This document shows positions 1 to 64,000 of a DNA stretch of 64,000 nt, piece after piece. The DNA is from Erythrobacter dokdonensis DSW-74 (GTDB lineage: Bacteria; Pseudomonadota; Alphaproteobacteria; Sphingomonadales; Sphingomonadaceae), in the NCBI RefSeq assembly GCF_001677335.1, contig NZ_LZYB01000003.1, positions 310,001-374,000 of the forward strand, read 5' to 3'. Below the pieces are notes generated by a model. It ran no database searches. It saw only the letters and a program-made list of their open reading frames with translations, and was not told the DNA's origin. The translations under genes were made by a program, and so were the position numbers. Positions within the stretch are counted from its first letter, which is position 1; each line of letters begins with the position of its first letter.

Positions 1-385
1 CGAGATCAAGCTCGGCGTGGCCCCCGGCATGGGCGGTTCGCAGCGGCTGACGCGGGCGATCGGCAAGTCCAAGTCGATGGAAATGTGCCTCACCGGCCGG
101 ATGATGGGTGCCGAAGAGGCCGAGCGCAGCAACCTCGTCGCCCGCGTGGTGCCGCATGACGAGCTGATCGCCGAAACGCTCAAGACCGCCGCTACCATCG
201 CCGCGATGCCGCCGATGGCCACCATTGCGAACAAGGAAATGGTGAACTCGGCCTTCGAGATGACGCTCGATCAGGGCCTCATCGTCGAGCGCCGGATCTT
301 CCAGATTCTTACCGCCTCCGAGGACAAGGCCGAAGGCATGGCAGCCTTCATCGAGAAGCGCGAGGGGCAGTGGAAGGGGCGGTAG
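1..385 (+). CDS. Enoyl-CoA hydratase/isomerase family protein, 3' part only
   Basis: The gene enters from the left edge; the frame is open from base 2 and stops at TAG 383-385, giving about 127 C-terminal residues. The visible part begins with the crotonase-fold stretch [20 protein letters not shown], the region that follows the oxyanion-hole loop in crotonases, and continues with the helical C-terminal segment typical of the family ([20 protein letters not shown], then the trimerisation helices). It hydrates trans-2-enoyl-CoA to 3-hydroxyacyl-CoA. The next gene is a 3-hydroxyisobutyrate dehydrogenase 28 bases downstream, so a role in valine catabolism or beta-oxidation is likely. The start and the N-terminal half lie outside the window. 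Confidence 0.9.
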
Positions 386-413
386 GCCCACCACAAGGGG
401 AAGAGAGAGACCT

Positions 414-1280
414 ATGAAAATCGCCTTTATCGGCCTTGGCAACATGGGCGGCGGGATGGCCGCTAACCTTGTTAAGGCAGGCCATGAAGTCCGCGCCTTT
501 GACCTCAGCGAAGCCGCGCTTGCCGCCGCGCGCGAGGCGGGGTGTGCGACCTTCGCTACCGCCAGGGAAGCCTGCGCAGGTGCCGAAGCGGTCGTCTCGA
601 TGCTGCCCAACGGGGCGATCGTCAAACAGGTCTATTGGGACGACGTCATCGGCCACGCGCCCGAAGGCGCGATCCTGCTCGATTGCTCGACCATCGACGT
701 TGCCACCGCGCGCGAGGTGATCGAAGTGACCGAGGCGCATGGCTACCAGATGGTCGATGCACCGGTCTCGGGCGGGATCGCCGCGGCCAATGGCGGGACG
801 CTGACTTTCATGGTGGGGGGGAGCGACGAAGCCTTCGCCCGCGCGCAGCCGATCCTTGCCGCGATGGGAAAGGCGGTGATCCATGCCGGTGCGGCGGGCA
901 ATGGTCAGGCGGCCAAGATCTGCAACAATATGCTGCTGGCAATCCACATGATCGGCACCTGCGAGGCCTTTGCCATGGCGCAGAAGCTGGGCCTCGATCC
1001 GCAGACCTTCTACGACATTTCCAGCGTGTCGAGCGGCCAGAACTGGTCGATGACCTCCTATTGCCCGGTCCCCGGCGTTGGTCCCAAGACCCCTGCCGAC
1101 AACGACTATCAGGGCGGGTTTGCTGCCGGACTGATGCTGAAAGATCTCAAGCTGGCGATGGAAGCGGCGCAGGCTGCGGGCGCGAAGGTCGAACTGGGCG
1201 ATCACGCTCGCGCGATCTATGAAGCCTTCGCCCGGGACAATGCCGCGACGGACTTTTCCGGCATCATCCGCACCCTTTGA
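414..1280 (+). CDS. mmsB: 3-hydroxyisobutyrate dehydrogenase
   Basis: A 288-residue protein, the normal length for the family. It oxidises 3-hydroxyisobutyrate to methylmalonate semialdehyde with NAD+ in valine degradation. The N-terminal Rossmann motif GLGNMGGGMAANLVKAGHEV (about residues 7-26) binds NAD. The substrate motif DAPVSGGIAAANGGTLTFMV lies near residues 116-135, and the segment GNGQAAKICNNMLLAIHM near 163-180 carries the conserved catalytic Lys. The start is ATG at 414, preceded by GGGGAAGAGAGA. It follows the enoyl-CoA hydratase fragment in the same direction, consistent with an operon. Related beta-hydroxyacid dehydrogenases (tartronate semialdehyde reductase) are the main alternative. 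Confidence 0.93.
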   Translation: MKIAFIGLGNMGGGMAANLVKAGHEVRAFDLSEAALAAAREAGCATFATAREACAGAEAVVSMLPNGAIVKQVYWDDVIGHAPEGAILLDCSTIDVATAREVIEVTEAHGYQMVDAPVSGGIAAANGGTLTFMVGGSDEAFARAQPILAAMGKAVIHAGAAGNGQAAKICNNMLLAIHMIGTCEAFAMAQKLGLDPQTFYDISSVSSGQNWSMTSYCPVPGVGPKTPADNDYQGGFAAGLMLKDLKLAMEAAQAAGAKVELGDHARAIYEAFARDNAATDFSGIIRTL

Positions 1281-1296
1281 CCATGCATCCCGGCGC

Positions 1297-2031
1297 TCAG
1301 GCGCCGAGCTGCGGGCAATCCTCGAGCGCGGCATCTGCGACTCGGTCGGCCGATGCCGCGTCGGTCTGCCGCAGCGCTTTGAGCGTCTGTGACAGGATGG
1401 CGCAGTCGAACTGGGTACCCCGAGCCATGCTCGCGGTGGCGATGTCGGCAAAGGCGGCAGGCGTCATGACCTGGATGCCGCGGCGCAGGAAGGTATTGTG
1501 CCAGCGGTCAGTCCCGTTGATGATGTCGACCAGCGTCCGCTGGCCGGGACCATTGGTCTGGTCAAGAACCGCTGGGGCCAGCTCCTGCAACAGGCCGTTC
1601 GGGGTGGCTCTGCGCAGAAACAGCGCAGCAAAGCGGCGTGCTGCCTCGGGCTCGTCGCCAGCGGCGAGGGCGAGACGCAGAACCGCTTCCTGAGCAATCG
1701 GCTCGCGCCAGCCGCGCTGGGCGGCAATCTGGATCGTCATCCCGGCCTGCTCTGCCTGGCCGGCCTTGGTCTGGGCCACTGCGAGCAAGGTCAGATGTTC
1801 GGCCGGAACCGGGCGGCGCCGAACCAGCCGCTTCGCCTCTTCGAGCGCCTTGGCTGTATCCGTGCTCTCCGCGGCGGCGGCGGCAATGCGGGGCTGGGCG
1901 TAGTTCCGTAGCGGCTGCGGAATCGTCGGGGCGAGCGACGGGGTCATGTCGGCCTGCCGGTCGATCTGGAGGAAGGCGGTTAACACCGCAAACGCCAGCA
2001 GGCTCGCCAGCCAGGTCAATCGGCCGATCAT
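1297..2031 (-). CDS. Membrane-anchored helical-repeat protein of unknown function, partner of the adjacent ligase/polymerase
   Basis: A 244-residue protein with one N-terminal hydrophobic segment (about residues 5-22) that would anchor it in the inner membrane with the rest outside. The body is Ala/Leu/Arg-rich and helical, with TPR-like spacing (EHLTLLAVAQTKAGQAEQAG, then AVLRLALAAGDEPEAARRFA). I recognise no catalytic motif. The start ATG overlaps the stop of the upstream O-antigen-ligase-like gene by four bases (ATGA), so the two are probably translationally coupled and act together in polymer assembly. It converges on mmsB with 16 bases between them. The function is inferred only from coupling. 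Confidence 0.6.
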   Translation of the reverse strand: MIGRLTWLASLLAFAVLTAFLQIDRQADMTPSLAPTIPQPLRNYAQPRIAAAAAESTDTAKALEEAKRLVRRRPVPAEHLTLLAVAQTKAGQAEQAGMTIQIAAQRGWREPIAQEAVLRLALAAGDEPEAARRFAALFLRRATPNGLLQELAPAVLDQTNGPGQRTLVDIINGTDRWHNTFLRRGIQVMTPAAFADIATASMARGTQFDCAILSQTLKALRQTDAASADRVADAALEDCPQLGA

Positions 2032-3377
2032 GCTGGCACCTTCCGCTGATCTGAGGCAATCCGTGCCAGCAGCAATAGGGCAAAACCGGCAAAGGCAAGG
2101 ACAGTCTGGTTGCGCAACGGATAGTCTGTGATCGATTGCAGCGCGATCGCGAGCAGGAAAGAGCTTCCGGCCCAGGCCGCCCAGCGTTGCGAGGACAGTC
2201 GCGCGCGCCAGCTCAGCCAGCCCACCAGCACGATCCAGAAGGCGGCAAGCACCAGCCCGGCCAGACCCGATTCTATCGCCAGTTCAAGGTAATCATTATG
2301 CGCCCGGCCCGCGGTGCGCTGGGTCAGGTTCTCCAGCGATTCGTCAACCTGGAACACCTCGTCGAAGGTGCCTGTGCCGGCGCCCACCGGCCAGTAACGC
2401 GTGGCGGCATAGGTCGCGTCGTCCCAGATGTAGCGTCGCGGATCGTCTCTGGCTTCAAATCGCTCGAAGGCTTCACCGATCCGGCCGGGGGCAGCGACGA
2501 CCAATCCGGTTCCCCCCAGGGCCAGCAAGGCAAGGGCGCCGATGACGATAGCCAGCGGACGCTGGCCGCCTTTGGCCGCTGCGGCGCGACGTTCGCGCAA
2601 GGCCCACCACAGGGCCTTGATCCCTGCCAATCCAAGTGGAATGGCCGCAAGCGCCATTGCGGTGCGTGACTTGGTCAGGATGATGGCGAGCACCAGCAGC
2701 GCACACAGCACCGCTCGCACCAGCGGAACAGCGGGATGCGGTCGCGGTGCCGGCAGCAGGGCTGCCAACGCCAGTGCAAACCCGAGCAGTAACCCGGTCG
2801 AGTTGCGATTGGCGAAGGTACCGAGCAGAACCTTTCCCGGACTGCGCGCTCCAAAAAGAGTGCCGCTGTCGCTGGCGGCTCCGAGCTGCGCGAGGCCGAA
2901 AAGCACTGTCACGAGCCCCAGACCGGCAGCCATCCAGCCAAGCGTAATGAGACGATCACGCGGCAGGCTCCAGCCGATCGCGAGCACCGTCAACGGGGTC
3001 ACCAGGGCCGTCACCGCGAGCGCGGTGCGCAGCGGATTGACGCTCATGGCCTGCCAGCCATTGCCGTCGGTCATCTCCAGCGAGCGCGCTACGAGTTCGC
3101 GGCCCGGCAATGCGGTCCACATAGCGGCAGGCAGCGGAATGATCTGCAGTAGCGGCAGGAGCAGCGACAGGCCGATCAACATCCGGAGAGGCAGAGGACT
3201 GGTACGCCAGAATTGCAGAACGGCGGCGCGATGCGGAACCAAGGCTGCGACGGCCGTCAGCTGTACGAGCAGATTGGCTAGGCCCTGACGACTACCTCCA
3301 CCACCAAGCGCGAAGGCCACCAGCAGCACAGCGGCGATGGTGAAGAAGGGTATCCGTTGTGCGAGGCTTTTGTCCAA
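2028..3377 (-). CDS. O-antigen ligase/polymerase family membrane protein
   Basis: About 449 residues with roughly ten to twelve membrane segments, beginning at FFTIAAVLLVAFALGGGG. A large periplasmic loop near the C-terminal third carries YWPVGAGTGTFDEVFQ and RAHNDYLELAIESGLAGLVL. The R-x-H-N-D-Y-L-E-x-x-x-E-x-G pattern is characteristic of the Wzy_C/O-antigen ligase superfamily, which joins undecaprenyl-linked glycan to an acceptor or polymerises repeat units. No ATG precedes the first membrane helix. TTG at 3377 is chosen, with AAAGG about 8 bases upstream; TTG at 3431, right at the edge of the terminator stem, is possible. It is coupled to the downstream helical-repeat gene. Polymerase versus ligase cannot be separated from sequence alone. 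Confidence 0.8.
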   Translation of the reverse strand: MDKSLAQRIPFFTIAAVLLVAFALGGGGSRQGLANLLVQLTAVAALVPHRAAVLQFWRTSPLPLRMLIGLSLLLPLLQIIPLPAAMWTALPGRELVARSLEMTDGNGWQAMSVNPLRTALAVTALVTPLTVLAIGWSLPRDRLITLGWMAAGLGLVTVLFGLAQLGAASDSGTLFGARSPGKVLLGTFANRNSTGLLLGFALALAALLPAPRPHPAVPLVRAVLCALLVLAIILTKSRTAMALAAIPLGLAGIKALWWALRERRAAAAKGGQRPLAIVIGALALLALGGTGLVVAAPGRIGEAFERFEARDDPRRYIWDDATYAATRYWPVGAGTGTFDEVFQVDESLENLTQRTAGRAHNDYLELAIESGLAGLVLAAFWIVLVGWLSWRARLSSQRWAAWAGSSFLLAIALQSITDYPLRNQTVLAFAGFALLLLARIASDQRKVPA

Positions 3378-3431
3378 AGTCGAGCCTTTGGTCCTGATTA
3401 GGCGCTGTCGTGTTGCAGCATTTCGCCGCAA

Positions 3432-3468
3432 ATGAAAAGGCCCGGCACTAGGTACCGGGCCTTTTCAT
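3432..3468. terminator. Bidirectional intrinsic terminator
   Basis: A perfect 14-bp inverted repeat: ATGAAAAGGCCCGG at 3432-3445 and CCGGGCCTTTTCAT at 3455-3468, with a 9-base loop. The GC-rich core is flanked by A4 and T4 on both strands, so it can stop transcription in either direction. It separates the small membrane protein gene (3501-3770) from the ligase-like gene downstream. Confidence 0.8.
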
Positions 3469-3500
3469 CGTGCCCTTGGGCTTTCAATAACAGATCCCGA

Positions 3501-3770
3501 TCAAGTGCCGGGCGACTGACCGTCGTCATCGGAATTGGAAGCCAGAATAATGCCGCCGATGATCGCAGCGCTAGCGAGCAGAAGGAGAATGATGCTGGTC
3601 CCGCTCTTGGCCGACTCGCCTTTCGCCTCACGGCCGAGGCCGGGTGCGGAAGCTGTGCTGTAGACAGCGTTGCTGTCTCCGGCGCGAGTGTTAGCCTGCG
3701 CAGCAATAGGGGTCACCACCATTGTCGCGGCGGCAGCGGCCATCATCATGCGGGAGGCAAGCTTCATCAT
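3501..3770 (-). CDS. Small secreted or membrane protein with signal peptide and C-terminal membrane helix, unknown function
   Basis: An 89-residue protein. Residues 1-25 form a classic signal peptide (MMKLASRMMMAAAAATMVV, ending in PIAAQA). A short polar middle follows, then a hydrophobic helix near residues 59-77 (TSIILLLLASAAIIGGIIL) and an acidic tail ending SNSDDDGQSPGT. The ATG at 3770 is preferred over an upstream alternative at 3836 because AGAGGG sits about 7 bases upstream and the signal peptide then starts at residue 1. It is followed by the strong terminator at 3432-3468, so it is probably a monocistronic unit. I do not recognise a family; its location beside polysaccharide and lasso genes is the only hint of role. 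Confidence 0.65.
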   Translation of the reverse strand: MMKLASRMMMAAAAATMVVTPIAAQANTRAGDSNAVYSTASAPGLGREAKGESAKSGTSIILLLLASAAIIGGIILASNSDDDGQSPGT

Positions 3771-3878
3771 CTTAGAGCCCTCTTGAACCTGAATGCGGAA
3801 AGATACGTACTGCACTGCGGCAAGATTGGCAACCATCTCTAGGAAAAAAAGGTAAACGCGTGGTTTGCCTCGTCGCGC

Positions 3879-4439
3879 CTATCGGTCCGAAACCGGAGTC
3901 GAGCCAGCCCGCTTTGTTTGCTTGGGGTCGGGCGCCTCCTCCGAACTCACCGAACTGCTGCGACCGGTATTCGTGGCAAGCACGCTGTTGGCAAGCAGCG
4001 GCTCATAAGGACTTATATCTCCTCCGCTTACCAATTTCCCGTCATGTACCAGCCAGGCATGGGCACCGAAGCCACTTTCGGACGACCGTTGCACGCCGAT
4101 CTGGATTTCGCTGGCAAGACCGGCGGAACCCAGCCAGTTCTGTCCGGCGATCGCCTGAACGAGGCAGTCGCTGCGCCAAGGCAATCGCGCGGATAACCGC
4201 GGAAGAACATAGGCGATGCGCGCAATATGTGACGGTTCCGGCACGACTTGGGCTCTCGCCTGTGCTTCCGCGCGCTCGTTTCGGAGCTTGATATCGCGTG
4301 CTTCCAGGCGTGCGAAAACGATTCGGGCGCGAACCAGCTCCGCCAGTCCCCTCGCACAATAGGCGGGCAGCCAGCCAAGGTCCCGAAGGCGTGGTCCGGA
4401 CCCTTCCGGCGGGATCGGCGATGGTTGCGGGGCAGACAT
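3879..4439 (-). CDS. Lasso peptide biosynthesis B2 protein (leader peptidase, transglutaminase-like)
   Basis: A 186-residue protein with the transglutaminase-like fold of the lasso B2/McjB C-terminal family. In split-B systems this cysteine protease removes the leader from the precursor. The catalytic triad is visible: Cys92 in LPWRSDCLVQAIAGQ, His127 in GFGAHAWLV and Asp133 in HDGK, with the usual six-residue His-to-Asp spacing. It lacks the N-terminal RRE domain of fused McjB; that role falls to the separate PqqD-like gene at 7502. The C-terminal 45 residues are polar and probably disordered. It is divergent from the cyclase gene, with 77 bases between the starts that must hold both promoters. 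Confidence 0.88.
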   Translation of the reverse strand: MSAPQPSPIPPEGSGPRLRDLGWLPAYCARGLAELVRARIVFARLEARDIKLRNERAEAQARAQVVPEPSHIARIAYVLPRLSARLPWRSDCLVQAIAGQNWLGSAGLASEIQIGVQRSSESGFGAHAWLVHDGKLVSGGDISPYEPLLANSVLATNTGRSSSVSSEEAPDPKQTKRAGSTPVSDR

Positions 4440-4516
4440 TGTCCGCCTAATGCCACAGCCGCAGCCAGCGGGCCAACCCTTGGCGGAATTGCGGCGTCGG
4501 AAAGGGGGTAAGCGGA

Positions 4517-6379
4517 TTGACGGGAATTGCCGCCATCTTCTCGCCCGACCCGGTCAGTAGCGATCAGTTGGGACGAATGGTCGAAGGCCTGTCGCCGCGA
4601 CGACACGATGCCACAGCGATGCTGGTCAAGGGTTCCCTGGGGCTCGCCGCCTGTGTTCTGCACACCACGACCGAATCGCGCGAAGCCGCGCAGCCTCTGG
4701 CCAACGAGAATGGCGGTCTGGCCATTGCGTTCGACGGTTTTCTGGCAAACTGGGAGGAGCTGCGCAGCGATCTCCTGTCCCGCGGTGCTATCCTGCGCAA
4801 TCGCTCCGATGCCGAACTGGTGCTGCGTGCCTACGAGACATGGGGCGAGGCGTGTGTTGGCCATTGCGACGGCGAGTTTGCTTTCGTCATTGCCGATTGG
4901 CGGCGCCAGCGGCTCTTCGGTGCCCGCGATCACCTCGGCCTGAAGCCATTGTTTCACTACCGCGACGGCGACCGCCTGCTTCTCGCCTCCGACATCGCTG
5001 CCATCATCACAGCGCTTGATCGCAAGCCTGAGCCCAATTTCGGTTTTCTTGCCAGCCTTATGGCGGGCGAGCTCTACAATGCCGAACAAACAGCTTGGCA
5101 GGATCTTGAGTCGCTGGCCCATGCGCATTGGCTCAGTTGCGACGGCGCGCGATTTGTGACCAGGCGCTACTATGAACTCCCCACCGAGGTCCCGATCCGT
5201 TACCGCACAGATGCGGAATATGCCGAGCGGCACCGCTGGGAACTGTTCGATGCGGTACGAAGGTCGTCGCGCTCCTGCGCGCCGCTGGCAATCGAGGTAA
5301 GCGGCGGGCTCGATTCCTCGGCCATTTTCGCGGCGGTAGATCACCTTCACCGTCAGGGCGAACTGCTCGCCCCCGATTTTTCCGGCTATACCCTTGTCGG
5401 CGAGGAAGGGACGCCCTCCTATGAAGTCCCCTATGCACGGGCCGTGGCGGACCATATTGCTCGGCGCGTTGAGGAAGTGCCGATTTTCCATCCGCCATGC
5501 GATTGGTACGTGGAGCAATCACGAACCGACCAGGAATTGCCGCCGCCCAGCAATGGCGCGATGTCGTTCGAACTTGAACGCTGTGCCTCCGAAAATGGTG
5601 CCCGTGTGCTGGTTACGGGACTCGGCGGAGACGAGTGGCTTGGCGGATCGAGAAGCTACTTTCGGGATTTTGCCGCGCGTCGCGATGGGGCAGGGTTCAT
5701 GCGCGCGCTGCGGGAGGATGTGGCGGTCCATGGCTGGCAGAATACTCTCCCGTTAGCGGCGCGGGGGGGAGTCTCCGGCTTGCTGCCCTCGACCTTGCGT
5801 CGGGGCATCAGGGCGCTCTTGAATCGGGACAAGACGAGCGCGCCAGTCGCCCCTGCTTGGCTCAAGCCACACCTGCGCGATCAGGTGGCGGAACTGGCCG
5901 CGCATTATCGCGAATCCTTGCCCGATAATCCGGACCTGCGTGAGCGCCGGCTCCGTTTCGCCTACCCTTGGTCGCTTTACAGCCGGGCAACGATGCTGCG
6001 TCAGCCCGCCAGCAACGGCCTTGAGCTGCGCTTTCCGTTCCTGTCGCGGCAATTCGTCGAGTTCAGCGCCGCGACGCCCGAATATGCCCGCATGCGCCGG
6101 GGCATCAACAAATACACTCATCGCCTTGCGATGCGGGGATTTCTGCCGGACATCGTAATCGAGCGCGACACCAAGGCGGCCTTCGATTTCGACGACACGA
6201 ACCGGATGATGTGCTCCTACATCACTGGGGTCGGCGCTCAGGTCCTCGATGACCTGGTGAACCACGATTGCTTTGTCAGGCAATTTGGCGAGAGAGTCGA
6301 GACAACGGTTGACGCGAGTTTAACTTGGCAGATATATGGCACTTACGCAGCCGCGTGTTTTTTGGAGCACGCGCATTAG
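4517..6379 (+). CDS. Lasso peptide cyclase (asparagine synthetase homologue, C protein)
   Basis: A 620-residue protein with an N-terminal class-II glutaminase-like domain and a C-terminal ATP-PPi synthetase domain. The PPi-loop motif SGGLDSS starts at residue 262. Lasso cyclases adenylate an Asp/Glu side chain of the core and close the macrolactam with the Gly1 amine. The start is TTG at 4517 (MTGIAAIF after translation), with AAAGGGGG 8 bases upstream. True asparagine synthetases begin Met-Cys-Gly-Ile and use Cys2 as nucleophile; here that position is Thr, so glutaminase activity should be lost, as expected for a cyclase. It lies 45 bases upstream of the precursor gene and is probably co-transcribed with it. 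Asparagine synthesis is rejected because of the missing Cys and the context. Confidence 0.9.
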   Translation: MTGIAAIFSPDPVSSDQLGRMVEGLSPRRHDATAMLVKGSLGLAACVLHTTTESREAAQPLANENGGLAIAFDGFLANWEELRSDLLSRGAILRNRSDAELVLRAYETWGEACVGHCDGEFAFVIADWRRQRLFGARDHLGLKPLFHYRDGDRLLLASDIAAIITALDRKPEPNFGFLASLMAGELYNAEQTAWQDLESLAHAHWLSCDGARFVTRRYYELPTEVPIRYRTDAEYAERHRWELFDAVRRSSRSCAPLAIEVSGGLDSSAIFAAVDHLHRQGELLAPDFSGYTLVGEEGTPSYEVPYARAVADHIARRVEEVPIFHPPCDWYVEQSRTDQELPPPSNGAMSFELERCASENGARVLVTGLGGDEWLGGSRSYFRDFAARRDGAGFMRALREDVAVHGWQNTLPLAARGGVSGLLPSTLRRGIRALLNRDKTSAPVAPAWLKPHLRDQVAELAAHYRESLPDNPDLRERRLRFAYPWSLYSRATMLRQPASNGLELRFPFLSRQFVEFSAATPEYARMRRGINKYTHRLAMRGFLPDIVIERDTKAAFDFDDTNRMMCSYITGVGAQVLDDLVNHDCFVRQFGERVETTVDASLTWQIYGTYAAACFLEHAH

Positions 6380-6424
6380 ACTAGCCGTTAAGGCATCCTG
6401 TCCTACGTTGATCGGAGACTTGGA

Positions 6425-6550
6425 ATGAATAAGCCCGAAGCGAAAGCGGAATACAAGGCGCCGCGGCTTGAAGTGTTTGGATCGGTTCGTAATCTTACCG
6501 GCGGAAGCAGTGGCACTATCCGTGACGGCGGACGCTCGCGCCGTTCCTGA
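6425..6550 (+). CDS. Lasso peptide precursor (A), 41 residues
   Basis: A small gene starting at ATG 6425 with GGAG at 6414-6417, seven bases upstream. The leader contains Y10, P13, L15, G19 and T25, which fit the motif YxxPxLxxxGxxxxLT recognised by lasso RRE proteins. Thr25 would be the conserved penultimate leader residue, placing cleavage after Gly26. The core would then be GSSGTIRDGGRSRRS: Gly1 and Asp8 allow an eight-residue macrolactam, leaving a seven-residue tail ending in Ser15. The tail has four bulky positions at most, all Arg, and no aromatic plug. It sits between the cyclase and kinase genes and is followed by a terminator-like hairpin. A nine-residue ring from Gly26 is a less likely alternative. 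Confidence 0.87.
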   Translation: MNKPEAKAEYKAPRLEVFGSVRNLTGGSSGTIRDGGRSRRS

Positions 6551-6576
6551 CCCGGTCATTTCAGGTTTCGATGGCG

Positions 6577-6607
6577 GCCCCGCTCCCAGAGCGGGGCTGT
6601 TTGCGTT
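6577..6607 (+). terminator. Hairpin after the lasso precursor gene (attenuator or terminator)
   Basis: A 9-bp perfect stem, GCCCCGCTC (6577-6585) and GAGCGGGGC (6589-6597), with a 3-base loop, followed by TGTTTGCGTTTTC. It begins 26 bases after the precursor stop codon. Partial termination here would give more precursor mRNA than tailoring-enzyme mRNA, a common arrangement in RiPP operons (inference). Confidence 0.65.
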
Positions 6608-6651
6608 TTCGGAGCAGCTTGCCTGAACAACTGGAAGGCTGAGTTCACTAG

Positions 6652-7515
6652 GTGATTCGCCTCGATCCCGCTCCTGCACGTTTGCAAGCGCCGCTTTCCA
6701 GCCCCCCATATGACAGCTGGATAACGCCCGCGGGCGAGGTGATGGCCGAGTTCCGGCGCCTGCCTGAAGGGTTCCTCATCCGCTTCCCTGGTGAAGCGGA
6801 TTTCGAAGTTTCGTTGGCGGCGGAGATAGTCCGCTGCTGTCCGACACCCGAGGCCGATCCGCAGCATATCGATAACCTCTACCGCAATTCCATCCTGCCG
6901 ATGCTCGGCAACCATTGCGGCGGTCTTTTTCTGCATGGCAGCTCCGTGGCAATCGATGGCCGTGCCGTAGCATTCCTTGGCCTTTCCCGCAGCGGAAAGA
7001 CCACACTGGCCGCTGCTCTTGCCAAGCACGGTTACCCTTTGCTGACCGAGGATGTGATCGAACTGGTTGCTTCGCCCGAGGGCTATGACCTGCAACCGAA
7101 AAGCGCATCGGTCCGTCTTTTTGCTGATAGCGCGGCCTTTATTCTGGGCGATCATGCAATGTCCGCGGATCCGGTTCGCAAGCATAGCGTGTCTGCCGAA
7201 GCAGGGCTTGCATTCCGCAGCCAGCCGGCACCTCTCTCCCACATGTACCTGCTCGGCAATGACCCCGATGCCCCCCTGCATTGCGAGCGTCTCTCCCCGC
7301 CGGCGGCGCTCAAGCAGATGTTGCTTCACTCCTTCATTCTTGATGTAGAGGACCGGCAGAGGCTCAATGCGCATTTCTGTCGCATTGCGGACCTCTCCGA
7401 AAGAATACCGTGTTCCGCGCTTGACTACCCGCGCAGATATTCCGAACTGGCCAGCGTTCTCGAAGTGATCGTCAAGGGATCGGACTCGCCTGGGGGTAGT
7501 GATGCAAGCCGATGA
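6652..7515 (+). CDS. HPr-kinase-like lasso peptide kinase (K)
   Basis: A 287-residue protein related to the kinase domain of HPr kinase/phosphorylase. The P-loop GLSRSGKTT lies at residues 110-118. It is preceded by LHGSSVAIDG (94-103) and followed by the LLTEDVIEL segment (130-138), which carries acidic metal/nucleotide residues. It lacks the N-terminal HPrK domain, and no PTS genes are nearby. Homologues in lasso clusters (the paeninodin/ThcoK type) phosphorylate the C-terminal Ser of the precursor, and the precursor here ends in Ser. The start is GTG 6652; the nearest SD-like sequence (GGAAGG) is rather far upstream, so the start is less certain. It overlaps the next gene by 14 bases. Confidence 0.82.
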   Translation: MIRLDPAPARLQAPLSSPPYDSWITPAGEVMAEFRRLPEGFLIRFPGEADFEVSLAAEIVRCCPTPEADPQHIDNLYRNSILPMLGNHCGGLFLHGSSVAIDGRAVAFLGLSRSGKTTLAAALAKHGYPLLTEDVIELVASPEGYDLQPKSASVRLFADSAAFILGDHAMSADPVRKHSVSAEAGLAFRSQPAPLSHMYLLGNDPDAPLHCERLSPPAALKQMLLHSFILDVEDRQRLNAHFCRIADLSERIPCSALDYPRRYSELASVLEVIVKGSDSPGGSDASR

Positions 7516-7777
7516 AAGTTTTGTGGTGTCAACCGATGTCGTCTCGCGCGAGGTAGCGGGAGAAATGGTGCTGCTCGATTTATCCAGTGGGCAGTATTTC
7601 GGCCTTAATGAAGTCGGCAGCAGAGTCTGGAGCCGCCTGACGCAGGGGGCTTGCTCCATTCGCGATCTGAGCCTTCTTGTCGAATCCGAGTTTGCGGCCC
7701 CTTACGAACAGATCGAGCAGGATGTACTGGTGCTTGCCCGTGACCTTCTTGAACGCGATCTTATCCGACCTGCCTAA
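7502..7777 (+). CDS. PqqD-family leader-recognition protein (lasso B1, RRE domain)
   Basis: A 91-residue single-domain protein of the PqqD/RRE fold. It has an N-terminal strand region (VVSREVAGEMVLLDLSSGQY), the conserved FGLNEVGSRVWSRL segment (about residues 33-46), and a helical C-terminus. In split-B lasso systems B1 binds the leader motif YxxP...G....LT and delivers the precursor to B2 and C. ATG 7502 is chosen, with TGGGGG five bases upstream; GTG at 7499 is possible. The 3' end overlaps the stop of the convergent ABC exporter gene by four bases. PQQ synthesis is rejected, as no other pqq gene is present. Confidence 0.87.
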   Translation: MQADESFVVSTDVVSREVAGEMVLLDLSSGQYFGLNEVGSRVWSRLTQGACSIRDLSLLVESEFAAPYEQIEQDVLVLARDLLERDLIRPA

Positions 7778-9432
7778 CCCGGCTCTGGCGCCTGACCACC
7801 GAGGCGAAGGTCGGTGGCATCGAGCACCCTGTCGGCAAGGGCAAGGCTTGCGGGCCGATGCGAGATTATGATCACTGTGCGGCCTTTCAGGGCACCAATG
7901 CAGGCTTCGACAAAGGCCGCCTCGCTGTCGAGGTCGTACATGCTGGTCGCTTCGTCGAGGATGTAGATCGGCGGATCGCGCAGCAAGGCGCGGGCAAGGG
8001 CAATGCGCTGGCGCTGGCCGCCGGACAGCCGCACTCCGTGATCGCCGACCCTGGTGGAAAGCCCGTGTGGCAGGCGGTCGATGAATTCCGATGCCTGGGC
8101 CAGATCGATTGCTCGCTTCAGCGCAACCGGATCGGGATCCGTCGCGTCGAAGGCGATGTTTTGCGCTATAGTCCCGTTGAATAGCAGGGGCTGCTGCGGC
8201 ACGTAGCCGAACTGACGCCTGAGATCTTGTATCTGCAGGTCAGAAATATCGATCCCGTCGAGCGTTATGCGGCCGGAATCGATTTCGTAAAAGCGCAGCA
8301 ACAGGCGAACCAGCGTGGACTTCCCCAGTCCGTTCTCGCCGGTCAGTGCGACGATCTGTCCCGGTGCGATCGAAAGATTTAGTCCGTCGAAAATCGTGGG
8401 GCGACCGGGATAGGCGAATTTGACGTTCTCCAAGCGGATCGCGCCCTGCGCTCGACCCAACCGAACGGTCCCGGCGTAACCATCCTCGATCGGTTTTGAG
8501 AGCACGTTCTCGAGCCGTGCCAGCGTCCCGCGCGCAATCTGGAATGCGCCGTAGGTTTCTGCCAGTCCGCCCACCGGACGGGTAAGCAGCGCTGCATAGA
8601 GCAGGAAGGTAAAGACTTCGCCGGGAGTGCGTCCCCCGTTATCGATCTGCCCGTTGCCGGCGACGAGGATGGCAATCGCCGCGATCGCCGCTGCTAGCGC
8701 GAGGGCCGGTCCGAGCACCGCAGCCAGGCGGGCCTGAGCCACGGCCAGGACGCGCGCCTTTTCGATCGCTTCGCCGTATCGCTGCTGGAAGCTGTCCTCG
8801 GTAGCGAAAGCCTTTGTCGCTGAAATCATCTCCAGATCGCTTTCCGCCAGCATGATGAGATCGGTTTCGGCCTTGCGGAAGCGACGAGACGCATTGCGCA
8901 ATCGGCGACCGAACAATCTGGCGAGAATGAAGAAGACCGGTACGATGATGGGCACGATCAATCCGATCGTGGGATCGATCAGGAAGAGCAGCAGGGATGC
9001 TCCGGCCGCAGTCATGATCATGGCCGGCACGTTGGCCAGTGTCGCCGTGAGGAACCGGCTGAGATTCTCGACCTCATAGGTCATCAATGCAAGGAGATCT
9101 CCGCTGCGGCTATGATCGTGAAATGACAGGGGCATCGCCTGGATATGGGCATAGACCTCGCGGCGAAGGCCGGCGAGGATCCGGCCCGAAGCATGTTCCG
9201 ACAGCACCGCAACGACAATATTGATGATCGCCAGAGTTACGAGCGCGGTCAGCAGCAGCGCGACAGTCGGATAGAGATCATCGCCGACATCTCCGACAAC
9301 ACCGGCAAGGAAGTTGCCGGCAAGCCAGGGGATTGCCAGAGCCGCCAGCGAACTGAGCAGCGAAAGGCCGCTGAGCGTCGCGATCTCGCCGATGAACGGG
9401 CGCGCCCTGTTCCAAAGCAAGTTCAGGTTCAC
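7774..9432 (-). CDS. ABC transporter, fused membrane and ATPase domains (lasso exporter D)
   Basis: A 552-residue half-transporter. Six membrane helices occupy about residues 10-300 (starting FIGEIATLSGLSLLSSLAAL), followed by a nucleotide-binding domain with Walker A GENGLGKST, signature LSGGQRQR and Walker B IYILDEATS. It would act as a homodimeric exporter of the mature lasso peptide and give self-protection, as McjD does for microcin J25. The start is GTG 9432 (VNLNLLWNRARP), because the region further upstream in frame encodes no membrane-protein sequence and overlaps the preceding gene. It follows the nucleotidyltransferase gene on the same strand by 41 bases and converges on the A-K-B1 operon. 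Confidence 0.86.
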   Translation of the reverse strand: MNLNLLWNRARPFIGEIATLSGLSLLSSLAALAIPWLAGNFLAGVVGDVGDDLYPTVALLLTALVTLAIINIVVAVLSEHASGRILAGLRREVYAHIQAMPLSFHDHSRSGDLLALMTYEVENLSRFLTATLANVPAMIMTAAGASLLLFLIDPTIGLIVPIIVPVFFILARLFGRRLRNASRRFRKAETDLIMLAESDLEMISATKAFATEDSFQQRYGEAIEKARVLAVAQARLAAVLGPALALAAAIAAIAILVAGNGQIDNGGRTPGEVFTFLLYAALLTRPVGGLAETYGAFQIARGTLARLENVLSKPIEDGYAGTVRLGRAQGAIRLENVKFAYPGRPTIFDGLNLSIAPGQIVALTGENGLGKSTLVRLLLRFYEIDSGRITLDGIDISDLQIQDLRRQFGYVPQQPLLFNGTIAQNIAFDATDPDPVALKRAIDLAQASEFIDRLPHGLSTRVGDHGVRLSGGQRQRIALARALLRDPPIYILDEATSMYDLDSEAAFVEACIGALKGRTVIIISHRPASLALADRVLDATDLRLGGQAPEPG

Positions 9433-9473
9433 GAGACACCCGGCTCCATGTTCGGCATGCGAAAGCTGCTTTC

Positions 9474-10661
9474 CTAACCGTTCCGGCCAAAACGCAAAAG
9501 CGCAGAGGCCGATTGCAGCAGGCGCCACGTATACAACGCAACGTTCGGCCAGTGCCGCTTGTCGGGAAAGCGGTCCTCCAACACGTCGCGTTCCGGGAAG
9601 ACTTGCCGCAGCACGAGGCCGCGCCGGATCCCCCAATCAGGAGCAGCCGCAAAATCCTGTCTGAACCTCTGAAAGTTCGATTGCTGCGCCAGATACCGGG
9701 ACACCGGGCCTTCGGCCGTTTCTGCAGACAGGGAATCGATACACCTGTCGGGAATGCCCGTTCCCAGGCGATCGCGAGCAAATAGCAGTCCGGCAAGAAC
9801 CGTCCCGGCAGCACCGCTCCTGTGTGAGATATCGCTCAGCAGGGACCAGTCACTCGCGTCGAGACGGGCACACATGAGGTCGAGATCTACTGCCCAGATC
9901 AGTCTTTCGGAATCGAAAACTCTCTCGCCCTCAATGTGATATCCTAACATGTTGTGCGCCTGACGATTGATGCAAATCATGAGGATATTGTCGACAAGCC
10001 CAAGGCTGCGCGCATTCGCCGATAGCCGGGGCAGAGCGATGGTACGCGTCTCGAAGCCGTTTTGCGCGAGCGCGGCAGCCAGCGTCGTTGATGAGCTCAT
10101 TGCCCAATGGACATCAACCTCGTGCGTGAACCCGCCTTGCGCATCCACGACCCATGCTTCCTGAAGCCCAAAATGGTGTCCGCGGGGACGGAATCCGAGC
10201 GCCCGCAGGCAGCGACGTGCGTTGTCCCGTTCGGCACCAGCAAGGACAATGTCGGTATCGCCGCGCCTGCGCATCGCCGGATCATCGTAGCAGGAGTAGG
10301 CGATGGCCGTGCCCTTCATGAGCAGCGGTTCGAAACCCCGCGCATGCAGCGCCTCAACCAGTTGCGCCACGCGCTGGCCATGGCTGATTTCCCACAATGC
10401 CTGCAGTCGGGCTTGTTCGAGGATGCTCTCTTGAAGGACCCTTGGCAGACTGTCTGGCATGCTGCCCGCGAGCAGTAACGCGATCCCATGAAAGTCGATC
10501 CGCGAAATGACTTCCGCCTGGGCGCCGTCGAGCTCTTGCGACCAGGGCGGGCAATCGCTTCCGCGAAGTGTGGCTCGCACACAGTCGGCAAGGAACCTGT
10601 CCGCCCTTGCGATCGACCCAGCGCTATCCACCCGTTGCACTCGCTTTTCCCCGCTGCTCAC
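9474..10661 (-). CDS. Nucleotidyltransferase family protein of lasso cluster (NTase_5-like)
   Basis: About 395 residues. The nucleotidyltransferase signature is visible as LLMKGTAIAYSCYDD followed by MRRRGDTDIVL, where the G-D-x-D acidic pair would bind metal and NTP. The matching third acidic residue is probably in HEVDVHW. The family (PF14907 type) recurs in lasso clusters that carry an HPr-like kinase. In pseudomycoidin the homologue was reported to extend the phosphorylated C-terminus with hexoses, so a second tailoring step on the phospho-Ser is plausible (inference). The start is uncertain: GTG 10661 is chosen; other in-frame GTGs follow within 30 bases. It forms a two-gene unit with the exporter. 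Confidence 0.75.
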   Translation of the reverse strand: MSSGEKRVQRVDSAGSIARADRFLADCVRATLRGSDCPPWSQELDGAQAEVISRIDFHGIALLLAGSMPDSLPRVLQESILEQARLQALWEISHGQRVAQLVEALHARGFEPLLMKGTAIAYSCYDDPAMRRRGDTDIVLAGAERDNARRCLRALGFRPRGHHFGLQEAWVVDAQGGFTHEVDVHWAMSSSTTLAAALAQNGFETRTIALPRLSANARSLGLVDNILMICINRQAHNMLGYHIEGERVFDSERLIWAVDLDLMCARLDASDWSLLSDISHRSGAAGTVLAGLLFARDRLGTGIPDRCIDSLSAETAEGPVSRYLAQQSNFQRFRQDFAAAPDWGIRRGLVLRQVFPERDVLEDRFPDKRHWPNVALYTWRLLQSASALLRFGRNG

Positions 10662-10816
10662 GGTAGCGTGGCTGCCCTTAGCCCATACTGGGGGGGTTGC
10701 CACTGTTTTTGTGGGGCGCGCATCTGCCTCACAGATTAGCGATTGACCCACTTTTCCCATGCTGCAATGCGGCAAGTGCAACGCAGCTCAATCGCAAGGC
10801 GGGGTTTTCTTTTCAT

Positions 10817-11713
10817 ATGGCGACCGATTGCATCAGGCGTGGCATCATCCTTGCCGGCGGTTCCGGGACGCGGCTCTACCCGTTGACGCGGGGCGTCTCC
10901 AAGCAGCTCATGCCGATCTTTGACAAGCCGATGGTCTATTATCCGCTCAGCACGCTCATGCTGGCGGGCATCCGTGAAATCCTGATCATCACCACCCCCG
11001 AAGATGCAGATCAGTTTCGGCGTGTGCTGGGCGATGGTTCCGATTTCGGCGTCTCGTTGAGCTATGCGGTGCAGCCCAGGCCCGAAGGTCTTGCGCAAGC
11101 GTTTCACATCGGCGCGGATTTCGTGAAGGGCGGCCCCAGCGCACTTATTCTCGGCGACAATATTTTTTACGGTCATGGCCTGCCGCAATTGCTCAAGAGC
11201 GCAAGCGCGCGCACGACCGGGGCAAGCATTTTCGCTTACCGGGTGACCGATCCGCAGGCGTTCGGCGTGGTTGAATTCGATGCCAGCGGCAAAGCGATCT
11301 CGATCGAGGAAAAGCCCAAGGTCCCCAAGTCGAACTATGCTGTGACAGGTCTTTACTTCTATGACGAAACCGTTGTCGACCGGGCGCGGGATCTGAAGCC
11401 TTCGGCACGCGGTGAACTCGAAATCACCGATCTGAACCGGCTGTACCTGGATGAGGGCACAATGGCTGTCGAGATCATGGGGCGCGGCTTTGCGTGGCTC
11501 GATACGGGCACCCATGCCTCGCTGCTCGATGCCGGGACCTATGTCCGCATCACCGAGGAGCGGCAGGGGCTAAAGATTTCATGCCCCGAAGAAATCGCCT
11601 GGCGGCAGGGCTTTATCACCTCCGACCGGCTGCGGGAAATCGCTGAGCCGCTGCGCAAGTCGGGCTATGGTGAATACCTTCTCAAGGTGCTCGAAGAGAC
11701 GGTGCCCGCGTGA
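10817..11713 (+). CDS. rfbA: Glucose-1-phosphate thymidylyltransferase
   Basis: A 298-residue enzyme that makes dTDP-glucose from glucose-1-phosphate and dTTP, the first step to dTDP-L-rhamnose. The nucleotide-binding signature [20 protein letters not shown] is at the N-terminus, and [10 protein letters not shown] and [20 protein letters not shown] follow in family order. The start ATG 10817 gives [15 protein letters not shown]; the in-frame extension upstream is not conserved-looking. It is the first gene of a tight rfbA-C-D-B operon and overlaps rfbC by four bases. Confidence 0.95.
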
Positions 11714-12255
11714 ACATCATCGAAACCGCTCTGCCGGGTGTTCTGATCATCGAGCCACGCGTGTTTGGCGATGAACGCGGCTTCTTCATGGAGACATGGA
11801 ACGCTGCGGCATTTGGCGCGGCCGGGCTCGACCTTGCCTTTGTGCAGGACAATCACAGTCGCTCGCAGAGGGGCGTTCTGCGCGGCCTGCATTTCCAGAA
11901 TCCGGGGGCGCAGGGCAAACTGGTGCGGGTGACGCAAGGCGCGGTGTTCGATGTCGCGGTCGATCTGCGCAAGTCCTCGCCGACTTTCGGCCAGTGGGTC
12001 GGGGTGGAACTCAGCGCCGATAACAAACGCATGTTCTGGGTGCCTGAAGGCTTTGCTCACGGGTTCCTCACCCTCGAGGACGACACGGATTTTCTCTACA
12101 AGTGTACAGCGCCTTACGCGCCGCAAAGCGAATATACGCTGGCATGGAACGATCCGGCGGTCGGGATCGACTGGCCGGTGACCGGCCTTGATCCCATTAT
12201 CTCCGAAAAGGACGCGCGCGGGCTTTGTCTCGCCGATGTACCGGTGTTTGCATGA
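11710..12255 (+). CDS. rfbC: dTDP-4-dehydrorhamnose 3,5-epimerase
   Basis: A 181-residue cupin-fold epimerase acting on dTDP-4-keto-6-deoxyglucose. Family hallmarks are the [18 protein letters not shown] opening, [18 protein letters not shown] with the catalytic His, and [23 protein letters not shown] 11710 overlaps the rfbA stop (GTGA), indicating translational coupling; its own stop overlaps the rfbD start. Confidence 0.96.
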
Positions 12256-13109
12256 AGGTACTGATTACCGGAGCGGGCGGCCAGCTTGGCGGCGCATTGA
12301 CCCGGCTGGCCCCTGCATGGGCTGAAATCAACGCGATTGATGCCGACGATTGCGACTTCACCGAGGTCGAGATGCTGCGCGCCCGGCTGGTCGTAGAATC
12401 CCCGGACGTTATTCTCAACGCGGCCGCCTACACTGCGGTCGACCGGGCCGAGAGCGAGCCAGATATCGCCCATGCGATCAATACGGAGGCGGTCGAGGCG
12501 ATGGTCGAGGCCATGGCCGAAACGGGCGGAAAGCTTGTCCATGTGTCGACAGATTTCGTTTTCGACGGCCAGTCGAGCGACCCGTACCAGCCCTCTGACG
12601 TTCGCAACCCCCTGTCCGTCTATGGACGCACCAAGGCAGAGGGAGAGGACAAATTGCGCCCCGAGGACCTGCTGGTGCGAACCGCCTGGGTCTATGAAGC
12701 GGGCGGTGCCAATTTCGTGCGCACCATGATCCGGCTCATGAAGGAGCGCGACGAATTACGGGTGGTTGCCGACCAGGTGGGTGCGCCGACTTGGGCCACC
12801 GGCCTTGCTCGCACCATCTGGGGGCTGACCGAGAAAGGCGCGACCGGAATCTTCCACCATTGCGACGACGGAGTGGCAACGTGGCACGAATTCGCCGTCG
12901 CCATCGCCGAGGAGGCCCATGCGCTGGGCCTGATTGCGAAGGTTCCGGTGATCCACGCGATCACCAGCGCCGAATATCCCACGCCTGCGCGGCGTCCGGC
13001 ATTCTCGCTGCTTGATTGCAGCGCCACCCGCACCTTTCTGGCAGACGCGCCGGTTCACTGGCGCACCAATCTGCGGCTGATGCTCGAAGAGGAAGCAAAG
13101 CTTGGCTAA
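12252..13109 (+). CDS. rfbD: dTDP-4-dehydrorhamnose reductase
   Basis: A 285-residue short-chain reductase that forms dTDP-L-rhamnose. The N-terminal motif TGAGGQLGGAL binds NAD(P)H. The core NAAAYTAVDRAESEPDIAHA and the catalytic YGRTKAEGE (Tyr-x-x-x-Lys) are present. ATG 12252 overlaps the rfbC stop (ATGA). Its 3' end overlaps the start of rfbB by eight bases. Confidence 0.96.
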   Translation: MKVLITGAGGQLGGALTRLAPAWAEINAIDADDCDFTEVEMLRARLVVESPDVILNAAAYTAVDRAESEPDIAHAINTEAVEAMVEAMAETGGKLVHVSTDFVFDGQSSDPYQPSDVRNPLSVYGRTKAEGEDKLRPEDLLVRTAWVYEAGGANFVRTMIRLMKERDELRVVADQVGAPTWATGLARTIWGLTEKGATGIFHHCDDGVATWHEFAVAIAEEAHALGLIAKVPVIHAITSAEYPTPARRPAFSLLDCSATRTFLADAPVHWRTNLRLMLEEEAKLG

Positions 13110-14160
13110 TCTGCTTGTTACCGGTGGCGCCGGATTCATCGGCGGCAATTTCGTGCATTACTGGAATGCCCGGCACCCTGACGCCCGCGTGGTGGTGCTC
13201 GATGCGCTGACCTATGCCGGCAACCGCTCGACGCTCGAAGGCAGCAAGGCCGAACTGGTGGTCGGCGACATTCGTGACACCGCGCTCGTAGAAGCCCTGC
13301 TGCGCGATCACGAGATCACCACGCTGGTGCATTTTGCTGCGGAAAGCCATGTCGACCGTTCGATCAGCGGGCCGGATGCCTTCATCGACACCAATATCCT
13401 CGGCACCAATAGCCTGCTGAAGGCCGCACGCGCGGTCTGGCTGGCGGGCAGCGGCGTGCCGCACCGCTTTCACCACATCTCGACCGACGAGGTATTCGGC
13501 TCGCTCGGCCCGAATGATCCGGCTTTTTCCGAGACCACGCCTTATGCGCCCAACTCACCCTATTCGGCATCGAAAGCGGCGTCCGACCACCTCGTTCGCG
13601 CCTATCATCACACCTTCGGGCTCGAGGTGACGACGAGCAATTGCTCGAACAATTACGGGCCCTACCAGTATCCCGAAAAGCTGATCCCGCTGTTCCTGCT
13701 CAACGCGCTGCACGGGCGCAACCTGCCGATTTATGGCGATGGCATGAACGTGCGCGACTGGCTGCATGTCGAGGATCATTGCCGCGGGATCGAGGCGTGC
13801 CTCGCGCGCGGCGTGCCGGGAGAGACCTATAATATCGGCGGCGGGGCGGAACTGCCCAACATGACTGTGATCGATCGCGTCTGCACCGAAGTCGACTGTG
13901 CCTTCGCCGAGGTCGACGGGCTGGCACAGCGCTACCCCGATGCGCCCGCCGCCAGGGGTGAGCCGACCGCCAGCCTCAAGACCTTCGTCACCGACCGAGC
14001 CGGACACGACCGGCGCTACGCCATCGACGAAACCAAGGCCCGCGCCGAACTGGGCTACGCACCCGCGCACACCTTCGAGGATGGACTGCAGCAAACCCTA
14101 CGATGGTACCTCGACAACGAACAATGGTGGCGTCCGCTGGTCGGGCAGGTGCAGGCCTGA
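13102..14160 (+). CDS. rfbB: dTDP-glucose 4,6-dehydratase
   Basis: A 352-residue extended SDR enzyme converting dTDP-glucose to the 4-keto-6-deoxy sugar. It shows TGGAGFIGGNFVHYW (NAD binding), HFAAESHVDRSI, STDEVFGSLG and the active-site YSASKAASDHLVRAY. The start is TTG 13102, with GAAGAGGAAG upstream; it overlaps rfbD by eight bases, and its stop overlaps the next start (TGATG). The rfbA-C-D-B order differs from the B-D-A-C order of enterobacteria. Confidence 0.95.
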   Translation: MANLLVTGGAGFIGGNFVHYWNARHPDARVVVLDALTYAGNRSTLEGSKAELVVGDIRDTALVEALLRDHEITTLVHFAAESHVDRSISGPDAFIDTNILGTNSLLKAARAVWLAGSGVPHRFHHISTDEVFGSLGPNDPAFSETTPYAPNSPYSASKAASDHLVRAYHHTFGLEVTTSNCSNNYGPYQYPEKLIPLFLLNALHGRNLPIYGDGMNVRDWLHVEDHCRGIEACLARGVPGETYNIGGGAELPNMTVIDRVCTEVDCAFAEVDGLAQRYPDAPAARGEPTASLKTFVTDRAGHDRRYAIDETKARAELGYAPAHTFEDGLQQTLRWYLDNEQWWRPLVGQVQA

Positions 14161-15284
14161 TGAAAATGTCAATGCCCCGACCGGTTCTGGCCGAGCTTCT
14201 GGCAGGCCGTGACAACAATCTCAACCTGATCAGGGTGCTTGCAGCTTGCGCGGTCCTTGTGTCGCATGCTTTCCCTATCGCGCTCGGCAGCGGTTCCGTG
14301 GAACCGCTTGAACCGCAAACGGGTCTATCGCTGGGCGGCCACGCCGTTGCGGTGTTCTTTGTCCTGTCTGGCCTGCTGATTGCGCGCAGCTTCGACCGTG
14401 CAAGCAGTCACTGGCGGTTCGCAATCGCGAGGGTGATGCGTCTCTTCCCGGGATTGGCCATCGTTCTGGTGCTGACAGTCATGGCCGGAGCGATGCTGAC
14501 CACCCGAACCTTGCCGGACTATCTGACCGATCCGGCGACCCTGCTCTACGTGCCGGGCAACCTCAGCCTGTACTTCCTGCAATTCTCGCTGCCGGGCGTG
14601 TTTGAGGATAATCCGATGGGGCCGGCCATCAATGGCAGCTTGTGGACGCTGTTCTACGAGGTGGTTTGTTACTTCGGCCTCTTTGCCCTGGGTGTGCTGG
14701 GATTGCTGCGCAGCCGTGCCGCGTTCACGCTGGTTTTTGCAGGGCTTGCGGCTGCATTTCTTGTCAGCCTAGGCTGGGCGCCGGCGTCGGGACTGGCCTA
14801 TCGCCTCGACATGCTGGCGCATCTTGCATTCCCCTTTGGTCTGGGTGTTCTGGCCTATGTGTGGCGAGACCGCTTGCCGGTGGATATTCGGATCGCTGTC
14901 GTGCTGTGGCTGCTTGTGGCACTTGTGATGAAAACTGCCGCGCTGCTGCCCATGATCATGGTCGCTGTCGGGTACTCGACGATCTGGTTCGGTTTCGCAG
15001 TCAAGGGCCCGCTGCTCGTCTACAATCGGGTCGGGGATTATTCCTACGGCCTCTACATCTACGCTTTTCCGGTGCAGCAGGGGCTCGTGCATTTTCTGCC
15101 GGGCATGACGCCTGCTGCTAACATCCTTGCTGCCCTGCCTATCACCCTTACGCTCGCCGCATTTTCGTGGCTCATCGTCGAGCGCCGTGCGCTGGACAAG
15201 GTTGACCCCCTTGCCGTCCGGCTTGGGGCCTTGTTGTCAGGCCGAGCGCGGTACTCTGCCGAAGTGACCAGGCAGCCGCGATGA
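14160..15284 (+). CDS. Acyltransferase 3 family membrane protein
   Basis: A 374-residue protein with about ten membrane helices and the N-terminal family signature NLNLIRVLAACAVLVSHAFP, whose His is the catalytic residue of OafA/Acyltransferase_3 enzymes. These move acetyl or other acyl groups onto extracellular glycans. The start ATG overlaps the rfbB stop by one base, so this is the fifth gene of the rhamnose operon and may acylate the rhamnose-containing unit (inference). Confidence 0.88.
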   Translation: MKMSMPRPVLAELLAGRDNNLNLIRVLAACAVLVSHAFPIALGSGSVEPLEPQTGLSLGGHAVAVFFVLSGLLIARSFDRASSHWRFAIARVMRLFPGLAIVLVLTVMAGAMLTTRTLPDYLTDPATLLYVPGNLSLYFLQFSLPGVFEDNPMGPAINGSLWTLFYEVVCYFGLFALGVLGLLRSRAAFTLVFAGLAAAFLVSLGWAPASGLAYRLDMLAHLAFPFGLGVLAYVWRDRLPVDIRIAVVLWLLVALVMKTAALLPMIMVAVGYSTIWFGFAVKGPLLVYNRVGDYSYGLYIYAFPVQQGLVHFLPGMTPAANILAALPITLTLAAFSWLIVERRALDKVDPLAVRLGALLSGRARYSAEVTRQPR

Positions 15285-15302
15285 ACCGGGGCGCCGCAAT
15301 CA

Positions 15303-16028
15303 TCATGGCGCAACTGCGGTCGGACACAATTGCCGCGCGAGCCAACGACCAAGGCACTGATGCCCTGCCGGATTCATATGCAGGGCATCATGAGTCAGCA
15401 GGGGTTCCGACCCTGAACAGGATGCAAAAGCGTCGGCAGGATCGAGCATCGGGATATTCTCGGCGCGTGCGATGTCGCGTGCTGCCATCCGATAGGGGGC
15501 GAGCCTGTGATTGATCGCCATGCTTCCTCCCGGTGGAGGCGCCATCAGGATGACTTGCGCGCCGCGTGCACGCAAAGCCCTGATCTGTCGCGTCATCGCA
15601 GTTTTGTAGGCCGCAATTGGTACGGGCTTCTTGCGCCTCAGCCAGCCGCGTGGCGCGGCATCGTTGGTTCCATAAGCGATAACCACAAGATCGGCCTCGG
15701 GCAGATTGCTGGCGCGCCAGCGTCGCTCGCCGCCTGCTGCGGTTGCTCCGCCGATGCCGTAGCTTGTAACCTTCACCCCCCGAGCAAGCTCTTGTTCGAG
15801 CACTGCGCCGAACGGCAGGCCGGCGGCCCTCATCCGGCTGCCTGCCACGTGGCTATCACCAAGGATGGTTATCCTGTAGCCCGGGCTGGGGCACGCCAAC
15901 GGCCCGGGCAGTTGAGTGACAGATGATGTCCTCGCGCTCACCGTCCCCGCGATTCTCCACTGCGGAACCTCCGGCCACAACAGTGCAGCCAGCCCGAGCA
16001 GCACTGCGGCAACAGCCAGCGCAATCAT
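15303..16028 (-). CDS. SGNH/GDSL hydrolase family protein, signal-anchored
   Basis: About 241 residues. An N-terminal hydrophobic segment (MIALAVAAVLLGLAALLW) is followed by the SGNH blocks: ILGDSHVAGSRM (block I, catalytic Ser), GIGGATAAGG (block II Gly), YGTNDAAPRG (block III Asn) and THDALHMNPAGHQCLG (block V, Asp-x-x-His). It would be a periplasmic esterase or O-acetyl hydrolase/transferase acting on polysaccharide. The start is uncertain: ATG 16028 puts the anchor at residue 1, while GTG or TTG near 16064-16067 would lengthen it. It converges on the acyltransferase gene and diverges from the hexapeptide acetyltransferase gene, which suggests coupled acylation and deacylation of the EPS. 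Confidence 0.8.
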   Translation of the reverse strand: MIALAVAAVLLGLAALLWPEVPQWRIAGTVSARTSSVTQLPGPLACPSPGYRITILGDSHVAGSRMRAAGLPFGAVLEQELARGVKVTSYGIGGATAAGGERRWRASNLPEADLVVIAYGTNDAAPRGWLRRKKPVPIAAYKTAMTRQIRALRARGAQVILMAPPPGGSMAINHRLAPYRMAARDIARAENIPMLDPADAFASCSGSEPLLTHDALHMNPAGHQCLGRWLARQLCPTAVAP

Positions 16029-16143
16029 TCTGGCGTGCTTCGGAAAGCGGCTTTGGGTCTGCACCAATCGAGGATTGCGCGTCCAATCGATTTGGGTCAA
16101 GCGGCAGCGCGATAGCGAGCATAGCACGTAAAGGAATGTTACT

Positions 16144-16638
16144 ATGAGCCTCGCCCGTCTGTCGTTCCTGCGCAAACTCCTCACCGGGACGCGCCTGCGT
16201 TTCTTCCGGGGTGTAATGAAAATGGACATACACCCGACTGTGGAGATGTCCCTTAGTGCCAAGCCGGACATGACCTTTCCGAAGGGAGTGCACATCGGCG
16301 AGTATACCTATGTCGCCTTCAACGCGCGGATACTGACGCATGACCGCACACGCGGGATGTACATGCACACCCGGATTGGCCGGAACTGCTTCATCGGCGG
16401 GGAAAGTATCATTCTGCCCGGCATCAAGGTTGGCGACAATTGCGTGGTCGGAGCCGGCAGCGTGGTCACCAAGGATGTGCCGCCGCGCTCGATCGTGGCC
16501 GGAAACCCGGCCAAGGTGATTCGCAGTGACATCGAAGTGGGAACTTATGGCCGCTTCCTTGATGCCGACGAGACGGAGCGGCGGATTCGCTCGAGCGATC
16601 CGCTGGCGGCTGATCTCCCCAATCGTATGGGTTCCTAG
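16144..16638 (+). CDS. Left-handed beta-helix (hexapeptide) acyltransferase
   Basis: A 164-residue protein with LbH hexapeptide repeats through the middle (VHIGEYTYVAFNARIL, TRIGRNCFIGGESIILPGIK, VGDNCVVGAGSVVTKDVP) and the terminal GNPAKVIR signature of O-acetyltransferases that use acetyl-CoA. ATG 16144 has AAAGGA about nine bases upstream. It is presumably a serine-acetyltransferase-like sugar O-acetyltransferase of the EPS pathway; the acceptor is unknown. Confidence 0.85.
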   Translation: MSLARLSFLRKLLTGTRLRFFRGVMKMDIHPTVEMSLSAKPDMTFPKGVHIGEYTYVAFNARILTHDRTRGMYMHTRIGRNCFIGGESIILPGIKVGDNCVVGAGSVVTKDVPPRSIVAGNPAKVIRSDIEVGTYGRFLDADETERRIRSSDPLAADLPNRMGS

Positions 16639-16682
16639 ATGCGGCTCTCTTCAGGGAATTTCGTTGCGACAAGGGGTAAACG

Positions 16683-17627
16683 ATGAAGATCGGCCTGCTC
16701 TCTAACGAAAAGCTGCCGCGCGGGATCAATTGGACGCTACTTTCGGACCCGCTGTTTGCTGACCTGCACGCGCTTGGAGCTGGCGAGATCCTTGCGCCGC
16801 CGCCGCCCGGCTTGAGCACCGCGGGCGAATATTTGCGTCTAGCCGGGCGTGCGCAGAAGATGGACGCGTTTTTTTCGATGCACGGCAAGGCGCGGCCGGA
16901 ATGGCCGTTGCAGGCGCTGTCCTGGGCGGCGGGCCGGGTGCTTCGTGCGGTGTTTTACGTCGATCCGTGGAAGCACGCGATCGACCGGATCGCGCAGGCG
17001 GACCGGTTATTCGGTCACGATCTGGTCTTCGTGCCCTATGCCGAGGCGCTGCGCGATCTCGAGGCCAAAGGGGGGCGGACCCGCTATATCTACCTCCCCT
17101 TTGCCTGCGATACCGAGGTATTCCGCCCCCGGGAGGTCGCGCGCGATATCGACATTTTGTGGATGGGGCGGCGCGACCCGATGCTGCATCGGTCGCTGCT
17201 GGCGCTTAGCGAGCAGCGGGGGCTGAACTACCAGTATCGCGAAACGACCGGCTTTCTGGATGATCCGAGAGATCTTGGGCTTCTGGCAGCGCGTTCTCGC
17301 TACTTCGTCGTCACGCCGCCTGAGCCAGAGCGGTCGGGCGGCTATAGTCCGTTGCTGATGCGCTATTTTGAGGGGCTGGCGGCGGGCTGCCGGCTGTTGG
17401 GCACCTTGCCTGCCTCGGGCGAATTTGAGGCGCTCCTGCCGCGCGACAGCTTGCTCGAGGTTGCCGGGGATGGCAGCGACCTTGCCTCAAGATATGATGC
17501 CGATCAGGGCGATGACGCGGCGTGGGCGGCAACCCGCGAGGCGATGCGCTTGACCCGCGAACATCACGGTTGGCGGGCAAGGGCGACAACGATCATCGAC
17601 GAACTGGCCCGCGCCTGGCGCGGCTGA
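16683..17627 (+). CDS. Glycosyltransferase, family-1-like (GT-B fold)
   Basis: A 314-residue protein with a GT-B-like C-terminal half: YIYLPFACDTEVFRP, DIDILWMGRRDPMLHRSLL, then GGYSPLLMRYFEGLAAGCRLLGT, the E-x-x-A-x-G donor-binding pattern seen in group 1 transferases and CgeB-like proteins. ATG 16683 follows AAGGGG by about 6 bases. It is 44 bases downstream of the hexapeptide acyltransferase on the same strand. Donor and acceptor are unknown. Confidence 0.75.
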   Translation: MKIGLLSNEKLPRGINWTLLSDPLFADLHALGAGEILAPPPPGLSTAGEYLRLAGRAQKMDAFFSMHGKARPEWPLQALSWAAGRVLRAVFYVDPWKHAIDRIAQADRLFGHDLVFVPYAEALRDLEAKGGRTRYIYLPFACDTEVFRPREVARDIDILWMGRRDPMLHRSLLALSEQRGLNYQYRETTGFLDDPRDLGLLAARSRYFVVTPPEPERSGGYSPLLMRYFEGLAAGCRLLGTLPASGEFEALLPRDSLLEVAGDGSDLASRYDADQGDDAAWAATREAMRLTREHHGWRARATTIIDELARAWRG

Positions 17628-17742
17628 GGTCACCGGCAAGCCCGGCCAGCTGCCCTGCGCTCCATGTGCCGCAGACACCTCAATCGAGCCGGTCGGAAGC
17701 CTCGCACCAGCCCGGCCCGATGGCGACCCGTGCCGATCAGCC

Positions 17743-18642
17743 TCAGTTTCTGGCGAAGAGCCGCTGGCGGAGAAAGCTTGCCGCGCCGACAGCGCTTGCG
17801 GGCAGGGCGCTGGTGAAGTGGCGGGCGGCCTTAAGAGCCTCACCAATATTCCCGGTCACGGTCAGTCTCGTCATTTCGAGCGGCATGAATTGGCCATAGT
17901 GGCGTTGCCACTTGCGGACCAGTTGCTGCCTGTCCTTGGGGTCTGTCGGTGCGGCCGGATCATTGAGCCGGCGCTGCAGCATCCGCATGTGCTCCTGAAG
18001 GACCTTCGACGGGCGGCCGGTAGCTTGCCCGGAATGCCGGCGATAGTTCATCACGTAATGGCCGTGGCAGACGATCGCCCCGTGTTGCAGCAGTCTCAGC
18101 GACAGATCGCAATCCTCGGCGCCCTTGAGGTCCGGGTCATAGCCCCCGGCGGCCGCCACCGCCGCGCGGCGCATCATGGCCTGTGACGGGCTGGGAGTGA
18201 CGTGCATCGCGGTCCGCATGAAATCACGCGTTTCGTAGGGAACCGTTTCGTTGCTGCGGATGATCTCACCGGTTTCGGTAATGATATGATTGGAACCGAA
18301 TACCATCACGGCGTGGGGGTGGGCTTCCATCGCGTTGCGGTGATGCTCCAGCGCGTCAGGCAGGAGTTCATCGTCGGCGTCGAGAAATATGATGTATTCA
18401 CCCGTCGCGAGCGCAAGTCCGGCATTTCGTGCAGCCGAGACGCCTCCGTTGGGCTGCTGAACCAGCTCTGCCATGCCTTGCGCCTTGACGCGTGCTGCCG
18501 TGTCGTCGGTCGAACCGTCATCGACGACGATGATCCGCACCTCTTCAGTCGACCCTTGCGCACGTGCGCTGGCGATCGCCCGTTCAACGAAAAGCCCCGC
18601 ATTATAGGCCGGGATAATGATCGTGCATTTCAGGTCGTCCAC
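17743..18642 (-). CDS. Glycosyltransferase family 2
   Basis: A 299-residue GT-A enzyme. It shows TIIIPAYNAGLFVERAIAS, VDDGSTDDTA and the metal-binding FLDADDELLPDAL (Asp-Ala-Asp), followed by GAEDCDLSLRLLQHG, whose Glu-Asp pair marks the catalytic base region of inverting GT2 enzymes. It would act at the cytoplasmic face on the undecaprenyl-linked EPS repeat unit. It is convergent with the preceding glycosyltransferase. Confidence 0.9.
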   Translation of the reverse strand: MDDLKCTIIIPAYNAGLFVERAIASARAQGSTEEVRIIVVDDGSTDDTAARVKAQGMAELVQQPNGGVSAARNAGLALATGEYIIFLDADDELLPDALEHHRNAMEAHPHAVMVFGSNHIITETGEIIRSNETVPYETRDFMRTAMHVTPSPSQAMMRRAAVAAAGGYDPDLKGAEDCDLSLRLLQHGAIVCHGHYVMNYRRHSGQATGRPSKVLQEHMRMLQRRLNDPAAPTDPKDRQQLVRKWQRHYGQFMPLEMTRLTVTGNIGEALKAARHFTSALPASAVGAASFLRQRLFARN

Positions 18643-19108
18643 AACGAAAATCCCATGATACCGTTTCTCGAAGTAAGGCTTGTCCCGATTTTCCGGCAGA
18701 GACAGGGGCTCGCGATCGCCGATGGCACTACAAGTGGCGTAGCACAGGGTCCAGAGGTTTTTGCCGGTGGCGCGGAGTGTTCATCTGGGTGGTCGGTGGT
18801 CAAAAAAGGGGCACGGGAAAACCGGTGCGCGCCTTTCGAGTTCTCATGACCGTTCCCTGCGAAACATGCGGCTTGCATAGACGTTACCCGGCATGACAAA
18901 GCGGCGCATCTCTCGCGCGAATCGAACACGGACCAAGCGACTTCAGCCCGGCCGGCGGGTCCAACGGACGGACATGGGACGGACAAGACCAGCACCCCTT
19001 GATGGATGATAAGCCAGGACTGGACGATCGACGTCATCGCGTCATGTGCCGCGCGTCTTGGACTCTCCTCAGCATCCACGAATAGATTGAACAAACGGGA
19101 ATAAGCCA
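18643..19108. other. 466-base intergenic region without a supportable gene
   Basis: This lies between divergent genes (GT2 on minus, pyruvyl transferase on plus) and must hold both promoters. A minus-strand frame is open across most of it, but its translation (rich in Pro/Ser/Cys, no domain pattern, no ribosome site) does not look like a protein. The run GGTCAAAAAAGGGGCAC near 18800 is an unusual homopolymer patch for this genome. I saw no tRNA or terminator. Confidence 0.5.
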
Positions 19109-20401
19109 ATGTCTAAGCAGATCGCCCCGGATGCTCGAGCAATTGTCGATGGACATGAGCGCGCCGGCGATGCCGCTCCCACGCCAAAGACGCTCCATGT
19201 GGGCCTGCTTTGGCACACGGTCTTCAACGAAAATCTCGGGGTTGGCGCGTTGACGATAGCCAATGCCACGCTGCTGGTGCGCGCAGCCGAGCGCCACGGC
19301 TATCGCCCCGTTCTCCATCTGATGGGTTCACACGGCGCCTTCGACTACGGCCACGAGATGCCGGGCGAGCACGACTTCATGAACGTCCAGCTGAAGGCGC
19401 TGTTGAACCCCTTTTCTCGACTCAACCGTCTACTGAGACAGTGCGATATCGTGTTCGATATCGGCGGCGGCGACAGCTTCTCGGACATCTATTTCGGCAA
19501 GCGATACTGGCTGATCATCCTGTCCAAGATCGCGGTAGGCGCGGCGCGGACTCCACTGGTCTTCAGCCCGCAGACGATCGGTCCGTTCCACACGCCGATG
19601 GCCCGTCGGCTTGCCGTTGCCGCATTGAAGATCGCCCGGAAGGTCTTTGCCCGCGACGAGGTTTCCCTTGCGGTGCTCGAAGGCCTGGGCGTTGCGGAAA
19701 AGTCGGCCCTGACCTGCGATGTCGCTTTTGCCTTGCCCTATCACCAGCAAGCTGCGCGTCATGAATCTGACGGGGAAGGCCGACCGCTGAAATTTGGCCT
19801 CAACGTTTCTGCTCTACTGTATCGGACAGGCCGCTCGCCGCACAGCAATGTCCGGCTGACGGTCGATTACCCGGCGCTCATCCACAGCCTGCTCGAGCGA
19901 CTGACCGGCGACCCGCAGATCGATGTGCACCTGGTGAGCCATGTCATTTCCGGCAAGGATGCGCCCGATCCCGCCGTTGGCCATTTCGAAGACGACTACG
20001 CAGTTGCGCACCAGCTGAAGTCGCTATACCCGCAAGTCCAAGTCGCCCCCAAATTCGCCAGTCCGGTCGAAGCGAAAAGCTACATCGCGAGTCTTGATGT
20101 GTTCTCGGGTAGCCGGATGCACGCGACGATTGCTGCGATTTCATCGGACACGCCCGTTATCCCGCTCGGCTATAGCCGCAAATTCAATGGGCTTTTTGAA
20201 TCAATCGGGTACAGCTACAACATCGATCTGACGTGCGAGACCAACGAAGCAGTCCTGGCGCGCTTCGATGCGGCACTGACCGATGTGCCGACGATGCGCG
20301 CTGAAGCGAAGGCCGCCAGCGCTGAAGCTCGCCGCAGGTTGGGCGAGTACGAGGCCTATCTGGACGAGGTGATTGGCAAGCTCGCACCGCGCCATGTTTG
20401 A
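19109..20401 (+). CDS. Polysaccharide pyruvyl transferase family protein
   Basis: A 430-residue protein with the PS_pyruv_trans (CsaB/WcaK-like) layout. It has an N-terminal NLGVGALTIANATLLVRAAE segment, DIVFDIGGGDSFSDIYFGKR, VFSPQTIGPFHTP, and the C-terminal SGSRMHATIAAISSDTPVIP motif holding the conserved Arg and His. The family transfers pyruvate from phosphoenolpyruvate to glycans as a ketal, adding negative charge. The stop overlaps the next gene's start region by eight bases, so the two are co-translated. Confidence 0.88.
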   Translation: MSKQIAPDARAIVDGHERAGDAAPTPKTLHVGLLWHTVFNENLGVGALTIANATLLVRAAERHGYRPVLHLMGSHGAFDYGHEMPGEHDFMNVQLKALLNPFSRLNRLLRQCDIVFDIGGGDSFSDIYFGKRYWLIILSKIAVGAARTPLVFSPQTIGPFHTPMARRLAVAALKIARKVFARDEVSLAVLEGLGVAEKSALTCDVAFALPYHQQAARHESDGEGRPLKFGLNVSALLYRTGRSPHSNVRLTVDYPALIHSLLERLTGDPQIDVHLVSHVISGKDAPDPAVGHFEDDYAVAHQLKSLYPQVQVAPKFASPVEAKSYIASLDVFSGSRMHATIAAISSDTPVIPLGYSRKFNGLFESIGYSYNIDLTCETNEAVLARFDAALTDVPTMRAEAKAASAEARRRLGEYEAYLDEVIGKLAPRHV

Positions 20402-21626
20402 TATCGAGACGATCAAGGCCAACGGCCTGTGTTCGGGTTGCGGGCTTTGCGCCGGGCTTGGAACGGGTGACACGCCGGCAATTGCCATGCGCGATACGCC
20501 CGAGGGTCTGCGGCGCCCCGAACGGGTCGGCCCGGTCAGCCCGCAGATGGCAGCGGTGATCGATCGGGCGTGTCCGGGGGTCAATATCCGGCACGATCCG
20601 GCGGAACATGAGGCTGAGTATCATTCCGTGTGGGGCCCCGTTGTGGGGGCAAGGCTCGGCTGGAGCACCGATGACGATCTGCGCCGCAATGCGTCCTCGG
20701 GTGGAGCATTATCAGCCATCCTGACACACCTGCTGATCAGCGGCGAAATCGACTATGTCGTGCAGACAGCGGTCTCTGAGGACTCGCCGGTCCGCAATGC
20801 GCTTTACGTTAGCACGGGCCGCGATGAGGTGTTTCATGCCGCCGGTTCGCGCTATGCGCCGTCGTCTCCGCTTGAGGATATCTCGAAGCGATTGGACAGC
20901 CCCGGGCGCTTTGCTTTTGTCGGCAAGCCTTGCGATGTCGCCGGGCTCAGACAGCTGGCCCGGATCGATCGGAGAGTGGACGAGAAGGTGTCCTATATGC
21001 TTGCCTTCATGTGCGCAGGCGTGCCGAGCTATCGCGGTACATCAGCCGTGCTCGCGGCGATGGGGGTCAAGGACGAAAGTCAAGTGACCGCATTCCGTTT
21101 TCGCGGAGACGGATGGCCAGGTTATGCGACTGCCCAGATGGCTGACGGCACGCGCTTCACCATGGATTACAACACCAGCTGGGGCAGCATTCTCAATCGG
21201 CACCTCCAGTTTCGCTGCAAGATTTGTCCGGACGGCATCGGTGAATTTGCCGACATCGTGTGCGCTGATGGCTGGCATTGTGACGAAAAGGGCTACCCGC
21301 TGTTCGAAGAACAGGAGGGGCGGAGCATCGTTCTGTCCCGTACCCGCAAAGGCGAGGAACTGGTATTACGGGCAATGAATGCCAGAAACCTGGCGTGCGA
21401 GCCGCTGGAAATCGAGCAGATCCGGCACATCCAGCCGTTTCAGGCCCGCCGCAAGGGACTGGTGCTGCCAAGGTTGATGGCAATGACCGTGATGGGTCGG
21501 AAGCGACCGCGCTTCAAGAATCTTTCACTGTTTGAAAATGTTCGGGCACTTGGCATCAAGGAGTCGGTCCGCAGCATGCTGGGCGCCTTGCAGCGTCTTG
21601 TCCAAGCTGGCGACAGGCAGATCTGA
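20394..21626 (+). CDS. Coenzyme F420 hydrogenase/dehydrogenase beta-subunit family protein (polysaccharide-associated)
   Basis: A 410-residue protein with an N-terminal ferredoxin-like motif CSGCGLC, the central FrhB_FdhB domain (NASSGGALSAILTHLLISGE, FVGKPCDVAGLRQLARID) and further cysteines in CKICPDGIGEFADIVCADGW. These suggest Fe-S cluster and flavin binding. Homologues often sit next to pyruvyl transferases in exopolysaccharide loci; their exact reaction is not established. ATG 20394 is used because the Cys motif then lies near residue 14, and it overlaps the pyruvyl transferase gene by eight bases. A redox modification of a sugar is the inference. F420 metabolism itself is not implied. 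Confidence 0.8.
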   Translation: MFDIETIKANGLCSGCGLCAGLGTGDTPAIAMRDTPEGLRRPERVGPVSPQMAAVIDRACPGVNIRHDPAEHEAEYHSVWGPVVGARLGWSTDDDLRRNASSGGALSAILTHLLISGEIDYVVQTAVSEDSPVRNALYVSTGRDEVFHAAGSRYAPSSPLEDISKRLDSPGRFAFVGKPCDVAGLRQLARIDRRVDEKVSYMLAFMCAGVPSYRGTSAVLAAMGVKDESQVTAFRFRGDGWPGYATAQMADGTRFTMDYNTSWGSILNRHLQFRCKICPDGIGEFADIVCADGWHCDEKGYPLFEEQEGRSIVLSRTRKGEELVLRAMNARNLACEPLEIEQIRHIQPFQARRKGLVLPRLMAMTVMGRKRPRFKNLSLFENVRALGIKESVRSMLGALQRLVQAGDRQI

Positions 21627-21785
21627 CGGGCCATCGGCTTGGACGATACGCGGGCCACCCTGCTGGCGAAATGTAGCATTGCTACATGGCGCACCGAGAC
21701 TGTCGCACTTGGCTGGCAACGGCATCGTCAAATCCGAAAATTGCCATGCAAGAGAGACTGTCCCGGTGCCTGACGGCGGTTCCGC

Positions 21786-24275
21786 TCAACTCGCAAAGTC
21801 GCCGCCACGGTGCCACGCATCGGCATTGGCGGTCGTCGCATCGTTACTGATCGCCTTGTGCAGCGTGCCGTTAAAATCGACTTCGAGGTTGGCGACCCGG
21901 GTGCCTGCCGCAACCGCGAAGGCACCTGCCGTCTGCGCAAGGAAGCTGACTTCGCGGCTTGTCTGAAAGGTTCCGCTGCTGGCCGCTGTGAAGGCGGTCG
22001 TCGTCAGCACGCCGTCGACCGTCACGCGCACTTCCTCTGCCACCTGATCCACGTCGAAAATGATTTCGTGCCACGTTTCCGCAACAATCGTGCCGTCTGG
22101 TGCCACATTTGCAGAAAAGATCATCGCAGTGCCGGTGGAGTCTTCAATGTTGGCGACAAGCTGGCCCGATGAACCTACCCACAAGTCGCAACCCGTGCTT
22201 TCCTGCGTGAACAGGCGCGGAGCACCGGAAAGCGACGGAAGCCAGACTTGCGCGCGGAAGGTGATGCGGCTCGTGCCGCTCGGCACGTTGGCCGGATCGA
22301 CGAAATAGCCCGCCGTTGCGCCCCGCACCAGATAGGCGGTTGGAATGCTCGCGCTTGTGACGCTGACGTTTTGTGAAAACAGGTTAAGGGATAGCCCAAG
22401 CATGATGGTGCCTCCGGATGCGGCGGTTGTGCCTCTGATCTGAATAAATTGGCCGGGCTGGATCGTGCCGGGGCTGCTCGTCCATGCCTGCACTTCGGTC
22501 GTGCCGTCCGTATCGACGCTGCGCCATTCGGTGCCAGCGGTAACGCTGACCGGTTGATCGGGCCGCTTGTTAAGCACCTTGCGCAGCGGCAGCGTGATAA
22601 GTGTGTCTGGGTCTTGCTGCGTCAGCGGGTTCCAATGCACACCGCTTGGCACGTTCTCCCAGAGGATCACGGCTTCGGGGTCGGTGGTCGTCCAGTCGAT
22701 AGCGTTGGCCGTGGCGACCGCGCCCAGGCCTGCGCCCTCGGCGGCGGTGGCCAGCGCCGCTTCAATCTCGGCGCGGGTGGTGGCGGCGGCAAGATTGCCA
22801 AGGTTCGGGAACACGGCAGCGGGGCTTGCCGCGTCAGGCAGGCGCAAATTGCCGTCCTGCTGTGGAGCCTCGGCAAAAACGACAAGCTGGCCGTAAATTG
22901 ACTTGCCGACATAAACCGAGCCGCCCTGATCCGTGTCAATCTTGACGGTCGGTGCAGGGTTGGCGACGTTGGAATAATCCAAAATGCTGACGCCGTGGAC
23001 CAGCGTATCGCGGGCCGAGAAAGCGCCCTCGCCAATCGCAAGCTGAAAAGTCGAGCCGCCGACAAAGGTGTTCGAGATAATGACGAAGTCGGCATAGGAC
23101 GGGTTGGTGTCGTTGTCGGAGATAAACACGCCCTGCTGCGTCACGCCGGTTCGCAGCGCGGTTGCGCGCATCCGGTTGCCAGCAATGCGGACATTGCTGA
23201 TCGTACCTGCGCCAGCGCCGAACATCTGGATGATGTCGCCATGCGGGTCGCCCGCATCGCCATTGAGGTTTTCGGCAATGCCCGAACGGCAGAAAGGGAT
23301 GGTGGCAATGTTGCGCAGGAACCGCCCGCTTCCGCCCGCTGCAGGCGGCACGGCGATAATGTCGGCATAGATGCGGTCAAAGTCGTTATCCATGACAACG
23401 ACGCTGCTCGGTGTGCCAAGCCCCTTGGCCCCGTTGACCAGGTCGCGGAACAGGCAGTTGCGGATTTCGATGCTCTGCATACTGGCCGAGCCGAACGCCT
23501 GAAACGCACTGCCCAGGTATGTCGCCAGCCCGATTTCGGTGCGGGCATTGACCTCGCTGGTGCCAGTGGTCGCCAGCACGGCAAAATGCGTGGCGGTGGT
23601 GGGGTTGAGACCGCCGAAACGAAACCGCGCGCCAGCATTGACAAGTTGGCTGCTGCCGGTGGCAACAACGTCCGAGCCCCCCACAGCTACGCGCACGCTG
23701 TTCGCGCCGCGATTGAAGAACTCGATCATGCCCTGGGTTGCAGCCGGATCTTTCCACGTAAGGGCATAGGTCGCGCTGGTCGTGGTCGCGGTCTGCACAT
23801 TGTCGATGCGCTCGTATTCGGGCAGGTCGGCGGAGGTGTCGATGTTGGCGAGGCTCGCGCCGTAGCCGTGGCGGAAAGTGGTGCCGTTGACGAACCTGAG
23901 CTGATCGAAGGTGCCGGTGCCAAACTGGACGCAGGCGTCAAACGCCTTGGGCCAGCCCGTAAGCTGGAAGTTGAGGCCGGAGAAATCCACCCCGCGAACC
24001 AACGTGTAAAGTTCCAGACGGCCAAGGAAGGAACCGGCATTGGCGCTGCGGATTGTTAGAGGGGCACCCGCCGCAGAGAAGTCTCGATTGGTGATGTTGA
24101 CCGCTTCGGCGATCGGCGCGGCCACCTCGACAATCTTGCCCGCCAGCGTGGCGGCATCGTTGGCGAATACAGTGTCCCATTCGGCCCTGCTGGTGACGAT
24201 GTAATCGGGAACCCCGCCCATCCCAGCTCCCGCGGCAAGCATAACCTGCCCCCCTGCGATCCTGTGCCCCAGCAT
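21786..24275 (-). CDS. Beta-helix spike protein, resembling GTA head spike GhsB / phage receptor-binding protein
   Basis: An 829-residue protein. The N-terminal half is a right-handed beta-helix of the pectate-lyase-like kind (GKIVEVAAPIAEAVNITNRD, IEIRNCLFRDLVNG, VVVMDNDFDRIYADIIAV, NVRIAGNRMRATALRTGV, VIISNTFVGG). Residues from about 590 form beta-rich, LamG/concanavalin-like sequence (FRAQVWLPSL, WHEIIFDVDQVAEEVRVTVD). There is no signal peptide. It is translationally coupled to a GhsA-like spike-base gene (TAATG overlap). In Rhodobacter capsulatus the homologous pair (rcc01079/rcc01080) forms head spikes of the gene transfer agent that bind capsule. No other phage or GTA structural gene is in the window. 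Assignment rests on the partner gene and fold, so the function is moderately sure. Confidence 0.65.
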   Translation of the reverse strand: MLGHRIAGGQVMLAAGAGMGGVPDYIVTSRAEWDTVFANDAATLAGKIVEVAAPIAEAVNITNRDFSAAGAPLTIRSANAGSFLGRLELYTLVRGVDFSGLNFQLTGWPKAFDACVQFGTGTFDQLRFVNGTTFRHGYGASLANIDTSADLPEYERIDNVQTATTTSATYALTWKDPAATQGMIEFFNRGANSVRVAVGGSDVVATGSSQLVNAGARFRFGGLNPTTATHFAVLATTGTSEVNARTEIGLATYLGSAFQAFGSASMQSIEIRNCLFRDLVNGAKGLGTPSSVVVMDNDFDRIYADIIAVPPAAGGSGRFLRNIATIPFCRSGIAENLNGDAGDPHGDIIQMFGAGAGTISNVRIAGNRMRATALRTGVTQQGVFISDNDTNPSYADFVIISNTFVGGSTFQLAIGEGAFSARDTLVHGVSILDYSNVANPAPTVKIDTDQGGSVYVGKSIYGQLVVFAEAPQQDGNLRLPDAASPAAVFPNLGNLAAATTRAEIEAALATAAEGAGLGAVATANAIDWTTTDPEAVILWENVPSGVHWNPLTQQDPDTLITLPLRKVLNKRPDQPVSVTAGTEWRSVDTDGTTEVQAWTSSPGTIQPGQFIQIRGTTAASGGTIMLGLSLNLFSQNVSVTSASIPTAYLVRGATAGYFVDPANVPSGTSRITFRAQVWLPSLSGAPRLFTQESTGCDLWVGSSGQLVANIEDSTGTAMIFSANVAPDGTIVAETWHEIIFDVDQVAEEVRVTVDGVLTTTAFTAASSGTFQTSREVSFLAQTAGAFAVAAGTRVANLEVDFNGTLHKAISNDATTANADAWHRGGDFAS

Positions 24276-24541
24276 TATGCGCAGGCCACGATAGCAGAAG
24301 CGGTGGTGCCACTGGCCCGCACGTGGCTGGGGCGAACGTAGATATAGCCGCCCGAAGGCACGTTTTCGAACACCACGTCAGCCGCAGCGTCGCGTGAACG
24401 CAAGGTGACCCGACCGCCGACTCCGACATAGAGGAATTTTGGTACCGCAGGCAGGGCAAGCGTGTCGTGCGGCGTTACGGCATAGGCCGATTCGCTAGGG
24501 GTCAGCGCGGAAGGCAGGTTGCTGGCGAAATCATCTTCCAT
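24275..24541 (-). CDS. Spike base protein, RCAP_rcc01079 (GhsA)-like
   Basis: An 88-residue beta-rich protein. It contains KFLYVGVGGRVTLRSRD, VVFENVPSGGYIYVRPSHV and a C-terminal ASGTTASAIVACA. This matches the layout of the GTA spike-base family: FLYVG..G.V.....DG, then V.F..VP.G.....V..V, then A.GTTA..I.A. In R. capsulatus GhsA attaches the GhsB spike to the particle head. ATG 24541 has AAAGGTG about 6 bases upstream. It is 126 bases downstream of the flippase gene on the same strand, so it could be transcribed with the EPS genes or from its own promoter in that gap. Confidence 0.75.
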   Translation of the reverse strand: MEDDFASNLPSALTPSESAYAVTPHDTLALPAVPKFLYVGVGGRVTLRSRDAAADVVFENVPSGGYIYVRPSHVRASGTTASAIVACA

Positions 24542-24667
24542 ATAACACCTTTCTGCATAGTATGTCCCGAAAGATGAACCATATTGGTTATGTGTAGGAA
24601 AGAGGCTTATTGCGCTCCCGTTGTAAATTTCGTCAATGACGGCGCCAGTGCCCCCGTATGCCTTCTA

Positions 24668-25996
24668 TCATGTTGGCATGGCGCGTCCGGACCAGACCTC
24701 GATCCCGACCTTGTAGCGCAAGTAGCAGTAGGCCGCCACGTTGCGCATCACCAGTACGGCCGCGACCGAAATCGCAACCCCATGAATCCCTGCGAGGGTG
24801 GCGGCCACCGGGGCTGCCACCAGCAGGCAGGCAATTCCAGCAATCGCAATGGCGAGATTGACTTTCTCGTTGCCGGACATCGCAAGCACCAAACCGCAAG
24901 GTCCGGAAAGCGCGATAAGGAACTGACCGATTAGCAACGTCACGACAACAGGCATTGCTGCTTCGAACTCGGAACCGATAAAGGGCAACAAAAATGGCGT
25001 CACGATTATGATGCCGACAGCTACCGGAAGCGCGAGTACCGCTGACATCCGGACCGCTGTCCGGGCAAGCCGTGCGGCGCTCTGGCGGTCACCTGCATGA
25101 AACGCGCCGCTGATCTGTGGCATATAGACTGAGGTGATGGTGCCGGACACAACTGACAGCGGCGCTGCAATCTGAGCGCCCACGCGGAATACGCCGGCGT
25201 CGACTACGCTCAGCATGCGAGCGGTTACTGCAAGAGCATACCACTCCCCCATTACCAGGGTCAGCAATGACCCCCAAAGCGGCAATGACGAAGAAAGAAC
25301 CTGCCGCATGGATACTCTGATCGCATCCTGGCCATTACTGAGATGCTTCGTGCTCGCCCAGAGCGCCCACAACATGCAGACAAAGCCACTTGCCGCTGTG
25401 GCCCACAGCAGCTCATGGACATCTTGTGCCAGACCTGACAGCAGTGCGCAGACTGCCGCAAAGGGTACAGCCAGCAAGCCGATCATCAGACTAAGCGCAA
25501 TCCGCTTCTGAGAGTGGAGAAAGCCGCAAAGAGTCTGATGGAGCCCGCGTATCAGCAAGAGGACGCAAATCACTGTCGTGAACTCGCGCGGAATGACATC
25601 GCCGAACAGGCCGCTCCACACATTGTCGCCACCAAGCAGGATTGCCAGCACTAGGCACAGCATCAAGGCGCCGCTCAGGCCCATGATTCGAAGGAAAACC
25701 GCAGTCGCTACATTGCGTTTGGGGCGCGCAAGATGGCGAACAAGGCTCAAGTCAAGCCCAAGCAGGCCGATTGTGACAATGAACGTCGTGGTCTGCGTTA
25801 TCAGAGCGTAAGTTCCCGTCGCCGCCGCCCCGAAATAGCGACCGAGAAGCAGGGTTAGCACCAGCCCGGTGACAAGGCTGAAGCCGCGCAGCAGAAAGGC
25901 TCCTCCCAGCACCCGGTGAAGACTGAGCTTCTGCGCCAGCAGTGGCAGCATAGCGCCGAATTTCCGAAGTGCGTCAGACCTGCTCTCTTCGTTCAT
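24668..25996 (-). CDS. Oligosaccharide flippase (Wzx-like, MATE/MOP superfamily)
   Basis: A 442-residue protein with about twelve membrane helices. It opens RVLGGAFLLRGFSLVTGLVL and continues ALITQTTTFIVTIGLLGLDL, the polysaccharide-biosynthesis (RfbX/Wzx) pattern. It would flip undecaprenyl-PP-linked repeat units across the inner membrane for polymerisation. ATG 25996 (MNEESRSDALRKFG) has AAGGA six bases upstream. It is divergent from the Wzy-like polymerase gene. Confidence 0.88.
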   Translation of the reverse strand: MNEESRSDALRKFGAMLPLLAQKLSLHRVLGGAFLLRGFSLVTGLVLTLLLGRYFGAAATGTYALITQTTTFIVTIGLLGLDLSLVRHLARPKRNVATAVFLRIMGLSGALMLCLVLAILLGGDNVWSGLFGDVIPREFTTVICVLLLIRGLHQTLCGFLHSQKRIALSLMIGLLAVPFAAVCALLSGLAQDVHELLWATAASGFVCMLWALWASTKHLSNGQDAIRVSMRQVLSSSLPLWGSLLTLVMGEWYALAVTARMLSVVDAGVFRVGAQIAAPLSVVSGTITSVYMPQISGAFHAGDRQSAARLARTAVRMSAVLALPVAVGIIIVTPFLLPFIGSEFEAAMPVVVTLLIGQFLIALSGPCGLVLAMSGNEKVNLAIAIAGIACLLVAAPVAATLAGIHGVAISVAAVLVMRNVAAYCYLRYKVGIEVWSGRAMPT

Positions 25997-26302
25997 CTGG
26001 TGTCCTTGACGCCCGGCACAGGCTAGAGCGCTAGTCCGGCTGGGATTCCGCGCAATCTGTCTGATCGGCCAGAGCTCGGGCGGCATCCAAGCGACCTCTC
26101 AAGCATGGCGCGTGTGCGCTAGCGCGAGGAACTGGAAACGGCAAGAAAAGGCTGTTACCGCAAGAAGCGCGCCCGTTCAGGCAGCACGTTCTGCAACAGC
26201 CGTTGGGCCACGGCGAAAAGGATCGTCTGGAGTCTCGAGCACAGGGTTGCGATTGTCTGGAAATCGCTCGCGTTGGCCACGGCTGAGGTACAAGGAGTTC
26301 TT
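25997..26302. promoter_or_regulatory. Divergent intergenic region between flippase and polymerase
   Basis: 306 bases separating the flippase (minus) and polymerase (plus) starts; both promoters must lie here. I see the ribosome site AAGGAG just before 26303 and no small gene, hairpin terminator or repeated operator that stands out. Confidence 0.5.
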
Positions 26303-27631
26303 ATGGAAGCCGCCGCCCGATCATTGCCTCTACCCACCGGAGGAGGGATCGTACGGCCGTTACCGCGCCAGGACAGCCTTGTCCCAGTCAGTCTGGCGGC
26401 CGGGCTATTCTACACTATTCTGCTCCCAGAACAGTTCAATCCGACTGTCGGGGGGTTTTATCTTCCCCCCTTTCGCGTCTACTTGCTGGGCGCGACGATG
26501 TATATTTTGTTCGGTGCCTTGCGCAGTCGGTTCCGCTTCGTCTGGCCAGACATCCTGATTATTCTTGGCTCTGCGTGGATATGGTTGGCAGCGCACCAGA
26601 CCAGCGGCTCGCTCGAGACAGCGGCGGTCATGGGCGGATCGCACACCGTCGACATTGCCCTTGCCTACTTTCTTGCACGCGTTGCCATTCGGTCACCCAA
26701 GGATTTCCGAACGTTTCTTATCCTGATCGCGCCGGGGCTGGGCTTCGCATCTTTTATGGTGGCACTGGAGTCCCTGACCCATAGACATATCTTCCAGCCA
26801 TTTGCATCCTCGTTGACCGGAATTCCTAACAGATTGCGGCTGGAAGTTCGCATGGGGCTGGTTAGGGGGGCAGGTCCTTTTGCTCACCCTATCCACGCTG
26901 GCATTTTGCTCGCCAGCTTCCTTCCGCTTTATGCCCTCTCCGGACTGCGTGGATGGCCGAAGTGGCTTGGCATTGTAGCATCCATCGGAGGCATTTTTTC
27001 AATGAGTTCCGCGGCAATGCTTGGCGTTGTCGTGGGCGGGGGGTTGATCATTTACGACTGGCTGAGCGAGCGCATTGCCAACCTGACTTGGCGTCTTTTT
27101 CTGCTATTCTCGGCTCTCCTCTATGGAGTCGTTGAACTGACCAGCAATTCCGGTTTCTACGGCATTCTGGTTCGCTACGCCTCACTGAACTCATGGTCAG
27201 CCTATAACCGCGTCCTGATCTGGCAGTACGGCACTGAAAACGTGGCGCGCCACCCTTGGTTCGGCATCGGCTATGGGGACTGGGATCGACCCTCGTGGAT
27301 GTACTCGGGCTCGTTTGATCATTTCTGGCTAATTCTCGCGCTTCGTTGGGGCATCCCCAATGTGCTTATGCTGCTCGGGGCTACGCTTATCGCAATTGCA
27401 ATGGTGGCATTGAAATCGCGCGACCTTCCGATTCGCGAAGCGCGTACTTTGCGCGGGGTGGCGATTTCTTTGTCTGTCTTTGCTTTGGGTGTGAACTCGG
27501 TATCCCTATGGCTCGCCACGCTTGTTTGGTTCTTCATGCTGGTTGGCCTGTCGGTCAGCCTTGGGTATCTGCCCGCAGGTAAATCGACCACCCGCCGTGC
27601 TGTCCTGCCATCCCAATTGGGCCGCGTTTAG
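26303..27631 (+). CDS. O-antigen polymerase/ligase-like membrane protein (Wzy candidate)
   Basis: A 442-residue protein with about ten to eleven membrane helices. A periplasmic loop contains RVLIWQYGTENVARHPWFGI and SGSFDHFWLILALRWGIPNV, a Wzy_C-like pattern in which the His and Arg-rich loop would handle lipid-linked glycans. ATG 26303 (MEAAARSLPLPTGG) is selected because AAGGAG lies six bases upstream; an in-frame ATG-like start at 26273 lacks this. With the flippase, the Wzc-like and the Wza-like proteins it completes a Wzx/Wzy-dependent pathway. Confidence 0.82.
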   Translation: MEAAARSLPLPTGGGIVRPLPRQDSLVPVSLAAGLFYTILLPEQFNPTVGGFYLPPFRVYLLGATMYILFGALRSRFRFVWPDILIILGSAWIWLAAHQTSGSLETAAVMGGSHTVDIALAYFLARVAIRSPKDFRTFLILIAPGLGFASFMVALESLTHRHIFQPFASSLTGIPNRLRLEVRMGLVRGAGPFAHPIHAGILLASFLPLYALSGLRGWPKWLGIVASIGGIFSMSSAAMLGVVVGGGLIIYDWLSERIANLTWRLFLLFSALLYGVVELTSNSGFYGILVRYASLNSWSAYNRVLIWQYGTENVARHPWFGIGYGDWDRPSWMYSGSFDHFWLILALRWGIPNVLMLLGATLIAIAMVALKSRDLPIREARTLRGVAISLSVFALGVNSVSLWLATLVWFFMLVGLSVSLGYLPAGKSTTRRAVLPSQLGRV

Positions 27632-27843
27632 CTGGCAGTCGCCGACCGTTGAGCGTTGCCATGTCGCGCGATGATGGTTGTAATGGTGGCTTTGGGGACA
27701 CATATATATCTGTAATAAAAAGAAATCCTCACGCCAAGCATTCTGTCTCAGCGCAGGGCCATCGTGGCGGAGGTTCATGCGCGACGCTTGATTCCGGATG
27801 CCATATAGGCAAGTGCATGGTGCTATTCTGGAGGCGCTGAACC

Positions 27844-28413
27844 GTGACGACCCCCACCTTGCCCCGCAAGAAGAGCCTGAGCACGGCAGCGCGGGTGCTG
27901 CGTTTGATCGGCTCTCTGTTCGACCCTCGTGCCTGGTTGCATCTGGTCAAAATCATAAATTATTACAATTACTCACACGTCGCCCCGATGCGATCTGTCC
28001 GATTTGCGGGGGCGCGCAATGTCAGCCCCGACGCGGTGTTCCATCATCCCGAGCGGATCGAGATCGGGCACCGGGTACGGATCGGATCGCGCTGCCATCT
28101 TTGGGCTGGGCCGCGCGACGGGCGCATTGTCATTGGTGATGATGTACTGTTTGGGCCGGAGGTGATGCTGACGGCTGCGACCTACCGTTACGATCTTGGC
28201 AGCCCTGTTACCGATCAGCCCATGGCCGAGGGTGATATTGTTATCGGTAATGATGTGTGGCTGGCTACCCGCGCCTTGGTTCTGCCTGGCACCCGACTAG
28301 GGGATGGTTGCATCGTCGCCGCTGGAGCGGTGGTCCGCGGAGACTTCCCGCCGATGAGCATCATCGCCGGTTCCCCGGCCCGGGCTGTCAGCCAGAGGGT
28401 GATCGTACAATAG
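27844..28413 (+). CDS. Hexapeptide-repeat acetyltransferase (WcaF-like)
   Basis: A 189-residue LbH acyltransferase. It shows IEIGHRVRIGSRCHLWAG, IVIGDDVLFGPEVMLTAATY, GDIVIGNDVWLATRALVLPG and the terminal GSPARAVSQ. The series of hexapeptide turns and the conserved active-site His region resemble WcaF/colanic-acid acetyltransferases. The start is GTG 27844 with GGAGG about nine bases upstream. It ends three bases before the convergent glycosyltransferase stop. The 212 bases before it are unusually AT-rich (ATATATAT near 27703) and probably hold its promoter. Confidence 0.85.
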   Translation: MTTPTLPRKKSLSTAARVLRLIGSLFDPRAWLHLVKIINYYNYSHVAPMRSVRFAGARNVSPDAVFHHPERIEIGHRVRIGSRCHLWAGPRDGRIVIGDDVLFGPEVMLTAATYRYDLGSPVTDQPMAEGDIVIGNDVWLATRALVLPGTRLGDGCIVAAGAVVRGDFPPMSIIAGSPARAVSQRVIVQ

Positions 28414-28416
28414 CTG

Positions 28417-29298
28417 TCAGACCTCGCGCGCGGCAAGGTCCCGCTCCCATACGATGTCCTTGCGCTTGCGCTTGACCCGCCGCACCCTTAGGCGGACCAC
28501 CGCCTTGATCGCGAGATAGATCAACACATCGAGCACCGAGGCTCCCTCGTGCAGCGCGTCGTAAAGGTCGCCGGCATTGTTCGATCCGGCGTAGTGCGGG
28601 CTGGGATAATCCCTGAGAACCTGTTCATTGCCTAGGCGGCGGCGGGTCTCGACCCGGATCTGGTCAATCGCCCGGCGTGGTGGGGAGACGAGGAACCACA
28701 CAGGTCGGCCTTCGGCGTCGTTCGCGATGTTGCGGCGTTCGGTCTCGCTGAAGCGTGAATAGACCCAGATATCGTCTCCGGTGATCGGCGGGAAATCGCC
28801 GATCCTCTCATAGGCCGCCTTGGAGAGACCAAAGCAGCCCGATCCGACCAGCGCCCGCTTGACATAGGGTTGGGTCAGCCACACCCGGTAGTAGGCGCGC
28901 GCCAGCCAATTGGAGCGCGACAGATCCATGCGCAGCGCGGGCGCCGCCGTCATAATACCTGGCTCGCGCAGAACCTGCGCCACGGCCTGCAGCGAGTCAT
29001 AGGAACACTGGACATCGGCATCGAGATAGATGCGTGGGAAGTAGAGTGCCTCGCGATTGGCGGCATTCATGGCCGCAGTCTTCGATCCGACCGGCAGATC
29101 GAGCACGACCGCACCGGGGGCGACCTTGCGGGCAATGGCCACGGTATCGTCACTGCAGCCATTGGCGGCGATGATGACTTGCATCTTGCTGTCGGCGGGG
29201 ACATCGGCCAGCAGAACGTTGAGGCAGCGGGCAATCACGGCTTCTTCGTTGTGGGCCGGAATGATGACCGTGAATGCCGTCGGATCAGTCGTCGCCAT
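28417..29298 (-). CDS. Glycosyltransferase family 2
   Basis: A 293-residue GT-A enzyme with TVIIPAHNEEAVIARCLNV, VIIAANGCSDDT, IYLDADVQCSYDSL (the metal-binding D-x-D) and GDDIWVYSRF near the acceptor side. The C-terminal part is basic and includes a hydrophobic stretch (VLDVLIYLAIKAVV), suggesting membrane contact. ATG 29298 is preferred over 29325 because the GT2 fold then starts near residue 9 and GGAG precedes it. Confidence 0.88.
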   Translation of the reverse strand: MATTDPTAFTVIIPAHNEEAVIARCLNVLLADVPADSKMQVIIAANGCSDDTVAIARKVAPGAVVLDLPVGSKTAAMNAANREALYFPRIYLDADVQCSYDSLQAVAQVLREPGIMTAAPALRMDLSRSNWLARAYYRVWLTQPYVKRALVGSGCFGLSKAAYERIGDFPPITGDDIWVYSRFSETERRNIANDAEGRPVWFLVSPPRRAIDQIRVETRRRLGNEQVLRDYPSPHYAGSNNAGDLYDALHEGASVLDVLIYLAIKAVVRLRVRRVKRKRKDIVWERDLAAREV

Positions 29299-29382
29299 GG
29301 GACTTTTCTCCAAAAGAGCCACCAAAATGCCTCAACGCAATCGATAACTTACACGGCGGCCGATGGCTGCCGGCTGGGTTCC

Positions 29383-30342
29383 TCAGCGATTGCCCAACTT
29401 TGCTAGCAGGCCCCGATCCGGATCATATCCATGGCGCCAAAACCCAGGGCGCAGCGCGATATCGCGGTGGCTCGATCCAACGGTCTGGATGTGTGGGAAC
29501 CACCGCCCCAGCAGCCAACCAGCAATGACGCGTTGCCAGGCCCCGAGCCACATCAAGATGAAGGCAAGTTCCTGTCTGCGCCCATTCCAATGCCGACGCG
29601 CAAACTCCATGTTACCCGCGGCGCGATAGAGCATCCGCACCGGTGTTATGGCTTGACCGTGCCCGATATCGTGAAAGGCTCGCGACTTGGCAATGCGCCA
29701 GAATTTGTAGCCCCGCAAAGACAGGCGGTAGAACAGATCAACCTCCTCGCAATAGAGGAAATATCGGGCGTCAAGGCCTTCGACCTCGTCCCATGCCTGA
29801 CGCTGAAACAGGATAAAGCTACCGCTTAACACAGCTACTTCGGCATCAGCGTCTATGCCGAGATGTCCTTTGTCTACGGCGATGGAACGGCCGAGCATGC
29901 GGCTGGCCATCTCTCGCAAGGAAGGAATGTGAACGGTGTTCCCGTAGTCCGGATTGCCCGCACGGTCTAGCGTAACACCGCCCCAGGCAGCCACCGACGG
30001 ATCAGCCACCACCGCCGCATCGATGAGGTAATCGATCGCTTCTGCCTCCAGGACCATGTCGGGGTTTAGCAGCAGTAGAAACCGACCCCGGGCTTGAGCT
30101 GCCAGCAGGTTATTGCCCCCCGCAAAGCCGATGTTCCCCCGGCTCGGGACGATCTGAACGTCCGGGAACGTCGCAGTTACGAGTGTTTCGGTGGAACCAT
30201 CGCCATTGTCGACTAGCAACACTTCGAAATCATGGCGTCCGCAGGCTTGCGGAATCGAGGCCAGGCAGGATGTGATTACCGATGTCGAATTATAGGCAAC
30301 GATGAGAATGCTGACCGTGGGCAGAGGTGGGGAGGGGGCCAT
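29383..30342 (-). CDS. Glycosyltransferase family 2 (rhamnosyltransferase-like)
   Basis: A 319-residue GT-A protein. It shows VSILIVAYNSTSVITSCLAS, VDNGDGSTETLV, RGNIGFAGGNNLLAAQARGR, LLLNPDMVLEAEAIDYL and YFLYCEEVDLFYRLSLRGYK. The GNxGFAxGNN and FFLYCEEVDL-like elements are typical of WbbL/RfbF-type rhamnosyltransferases, which fits the dTDP-rhamnose genes in this locus. It is 84 bases downstream, on the same strand, from an AT-rich gap (30343-30595) that follows the Wzc-like kinase gene; I see no gene in that gap. Confidence 0.85.
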   Translation of the reverse strand: MAPSPPLPTVSILIVAYNSTSVITSCLASIPQACGRHDFEVLLVDNGDGSTETLVTATFPDVQIVPSRGNIGFAGGNNLLAAQARGRFLLLLNPDMVLEAEAIDYLIDAAVVADPSVAAWGGVTLDRAGNPDYGNTVHIPSLREMASRMLGRSIAVDKGHLGIDADAEVAVLSGSFILFQRQAWDEVEGLDARYFLYCEEVDLFYRLSLRGYKFWRIAKSRAFHDIGHGQAITPVRMLYRAAGNMEFARRHWNGRRQELAFILMWLGAWQRVIAGWLLGRWFPHIQTVGSSHRDIALRPGFWRHGYDPDRGLLAKLGNR

Positions 30343-30595
30343 TGGCTGTTATCTACCCTAGTAGAGCTTTTCGTGTTCGAGCATGCTACGGCCAAGTGAA
30401 ATTACTGTTTCGCGCGATTACATTTATCTTGGCATGAACTAAGGTATTGATTGCCGAATACGGACTTCGTCGCTGGCCTTAGCTGCAGCCTCGTCAGCAG
30501 CCAGTACTAAAATTCGTATACTTCGATGTCATGGCTATCCAGATTGATCTAACGATGAACCCCGGCCTTATCCAAAAATAATTTTCAATGACCTG

Positions 30596-32809
30596 CTACT
30601 TGTCCCGTCCATATTCATAATACCCGTACTGGTAACCATAGGCCTGACCGGCTTCAAGAGCACGGTACTTGGTTAGCACGACCCCGAGAATTTTTCCGCC
30701 GGCCAGCGCGAGGCGACGTACGGCCGATCTTGCCTGTCCAAATGGCAGACGATTGGATTCGAGCACGAACACTGTGCCATCGACCAGACTGGCAAGAGTC
30801 GGCGCATCGGCCAGACCCATGACCGGGCACGAATCGAAGATGATAAGTGAGTATTCACTCCGGTATTTCTCGATGAAATCCCGCAATTCGCGTGAAGCAA
30901 GAAGCTCGGCGGGGTTCGGCGGAATTTCGCCGACCGGCAGGATTTCGAGGTTCTCGTGTACCCCTTTCACGACCGCGGCTTCGAGCTCGACATGACCCAG
31001 TAGCACTTCTACCAGCCCGATCTTTGGGCGCTCGATATCCAGCAGGCTCGCAACCGACGGGCGACGAAGGTCAGCGTCGATCAGCAGGGTCCTTCGGCCG
31101 AGGCTAGCGAACAGTTCGGCCAGAATCACTGCGGTCGTGCTCTTGCCCTCGCTTGCCTGACTGCTGGTAAGCTGAAAGACATTGCGGTTGCGCGGCATAC
31201 TGAAGTCTATCGCTGCACGAATCGATGAATAGGCCTCCATCAGCGCGCTGAACCGGTTGGTTCCGAGTGCGTCCAGATCTCGCCCTTCGACGTGCGGGGT
31301 GTGTCCCAGCAGCGGCAGGCCAAGCTTTTCCTCGATTTCGTCGAGCGACCGTACCCGGTCATCAAGCGTCTCTCGTACCACCGCTAGTGCGGCCGCCACC
31401 GCCAGGCCCAGGACAAAGGCGAGGCCCATGTTCTTCGGAATGTTGGGCGAGAAAGGTGAACGCGGCACTCTAGCTGAGTCGATCTTGCTGATCGTCCCCG
31501 GATCGAGATTTGCGGCGCTATTGACTTGATTATAGCGATCAAGCAGCGATTTCAGCTGATCGCGCAGTGCCTGCGCTTCACGCTCCAGTACGCTCAGTTC
31601 GATTTGCTGGTCCTGCTCGACAAGACGGTTTCCGGTTAGAGACGCCAACTCCGCCTCAAGCGCTCTTTCCTGGCTCTGCGCAACGAGAAACTGGCTGCGA
31701 GCGCTAGCCTTGATGTCGTCTCCGCTGCGCTCGACCTGGGCATCGATAACTTGCAATTGCGCGAGCAGGTTTTGGATCTGGGGGAAATCATCATTGTACC
31801 GCTGCCGCAGCTCGGCCAGCTGCGCTAGCTTAGTGGTCCGTTCCGCCACAAGTCCCTGAAGCACACCACTGGCCTGCACTTCGGGCAGTTCCGCAGCGGG
31901 CAGGTTCTGGATCGCGCGCCAACGCTGCTCTGCTTCGATCCGCGCAGCGCGGGCGCTGGCGACCCTACTATTGATACTCGTAAGATTGGCTGCAGTCAGT
32001 GTCGAGGAACCACTGCCCTCCTCTGTCCCCCCAGCTTGTAGGATAATCCCGGAACTGCGCGCGTAGCTGTTGGCAACCTGCTCAGCTTCAGCCAGCCGCG
32101 TGCGCGTCTCTTCGATCTGTCCCTTGATGTACTCCAGAGCAAATTTGTTGCTCTCGATTGAATCGCGCGAGCCGGTGGCCACGAAAGCATCAGCATAGGC
32201 ATCGGCGATTTCCGCAGCAAGAACCGGATTGGTGGAGCGAAAGCCGACCGTTATAACCCAGCTTTGAGACGATCGGTCTGCTACCACACCGCTGGTGAGC
32301 ATTGACGCGGCGATCTGCATTTTCCGTTCGCGCCATTGTTCATCGCTCATACCTGATGCGCGGCTCTCCTCGATGTTCTCGCCAATGAAATCAGTCCGCG
32401 AAGCCAGATCGAGATCGGCTGCCACGGTTTCGGCCATGCTGCGGCTCTTGATGACCTCTGTTTGCGTCGCGATATAATCGTAGATCTGGATCGGGCTGTA
32501 GCCCTGCATGACCTCTTGCCCTTCGACTACTGCTGTGCCGAAAGGCTTGATCGCAACCTTGGCGCTTGCCTCGTAGACGGGGGTGGACAACAGTGTCACG
32601 ATCAGGCCGCCGAGCAAAGCCAAAACAATCGTTGATGCCACAATCCAGCGCTGACGGTAAATGATGCCGCGGATCGTCGCAAAATTGAATAACTGAGCGC
32701 GCGGCCCAGCGGGCCCGATCTGGCCCAATGGGCCATCAGGCATATAGGCGTCCAGCCAAGCGCCTTTGTGACTGGACTCGGGGGCCTGGACGATCGATCT
32801 TTCGTTCAT
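30596..32809 (-). CDS. Polysaccharide co-polymerase with tyrosine autokinase domain (Wzc/BY-kinase)
   Basis: A 737-residue inner-membrane protein controlling EPS chain length and export. N-terminal Wzz helix near residues 56-76; long coiled-coil periplasmic region (about 180-430, including the GNVR-type LLDRYNQVNSAANLDPGTIS); second membrane helix near 462-480. The cytoplasmic BY-kinase has Walker A ASEGKSTTAV with Lys556, Walker A' TLLIDADLRRPSVASLL and Walker B SLIIFDSCPVMG. The C-terminus ends in a tyrosine cluster (YGYQYGYYEYGRDK), the autophosphorylation tail that cycles oligomer state. The start lies five bases after the Wza-like gene's stop on the same strand. Confidence 0.93.
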   Translation of the reverse strand: MNERSIVQAPESSHKGAWLDAYMPDGPLGQIGPAGPRAQLFNFATIRGIIYRQRWIVASTIVLALLGGLIVTLLSTPVYEASAKVAIKPFGTAVVEGQEVMQGYSPIQIYDYIATQTEVIKSRSMAETVAADLDLASRTDFIGENIEESRASGMSDEQWRERKMQIAASMLTSGVVADRSSQSWVITVGFRSTNPVLAAEIADAYADAFVATGSRDSIESNKFALEYIKGQIEETRTRLAEAEQVANSYARSSGIILQAGGTEEGSGSSTLTAANLTSINSRVASARAARIEAEQRWRAIQNLPAAELPEVQASGVLQGLVAERTTKLAQLAELRQRYNDDFPQIQNLLAQLQVIDAQVERSGDDIKASARSQFLVAQSQERALEAELASLTGNRLVEQDQQIELSVLEREAQALRDQLKSLLDRYNQVNSAANLDPGTISKIDSARVPRSPFSPNIPKNMGLAFVLGLAVAAALAVVRETLDDRVRSLDEIEEKLGLPLLGHTPHVEGRDLDALGTNRFSALMEAYSSIRAAIDFSMPRNRNVFQLTSSQASEGKSTTAVILAELFASLGRRTLLIDADLRRPSVASLLDIERPKIGLVEVLLGHVELEAAVVKGVHENLEILPVGEIPPNPAELLASRELRDFIEKYRSEYSLIIFDSCPVMGLADAPTLASLVDGTVFVLESNRLPFGQARSAVRRLALAGGKILGVVLTKYRALEAGQAYGYQYGYYEYGRDK

Positions 32810-32814
32810 GGGAT

Positions 32815-33543
32815 TTAGTTTCTGAGGCCTGCGGCGGCAAAGACGCCAAACGCAGGCAAGGCCCTTAGAAGGTCATTCCAGAACACCGAAAGGCCATCAG
32901 TGCCCATCACCACACGGTCGCCCGGCTGGAGCACGGGATCCAGCATCGTGCCCTGTCGCAACTGCCCATAATCGAACTTGGCGACCATGATCCCATCGGC
33001 GCTTTCACGGAAAACCGCGACCTGATCGACTTTCGCCGTCCGCGTCGGCCCCTTTGCGAGCGCGATGGCCGAAGAGAGCCGCGCACCTGGCTGGAAGGTG
33101 TAGACGCCCGGCGTCTCCACCGCACCCTCGACCGTTACGAGATGGGATGCATATTCGGCGATGTTGATGCTCACCATCGGCGACTTGAGACCAACGGCGG
33201 CAAGCCTACGCGTGACTTCCTGCTCGAACTGCTTTGCTGTCATTCCGGCAGCCGGAATGGAGCCGAGCATGGGCAGGGACACGTTACCTTCAACCCCGAT
33301 CTGAACGCTGTCGAGCGAAAAGTCAGGCTCGCGGAACACTCGCACGGAAATCTTGTCCGCCGGTCGCAACTGATAGGTCGTGGGTCGCTGGAACGAATAA
33401 TCTGATTGCCCAAGATCAGTCCGCGGCTGGATCACGCTTGCACCGATAATCGGGTCCGGTGTCGATGCACAGCCAGCCAGCAAAGCCATTGCGAGCGAGA
33501 CGAGGGAGGCTTTCCGTACGGGGTTGGACGTCAGCAAAGTCAC
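32815..33543 (-). CDS. Polysaccharide export lipoprotein (Wza-like)
   Basis: A 242-residue lipoprotein of the outer-membrane polysaccharide export family. A signal peptide with lipobox LLAGC places the lipidated Cys at 25. It is followed by a Poly_export domain (YQLRPADKISVRVFREPDFS) and a SLBB domain (HLVTVEGAVETPGVYTFQPG). A short C-terminal hydrophobic segment (ALPAFGVFAAAGL) could cross the outer membrane. The start is GTG 33543, preceded by AAGGAGAGACCC. It is the first gene of the wza-wzc pair. Confidence 0.92.
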   Translation of the reverse strand: MTLLTSNPVRKASLVSLAMALLAGCASTPDPIIGASVIQPRTDLGQSDYSFQRPTTYQLRPADKISVRVFREPDFSLDSVQIGVEGNVSLPMLGSIPAAGMTAKQFEQEVTRRLAAVGLKSPMVSINIAEYASHLVTVEGAVETPGVYTFQPGARLSSAIALAKGPTRTAKVDQVAVFRESADGIMVAKFDYGQLRQGTMLDPVLQPGDRVVMGTDGLSVFWNDLLRALPAFGVFAAAGLRN

Positions 33544-33807
33544 GGGTCTCTCCTTGAGCAGGCAGATCGGCCCTGCGGCCTACGGACTTTTGCTTAGACG
33601 CACGATTTTCGCAGTGCAACACTAATGCAGCGGCCTTGCCGGTGCCGAATGCGGGGATGTGCCGCGCAGGAACGGTTTGCCGATTGCGTTGCACAAGTTA
33701 GACGCGCCATGGTCGATCGACGGCCCACTACGCCTTGATGATCGCAATTTTTGACCGCATGAGGCCACAGCGCGTCGCAATGCGCTCGAGCATCAGGAAG
33801 GTGATCA

Positions 33808-34353
33808 ATGTCAGCCGGACCCTCCGCGCTAAGCCTCGCCGCCAGCGGTGTTTACGGTCTTGTGATTTTGGCCTGCATCGCGGCTGCAATCACAGCCAAG
33901 CGCTATAGGCAAATGCCGGGACATTGGCGATTTTGGGCGCTTCTAGCCTTGCTTTTCGGCATGCTGATTGCGCTGCGCATGCTGGAAGTGGAGGAGTGGC
34001 TGCGCTCGACCTTACGCGCATCACTCAGGGCCAGCGGTGAATATGGGCAGCGCCGCGATCTGCAGGCTCCGCTTTCGGCGGCGATTATTGCATTGGCGGG
34101 CATCGGCACGCTTGGGCTCATCTACCGGAAGACCCGCAATCTGCGCGGACGCCGCAATGTTGCCAGGCTGGTAAGTGTCATCGCTGCGTTGGCGATCATC
34201 TTCCTTATCGCCCTACGACTCGCCTCGCTACACGCGATGGATGCTTTGCTTTATGGTCCGCTCAAGCTGAACTGGGTTGTTGATCTCGGCTCAAGTCTGG
34301 TGGTGATGATCGCCGCCATTCAGTACATCCGACTTGTGCGCGCGCATCCCTGA
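33808..34353 (+). CDS. Multi-pass membrane protein of unknown function
   Basis: A 181-residue protein with about five hydrophobic helices (near residues 8-27, 42-60, 90-107, 122-143 and 154-174). A ribosome site AGGAAGGTG precedes ATG 33808. I do not recognise a family. It sits alone on the plus strand between the wza/wzc and wecB/wecC units, so it has its own promoter in the 264-base gap 33544-33807. A role in EPS assembly is possible only by location. Confidence 0.6.
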   Translation: MSAGPSALSLAASGVYGLVILACIAAAITAKRYRQMPGHWRFWALLALLFGMLIALRMLEVEEWLRSTLRASLRASGEYGQRRDLQAPLSAAIIALAGIGTLGLIYRKTRNLRGRRNVARLVSVIAALAIIFLIALRLASLHAMDALLYGPLKLNWVVDLGSSLVVMIAAIQYIRLVRAHP

Positions 34354-34373
34354 CAGGGTCGGGCGGCCGCTTG

Positions 34374-35507
34374 TCAGATGCCCGCCAGGATCCCGGCGAT
34401 CCGCCGGCTGGCAGTACCATCGCCATAAGGATTATGCGCCAGAGCCATCGCTTTATATGCGGCCTCATCATCCAGCAAGCGCACCGTTTCCGCCGTGATT
34501 TTGCGTCGATCGGTACCCACAAGCCTGGCCGTGCCCGCAGTAACGCCCTCGGGCCGCTCTGTCGTATCGCGCAGCACCAGCACCGGCTTGCCGAGGCTGG
34601 GTGCCTCCTCCTGAATTCCGCCCGAGTCTGTCAGAACGATGTCGCAGGCCGCCATCATCGCTACAAAATCAATATAATCCAGAGGGTTGACCAGCGCGAT
34701 ATTATCGCGCCCAGCCAGCGCCGGCCGCATGACCTGAGTGACATTGGGATTGGGATGGAGCGGATAGATGATCGCCACGTCATCCCGTGCAGCAAGCATC
34801 TGCAATCCCTTGGCAATCTGCTCCATTCCTGTGCCGAAATTCTCGCGGCGGTGGGCAGTAACAGCGATGATCCGCTTCCCCGCAAACCGTTCCTGCAGGG
34901 GGCCGATGGTCGGCGCGAGCGAGGGATCAGCAGCGATCTTCCTTTGCGCGAAAAGTAGGGCATCAATCACCGTGTTGCCTGTAACGTGTATGGATTTTTC
35001 CGGCACGTTTTCAGCGCGTAAAGCTGCGGCAGCGGTCCCGGTGGGGGCAAAATGCAGGTCGGCAACCACTCCTGTAACCTTGCGGTTCACTTCCTCGGGC
35101 CAGGGCGAATAGATGTCCCCGCTGCGCAATCCCGCCTCGACGTGACCTACCGGGATCCGCCGGAAATAGCACGCCAGCGATGCCATCATCGTGGTCAGCG
35201 TATCGCCATGCACCAGCACCCGGTCAGGCCGTAGGGTATCCAAAGCCTCGCCAAAGCGGGTCAGAATCCGGCTCGCAAGACCGTCCAGGGACTGGTCTGG
35301 AAGCATCAAGTCGAGGTCAAGGTCGGGTCTAAGCCCGGCGAGAGCCAGCACGGAATCGAGCAATTCGCGGTGTTGGGCCGTCACCACCACTTTCACATCG
35401 CACAGCCCCGTTTCGCGCAGCGCAAAGACCACCGGGAACATCTTTATCGCTTCGGGACGGGTGCCGAAGGTGACGAGGATGCGCGGCTTCGCGCCCGTTT
35501 CATTCAT
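34374..35507 (-). CDS. wecB: UDP-N-acetylglucosamine 2-epimerase (non-hydrolysing)
   Basis: A 377-residue GT-B-fold enzyme interconverting UDP-GlcNAc and UDP-ManNAc. It shows VTFGTRPEAIKMFPVVFALR at the N-terminus, RVLVHGDTLTTMMASLACYF, PVGHVEAGLRSGDIYSPWPE and LTDSGGIQEEAPSLGKPVLV. The start ATG overlaps the wecC stop by four bases. With wecC it supplies UDP-ManNAcA for the polysaccharide. Confidence 0.95.
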   Translation of the reverse strand: MNETGAKPRILVTFGTRPEAIKMFPVVFALRETGLCDVKVVVTAQHRELLDSVLALAGLRPDLDLDLMLPDQSLDGLASRILTRFGEALDTLRPDRVLVHGDTLTTMMASLACYFRRIPVGHVEAGLRSGDIYSPWPEEVNRKVTGVVADLHFAPTGTAAAALRAENVPEKSIHVTGNTVIDALLFAQRKIAADPSLAPTIGPLQERFAGKRIIAVTAHRRENFGTGMEQIAKGLQMLAARDDVAIIYPLHPNPNVTQVMRPALAGRDNIALVNPLDYIDFVAMMAACDIVLTDSGGIQEEAPSLGKPVLVLRDTTERPEGVTAGTARLVGTDRRKITAETVRLLDDEAAYKAMALAHNPYGDGTASRRIAGILAGI

Positions 35508-36805
35508 TGCCGCAACATACCCCGCGTATCGAACACCAGCTTGCCCGTCAGATCGGCAGGCGCCAGATGCTTGAACGCGGTGTGATCGACCAGCACCACC
35601 ACAATCTCCGATTCGCGCAGCGCCGCGTCAAGCGTCACCAGCCGTGCGCCGGTTCCGGCAAGGCAAGCGGGCAGGCTCTCGGTGAAGGGCTCGACCACCA
35701 GAATCCGGCTTGCGTGGGTAAGACAAAGCGCCTCGGCGATTTCGAGCGCCGGGCTTTCGCGGAAGTCGTCGATATCGGGCTTGAAGGCGAGGCCAAGCAG
35801 CGCGACCTTGCCATCCGGTACCGCATCGAGCAGCGCACGGATCTTGCCTTCGGTGTGCACCGCCTTGTAGTCGTTGACCTCGCGCGCGGTGCGCACCAGT
35901 CGGGCAGCTTCAGGAGCGCCTGCCACCAGAAACCACGGATCGACCGCGATGCAATGCCCGCCCACGCCGGGGCCGGGTTGAAGGATGTTGACGCGCGGGT
36001 GGCGGTTGGCGAGCCGGATCACCTCCCACACGTCCACACCGATTGTATCCGCGATCATCGACAGTTCGTTGGCAAAGGCGATGTTGACGTCGCGGAAGCT
36101 GTTTTCGACCAGCTTCACCGTTTCGGCCACACGGGCGCTGGTGTAAAGGCAATCGCCCTTGACGAAAGAAGTATAGAGCACCGCCGCGCGCTCCGCACAG
36201 GCCGCTGTCACCCCGCCGATCACGCGGTCATTATGCACCAGTTCGTTGACGATCCGGCCCGGCAACACGCGTTCCGGGCAATAGGCGAGTGCGATGTCGG
36301 CATCCCCGGTCCTTCCATCACATGGCACCGCGATATCGGGGCGCAGTTCGGCGATGATTTCGGCGACCCGTTCAGTGGTGCCGACCGGCGAGGTGCTCTC
36401 GACGATGACACATGCGCCGGGAAGGATCCTGGGCGCGATGGCGCGAGCGGCAGCCTCGACATAGGAGATGTCCGGGGCGTTATCGGGCCCCAGCGGGGTG
36501 GGCACGGCAATCATGTAGAAGCTTGCCGTTGGCACCTCGGTCGAGGCGACCAGTGTCTTGGCGGTGATGGCGTCATGCACCAGACGGTCCAGATCGCGTT
36601 CCTCGATATGCACCCCGCCGGCATTCACTGTCTCGACCACCCGCGGCGATACGTCGACGCCGCAAACACTCCAGCCATAGGACGCCAGCAACGCGGCGGT
36701 CGGCAGTCCGATATAGCCCAGACCGATGACCGCGACCTGATGTTCGGGCGCATGCTGGCCGGCATCCTGGCCAAGCGAAGCCGCCGCTTTGAAAGGTGCA
36801 TTCAT
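35504..36805 (-). CDS. wecC: UDP-N-acetyl-D-mannosamine dehydrogenase
   Basis: A 433-residue nucleotide-sugar dehydrogenase oxidising UDP-ManNAc to UDP-ManNAcA with two NAD+. The Rossmann motif VIGLGYIGLPTAALLASYGW is near residue 26, ESTSPVGTTERVAEII follows, and the catalytic Cys lies in GPGVGGHCIAVDPWFL. ATG 36805 is chosen because the conserved dinucleotide fold then begins after a short leader; upstream in-frame sequence is not protein-like. UDP-glucose dehydrogenase is a more distant alternative, but pairing with wecB supports wecC. Confidence 0.93.
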   Translation of the reverse strand: MNAPFKAAASLGQDAGQHAPEHQVAVIGLGYIGLPTAALLASYGWSVCGVDVSPRVVETVNAGGVHIEERDLDRLVHDAITAKTLVASTEVPTASFYMIAVPTPLGPDNAPDISYVEAAARAIAPRILPGACVIVESTSPVGTTERVAEIIAELRPDIAVPCDGRTGDADIALAYCPERVLPGRIVNELVHNDRVIGGVTAACAERAAVLYTSFVKGDCLYTSARVAETVKLVENSFRDVNIAFANELSMIADTIGVDVWEVIRLANRHPRVNILQPGPGVGGHCIAVDPWFLVAGAPEAARLVRTAREVNDYKAVHTEGKIRALLDAVPDGKVALLGLAFKPDIDDFRESPALEIAEALCLTHASRILVVEPFTESLPACLAGTGARLVTLDAALRESEIVVVLVDHTAFKHLAPADLTGKLVFDTRGMLRQ

Positions 36806-36931
36806 GAGTTCACGGTCCCGCGTATCCGGGCCGGACCATGGCGGCAAAGCCGTTAAGATCGCGTTAGGCTTGCCGTGGGTTTCACCATGAGGGCGCCCCG
36901 TTGCCCGCCCCATCGCTCCCCATGTCGCCGA

Positions 36932-37414
36932 TCAGAGCGGGCGGCTCTCGATGAAGGCGGCCAGCGCTTCGTGCAACTGGCGGGCCGTGGACGATCGGGC
37001 GGCCGACCAATCCTTCAGCGCCAGCCCCTCGGCAATGCGTGGGGCCAGTTCGCTCTCGTCAGCGGCGACCAGAATACCCGGCCGTCCGGCGAACTTGTCG
37101 ACGGTTGCCAGCTGGTGATCGTTGCGATGCTCGCCGCGATCGGCACGCCGCGGCATGACGAGGATCGGCTTTCCGAAGCGCGCGGCGGTCAGCACCGTGC
37201 CAATCCCCGCATGGCTGACGATCAGCGAGCAGCGCTCCACGAGGGCCTCGAACTCCGCAGGTGCGATCTTCTCGCGCACTTCCATGTTCTGCGGCCGGTA
37301 CAAGCCCTTTCCGGTTTGCGCGATCACCGGCATGGCAAGCCCGGGTGCCAGCGCGTCCATCGCTGCGATCAAGCGGTCGAAGCCGAGCTGCATACCGACA
37401 GTGACGATGATCAA
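36932..37414 (-). CDS. Glycosyltransferase family 28 C-terminal domain protein (Alg13/PssE/EpsF-like)
   Basis: A 160-residue catalytic-half glycosyltransferase. It opens IIVTVGMQLGFDRLIAAMDA and carries the donor-binding VSHAGIGTVLTAARFGKPIL motif of MurG/Alg13 proteins. The start is TTG 37414, overlapping the stop of the Alg14-like gene (TTGA). The pair would assemble as a bipartite transferase at the membrane and add an early sugar to the EPS lipid carrier. Confidence 0.82.
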   Translation of the reverse strand: MIIVTVGMQLGFDRLIAAMDALAPGLAMPVIAQTGKGLYRPQNMEVREKIAPAEFEALVERCSLIVSHAGIGTVLTAARFGKPILVMPRRADRGEHRNDHQLATVDKFAGRPGILVAADESELAPRIAEGLALKDWSAARSSTARQLHEALAAFIESRPL

Positions 37415-37869
37415 AGCACCGCCCCGAAATAGCGCGGGTTGTCTTCGCCCGCGAGGTGCTCCCACTGGGTCCAGCATTCATGGGCAAAACGCTTGGAAAG
37501 CTTGCCGCACATCGACAGCTCCTCGCCATTGGCGACACTGTCGATCCAGAGCGTGCGCGCGCCGATCAGCCGTCCGGCCAGGATGCAAAAGAACCCCGGC
37601 GCCGCGCCGGTCGACACGATCACATCCGGTCGGTGTTTCAACACCACCCGCAGCGCCACCAGCCCACAGATTGCCGAGCGCACGGGCCTGTTCTGGTTGC
37701 AGTCCGGCAAACGGTCTGCATCGGCAATGCCATGCTGGGCTGCCATCGCGGGCTCTGTCGTGGCAAAGCGGATATCATAACGCGAAAGGGTCGGACGCAG
37801 CAGCATCAGCTGTTCCCAGTGACCCCCGCCCGAGGCAACGGCAAGCACCCTGATGCTGTTTTTGCCCAC
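37411..37869 (-). CDS. Alg14/PssD/CpsF-like glycosyltransferase subunit
   Basis: About 152 residues. It opens SIRVLAVASGGGHWEQLMLL, the Gly-rich acceptor-side motif of Alg14/CpsF, and continues PDVIVSTGAAPGFFCILAGR and TLWIDSVANGEELSMCGKL. Such subunits anchor and activate the Alg13-like catalytic half encoded next. The start is uncertain; GTG 37869 is chosen and TTG 37902 is an alternative. Confidence 0.82.
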   Translation of the reverse strand: MGKNSIRVLAVASGGGHWEQLMLLRPTLSRYDIRFATTEPAMAAQHGIADADRLPDCNQNRPVRSAICGLVALRVVLKHRPDVIVSTGAAPGFFCILAGRLIGARTLWIDSVANGEELSMCGKLSKRFAHECWTQWEHLAGEDNPRYFGAVL

Positions 37870-37940
37870 CGCTTGCCAGATTCCGCTTATTGTCCTGCAC
37901 AAAGGCCTCGCATCGACCTTTCAACAAGCACGAGGGGCTG

Positions 37941-38702
37941 TCAATCGCCGGGCGCCAGCCGCGCGACTTCGGCCAGCACGGGGGCGGCCCATTCGCTGCG
38001 ACAGATCAGCAGATCGGGCATGAATGTGTCGGCCTGATTGTAAATCAGCGGTGAGCCGTCGATGCGCGAACAGTGCAGTCCGTGCGCCAGCGCTACCGCT
38101 ACCGGCGCGCAACTGTCCCATTCGTGCTGACCGCCGGAATGGAGGTAGACTTCGGCGTCGCCTCGCACCACCGCCATTGCCTTGGCCCCGGCGCTGCCCA
38201 TCGGCACCAGCGCGCCGCCGAGCGCCTTGGCGACGGCCTCGGCCTCGCGCGCGGGGCGGGTCCGGCTGACGAGGAAGCGCGGATGCGGCGTCATGGCCGG
38301 AAGGGATTGCGGCTGGTCGGAGCGCATGACCACCTCGCCCGCCAGGCCCGGCAACGCCACGGCCCCCAGCACGGGAAGGCCATCCACCGCCAGCGCGACA
38401 TGGACTGCCCAGTCGCTGCGTCCTTCGCTGTATTCGCGGGTGCCGTCGACCGGATCTATGATCCATACCCGCGACTTGCCGAGCCGTGCCGGATTGTCCC
38501 TTTCCTCTTCGGAAAGCAGCCCGTCATCGGGTCGCGCCGCGCGGATGGCCTCGCACAGGAAGCGGTTGGCCACCACGTCGCCCTCGTTGCCCAAGGCCTT
38601 GCCGGCAAGGTCCGATCCCTCGCGCACATCAATCAGCAATCGTCCGGCTTCAGCAGCGAGGTGTGCGGCCAGCGCGGCGTCGGTCATGCTCTCGCGTGTC
38701 AT
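37941..38702 (-). CDS. cysQ: 3'(2'),5'-bisphosphate nucleotidase
   Basis: A 253-residue inositol-phosphatase-fold enzyme that dephosphorylates PAP, the by-product of PAPS use. Family blocks are LLSEEERDN (metal-binding Glu-Glu), [20 protein letters not shown] (Asp-Pro-x-Asp-Gly-Thr) and [19 protein letters not shown] (Trp-Asp). ATG 38702 overlaps the cysNC stop (ATGA), so it is the third gene of cysD-cysNC-cysQ. Confidence 0.94.
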
Positions 38703-40612
38703 TTCAGCGGGAGGATCTGCTGGATGATGTAGCGCGCTGCCTCTTCGGGGGTCATGTCCACCGTGTTGACGCGGATTTCCGGGTTTTCGGGTGGCTCGTA
38801 GGGACTATCGATCCCGGTGAAGTTCTTGAGCTTGCCCTCTCGTGCCTTGCGGTAGAGGCCCTTCACGTCCCGCGCCTCCGCCACCTCGAGCGGCGTGTCG
38901 ACGAAGATTTCGATGAACTCGCCTTGCGCCAGCATTTCGCGCACCATCTGCCGCTCGGCCCGGAAGGGCGAGATAAACGCCGTGAGCACGATCAGGCCCG
39001 CATCTGCCATGAGCTTCGCCACTTCCCCGACCCGGCGGATGTTCTCGATCCGGTCGGCTTCCGTAAAGCCGAGATCGCGGTTGAGCCCGTGGCGGACATT
39101 GTCGCCGTCGAGCAGGAAGGTATGGCGGTTCATCATGTGGAGCTGCTGTTCGACCGCATTGGCGATAGTCGACTTGCCGCTGCCCGAAAGCCCGGTGAAC
39201 CACAATACCCGGGGGATCTGGTTCTTCATTCCGGCATGATCCTCGCGGGTGATCGCGGTCGGCTGCCAGTGGATGTTGTCGGCGCGGCGAAGCGAGAATT
39301 CGATTGTCCCGGCTGCCACCGTGGCGTTGCTATATTTGTCGATCAGGATGAACCCGCCCAGCTGGCGACTGGTGGAATAGGGCTCGAAGGTGATCGGGCG
39401 GTCGGTCGCAAATTCAGCCACGCCGATGGAATTGAGGCCCAGCGTCTTGGCTGCAAGGTGTTCGCGGCTGTTGACGTCGATCTCGTATTCGGGCGGCTGG
39501 ACGGTGGCGGTGACCAGCTGCGTGCCGAGCTTGAGCCAGTAGCCGCGCCCGGGCTTGAGCGTCTCCTCGTCCATCCACACGAGGGTGGCTCTGAACTGGT
39601 CGGAGGCCTGCGGCGGATCGCTCGCGGCGGCGATCACGTCGCCCCGGCTGCAATCGACCTCGTCGGCAAGGCTGATGGTTACCGCTTGGCCCGCAACTGC
39701 CTCCTCCAGATCGCCGTCGAAGGTGGTGATCGTCTTGACCGTGCTGGTCTTGCCCGACGGCACGATCCGCACCGGGTCACCCACGCGTACCGTCCCGCTG
39801 GCGATCAGCCCGGCAAACCCGCGGAAGTCGAGATTGGGACGGTTGACCCACTGCACCGGCATCCGGAACGGCTGGGCCTGCTCGGCGGCATTGTCGACGT
39901 CGACGCTTTCCAGATGCTCGATCAGCGCCGGGCCTTGATACCACGCGGTGTTGGCCGAAGGCGCGGCGGTGATGTTGTCGCCCTTGAAGCCCGAGATCGG
40001 GATCGCGGTGAAATCATCAATTCCCACGTCCTGCGCAAAGGCGCGGTAGTCCTCGACGATCCGCTCGAAGATTGTCCGGTCGTAGCCCACCAGATCCATC
40101 TTGTTCACAGCCAGAACCACGTGGCGGATGCCGAGCAGGTGAACCAGCCACGAATGCCGCCGGGTCTGCTGCAGCACGCCCTTGCGCGCGTCGACCAGGA
40201 TAACCGCGAGGTCGGCGGTCGAGGCGCCCGTCACCATGTTGCGGGTGTATTGTTCGTGTCCCGGCGTGTCGGCGACGATGAACTTGCGCTTTTCGGTCGT
40301 GAAGAAGCGGTAGGCCACATCGATCGTGATGCCCTGTTCGCGCTCGGCCGCAAGACCATCGACCAGCAGCGCGAAGTCGATTTCCTCGCCCTGCGTGCCG
40401 TGGCGCTTGCTGTCGTTTTCGAGCGCGGCGAGCTGATCCTCGAAGATCATTTTCGAATCGTAGAGGAGGCGGCCGATCAGCGTGGACTTGCCATCATCCA
40501 CGCTGCCGCAGGTGATGAAGCGCAGCAGGCTCTTGTGCTGGTGCCGGTGCAGATAGGCGCCGATGTCCTCGGCGATGAGGGTGTCGGTCTGGAAGCTGGA
40601 GGGCGTGTCCAT
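38699..40612 (-). CDS. cysNC: Bifunctional sulfate adenylyltransferase subunit 1 / adenylylsulfate kinase
   Basis: A 637-residue fusion. The CysN GTPase part has [20 protein letters not shown] (G1), [18 protein letters not shown] (G3) and [10 protein letters not shown] (G4). The C-terminal APS kinase, from about residue 450, has the P-loop [20 protein letters not shown] and [20 protein letters not shown]. Together they make PAPS from sulfate and ATP. ATG 40612 overlaps the cysD stop (TGATG). Confidence 0.96.
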
Positions 40613-41514
40613 CAGAAATACCCCTCCTGCTTCTTGTCTTCCATGCTGGCCGATTGTCCCTTGTCGATTGCCCGCCCCTGCCGCTCGGAACTGGTGGCTA
40701 GCAGCATTTCCTGGATGATGTGGCTCATCTCGGTCGCTTCGCTGATGGTCGCGCCGGTGAGCGGGTAGCAGCCCAGCGTGCGGAAGCGCACCGGACGCAT
40801 CACCGGTTCCTCGCCCTCCTCCAGTCGGAAACGTTCGTCGTCGACCACCAGGATCATCCCGTCGCGCTCCACCGTCGGGCGTGGCTTGCTGAAATAGAGC
40901 GGCACGATATCGATGTTCTCGAGCGCGATATATTGCCAGATGTCGAGTTCGGTCCAGTTCGACAGCGGGAAGACGCGGATGCTTTCGCCCTTGTTCTTCT
41001 TCGCGTTGTAGAGGTTCCACAGTTCGGGGCGCTGGTTCTTCGGGTCCCAACGGTGCGCGGCCGTGCGGAAGGAGAAGATACGCTCCTTGGCGCGCGCCTT
41101 TTCCTCGTCGCGCCGTCCGCCACCGAAGGCCGCGTCGAAGCCGTGCGCGCTCAAGGCGCGCTTCAAGGGATCGGTCAGCTGCGCCTGCGAATAGAGGGCG
41201 CTGCCGGTGTCGAAGGGATTGATGCCCTGCGCCTCGGCCTCCTCGTTTTCGGCGATGATCAGCTTCAGGCCATATTCGCGCACGGTCCGGTCGCGGTGGG
41301 TGAGCAAGTCCTGAAAGTCCCACCCGCTTGCCACATGCAGCATCGGGAAAGGCGGCGGCGCAGGGTAGAAGGCCTTGCGCGCCAGATGCAGCATCACCGA
41401 AGAATCCTTGCCCACCGAATAGAGCATGACGGGATTTTCCGCCTCGGCCACGACCTCGCGGAAGATATGGATGCTTTCGGCTTCGAGCCGTTCGAGATGG
41501 GTCAGTTCACGCAT
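40612..41514 (-). CDS. cysD: Sulfate adenylyltransferase subunit 2
   Basis: A 300-residue PP-loop ATP sulfurylase subunit. It opens [20 protein letters not shown], with the pyrophosphate loop [20 protein letters not shown] near residue 35. [20 protein letters not shown] and PLFPL-like downstream blocks ([20 protein letters not shown]) fit CysD. The start is ATG 41514. The 147-base gap to the divergent CoA-transferase gene carries its promoter. No cysH/cysI is in the window. Confidence 0.96.
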
Positions 41515-41661
41515 GCCGCGTGCAGCTATACGCTGCGCTCGCCACGACAAGCAATTTTGCCTTTGCGGGGCGATGGTGCGGCTTGGGCGGCCATTCGCAA
41601 TCTCGGGACTTGCCCTTGGCCATCGCGCGCGCCAGAGACTCTTACGCAAAGGGAGAGTTGC

Positions 41662-42744
41662 ATGAACCAGCCGTCAGGGCCGCTTGCCGGCCTCAGAGTG
41701 ATCGAATTCAGCGGCATCGGCCCGGGACCGCACGTCGCCATGCTGCTGGCCGATCTTGGCGCGGAAGTGGTGCGGATCGACCGTCCCGGCGCTGTCGTGT
41801 CGAACCCGGTGGTCGAGCGTGCGCGGCACCGCGTCGGCATCGATCTCAAGAGCGAGGAAGGCAAGGCCTTCTGTCTTGACGCGGTGGCGAGGGCCGATGT
41901 TCTTATCGAGGGCTTTCGTCCCGGCGTGATGGAGCGGCTGGGGCTGGGGCCGGAGGAACTGCTCGCATCAAATCCGCGCCTCATCTATGCCCGGATGACC
42001 GGTTGGGGGCAGGACGGCCCGCTTGCGCAAGCTGCCGGTCACGACATCAACTACATCGCGATCACCGGCGCTCTCTCGGCGGTAGGCAAGGCCGGAGAGA
42101 CTGCCACGCCGCCGCAGAACCTGGTCGGTGATTTCGGCGGCGGGTCGATGTATTGCGCCTTCGGGATCATGGCCGCGCTCTACGAACGCGAGCGGTCGGG
42201 CAAGGGGCAAGTGGTCGATGCCGCGATCGTCGATGGCGCGACCAGCCTGATGAGTTTCTTCTTCGGCGTGCGCGGCCGGCCTTTCATCACCACCGAAAGG
42301 GGCAAGGGGATGCTCGGCGGGGCGGCGCATTTCTACCGCTGCTTCAAATGTGCGGACGGCAAGGAAATCTCGCTCGGCGCGATCGAAAGCCAGTTCTACG
42401 CCGAACTGCTGGCCCGGGCCGGAGCGCCCGAAGAACTGGCCCAGGGCCAGATGAACCCCGCCAACTGGGACCATTACGCCGACAAGCTGGCCGCCCTGTT
42501 CGCCACGAAGACGCAAGCTGAATGGTGCGAACTGCTCGAAGGCACCGATGCCTGCTTTGCCCCGGTGCTTGAACTCGACGAGGCACGCGATCATCCGCAC
42601 ATGCAGGCGCGCGGGGCCTATGTGCAGCACGAGGGCGAGTGGCATACCGCGCCCGCCCCGCGTTTCAGCCGCACGCCCGGCGCTGTCCGGTCGAGCGCGG
42701 ATGACGGCGCGGATGTGGTCGCACGCTGGACGGCAGGCTCCTGA
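41662..42744 (+). CDS. CoA transferase family III (CaiB/BaiF; alpha-methylacyl-CoA racemase-like)
   Basis: A 360-residue protein with the family III fold: [54 protein letters not shown] and [13 protein letters not shown]. The Asp in GHDINY matches the catalytic Asp of this family. The sequence is closest in style to AMACR-type racemases, which invert 2-methylacyl-CoA thioesters in branched fatty-acid or sterol breakdown. GGGAGAG lies about five bases before ATG 41662. The stop overlaps the MaoC start (TGATG). Confidence 0.88.
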
Positions 42745-43193
42745 TGGCGGGGCGGTTCTTTGACGAATGGCAGGTGGGTGACCGGATCGAACACGAGATC
42801 CGCCGCACCGTCACCGAGACCGACAACCTGCTGTTCTCGACGATGACCCACAATCCGCAGCCGCTGCATCTCGATGTCGAGGCGGCCAAGGCGAGCGGAT
42901 TCGGCCAGATCCTCGTCAATTCGACCTTCACCTTCAGCCTGCTGGTCGGGCTGTCGGTGGGGGACACGACGCTCGGCACGCTGGTCGCCAATCTTGGCTT
43001 CAACAATGTCGTCACGCCCAAGCCGGTTTTCATCGGCGACACCCTGCGCGCGACTTCCGAGGTCAAGGAACTGCGGGAGAGCAAATCGCGCCCCGATGCA
43101 GGCATCGTCACCTGGGTCCACGAAATGTGGAACCAGCGCGACGAGGTGGTTTGCCGGTGCGAGCGCTCAGCCCTGATCCAGCGGCGCGGCTGA
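42744..43193 (+). CDS. MaoC family dehydratase (hot-dog fold)
   Basis: A 149-residue R-hydratase-like protein. It has the hydratase motif region [20 protein letters not shown] (with the catalytic Asp/His-type pocket), then [20 protein letters not shown]. It would hydrate an enoyl-CoA (or act on mesaconyl/methylcrotonyl-type CoA) in partnership with the co-translated CoA transferase. The 3' end overlaps the convergent outer-membrane efflux gene by 27 bases. Confidence 0.85.
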
Positions 43194-44600
43194 GGCCATC
43201 ACCTCGCCGCCCAGCGCCTGCCACAGGACGACCCGGGCTCGCGATGCGCGGCCCATCGCAGCGGCCGCGCGTTCACCGCTGGCATCGGCAGCGCGGCGCG
43301 CTTCGAGCACTTCGAGGAAGCTTGCCAGCCCCGCGCGGTAGCGGGCTTCGGCCAGCGATGCTGCGCGGGTGAGCTTGCCATGTTCATCCACGGCCAGCTG
43401 CGCTTCGCGATCGGCTGCGGCAACCACGCCGTAAGCTGCCTCTGCATCGCCCAGCGCCTGAAATACCGCAGCCCGATAGGCAGCAAAGGCGGCGCGCTTG
43501 TCAGCAGCGGCGGCATCGATCCCCGCGCCCACGCGCCCGAAATCGAGCAGCGGTCCGGCGACCGCGGCGGTCAGAGTGCCGACCAGCGAATCCGAATCGA
43601 AGAAGTCGTCCGGGTCAAATGCCAGCAGCCCGATCACACCCGACAGGGTGATGCGCGGAAAACGCGCCCGCGCCGCTGCGGCAAGGTCGGCATCGCTGGC
43701 GGCGAGGTTTGCAGCGGCGGCGGCGATGTCGGGCCGGTTGGCGAGCAAGTCGGAAGGCAGGGCCGCCGGTGCATCGGCCATTGCCAGCGGCGTGCCGGAG
43801 CCAGCCAGTGCTGCGCGCACAGAAGCGCCGTCTTGTCCGGTTAGCGTCACAAGCCTTCCGATCAGGCGCGCGCGCTCGCTGTCGAGCGCGGCCAGTCGGA
43901 CCTTGGAGGAACTGGCGGTCGCCTCGGCCCGGACGCGGTCGAAGCCGGGGGCGATCCCGGCATCCTCACGCACCTTTGCAAGCGCTGCAAGTTGCTCGGC
44001 GGCCGCGACGTCGGTGTTGATTTCGGCAGCGCGCGCGTCAAGCACCCGCCAGTCGATCACGCTCGCGGCGATTTCCGAAAGCAGCGCCAGCCGCACGCCG
44101 TGCGCCTGTGCGCTGGCGGCGTCGATCCGGGCTATCGCGGCACGCTCCTGCGCCTTCAATTGCCCGAAAATGTCGGGGTCCCAGCTTGCGGTGATATTCG
44201 CGCCGTAGAAGGTCTGTTCGCTGGGGATCAGCCCCTGCTGGCCGGCCGGGCCGAACTGCGCCGGGTTGATCCGGTTCTGCCTCACGCTGCCGTCGGCGGT
44301 GATGTTGGGCAGGCGCTCGGCCCCGGCGCGGCGGGCACCGGCGCGTGCTGCTTCGATCCGGGCGGCGGCTTCGGCAAGGCTGGGCGCATCCGCCAGCGCC
44401 GCCTGCGACAGCGCGCGGTAGGCTGGATCGTCCATTGGCATCAGCGCGGAGAGCCCGGTCTTGGCAGCGGTCTCCGGCCGGAATGCAAAAGCGTCCGGCA
44501 AGTCGGGCGTGGGGGTGGCGATGTCCGGTGCGGGCTGCGCCATGCAGGCGGCCAGCATGAGCGGCAGCAGTGCGGCGGATAAGAGGGCAGGACGGCGCAT
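43167..44600 (-). CDS. Outer-membrane efflux lipoprotein (NodT/TolC family)
   Basis: A 477-residue OMF. A signal peptide with lipobox MLAAC places the lipidated Cys at 19. Two OEP repeats follow, with long helices ([40 protein letters not shown]) and the [20 protein letters not shown] segment typical of NodT proteins. It forms the outer-membrane channel of the tripartite pump. It starts four bases after the HlyD-family gene on the same strand. Confidence 0.9.
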
Positions 44601-44604
44601 CGCC

Positions 44605-45594
44605 TCAGTCCTCCGCATCCGTCGGCCCATCCTTGGCCGCGATGAAGGCATCGACCTGCTGGCCGACCCGGAAATCCTCGCTTTCGGGCAAGGCGTAGAT
44701 CAGTTGCAAGACCCTGACGTCGACCCGCTCGGCGGCGCTGTTGGTAAGCGAACGCTTGGGCACCACCTGCGGCTCGGCGCGCACGAATTGCGCCTCGACG
44801 TGGAGTTCCGCCGCGCCGCGCGGGCTGATGACGGCGGGCGCGCCGAGCTTGACCCGCGCGACTTCGTTCTCGTCGATGTCGATGCGCACGTGGAGCGGAT
44901 CGGTGTCGCCCATCTGGATGAAGGGCTGGCTGCTGCCGCCCTGGGTCGCGACGAATTCGCCCGGGCGGATGTTGACGGCGAGGATTTCGCCCGCGATCGG
45001 CGCGCGCACGGTCAGACGTTCGGTTTCGGTGCGCGCCGTGGCAGCGGCGGCCCGCGCGGCGGCCAGACGCGCCCTGGCAAGGCCGAGGCGGCTAGTGGCG
45101 GCGGCTTCCTCGCCCTCGGCGCGGATCACCTCGGCGCGGCTGACGGCGGCCGGATCGGTCAGACTGCGATAGAGGTCGAGTTGCTGGCGGGCGGTGCGCT
45201 GTGCCGTCATCGCCTCGCTGATCGCTGCTCGTGCCTCACTGATTGCGGCATCGGCCTGCGCGAGGCTGGCGCGGGCCGCGCGATCATCAACGCGGAACAG
45301 CACCTCGCCCTGCGCCACCCTGTCACCCGGGCGCACCCGAACCTCGGTGACCAGACCCGACAGCGCCGAGCCGATGTCGATCACCTCGCTCGCCGGTTCG
45401 ACCACGCCCGCGCCCGCGACGCGCGGCGCGTCGGCCAATGCGCCCACCGCCTTCGGCGGCTGCTCCGCCGGCTCGACGATCTCGCGATCGGGTTGGCCGC
45501 TGATGATGTACCAGGCAGCAACGATCACTCCGATCACCGCGAGGATCGGCAGGATCTGGCGCGAGAAACTCAGATTGCGGGGCAAGATGGCCAT
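44605..45594 (-). CDS. HlyD-family periplasmic adaptor of ABC efflux pump
   Basis: A 329-residue membrane fusion protein. An N-terminal membrane helix (ILPILAVIGVIVAAWYIIS) is followed by a lipoyl/barrel-sandwich (GLVTEVRVRPGDRVAQGEVL), a coiled-coil hairpin (about residues 110-190, Ala/Arg-rich) and a beta-barrel (VRAPIAGEILAVNIRPGEFV). It bridges the inner-membrane ABC transporter and the NodT channel. DevB-like by gene order. Confidence 0.9.
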   Translation of the reverse strand: MAILPRNLSFSRQILPILAVIGVIVAAWYIISGQPDREIVEPAEQPPKAVGALADAPRVAGAGVVEPASEVIDIGSALSGLVTEVRVRPGDRVAQGEVLFRVDDRAARASLAQADAAISEARAAISEAMTAQRTARQQLDLYRSLTDPAAVSRAEVIRAEGEEAAATSRLGLARARLAAARAAAATARTETERLTVRAPIAGEILAVNIRPGEFVATQGGSSQPFIQMGDTDPLHVRIDIDENEVARVKLGAPAVISPRGAAELHVEAQFVRAEPQVVPKRSLTNSAAERVDVRVLQLIYALPESEDFRVGQQVDAFIAAKDGPTDAED

Positions 45595-45636
45595 GATGTC
45601 CTCGGATTGCAGGAAAGGGGTGGGGCGGGCACGGCA

Positions 45637-46383
45637 TCAGTGATCATCGGGCATGTCCTTGCCGTCATGGGTGATGCGCCCGTCCTCGAGCACGATGATC
45701 CGGTCAGCCAGATCGAAGATGCGGTTGTCGTGGGTGACGATGATGCAGGCCCGGCCGGGGGCGACCGCGACCTCGCGCAAAAGGTCCATCACGCGCCGGC
45801 CCGAACGCGCATCGAGCGCGGCGGTCGGTTCGTCGCACACCACCAGGCGCGGTTCGTGCACCAGCGCGCGGGCGATGGCGACGCGCTGCTGCTGCCCGCC
45901 CGAAAGCTGGCGTGGCAGCTTGTCGGCCTGGTCGAGGATGTTGAGCTTGTCGAGCAGCACCTTGGCGCGCTCGCGCGCTTCGTGGAGCGGCACCCCTTGC
46001 GCGATCAGCGGCACGGCTGCGTTGGAAGCCGCGTCGATCGAGGGGATCAGGTTATATTGCTGGAAAATGAAGCCGATATTGTCGAGCCGGAAGTTGACCA
46101 GTTCGGTGTCCGACAGCTTGTAGATGTCGGTGCCGAACACCTTCACCTCACCTTCCGTCGGGTAGAGGATGCCGCACATGATCGAGATCAGCGTGGTCTT
46201 GCCCGATCCGCTTTCGCCCACGACATAGGTCATCTCGCCCGAACGGATGTCGGCATCGATCCCGTGCAGGACACGGATGGTGGATTGCCCCGCCTCGAAC
46301 TCGCGCACGATCCCGCGCGCGCAGATGGCCGCTTCGGCATCGCAGGGGGGGCTGACGGTGGCGGTCATGGCTGTCTCGCTCAC
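45637..46383 (-). CDS. ABC transporter ATP-binding protein (MacB/DevA-like)
   Basis: A 248-residue ATPase. It has Walker A GESGSGKTTL, Q-loop FIFQQYNLIPSIDAASNAAV, signature LSGGQQQRVAIARALVHEP, Walker B LVVCDEPTAALDARSG and an H-loop His. This is the LolD/MacB/DevA type serving mechanotransmission permeases. GTG 46383 overlaps the permease stop (GTGA). Confidence 0.93.
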   Translation of the reverse strand: MSETAMTATVSPPCDAEAAICARGIVREFEAGQSTIRVLHGIDADIRSGEMTYVVGESGSGKTTLISIMCGILYPTEGEVKVFGTDIYKLSDTELVNFRLDNIGFIFQQYNLIPSIDAASNAAVPLIAQGVPLHEARERAKVLLDKLNILDQADKLPRQLSGGQQQRVAIARALVHEPRLVVCDEPTAALDARSGRRVMDLLREVAVAPGRACIIVTHDNRIFDLADRIIVLEDGRITHDGKDMPDDH

Positions 46384-47516
46384 CGGAACACCGCCGCCGG
46401 TTCGGTCTTGAGCACGCTGCGAAGCGCGATGAAGCCGGTGATGGCAAGGATGATCGCCACCGCCACAAGGCTGATCAGCGGCACCTGCCAGGGGATGTAG
46501 AAGCCCTTGAAGAACGGGTTGGCGGAAAAGGCCAGAATGAACACCACCGTGCCGATCACCCCCAGCGCATAGCCGATCAGGCCGACAAGGCCCGCCTGCG
46601 CCGCCACCATGCGCACGATCTTGGCGTTGGTTACCCCAATCGCCTTCAACGCGCCGAACTGCTTGATGTTGTCGCGGATGAACAGGCTGAAGGTCAGACC
46701 GACGATCGCCACGCCGACGACGAAGCCGAGGAACACGGTGATACCGAAGTTGGTCGGGATGCCGGTGTTCTCGATGATGAAATCGATCCCCGCCTGAGCG
46801 AATTCCTCGCGCGTCCGGGCTTTCAGTCCGGTCTCGCGCTCGATCCGGGCGGCGACTTCCGAAGGGGTCTGGCCCTCGCTCACGCCGACCAGCACGAAGC
46901 TCAGCCGGTTGCGCGTCCCGGGCACGAAATTGAGCGCGTTGGAATAGCGGGTGTAGAGCACCACCGTGCTGGTAAAGCTGGGTATCGAATCCGCGATGCC
47001 ACGGATCACGGCACGCTGGTCGTTGAGTTCGAGCCGCTGGCCCACCGGATCGATCTCCGGCGGGAAGAAGCGCAAGGAGCCGGTATCATCCACCGCCACG
47101 GCATCGGGCGCGAACAGAACCGACTTGTCGCCTTTCGCCATGCGCGCCGGCAGGCCGATCAGCGTCGCGTCATCGACCCCGATCACGCCCACGCCTTCGA
47201 GATCGCCTTCCTTGGTCCGGACATTGGCCACGGCGCGAAGATGGGGCACGGCCCATTCCACGCCTTGCACCGATCGCACCTTGTCGAGCGCGGTCGGCGG
47301 CATGGCATAGCTCACATCGGTGGTGCGGCTGACCGGATCCATCACCCACACCTCGGCCTCGGGCGCGTTGTAGACGCCGCTGGCACCGCGTTGCACGAGA
47401 TTGACGAAGATCGTCATCTGCTGGGTGATGAGCAGCGTCGAGAAGGCAATGCCGAACAATAGCCCGTAGAACTTCTGGGCATCACCGGTGAGCATCCGGA
47501 TAGCGATCCAAAGCAC
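46380..47516 (-). CDS. ABC transporter permease (FtsX/DevC-like)
   Basis: A 378-residue permease. One N-terminal membrane helix (FYGLLFGIAFSTLLITQQMT), a large periplasmic MacB-PCD-type domain (residues about 40-250), then three C-terminal helices beginning NFGITVFLGFVVGVAIVGLT, the FtsX domain topology. The start GTG 47516 is the first gene of the pump operon, about 60 bases from the operator-like palindromes. The substrate is not predictable. Confidence 0.9.
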   Translation of the reverse strand: MLWIAIRMLTGDAQKFYGLLFGIAFSTLLITQQMTIFVNLVQRGASGVYNAPEAEVWVMDPVSRTTDVSYAMPPTALDKVRSVQGVEWAVPHLRAVANVRTKEGDLEGVGVIGVDDATLIGLPARMAKGDKSVLFAPDAVAVDDTGSLRFFPPEIDPVGQRLELNDQRAVIRGIADSIPSFTSTVVLYTRYSNALNFVPGTRNRLSFVLVGVSEGQTPSEVAARIERETGLKARTREEFAQAGIDFIIENTGIPTNFGITVFLGFVVGVAIVGLTFSLFIRDNIKQFGALKAIGVTNAKIVRMVAAQAGLVGLIGYALGVIGTVVFILAFSANPFFKGFYIPWQVPLISLVAVAIILAITGFIALRSVLKTEPAAVFR

Positions 47517-47572
47517 GATAGCGGAACCTTTGTACGCAGGGAGGGTTGCGTCGATAGCCGAATCACACCATT

Positions 47573-47609
47573 ATTGAACGGCAGCGTTTAATTGAACGGA
47601 GCCGTTCAT
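47573..47609. promoter_or_regulatory. Two tandem operator-like palindromes between tetR gene and efflux operon
   Basis: The direct repeat ATTGAACGG occurs twice (from 47573 and 47591). Each copy starts a dyad: TTGAACG-GCAG-CGTTTAA (one mismatch) and TGAACGG-AG-CCGTTCA (perfect 7-bp arms, 47593-47608). They lie in the divergent gap between the TetR and permease starts, as expected for TetR-family binding sites that would repress both units. Released repression by a pump substrate is the usual logic (inference). Confidence 0.7.
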
Positions 47610-47610
47610 T

Positions 47611-48285
47611 TTGTCAACATGCGGTTCAACCGCCACGGAAAATTCCGCAAAACCGCGCCGGGCCGGACGCCCGCTCGACGCGGCGAAGCGCCGTGCGATC
47701 GTGGAAACCGCCGCGCAGCATTTCTTCTATAACGGCTATGCCGCCACCTCGATCGAGCAGGTCGCGGCCGATGCCGGTGTGTCCAAGGTGACGATCTACA
47801 ACCAGTTCGGTGACAAGCGCGCGCTGTTTACCGCTGCGGTCGAATGCGAATGCGAGAAGATGCGCGGGCACTTCTCGCTCGAGGCCATGCCGGCGGGCAG
47901 CATCCGCGATCGCCTGACCGCGATCGGCGAGGCCATGTCCGCCTTCCTGTTCCGCCCCGAAATGATCCAGTTCGAGCGCCGCATCGCCGCCGAGACGGAA
48001 ACCGAACCCGCGCTTGGCGAAGCCTTTCTCGAGGCCGGGCCGAGGCGAATGAAGCAGGCTTTCGCCGCCTGGCTGGGCCATGCCGTGGCGGCGGGCGAGC
48101 TGGCCATCGCCGATCCCCAGCTGGCCGCCGAACAATTCGTCTCGATGTGCAAGGGCATGGGCGATCTCGAGCGGCGTTTCGGCGCGACTGTGCCTCCCGA
48201 AGCGCGCCGGCTGCGTATCTCGGGCGCGGTCGAGGTGTTTCTTGCCGCCTATGCCCCGTCCGCACCGCGGGCGGAGCATCGATAA
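47611..48285 (+). CDS. TetR/AcrR family transcriptional regulator
   Basis: A 224-residue regulator. The N-terminal HTH is visible as [20 protein letters not shown], then [20 protein letters not shown]; the rest is the helical ligand-binding/dimer domain. The start is TTG 47611: an in-frame stop (TGA 47593) precludes any upstream ATG, and no later start precedes the HTH. The start codon lies two bases after the palindromic operator, so the regulator would block its own translation-initiation region (autoregulation, inference). It is divergent from the ABC efflux operon, its likely target. Confidence 0.88.
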
Positions 48286-48391
48286 TTCGCATTACGCTGT
48301 TCGAAAATTAGCATCATGCGCGAGCCTGCGCATTATCTTGCCATTCATCCCGCGCGCCCTACATTGCAGGCGTGAGAAAGGAATCCAGCCG

Positions 48392-50362
<1,971 letters not shown>

Positions 50363-50385
50363 TCCCGAGACCAAGATCACCAAGC

Positions 50386-50419
50386 GGGCGCCGGGAGCAA
50401 TTCCGGCGCCCTTTGTTTT
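50386..50419 (+). terminator. Intrinsic terminator of ftsH
   Basis: Perfect 9-bp stem GGGCGCCGG (50386-50394) and CCGGCGCCC (50403-50411), loop of 8 bases, followed by TTTGTTTT (50412-50419). It starts 23 bases after the ftsH stop. The next gene is convergent. Confidence 0.88.
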
Positions 50420-50424
50420 GGCCG

Positions 50425-51492
50425 TCAGAAGGCGCCCAGCACGCCGAGGATCAGCACGAACGCCAAGAGCACGATCGGCATCGCAAACAACAGCAGCACC
50501 GTCAGTCGCCATGTCGTCGAAAACTGCGTGAGTCCATAAGCGTAGCGCAATTGTTTGTAGAGATGCAGCGGCGCGCCGATCATAAACAGCGCAACGGCCC
50601 AGCCGCCGCCTCCCGGGATCGCGCTTATCAGTGAAATCGCGATGAACAAAAGCGACATGAAGGCCAGCGAATAGGTCACGAAGACGGCATGATCATAGGC
50701 CTTGTATCGGCGCCGCCAGGCAAACATCAGCCATACAAACGGGAGGGATAGCGGAATCAGCAGCCAGCTGAACTTGTAGCCGTTCGCCTGCAGCTTGTAG
50801 AGCATCAGACTGGGGTTCTTCTTCCACTTCTCGATCAGGCCATTGTCGAGCGTCTCGATCCCGGTTGCGGTGAATTCGATGCTGCCCTGATCGTCGAGAT
50901 CGAGCGGACTGCCGTCGAGGATCGTCTGGAGACCCTTGAGTTCATTGTCGATCTCGATCCGGCGCGGGTCATTCCTTGCAAGGCTCGCGCGCTCCCGCTC
51001 AAGGGTCTGAATCTGTTTGCGGATATTTTCCGTGAATGCTGACGGCTGTCCCTTGTCCTGTTCATAATTGGCCCAACCTTCGGCGAAGTCGTCGGCGACT
51101 GAAAGCCCCACCATCTGGAACACCGCAAACATCGCGAATACGCTGAACAGGAACATCGCCATGGGGCTGACGAATTTCGCCCGTTCGCCCTCGATATAGC
51201 GGCGTGTCAGCTGGCCCGGCTTGAAGGTGAGCAGCGGCAGGGTATTCCACAGCTTGCCGTCGAGATGGAGCACACCGTGCATGATGTCGTGCCCGATCGC
51301 GGCAAGGCTGCGGTGGACATGGGCTTTCTGCCCGCACTCGCCGCAGTAAGGGCCCGTGACCATCGCCCCGCAATTGAGGCATTCGCTGGTCGCAGGGGGT
51401 GCGCCCGTGGCCTCTCCGCGCGAAGGTTCGACCGCGCGCGAAAGGATGCCGCCTTCGATCGCCGCACCGATCCCTTCGCCAACTCCGTTCAT
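50425..51492 (-). CDS. DUF3667 family membrane protein with zinc ribbon
   Basis: A 355-residue protein. The N-terminal zinc-ribbon motif CLNCGAMVTGPYCGECGQK (Cys-x2-Cys...Cys-x2-Cys, residues about 38-56) is followed by a DUF3667-type helical region (LTFKPGQLTRRYIEGERAKF). Membrane helices lie near 110-128, and a C-terminal cluster of four follows, separated by a charged coiled-coil (IQTLERERASLARNDPRRIE). Function unknown for the family. It is convergent with ftsH. Confidence 0.8.
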   Translation of the reverse strand: MNGVGEGIGAAIEGGILSRAVEPSRGEATGAPPATSECLNCGAMVTGPYCGECGQKAHVHRSLAAIGHDIMHGVLHLDGKLWNTLPLLTFKPGQLTRRYIEGERAKFVSPMAMFLFSVFAMFAVFQMVGLSVADDFAEGWANYEQDKGQPSAFTENIRKQIQTLERERASLARNDPRRIEIDNELKGLQTILDGSPLDLDDQGSIEFTATGIETLDNGLIEKWKKNPSLMLYKLQANGYKFSWLLIPLSLPFVWLMFAWRRRYKAYDHAVFVTYSLAFMSLLFIAISLISAIPGGGGWAVALFMIGAPLHLYKQLRYAYGLTQFSTTWRLTVLLLFAMPIVLLAFVLILGVLGAF

Positions 51493-51582
51493 ATCGCTGC
51501 GCCCCCTGACCCGATTTGCGGAGCCTGACTATGGCGGCATAGTGTGAATGATGCCAGCGGCTTGTCGGACTCCAGCTCCGGC

Positions 51583-52314
51583 TCAGCGCGAGGCGAGCTT
51601 GCGTTCGATCGCTGTCCATAATTGCGCGAAGGCGCGTGCGGCAGGTGAGCGCGGGGCAAAGGCGGCGACCGGCTTGCGTTCGACGGCGCATTGTTCGACC
51701 GCACTGGCGAGCGGGATCACGGGCCATTTGGGATTGGCCTCGCGCGCCTCGCGATGGAGCGTGCGGCGCATGTCCACCATCGACAGCACCGGGAGGATCG
51801 GCGGATGACCCTTGCCGCTGCCGCGCACTTCCTCGACCACGACATCGAAGGCGCGGGCCGAGAGCGGGGAGGGCGGGAGCGGGACTATGACCAGATCGGC
51901 GGCGCGCATCACCTGCGCGCTCACCTCGTTAAGGACCGGCGGACAATCGAAGATGATCCGGTCGTAGTGCTTGGACAGTCCCTCGACCAGCTTTGCCAGC
52001 CGCTTCTTCTTGCCCAGCCGGTCGAGCTGGCGGCCGAGCGTACGGATACTCTCGTCAGCAGGCAGCAAGTCGAGATTGGCATAGGCTGTGGTCTGAACCA
52101 GCTTGAGCGGGTCGGTGCCATCGGCAAACACGCTGTCGGCAGCGCGTTTCTTCTTCGGGTCGATCCCCAGCAGAAAGCCCGAGCCATTGGCCGGATCAAG
52201 ATCCCAAAGCAGCGTCTTGCGGCGCGAAATCCCTGCCGAGCACCACGCGAGATTGACCGCCAGCGTCGTCTTTCCGACCCCGCCCTTGACGCTGTAGACC
52301 GCAATCGATGCCAT
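51583..52314 (-). CDS. ParA-family ATPase (MinD/ParA-like), orphan
   Basis: A 243-residue deviant-Walker ATPase. It shows YSVKGGVGKTTLAVNLAWCS with the signature Lys, LLWDLDPANGSGFLL and DRIIFDCPPVLNEVSAQVMR. No parB gene or parS-like site is adjacent, so it is an orphan. It may position a protein complex or chemosensory/EPS machinery, or act in partition of an unknown cargo. ATG 52314 gives MASIAVYSVKGG. Confidence 0.88.
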   Translation of the reverse strand: MASIAVYSVKGGVGKTTLAVNLAWCSAGISRRKTLLWDLDPANGSGFLLGIDPKKKRAADSVFADGTDPLKLVQTTAYANLDLLPADESIRTLGRQLDRLGKKKRLAKLVEGLSKHYDRIIFDCPPVLNEVSAQVMRAADLVIVPLPPSPLSARAFDVVVEEVRGSGKGHPPILPVLSMVDMRRTLHREAREANPKWPVIPLASAVEQCAVERKPVAAFAPRSPAARAFAQLWTAIERKLASR

Positions 52315-52433
52315 GCCGAACTGCCTGCCCTTCCGTGTTACGGTTTGATTACAGGGCGGAGGGATAGGGGCGCAAGGTGCAAAGGCAAGTGCGGCCCGCT
52401 GTGGGTCAGAAAGCTGTCATGGGCGCGAATACG

Positions 52434-52458
52434 AAAAAGGCCACCCCGCGGGGTGGCC
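52434..52458 (-). terminator. Intrinsic terminator of rpoZ
   Basis: A perfect stem GGCCACCCC-GC-GGGGTGGCC at 52439-52458, with AAAAA on the plus strand just before it (T5 on the minus strand after the stem), 32 bases beyond the rpoZ stop. The loop is minimal, two bases at the palindrome centre. Confidence 0.82.
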
Positions 52459-52489
52459 CTGTTCGGGTTGCAGCATCGGACGAAGCGTC

Positions 52490-52834
52490 TCAGCCGTCGT
52501 AATCGCCACCGAGCGAGGTGGTGCGGGCGGGGGCCGAGGCCGTGATCCGCAGCGCTTCGGCAGATTGGCTGAGCGAGCCGATTTCGTCCGCCTCGTCCTC
52601 GTCGTCCGGCAGGATTTTCTGCAGACTGGTGACCAGCGCTTCATGAAGTTCCTTGGGGGCGATGGTCTGTTCCGCGATCTCGCGCAGAGCCACGACCGGG
52701 TTCTTGTCGCGGTCACGATCGATCGTCAGCTCGCTGCCGCCGGAGATTTCACGCGCGCGCTGGGCGGCGAGCAGGACGAGGTCGAAGCGGTTGGGAACCT
52801 TGTCGACGCAATCTTCAACGGTAACGCGTGCCAT
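52490..52834 (-). CDS. rpoZ: DNA-directed RNA polymerase subunit omega
   Basis: A 114-residue protein opening [20 protein letters not shown], then [13 protein letters not shown] and [13 protein letters not shown], the RpoZ core that wraps the beta-prime C-terminus. The C-terminal extension, rich in Asp/Glu ([13 protein letters not shown]), is common in sphingomonads. Start ATG 52834; the upstream frame extension is spurious. Confidence 0.97.
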
Positions 52835-52942
52835 GGGCGGCCTTTTCGGATTCGGAATGATCGGGAAGACCGAGCAGCTAGGGATGCAGGGCCCGCAAGT
52901 CAAGATAATGCGCGCCGCCCGGTTTCGGGCTATGGTCCGCTC

Positions 52943-54139
52943 ATGGACGGGCATAACCCACGCATGGCTAGGCTACCGGAAACTGATCGCTATACCGATC
53001 CGCCGCGCTTTCGCATCACCGCTCAAGGGCATGACTTCACTTTCCTGCCGCACGGTGCCGACCGGCTGGCAGCGTTGCTCGAGCTGATCGACAACGCCCG
53101 CACCAGCCTATGCCTGTTCTATTATCTCTTCGATGATGATGCCTCGGGCACGAAGGTGCGCGATGCGCTGGTCGCGGCCGCCGGGCGCGGTGTCGCGGTG
53201 CAACTGATCGTCGACGACTTCGGCAATGATGCCCGCCGCGCCTTCTTCGACCCGCTGATCCGCGCAGGCGGCGGTTTTGCGATTTTTTCCGCGCGCTGGG
53301 GAACCCGCTATCTGGTGCGCAACCACCAGAAGCTGGTGATTGCCGATGGAGGCCGGGTGATGACCGGCGGAGCCAACGTCTCGGATCACTATTTCAATCC
53401 GCCGGAGGCCAACGGCTGGTGCGATCTGGCGGTGGTCATCGAGGGGCCCGTGGTGGAGCGCTTCGCCGCGTGGTTCGCACTGGTCGCCGACTGGGTCAGA
53501 AGCGAGCAATCGGGTCAGGGCGGCCAGTTGCGATACCTGCGCGACATGGTCAGGCAGTGGGACGGCGGCGACGGGGCGGTGCAACTGCTGGTCGGCGGCC
53601 CTCTGGTGCGGCGCGGCCATTGGGCCTGGCAGTTCCGGAAGGACCTCGCCCGGGCGCGGCGGCTGGATACGGTCTCGGCCTATTTTTCTCCGCCCCGCAG
53701 TTTCCGGTCTCAGATCGCCAAGGTCGCCAGGCGGGGCAGGGTGCGGATGATCATGCCCGGCAAATCCGACATTGGTGCCGCGATCGATGTGGCGCGATTG
53801 CTCTACAAGAAACTGCTGGCGGCCGGCGTGCACATTTTCGAGTTCGGTGCATGCAAGCTTCACATGAAGCTGCTGGTGGTTGACGATGCCAGCTATGTGG
53901 GCAGCGCCAATCTCGACAAGCGTTCGTTCCGGATCAATGTCGAACTGATGGTGCGGATCCGCGACCCGCAGGTGGCCGAGGCGCTGCGCGGTCTGATCGA
54001 CCATCTCGAGACGGGCAGCACGAAGGTCACCCCGCACTGGTACGCGCGGCGGGCTACGCCGCTCAACCGCTTGCGCTGGCGGCTTGTCTACCTGATGTCC
54101 CTCGCTGACTATCGCGTCAGCCGGACGGTGGCGCGATGA
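52943..54139 (+). CDS. Phospholipase D-family protein (cardiolipin synthase-like)
   Basis: A 398-residue protein with two HKD motifs: [20 protein letters not shown] near residues 130-149 and [20 protein letters not shown] near 309-328, each supplying the catalytic His and Lys. The N-terminal HFTFLPHG-like segment and [14 protein letters not shown] match cardiolipin synthases, but there are no N-terminal membrane helices. It would transfer or hydrolyse phosphatidyl groups. The start is ATG 52943; ATG 52964 is possible. Confidence 0.85.
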
Positions 54140-54233
54140 CAGGCGCGGCAAGCCTGCCGGTTGCACGACGGCGTGGCGCGGTAGCCGGTTTCGATGTAAC
54201 GGTCAGGCTGTTGAACTCGATGGAGCGGCGACG

Positions 54234-56231
54234 ATGGTGACGCGCAACGATGCTGAAGAGATGCCTGACGGGCCCCGCCCGACAGTCTTTCTCAGCTATT
54301 CGCGTGCGGACCTTGACCGTTCGCGTCCGGTGATCGGGCTGCTTGAGGATCACGGCTTCGATGTCTGGTGGGACGGCAGGCTCGAAGGTGGCGAGAACTA
54401 TCTCGCCACCACTGAAGGTGCGCTGGAAGCCGCGGATTGTGTCGTGGTGCTGTGGTCGAAGACCTCGGTCGCATCGCACTGGGTGCGCGACGAGGCGCAG
54501 CGCGGACGCGAGCGCGGCTGCCTGGTGCCGCTGTCACTCGATGGCACCATGGCTCCGCTCGGCTTCCGTCAGTTCCAATTACTAGACATTGCCGGTTGGT
54601 CAGGCGATCCGGCGGCATCCCAGGCGCAGAAGATCCTTGCTGCCGTCACGCGCCAGGCTGGCGAGGCACCGATCGCCGGGGGCAATGCGTCAGCGGGTGC
54701 AGCCCTTGCCCCATCCCCGTCCGGCACCGTGCAGGCAGCGAAGGGCATCACTCTTTCCCGCCGGTCGGCCATTATCGGCGGGGTCGGCGTGGCCGGAGCT
54801 GTGGCGCTGGCGGGCGCCTGGGCCACCGGACTTTTCGCCCCGAGCGCCGCCGGAGCGGTATCGATGGTGGTGCTGCCCTTTGCCAATCTCACTGGCGATG
54901 ACAGCAAGTCGTGGTTTTCCAATGGTCTGTCGAACGAATTGCGTTCGGTGCTGGTGCGCAATCCGCGGCTCAAGGTCGCTGCGCCTACATCCTCGGGCGC
55001 AATCGCGGGAGAGGATGAATTCGCGATCGGACGCACGCTCGGGGTCGATCATATCCTGCGCGGCAGCGTGCAGCGCGACGAGGCGCGCATGCGCGTCTCT
55101 GCCGAACTGGTCCAGATCGAGGGAGGTCTGGTGCGCTGGGCGGAGACTTATGACCGCGCATTGGAGGACGTGTTCGCGCTTCAGTCGGAGATTGCCGAGA
55201 CGGTCGCCCTCTCGCTTGTCGCCGAGGTTGCCTCTGATGAGGAAGCAAGGACCAGCATCGCCGCACAGCAGGATGTCGGCGGGACTGCGAGTATCGCCGC
55301 TTACGAAGCCTTTCTGCGCGGCCGTGCGCTGGCCGACCTGTCTGCCGGGGTAGAGAGTGATCGCAGCGCGCTCGCCCAGTTCGATGCGGCGATTGCCGCG
55401 GATCCCGATTATGCCGCAGCGCATGCGATGCGCGCAAACATGCTCTCCGCGATCGCCAACGCTGCCAGCGACCCTGCCGATGTGGCACCACTGTTCGCCG
55501 CTGCAATCGAGGCCGCCGAGCGTGCACTGGCGCTCGAGGAACGGCTGACCCAGGGCCATCTTGCGCTGGGCTTTGCGCTCAACAACGGCCAGCTCAATCG
55601 TGGCGCCGCATTGTCGCATTACCAGGCCGCCGAGCGGCTGGCGCAGGGTGATGCCGACGCGTTGCGGTCGGTGGCGATGTTCAATGCCTATGGTGCCGAC
55701 CCGCAAAGCGCGATGGCCATGATGGACCGGGTGCTCCCGCTCGACCCGCTCAACGCGCGTGCGTTCCGTACCGCCGGTTATATTGCCCTGCTGGCGCATG
55801 ATTATTCGGCGGTGGTTGACCATATGCAGCGCGCGCTGGAGCTTAATCCCAGCCTCGCCAGTGCCCATTTCGCGATTGCCAATGCCCGCCTGATGCAGGG
55901 CGATGCCACCGCAGCGCTGGCTGCTGCCAAGGCGGAGCCAGTGTCGGTATTCTCGCTTACGGCGCGGGCCATAGCCGCTTGGGAACTGGACGACGCACCC
56001 GCGGCAGAGAACGCGTTGTCGCAGCTTGTTGCCGAATACGGGGACGCTAGCCTTTATCAGCAGGCGCAGATCCGCGCCCAGCGCGGCGAGCCGTCCGAGG
56101 CGCTGGCGCTGCTCGAACGTGCCTACGGATCGCGCGATCCGGGGATGCTGTTTGCGCGCAACGATCCGTTGCTAAATCCCTTGCGCGGGCAACCTGCGTT
56201 TGAGGATTTGCTTTTGCGCCTTTCCTCATGA
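54234..56231 (+). CDS. TIR domain protein with TolB/FlgO-like and TPR regions, membrane-spanning
   Basis: A 665-residue protein. The TIR domain (about 15-140) opens TVFLSYSRADLDRSRPVIGL. Glu87 in HWVRDEAQ occupies the position of the NADase Glu of catalytic TIRs. One membrane helix (about 178-202, IIGGVGVAGAVALAGAWATG) follows. A periplasmic FlgO/TolB-N-like domain (about 210-330, MVVLPFANLTGDDSKSWFSN, DHILRGSVQRDEARMRVSAE) leads into TPR repeats to the end. The ATG has GGAG about 8 bases upstream. The layout matches bacterial TIR-TPR proteins seen as adenylate-cyclase-like or stress/defence proteins. Role unproven. Confidence 0.82.
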   Translation: MVTRNDAEEMPDGPRPTVFLSYSRADLDRSRPVIGLLEDHGFDVWWDGRLEGGENYLATTEGALEAADCVVVLWSKTSVASHWVRDEAQRGRERGCLVPLSLDGTMAPLGFRQFQLLDIAGWSGDPAASQAQKILAAVTRQAGEAPIAGGNASAGAALAPSPSGTVQAAKGITLSRRSAIIGGVGVAGAVALAGAWATGLFAPSAAGAVSMVVLPFANLTGDDSKSWFSNGLSNELRSVLVRNPRLKVAAPTSSGAIAGEDEFAIGRTLGVDHILRGSVQRDEARMRVSAELVQIEGGLVRWAETYDRALEDVFALQSEIAETVALSLVAEVASDEEARTSIAAQQDVGGTASIAAYEAFLRGRALADLSAGVESDRSALAQFDAAIAADPDYAAAHAMRANMLSAIANAASDPADVAPLFAAAIEAAERALALEERLTQGHLALGFALNNGQLNRGAALSHYQAAERLAQGDADALRSVAMFNAYGADPQSAMAMMDRVLPLDPLNARAFRTAGYIALLAHDYSAVVDHMQRALELNPSLASAHFAIANARLMQGDATAALAAAKAEPVSVFSLTARAIAAWELDDAPAAENALSQLVAEYGDASLYQQAQIRAQRGEPSEALALLERAYGSRDPGMLFARNDPLLNPLRGQPAFEDLLLRLSS

Positions 56232-56273
56232 TAGCCCCTCGTCGCCCGATAGGGGGACATGAAGGGGAAAGAC

Positions 56274-56546
56274 ATGAAGAAGATTCTCACTGTTGCCGTG
56301 CTCTCCGGCGCTGCGCTGGCTCTGGCGGCGTGCGGCGGCGAAGCGCCCGAAGCTCCGGCGGAGGAACCGGCTGCCGAGGCCGCCGAAGCCGCACCCGCCG
56401 AGGGTGAGGCCATGACCGATGAGGAGGCTGCGGCGCTTGAAGCTGCGGCTGAGGCTGCGGAAGGTACCGACCCCAACGGCAACCCGGTTGGCCCGGCGAT
56501 GGCGCCCGGCAATCCAGTCGGTCCCGAGACCGGCGTCGGCGAATAA
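56274..56546 (+). CDS. Small Ala/Glu-rich lipoprotein
   Basis: A 90-residue lipoprotein. The signal peptide with lipobox ALAAC places Cys at 20; a low-complexity Ala-Glu-Pro stretch follows, then a C-terminal repeat NPVGPAMAPGNPVGPETG (two NPVGP units). ATG 56274 has AAGGGGAAAGAC upstream; ATG 56259 would add five residues. No recognised function. Confidence 0.65.
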   Translation: MKKILTVAVLSGAALALAACGGEAPEAPAEEPAAEAAEAAPAEGEAMTDEEAAALEAAAEAAEGTDPNGNPVGPAMAPGNPVGPETGVGE

Positions 56547-56554
56547 GATGACGC

Positions 56555-56592
56555 GGCAGGCTGGCCACGCATCCAGACACGGCCAGCCTGCC
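56555..56592. terminator. Inverted repeat between convergent genes
   Basis: A perfect 12-bp inverted repeat, GGCAGGCTGGCC (56555-56566) and GGCCAGCCTGCC (56581-56592), with a 14-base loop. There is no T-tract on either side, so it may be a bidirectional or Rho-assisted terminator; it touches the stop codon of the minus-strand protease gene. Confidence 0.55.
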
Positions 56593-58868
56593 TAGCGGCG
56601 CCGCGGATTGTGCGGACGCCCGGCCATCGTGTCGTCGATCCAGTCGCGCACCTTGGCGATCCGGGTATAGCGGCTCGGCACGCCGGTCGTGCCGCAGTCC
56701 TCTCCGGCGCTGACCACCGCGATTACCGTTGGAACGTTGCCGGTATCGCCATAGGTAATCAGCGGACCTCCGCTGTCACCGTAGCATGCCTGGGAGTTAT
56801 CGGGCGCGCTGGCGCACAGAACTGCGCCTTCCAGCAGTGGTCCGCGAAACTTCGTGCGCCGGGTGCAGGCCGCAGGATCCTCCAGCCGCAGCTTCGCGCC
56901 TTTGAGATATGTGCTCGTCTCTCCCTCAAGCGCGGTAAGGCCCCAGCCATAGGTATAGACCGGAAGGCCGTTCGTGATCGTGCGCTTGTCCAGCGAGACG
57001 GGATCCAGCCGGATAGCGCGGATCGAATTGGTCGCCTCGCCTTTGACGCCCGAGCGCGGATCGATCCTCACCAGCGCGATATCGAAAGCCCGGCTCGGCT
57101 CGTGATAGCGCGGGTGGGGGATCGCGCGCAGGATGGGATAGCTTACACCTTCATCGGCCTGGGGATTGTATACCCCGAGCCTGATGCGGTGGCCCGGCCC
57201 GAGCAGCGATTTCTTGTTCTTGTCGACGATGCAGTGGGCAGCAGTAAGAATCCAGCCAGTGGCGACCATCGCGCCGCCGCAGGCTACCCGTGCGCCCGGG
57301 CGCAGGATTTCCGTGCCCAGCCTTTCGGGACGCCACAACAGCGCTTGCCACGGCGCCTGCCCCGGGCGCAGGCGGTAGCCGCCGATCAGCCGCTGCAACG
57401 GATCGCAGATGGTATCCTCGTAGAGTGTGCCCCGGAACGTGACCGCGGTGCTGGTGCAGACCGACTCGCGCCAAGCCCTGCGTTCGGCGGCGTTTTCCTC
57501 GTTGATCCGGCGCTGGCGTTCTTCCAGAGCTTCGGGGTCATCGGGCAGATAGCTATTGTCGGCGACCGGCACGGGAGCCTCGGGATCGGTGGCCGTCCGG
57601 GTCTCAAGCTCGTCGCAGATATCGGTTCGCCCGCTCGCACATGCCGACGCGAGCAGCGGATAGCCCTGTCCGGGATCGCGGGGGAAGCCATCGCCGTCAA
57701 CCAGCCTGCGGCCGAAAGCGATGCATGAACCCGCTTGCCCGCCGGCGCAGCCGGTCCGGTACCAGCGTTCGGCCCGCGCTGCGGCATCGGGCGCGCTGTC
57801 CTGCAGCGCGAGTTCGGCGGCGATAGTGCAAGCCTCGATGATGCCGCCCTCGCACGCTTTGCCCATCGGTGCGCGCGCATCGGCAGCGGACTCCAGTGGC
57901 GATCCCGGCGCCTGATAGAGTTCGCCCAGGGCATAGCAATCCTGCGCCCTGCCTGCCTCGCAGCCTTGCACCAGCAGCGGGCGGGCATGGATTGCTGTCC
58001 GAATGCTGCAAAAGTCCGATTCATTGTCACAGGCCCGGTCGAACAAGGCCAGCGCCTCGACCCGCTGTTCGGGTGGACCGGATCCTTCGGCGAAGACGGC
58101 CATCGCCAGATCATGGCACAGGTAGCCATCGCCTGCGCGGCAACCTAGCGACTGGATCTCCCGAAGTTCGGGTGAGCGAGAATCCTCGTCACGCTCCTGT
58201 TGTTGCGTCAGCCAGCGTGCGTGGCTGACGCAGGATTCGCGGTCGCCTGAGCGGCACAGCCGAGCGAAGACGCGCTGTGCTTCGGTTTGGGCCGCAGCGC
58301 TTTCATCACGCATCGACAAGTCGTCGGCAAGCCTACGGCAGGAGGCGGTTCCGCCTTTCGCACAAGTATCCCGGCGCAGCGCATCGGCGGCCACCTCATC
58401 GGTGCCGTCGAGGATAGCGGCCACCCGCTCGCAGGCATCCAGCACACCGAGGCGGCAGCCGCGATCGAAGGCGCTGCCCGCCTGCTCCAGCATCGCCTTG
58501 TCCTCTTCGCTGAAGGCCACGCGCGGCAAGTAGAGCTGGCCCAGCCCCATGCACGCAGTGCCCTCGTCCGCATCGCAGGCCTCGCGCAGCAGCACTTCGG
58601 CAAGCGGCCGGTTCTGCGGCACGCCGGCGCCGGTCAGATAGGCAAGGCCGAGCGCCGCGCAGCCGCTGCTCTTGCCTTCATCACAAGCCGTCCGGTCTGC
58701 TCTTGCCGCGGCTTCCTCGCGCTCGCGGCGGGCGGGCGACTCGTCGGGGTCAGCGCGTTCTACCAAGGCGCTGCTCGTCGGAAAGCTGCCCGGCGACATA
58801 TCCTGCGCCGCTGCCGGTATCGCGCAGCCCAGGAGCGCTCCCAGCAGCAAAACAAATCCGCGCGCCAT
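56592..58868 (-). CDS. Secreted Sel1-repeat protein with C-terminal trypsin-like serine protease domain
   Basis: A 758-residue protein. Signal peptide at residues 1-21 (MARGFVLLLGALLGCAIPAA). Residues about 55-460 hold a chain of Sel1/TPR-like units rich in Cys (CAALGLAYLTGAGV, CMGLGQLYL, CYALGELYQAPGS). A linker rich in Glu/Arg precedes an S1-family protease domain (about 500-758) with the triad His in GWILTAAHCIVD, Asp in FDIALVRID and Ser in CYGDSGGPLI. The fusion would recruit targets through the repeats and cleave them in the periplasm or outside the cell. ATG 58868 has GGAGACGGGGTG upstream. Confidence 0.88.
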   Translation of the reverse strand: MARGFVLLLGALLGCAIPAAAQDMSPGSFPTSSALVERADPDESPARREREEAAARADRTACDEGKSSGCAALGLAYLTGAGVPQNRPLAEVLLREACDADEGTACMGLGQLYLPRVAFSEEDKAMLEQAGSAFDRGCRLGVLDACERVAAILDGTDEVAADALRRDTCAKGGTASCRRLADDLSMRDESAAAQTEAQRVFARLCRSGDRESCVSHARWLTQQQERDEDSRSPELREIQSLGCRAGDGYLCHDLAMAVFAEGSGPPEQRVEALALFDRACDNESDFCSIRTAIHARPLLVQGCEAGRAQDCYALGELYQAPGSPLESAADARAPMGKACEGGIIEACTIAAELALQDSAPDAAARAERWYRTGCAGGQAGSCIAFGRRLVDGDGFPRDPGQGYPLLASACASGRTDICDELETRTATDPEAPVPVADNSYLPDDPEALEERQRRINEENAAERRAWRESVCTSTAVTFRGTLYEDTICDPLQRLIGGYRLRPGQAPWQALLWRPERLGTEILRPGARVACGGAMVATGWILTAAHCIVDKNKKSLLGPGHRIRLGVYNPQADEGVSYPILRAIPHPRYHEPSRAFDIALVRIDPRSGVKGEATNSIRAIRLDPVSLDKRTITNGLPVYTYGWGLTALEGETSTYLKGAKLRLEDPAACTRRTKFRGPLLEGAVLCASAPDNSQACYGDSGGPLITYGDTGNVPTVIAVVSAGEDCGTTGVPSRYTRIAKVRDWIDDTMAGRPHNPRRR

Positions 58869-59019
58869 CACCCCGTCTCCCGTTTCCCCATTGCGACAAT
58901 GCGCCCTTGCGCGCGGCGCGTCAAACCGCACTTCGCGCGCATCGCCCCTTGTAACTGGGCGAGCCAAGGCGTTAAATGTGGGCCACATGGTCTGCCCGGC
59001 AAGGAGTGACAGCCAACCC

Positions 59020-60999
59020 ATGCATCCCTTGCCTTTCGCCAATCTCGAAGCCGAGTGGCAGCCGCGACTGGCGCTCGGCATCACCGGGCATCGGGCCACG
59101 AACCCTTCCTTCTCCGCCCACGCCGAAGCGATTGCCGCCGCGCTTGACCAGCTGTTCGGTCGGATCGACGCGATCGAGAAGGGCTTTCCCGGCACACGCG
59201 GTACGGTCCGGCTGCACAGCCTGCTGGTGGACGGCACGGATCAGGTCGCTGCCGAACTCGCGCTGGCCCGCGGCTGGGACCTTGCGGTACCCATGCCCTT
59301 TGGCGCCGATCTCAATCTCGCGATCAACGCCCATCCGGTGACCAGCGCGGATGCGGCCGCGCTGTGCCGTGGCGAGCGGGCCGCAGACCCCGAGGTCGAG
59401 CGCCGCGCTGCGGCGATCCGGGCGATCACCACCAAGGCTCAGTTGTTCGAGCTGGCCGATCGCGATGCCGAACTGGAGGCGCTTTTCCTGGCCATGCTCG
59501 ATGCGCCGGAAGACCGCGCCGCGGTGCGGGCTTTCGAGGCGCTGGCCTCTGACAATGTTGCGCTAGCGGGCCGCGTGATGGTCGAGCGCACGGATCTGGT
59601 CATCGCGATATGGGACGGGAAGATTTCCAACCTCCCGGGCGGTACGGGACATACCGTGGTCGCCGCGCTGACGATGGGCACCCCGGTGCTGCTGATCGAT
59701 CCGGCCATGCCGCAAGCCTGGTCGATCCTCACGCGGCCCGAGGAGCTCGGCCATTTCGGTTCCCTCGGCACCGATGCAGCGCGCGATGATGCCCGGTTGG
59801 CGGCAATCATTCGCGCAGCGGTGGTGGTCGAGGGTTGGAGACCGGAGCAACTCGCGCGCGAGCAATGGCGCCCGCGATCAAGCCGTGTTTTCGGTCTATA
59901 CCGCATGATCGAGCAGGTGTTCGGCGATGGCCGACTGCTGCCCGGACGCCTGCAGATCGACTATGAGGCGCCCGACGCCATCGCGGCAGGAAGCGCGGCA
60001 GGCCTGCTCAGGGCAGCACAGGAGGCGCCCGGGGCCGATCTCCGTCTTGCGGCACGACTGCGCGATACGCTGCTGCCGATATTCGCGCGTGCGGACGGCA
60101 TCGCAAGCCGCCTGTCCGATGCCTATCGCAGCGGCATGTGCGTCAACTTCGTGCTGGCGGCCCTGGCGGTGATCGTCGGCCTTGCGTTCTATCCGTTGGG
60201 ACTGGGCAAGGTAAAATGGGTGTTTGCCTCGGTCGAATTGCTGCTGCTGACAGGGATTCTCGCCATCACCTGGGCTGGATCGCGGCGCGGCTGGCACCGG
60301 CGCTGGTTCGAGCTGCGCCGGGTGGCGGAATATCTGCGCCATGCGCCCGCTCTCCTGCTGCTCGGTGTCTCGCGTCCGATCGGGCGCTGGCCGCGCGCAG
60401 GCCGGGAAGGGAGCGAGGGAGAGTGGCCCGAACACTTTGCCCGCCACGCACTGCGCGAAGTCGGCCTGCCGCGTGCGCGCCTGACCCGCGACTATCTGCG
60501 CGCCTGCCTCGAAGGCGTCGTGCGCCCGCATGTTGCGGCCCAGCGTGCCTATCACGAAGCCAAGGCCGAACGGCTGGAGCGGGTTCATCACCGGCTCGAC
60601 CGGGTCGCGGCCACTTGCTTTACGCTCGCGGTGATTTCGGTGCTGGCCTATCTCCTTCTCAAACTCGCAACCGTGACCGCAATTGCGCCCAGGAGCTGGG
60701 CCGATGGGCTCTCCCCGCTGTTCACCTTTCTCGGCGTGGCCTTCCCGACGCTCGGCGCAAACATCGCCGGCGTGCGCTATTTCGGGGATTTCGAGCGTTT
60801 CGGAGCGATCTCGCGCGCGGCTGCGGAACGGCTCGGCGAGGTCGAGAAGCGCATCGACCTGCTGCTGTCCGGTTCCGGGCAGGCGCTGACCTATGAGGCA
60901 GCCGCGGCGCTTGTCCATGCGGTGGACGAAGCGGTGGTGGACGAAATTGAAAGCTGGCAGGCGGTGTTCGGCGCGAAGCACCTGGCGCTGCCGGCCTAA
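59020..60999 (+). CDS. SLOG-domain membrane protein
   Basis: A 659-residue protein. The N-terminal Rossmann-like domain (about 16-235) has GITGHRATNP (20-29), LLVDGTDQVAAELALARGWD (68-87) and LVIAIWDGKISNLPGGTGHT (193-212), the pattern of the SLOG superfamily, which senses or makes nucleotide-derived ligands. Two helices near 374-394 and 400-418, a basic cytoplasmic middle, and two more helices near 530-552 and 565-585 follow. AAGGAG lies 13 bases before ATG 59020. The membrane part may be an effector module comparable to SLATT proteins, but I cannot confirm that. It is divergent from the protease gene. Confidence 0.7.
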   Translation: MHPLPFANLEAEWQPRLALGITGHRATNPSFSAHAEAIAAALDQLFGRIDAIEKGFPGTRGTVRLHSLLVDGTDQVAAELALARGWDLAVPMPFGADLNLAINAHPVTSADAAALCRGERAADPEVERRAAAIRAITTKAQLFELADRDAELEALFLAMLDAPEDRAAVRAFEALASDNVALAGRVMVERTDLVIAIWDGKISNLPGGTGHTVVAALTMGTPVLLIDPAMPQAWSILTRPEELGHFGSLGTDAARDDARLAAIIRAAVVVEGWRPEQLAREQWRPRSSRVFGLYRMIEQVFGDGRLLPGRLQIDYEAPDAIAAGSAAGLLRAAQEAPGADLRLAARLRDTLLPIFARADGIASRLSDAYRSGMCVNFVLAALAVIVGLAFYPLGLGKVKWVFASVELLLLTGILAITWAGSRRGWHRRWFELRRVAEYLRHAPALLLLGVSRPIGRWPRAGREGSEGEWPEHFARHALREVGLPRARLTRDYLRACLEGVVRPHVAAQRAYHEAKAERLERVHHRLDRVAATCFTLAVISVLAYLLLKLATVTAIAPRSWADGLSPLFTFLGVAFPTLGANIAGVRYFGDFERFGAISRAAAERLGEVEKRIDLLLSGSGQALTYEAAAALVHAVDEAVVDEIESWQAVFGAKHLALPA

Positions 61000-61016
61000 T
61001 TGGACAGGCGCAGACG

Positions 61017-61556
61017 TCAGTCTTTCTTCAGTGCCGCGAGCATTGCTGCAAGCGGGCCTTCCTGTTCGCCTTCCCTGACGATCCCGGCGGCCTTGCGCGC
61101 TGCGTCGGCATTGGGCCCTTCGGCATAGGGATCGATCGCCAGGCCCAGCGTCTGCGCGACCGCCTCGCCAAGGTCGAACATGTCGCCCGCATAGCCGATC
61201 TCGTCGCAGTCATCGGCTTCGAGTTCGATTTCGGCATCTTCATCTTCGGGCAGCGAGCGGGCGTCTTCCTCGACGAAGCGCAGATCGATGGGTTCCTCGA
61301 TGGTCACAGGGAAATCCTCGCCCGAGACCGCGCAGGGCTGCATGATGTCCGCCCGCAGGCTGCCTGTCGCACGGATCGCGCGCGGCTTGGCCTCGAGTGA
61401 GACTTCGGCCCGCAGCGAGCGAACCGCGCCCAGGCCGAAGCGTTCCGCCAGCGCTGCACGCTCAACCTCGTCCGCTTCGATCACTACCGGCGCGCCCGGC
61501 AGCGGCCGGGTCTTGATCATCCGGGACAGTTCGGAAGGGGGCAGGGGCATAGTCAC
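61017..61556 (-). CDS. YceD family protein (DUF177)
   Basis: A 179-residue DUF177 protein. It shows LRAEVSLEAKPRAIRATGSL, QPCAVSGEDFPVTIEEPIDL and the acidic EDAEIELEADDCDEIGYAGD. The conserved C-terminal NPYAEGP-like signature is here DPYAEGPNADAARKA. YceD proteins have been linked to 23S rRNA processing. The start is GTG 61556, overlapping the upstream stop (GTGA); ATG 61550 is the alternative. It converges on the SLOG gene with 17 bases between. Confidence 0.88.
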   Translation of the reverse strand: MTMPLPPSELSRMIKTRPLPGAPVVIEADEVERAALAERFGLGAVRSLRAEVSLEAKPRAIRATGSLRADIMQPCAVSGEDFPVTIEEPIDLRFVEEDARSLPEDEDAEIELEADDCDEIGYAGDMFDLGEAVAQTLGLAIDPYAEGPNADAARKAAGIVREGEQEGPLAAMLAALKKD

Positions 61557-62080
61557 CAGATCGCGCTCGCCTTCAGCATATCCTCGTCGCTGAACCGGGC
61601 GAGGCGCTGTGACAGCTTGAGCAGGCGGTCGGCGACCATTGCCGCGCCGGCGGCCTCGTCGGCCCCTTCGGCAAAGGTCACGTTGCGCGCCACGGCTGCG
61701 GTCAACCGCTCTGCGTCGCCCGCATTCAGCGCGCCGCGATAAGCACCAAGCCGCCCGCCAAGCACGCTCATCAGCTTGCCGATGCGCTTGCCCACGACCA
61801 CGTCATTGACGCCGAATTCACGCAGCTGCCCGTCCATGTCCTCGACGAAGAGTTCCGCCAGCAGCGCGCTTTCGGCGCGCATTTCCGAGGCCTCGATACG
61901 CACCATCACGGTGCTTAGTATGGCGGTGATGAGATCGAAGCGTCCGGCGATCGAATCCGCGACACCGCATTCGGCATAATAGGCCGGCTCGCGCGCCAGT
62001 TCGATCACGCGGTGCCAAAGCGGGCGCACGGCTTCGCGCGGGTCGGGAGCGGTGCCCAATAGTCGGGAGAGAAACGACAT
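61553..62080 (-). CDS. Ubiquinol-cytochrome c chaperone family protein
   Basis: A 175-residue helical protein with MSFLSRLLGTAPDPREAVRP, ELAREPAYYAECGVADSIAG, LFVEDMDGQLREFGVNDVVV and GKRIGKLMSVLGGRLGAYRG, the Ubiq_cyt_C_chap (CBP3-like) pattern. It assists assembly of the bc1 complex. ATG 62080 is preferred over 62101. It is coupled to yceD downstream, an order common in Alphaproteobacteria. Confidence 0.88.
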   Translation of the reverse strand: MSFLSRLLGTAPDPREAVRPLWHRVIELAREPAYYAECGVADSIAGRFDLITAILSTVMVRIEASEMRAESALLAELFVEDMDGQLREFGVNDVVVGKRIGKLMSVLGGRLGAYRGALNAGDAERLTAAVARNVTFAEGADEAAGAAMVADRLLKLSQRLARFSDEDMLKASAIW

Positions 62081-62336
62081 TGCGGTGTCCTTGCCTTTCA
62101 ATTGCGCCGGTCCGGCCCTGCGCCCGGGTGCCTCGCAGACTACGCACGCCGCTCCCGTGGGGATGCGTTCAAGCCCGGTTCAAGCCCGCTGCGTCATTAC
62201 GCGCGACTTGCATTGGGCAGATGGTGCGTTGCAAGCTTGTGCCTAGCCCCTTAAAGCGCAAGACCCAAGGGATATGAGACCGCCGCGATCAGCAGGCAAG
62301 AGACGGGACAGACAGGTTTTGACGCGAGTAGCGAAA

Positions 62337-62825
62337 ATGAACTCCGGAGCAGGTCGCAAGACCGGTTTGGCGCGTGCTGCCGTTGTACTCGGCCTGGCCG
62401 CGCTGCTGCCGGCCTGTTCGGCGATCCGCGAATCGCGCGGCTATATCACCGATCCGCTGCTGACCGAGGTTATCCAGCCCGGAATCGACAACCAGCGTTC
62501 GGTCGAAGGCACCCTCGGTCGCCCGACCTTCACCAGCCAGTTCGGTCAGCCAACTTGGTATTATGTCTCCAGCATCACCGGACAGCGGCCTTTCACACGC
62601 CCGCGGATCCGGCAGCATTCCGTGCTTGCGGTGCGCTTTGACGAAGGTGGCCGGGTAATCGAAGTCGATCGCAGCGGAGTGGATCAGGTCGTCTATCTCG
62701 ATCCCGATGGCGACAAGACCCCGACCCTTGGCCGTGAACGCGGCTTCCTTGAAGACCTGTTCGGCAATATCGGCCAGGTCGGCGGTGGAGGCATTCCGGG
62801 GGCAGGTGGACCGGGCGGCCCCTGA
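62337..62825 (+). CDS. bamE: Outer membrane protein assembly factor BamE
   Basis: A 162-residue lipoprotein with lipobox LLPAC and lipidated Cys at 27. The SmpA/OmlA domain is seen in LLTEVIQPGIDNQRSVEGTL, GRPTFTSQFGQPTWYYVSSI and VLAVRFDEGGRVIEVDRSGV. BamE helps the BAM complex insert outer-membrane proteins. The ATG is 62337; TTG 62319 is possible. The C-terminal tail is Gly-rich. It begins 256 bases from the divergent chaperone gene. Confidence 0.92.
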   Translation: MNSGAGRKTGLARAAVVLGLAALLPACSAIRESRGYITDPLLTEVIQPGIDNQRSVEGTLGRPTFTSQFGQPTWYYVSSITGQRPFTRPRIRQHSVLAVRFDEGGRVIEVDRSGVDQVVYLDPDGDKTPTLGRERGFLEDLFGNIGQVGGGGIPGAGGPGGP

Positions 62826-62879
62826 CCTGTCAGTGGCGGCGTGCTTGATCCTGCCGGCGGGCGCGCCATATTCGCGGGC

Positions 62880-63437
<558 letters not shown>

Positions 63438-63451
63438 GCAACCGGAATTCC

Positions 63452-64000
<549 letters not shown>

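Follow-up and report, generated by a model that had tools for sequence, protein, structure and literature searches.

Lasso-peptide clusters that pair a kinase with a nucleotidyltransferase have few studied members. The bsf cluster of Bradymonas sediminis FA350 has been published with seven genes, A, B1, B2, C, D, K and N, and its kinase BsfK phosphorylates core Ser3, accepts Thr3 and acts with the help of B1 (Duan 2023, PMC10368454); its host is proteobacterial in the older sense (Deltaproteobacteria). The reviews PMC9266682 and PMC8498205 describe SyanK of the sphingomonad Sphingobium yanoikuyae as a lasso kinase acting on the C-terminal Ser. For pseudomycoidin of Bacillus pseudomycoides, PMC9266682 reports that the C-terminal Ser carries a phosphate plus one or two hexoses, while its section on paeninodin of Paenibacillus dendritiformis describes separate B1 and B2 proteins, an HPr-like kinase and a conserved C-terminal Ser, and mentions no N protein.

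We analyzed a 64,000-nt stretch of the Erythrobacter dokdonensis DSW-74 genome (contig NZ_LZYB01000003.1, positions 310,001–374,000; hereafter the window), in which positions 3879–10661 hold a lasso-peptide gene set of seven genes: A, B2, B1, C, K, D and N. This set is of an already known, published type. It shares with bsf the gene complement, the YxxPxL leader and the Gly1/Asp8 ring; bsf has Ile(-2), a C-terminal Asp and a kinase acting on Ser3, whereas the window has Thr(-2), a clade-invariant Ser2 and a C-terminal Ser. With the Syan system, whose precursor is phosphorylated, the window has in common a sphingomonad host and an HPr-kinase homologue, but the C-terminal Ser is conserved there and not in the window's clade, SyanK being compared by description only. 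A kinase and a nucleotidyltransferase beside the lasso core genes also occur in the pseudomycoidin cluster, which differs in its Firmicute host and its decorated C-terminal Ser (PsmN, too, was compared by description only). Paeninodin resembles the window in its separate B1 and B2 and its HPr-like kinase, and differs in its Firmicute host and conserved C-terminal Ser. The exporter-plus-tailoring type assigned in the initial annotation stood; the remark that it is better known from Firmicutes leaves out the published proteobacterial bsf (PMC10368454) and sphingomonad SyanK (PMC9266682, PMC8498205), and the type is not confined to that phylum.

Profile, structure and conservation evidence confirmed the compact seven-gene cluster that had been annotated, and the conserved residues that were checked were in place. 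Among the 396 genomes searched within the order, the kinase and the cyclase as queries selected an identical set of 27 (E up to 1.5e-41 for K and up to 1e-50 for C), and the complete complement of seven genes occurred at 21 of the 37 loci compared, window included; because it recurs in related genomes, the arrangement is more than chance. We regard the locus as a functional-looking lasso cluster of class II type, its core having no Cys, whose product should be a small knotted (lasso) peptide bearing a phosphate and perhaps a sugar. In the TonB/isopeptidase lasso type, such as that of sphingopyxin I, an isopeptidase and a TonB receptor adjoin the cluster. The window lacks this pair, as had been annotated: none of the genome's 30 TonB Plug domain matches falls in the window, and the best genomic match to the isopeptidase model NF033523 scored 73 bits against a cut-off of 400, leaving none over it. 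The lasso leader model and the B2 model were each over cut-off once in the genome, and a second lasso cluster was not found. Elsewhere in the genome the cyclase search gave two weaker matches (28% identity, E 4.7e-28; one partial), taken for other amidotransferases, and against plasmid records it was uninformative (362 matching records, all below 60% identity; 26–29% among the 30 listed).

Apart from B2, the initial annotation had named a PqqD-like B1, a cyclase lacking the glutaminase Cys, a short precursor, an HPr-like kinase, an ABC exporter and an NTase-5 protein, and each assignment was borne out, that of the kinase by its predicted fold. Precursor A (6425..6550, plus strand; 41 aa) passed the lasso leader model NF033521 (21.4 bits, cut-off 19) and was further supported by comparison with relatives. 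Its leader comprises residues 1–26, with YxxPxL at -17 to -12 and Thr25 at -2, and its core, GSSGTIRDGGRSRRS, contains a predicted Gly1–Asp8 ring (Asp8 is Asp34 of the precursor). Thr(-2) was seen in 35/35 distinct cores, as was an acid at core position 7–9, but the search patterns behind most of the 35 already demanded the acid and T/I/V/A at -2.

The B2 leader peptidase, a transglutaminase-like Cys protease (3879..4439, minus strand), matched PF13471 (73.1 bits) and NF033537 (64.8 bits, cut-off 33); a phmmer search of B2 against solved structures gave no match. In the annotated triad C92/H127/D133, C92 and H127 were kept in all 25 aligned sequences, but D133 was present in only 3/25 and was dropped; the third residue is probably D141, a position with D or E in 24/25. 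B1 (7502..7777, plus strand; overlapping the end of K) matched PF05402 (56.8 bits, cut-off 23.4) and, by phmmer, the solved lasso B1 protein TbiB1 (8.8e-10) as well as TfuB1. Cyclase C, an asparagine-synthetase-like protein (4517..6379, plus strand; predicted TTG start), was over cut-off for both PF00733 and PF13537. It has no N-terminal Cys, residue 2 being S, T or A in 37/37 aligned sequences, and S262, D266 and S267 of the SGGxDS ATP motif were kept in all 37. In the suggested check against lasso profiles, B2 and the precursor exceeded the lasso-model cut-offs; C (best model NF033535, 254.9 bits, cut-off 525) and B1 (NCBIfam's two lasso PqqD models) fell under them and exceeded the Pfam ones. 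All four proteins fit a lasso biosynthetic cluster.

Exporter D (7774..9434, minus strand), MsbA-like with PF00664 and PF00005 domains, has a predicted GTG start at 9434; its open frame extends to 9636. N (9474..10661, minus strand; predicted GTG start) is an NTP_transf_5 protein matching PF14907 (90.9 bits, cut-off 31.2), with K156, R171, D175, D177, H220 and D223 (numbered from the long open frame) in 30/30 sequences. The open frame of N extends to 10781. Both minus-strand genes, N and D, are arranged head to tail in the manner of a single operon, and the plus strand carries C, A, K and B1.

K, a putative HPr-kinase-fold peptide kinase (6652..7515, plus strand; predicted GTG start), had no Pfam match at E 0.001 and scored only 32 bits with NCBIfam HprK_rel_A (cut-off 200), but its AlphaFold model (pLDDT 91.5) matched the PEPCK and HPr kinase folds. 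H95, S112, K116 and D134 were present in 37/37 sequences; position 133, Asp in the published motif, is E in 31/37, the window included, and D in 6/37. Short kinase matches at L110–L141, mostly from Sphingobium, Sphingopyxis and Sphingomonas, were presumed to be ordinary HPr kinase and excluded, since the DNA retrieved around them gave no match to the cyclase, B1 or B2.

From the genes, motifs, co-occurrence and conserved residues we infer the catalytic steps, the cleavage site and the site of modification as follows. B1 would bind the YxxPxL leader of A, and K, using ATP, would phosphorylate the linear precursor at a hydroxyl of the ring segment. B2 would cleave after Gly26, with Thr at -2, and C would activate Asp8 and join it to Gly1, giving an 8-residue ring. 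N may then extend the phosphate with a hexose or a nucleotide, a role proposed by likeness to PsmN as described and not by sequence, and D would export the product. The calculated masses are 1529.777 Da for the unmodified lasso, 1609.743 Da with a phosphate, and 1771.796 and 1933.849 Da with one and two hexoses added to that phosphate form. We consider this pathway as a whole, with K acting on a ring hydroxyl and most likely that of Ser2, rather probable; that the target is Ser2 itself has about an even chance.

Since the window's core carries Ser3 and ends in Ser as well, this peptide by itself leaves the choice of site undecided. Across relatives, all 31 distinct cores in the kinase clade of the window have Ser2 (28 adjoining a kinase and three elsewhere in two of those genomes), with search patterns that did not require it. 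Ser or Thr occupied position 3 in six of these cores, position 4 in 11, position 5 in 11, position 6 in two and position 7 in three. This conservation suggests a phosphate on the ring rather than at the tail end, and the clade offers about 30 natural variants predicting one ring site, Ser2. A methyltransferase of neighbouring branches is absent from both the window and its closest relative, L077, and Ser2 is present in both, so it is not kept for that enzyme. Because the rows are related, the core counts are not independent, and we found no clean control lacking K for Ser2 conservation. Repeats were dropped (L085, a repeat of L053; L088, of L059; L092, of L065); at L045 the precursor is absent beside the kinase, and L059, cut by a contig end, contributed only its core. 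The counts exclude loci that yielded no usable precursor: L062, L063, L067, L069–L071, L073, L090, L094–L098 and L101–L142.

Phosphorylation of core Ser3, as in bsf, is a possible but doubtful alternative. BsfK targets Ser3 and accepts Thr3 (PMC10368454), the window has Ser3 and L077 has Thr3, and position 3 carries Ser or Thr in 7/9 more distant kinase clusters and in five of the seven outer relatives. None of these seven has Ser2, which counts against a Ser2 site; L086 and L087 have Ser or Thr at neither position 2 nor 3, and in the seven Ser or Thr turns up at 4 or 5 (6/7) as often as at 2 or 3 (5/7). Within the window's clade, however, position 3 is Ser or Thr in only 6/31 cores, and at -2 the leader in the window carries Thr instead of the Ile of bsf. 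Over the three sets, Ser or Thr stood at core position 2 or 3 in 44/47, and in 45/49 once L066 and L068 were added, two loci outside the first search patterns whose candidate precursors are absent from the three-set counts.

A paeninodin-type reaction, in which K would phosphorylate the C-terminal Ser15 and N would place a hexose there as in pseudomycoidin, is unlikely. The window precursor ends in Ser, and Firmicutes lasso kinases and SyanK are described, in the reviews PMC9266682 and PMC8498205, as acting on a C-terminal Ser. Among the 23 unfused distinct cores of the clade, however, only the window's own ends in Ser; the last residue of the other 22 is F, M, V, I, L, K, P, D, A or G, with Val in the closest relative L077 (Ser2, Thr3). 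A C-terminal Ser was rejected as a clade rule on this count, and the initially suggested comparison with paeninodin and pseudomycoidin, which implies that target, is a weak analogy, Ser2 being the invariant residue of the clade. Candidate precursors ending in Ser do occur at three distant kinase loci of the order (L066, L068 and L072), but their kinases belong to a six-row group (94/93), and a 97/97 split separates that group from the part of the tree that holds the window.

That Ser2 is kept for leader cleavage or cyclization while K modifies another molecule or regulates is improbable: Ser2 lies at the cleavage site and adjoins a nearly invariant GSVRNLTG block, so recognition by B2 or C, instead of use by K, may fix it, and K activity in the clade is a prediction, but K accompanies C in 27/27 genomes and overlaps B1, and related kinases act on precursors.

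Returning to Ser2 phosphorylation, a broader version of it, to which we give somewhat less than an even chance, combines a separate kinase clade, a phosphate (with N's addition) on ring residue 2 and a self-releasing S74 follower in some relatives. Residue 2 would be part of the macrolactam ring, a single residue away from the isopeptide bond. By Pfam and sequence profiles, ten lasso precursors of relatives, L043, L083 and L087 among them, carry a C-terminal Peptidase_S74 domain, a self-cleaving intramolecular chaperone; one of the ten is cyanobacterial. These fusions belong to part of the window's clade and to more deeply branching relatives, namely a gammaproteobacterium and a cyanobacterium. 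The window lineage has the short, unfused form. The chaperone would cut itself off and could thereby set the C-terminus of the core, which, if true, would be a new route to the C-terminus of a ribosomal peptide; the literature searched yielded no paper on S74-fused lasso precursors. For the fused precursor L043, the model (mean pLDDT 63.4) gave nothing at E 0.001 or better in Foldseek, with E 2.9 and 6.4 only against the intramolecular chaperone 3gw6; this is a negative result for the fold, so the S74 assignment is based on Pfam and sequence profiles.

One sigma-70-like site was found in 3400–10900 against 2.0 expected and thus gave no promoter evidence. Terminator-like sites in the same interval numbered 10, not above chance since shuffles gave 7.3 (sd 2.5); the one with the longest stem is a hairpin directly 3' of A (6573..6601, plus strand; z -3.58). 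In the nine relatives with an A–K gap of 432–632 bp, A is likewise followed by a strong hairpin that has a T-rich tail (no shuffle control), and the window's hairpin is a possible attenuator allowing A to be made in excess over K and B1.

All seven lasso genes proposed in the initial annotation are present in the window, which carries a real, complete and probably functional kinase-and-nucleotidyltransferase lasso cluster: the leader peptidase B2 (3879–4439, minus strand), the cyclase C (4517–6379, plus), the precursor A (6425–6550, plus), the kinase K (6652–7515, plus), the leader-binding protein B1 (7502–7777, plus), the ABC exporter D (7774 to ~9434, minus) and the NTP_transf_5 protein N (9474 to ~10661, minus). 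B2, B1, N and D had strong family-level support, A passed the leader-model cut-off by a narrow margin (21.4 bits vs. 19), and C is a clear Asn-synthetase homologue, yet below the NCBIfam lasso-cyclase cut-off. K had no match in Pfam; the top hits of a profile search were HPr kinase chains (best E 0.00039), and a Foldseek search with its AlphaFold model (built with 20 relatives, pLDDT 91.5) returned structures of PEPCK and HPr(Ser) kinase (1j3b_B, E 1.3e-7; 3tqf_B, E 3e-7). Surface-polysaccharide genes flank the cluster, with an O-antigen ligase (PF04932) on the left (2028–3431) and, on the right (10817–14160), genes recognised by eye that we take to be dTDP-rhamnose synthesis-like.

The active sites were compared in alignments of the window proteins with relatives. 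H95, S112, K116 and D134 of K are kept in 37/37 sequences (the residue preceding the last Asp is Glu in 31), as are S262, D266 and S267 of C, while N retains K156, R171, D175, D177, H220 and D223 in 30/30. The cyclase was said to lack the glutaminase Cys, and residue 2 is indeed never Cys among the aligned C sequences. Two members of the proposed B2 triad, C92 and H127, are invariant (25/25), but the third, D133, is Asp in only three; D141 (Asp in 20, Glu in four) is the more likely third residue.

The cluster is a unit. Searches of 396 genomes of the order with K and C returned identical sets of 27 genomes (kinase E up to 1.5e-41, next best 5.9e-26; cyclase E up to 1e-50). We compared 37 loci, each picked by its kinase: the window, its nearest named relative L077 (Porphyrobacter sp. 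RI_32, Erythrobacteraceae; kinase identity 62%), 25 others and 10 further. The full set was found in 21, N in 34 (absent from L056–L058), and D had no match within the stretch in eight; the D thresholds were loose, so that other ABC transporters may be among its matches. A methyltransferase-like gene of ~375 aa is present in 23 loci (e.g., L053:6752–7879), lying upstream of K, within the C/A–K gap, in all but one of them (22); in L089 it precedes C. The gene is missing from the window, L077 and 12 more loci, and was probably lost in the window lineage, since the kinase tree places the window and L077 beside two carriers, L034 and L035 (support 94/83 and 91/86). Nine related genomes (L036, L038, L042, L046–L050 and L052) have 432–632 bp without a recognisable gene between A and K, where others have the methyltransferase.

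The architecture is already known: Bradymonas carries an identical gene set in its bsf cluster (PMC10368454), a sphingomonad lasso kinase, SyanK of Sphingobium yanoikuyae, has been tested (PMC9266682), and lasso clusters were predicted in several Erythrobacter species, with no gene detail in the text consulted (PMC9723273).

Precursor A reads MNKPEAKAEYKAPRLEVFGSVRNLTG (leader) and GSSGTIRDGGRSRRS (core), with the predicted cut placed by Thr(−2) and the YxxPxL motif (positions −17 to −12), as for published precursors; the bsf paper mentions precursors of Sphingomonadales that have Ile/Val at −2 (PMC10368454). All 35 distinct cores have Thr(−2) and an acid at 7–9, counts that are not independent tests because most cores were found with patterns that already specified the acid and allowed few residues at −2; these patterns set no requirement on Ser2 or the last residue. 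A terminator-like hairpin lies directly 3′ of A (6573–6601), strong hairpins occupy the same place in nine relatives, and the element is a possible attenuator.

From the core sequences, the most likely target of K is the ring Ser2. This residue is invariant in the 31 distinct cores of the window's kinase clade (23 of them unfused), whereas Ser/Thr occurs at position 3 in six, 4 in 11, 5 in 11, 6 in two and 7 in three, although these rows are related by descent and the counts not independent. Ser2 adjoins the cleavage site and could instead be kept for the needs of B2 or C. The sole cyclase–precursor pair found without an adjacent kinase (L158, genome G345) has Ser2 but is no control, because its genome carries a kinase elsewhere. 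Action on Ser3 is a rather unlikely alternative, given its scarcity in the clade, although in nine more distant kinase clusters Ser/Thr is found at position 3 in seven, in agreement with the published BsfK site (Ser2 in one, Ser/Thr at 2 or 3 in eight, at 5 or 6 in seven). In seven outer relatives Ser2 is absent and Ser/Thr stands at 3 in five (2 or 3 also five), a ring-start pattern that is not outstanding, since positions 4–5 and 5–6 are equally frequent (6/7 each); pooled, the three sets have Ser/Thr at 2 or 3 in 44/47. The kinases of paeninodin and pseudomycoidin, to which the initial annotation had pointed for comparison, act on a C-terminal Ser (PMC9266682 and PMC8498205, as far as the accessible text goes), and the window core does end in Ser, but as the only one of the 23 unfused clade cores, making this target improbable.

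Two distant precursor candidates that lie outside the pooled count are near cyclase and kinase matches (motif starts L066:5029 and L068:4902) and are of another type, with W at the motif start, a nine-residue ring and the C-terminal Ser that reviews report for SyanA (PMC9266682, PMC8498205). The precursors of L066, L068 and L072 all end in Ser, and in a tree of 30 kinases chosen from those collected their kinases fall in one six-row group (94/93; no precursor was found for the remaining three) split from the window's side (97/97). C-terminal-Ser precursors thus go with another kinase branch, as would be expected if SyanK-like kinases form it. Judged by titles, none of the papers in our literature search deals with the Ser2 pattern, and the window's clade gives a sharp, testable prediction of the kinase site.

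The window precursor is unfused, but at ten loci the lasso precursor continues in frame into a Peptidase_S74 domain: L037:9015–9398, L041:6428–6784, L043:9913–10269, L054:6824–7180, L082:7552–7923, L083:6440–6796, L086:5009–5428 (Contendobacter MAG), L087:6419–6838 (Cyanobium), and L165 and L166 from genomes G345 and G012. The two fused proteins scanned scored 29.5 and 27.4 bits against PF13884 (cut-off 22), and a profile search matched the MYRF ICA domain 7dc3 (9.9e-7) and a phage tail fibre; structure prediction for a fused precursor did not support the S74 fold. The domain begins S-D-x-x-x-K, with Ser and Lys (+5) invariant in the eight precursors aligned and spaced as in the auto-cleavage dyad S578/K583 (PMC3742443, accessible part). 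A cut before this Ser would give cores of 16–25 residues (unfused cores, 14–34), and the domain may act as a follower that cleaves itself off and in this way fixes the C-terminus of the core. Fused precursors occur in 6/396 genomes of the order; in a phylum sample of 398 genomes, only two of those six had the lasso leader part matched from the start (weaker S74 matches were partly inspected). The fusion label requires four changes on the kinase tree. No paper describing a lasso precursor of this design turned up in our literature search, which covered endosialidase, Peptidase S74 and tail fiber domains. In G345 the kinase cluster lacks a precursor, a cyclase–precursor pair with a two-Cys core lies apart from it, and the S74-fused precursor has no lasso gene match within ~8 kb; G012 has a similar orphan. 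The scattered arrangement of these genes (loci L158, L045, L186 and L187) suggests action in trans.
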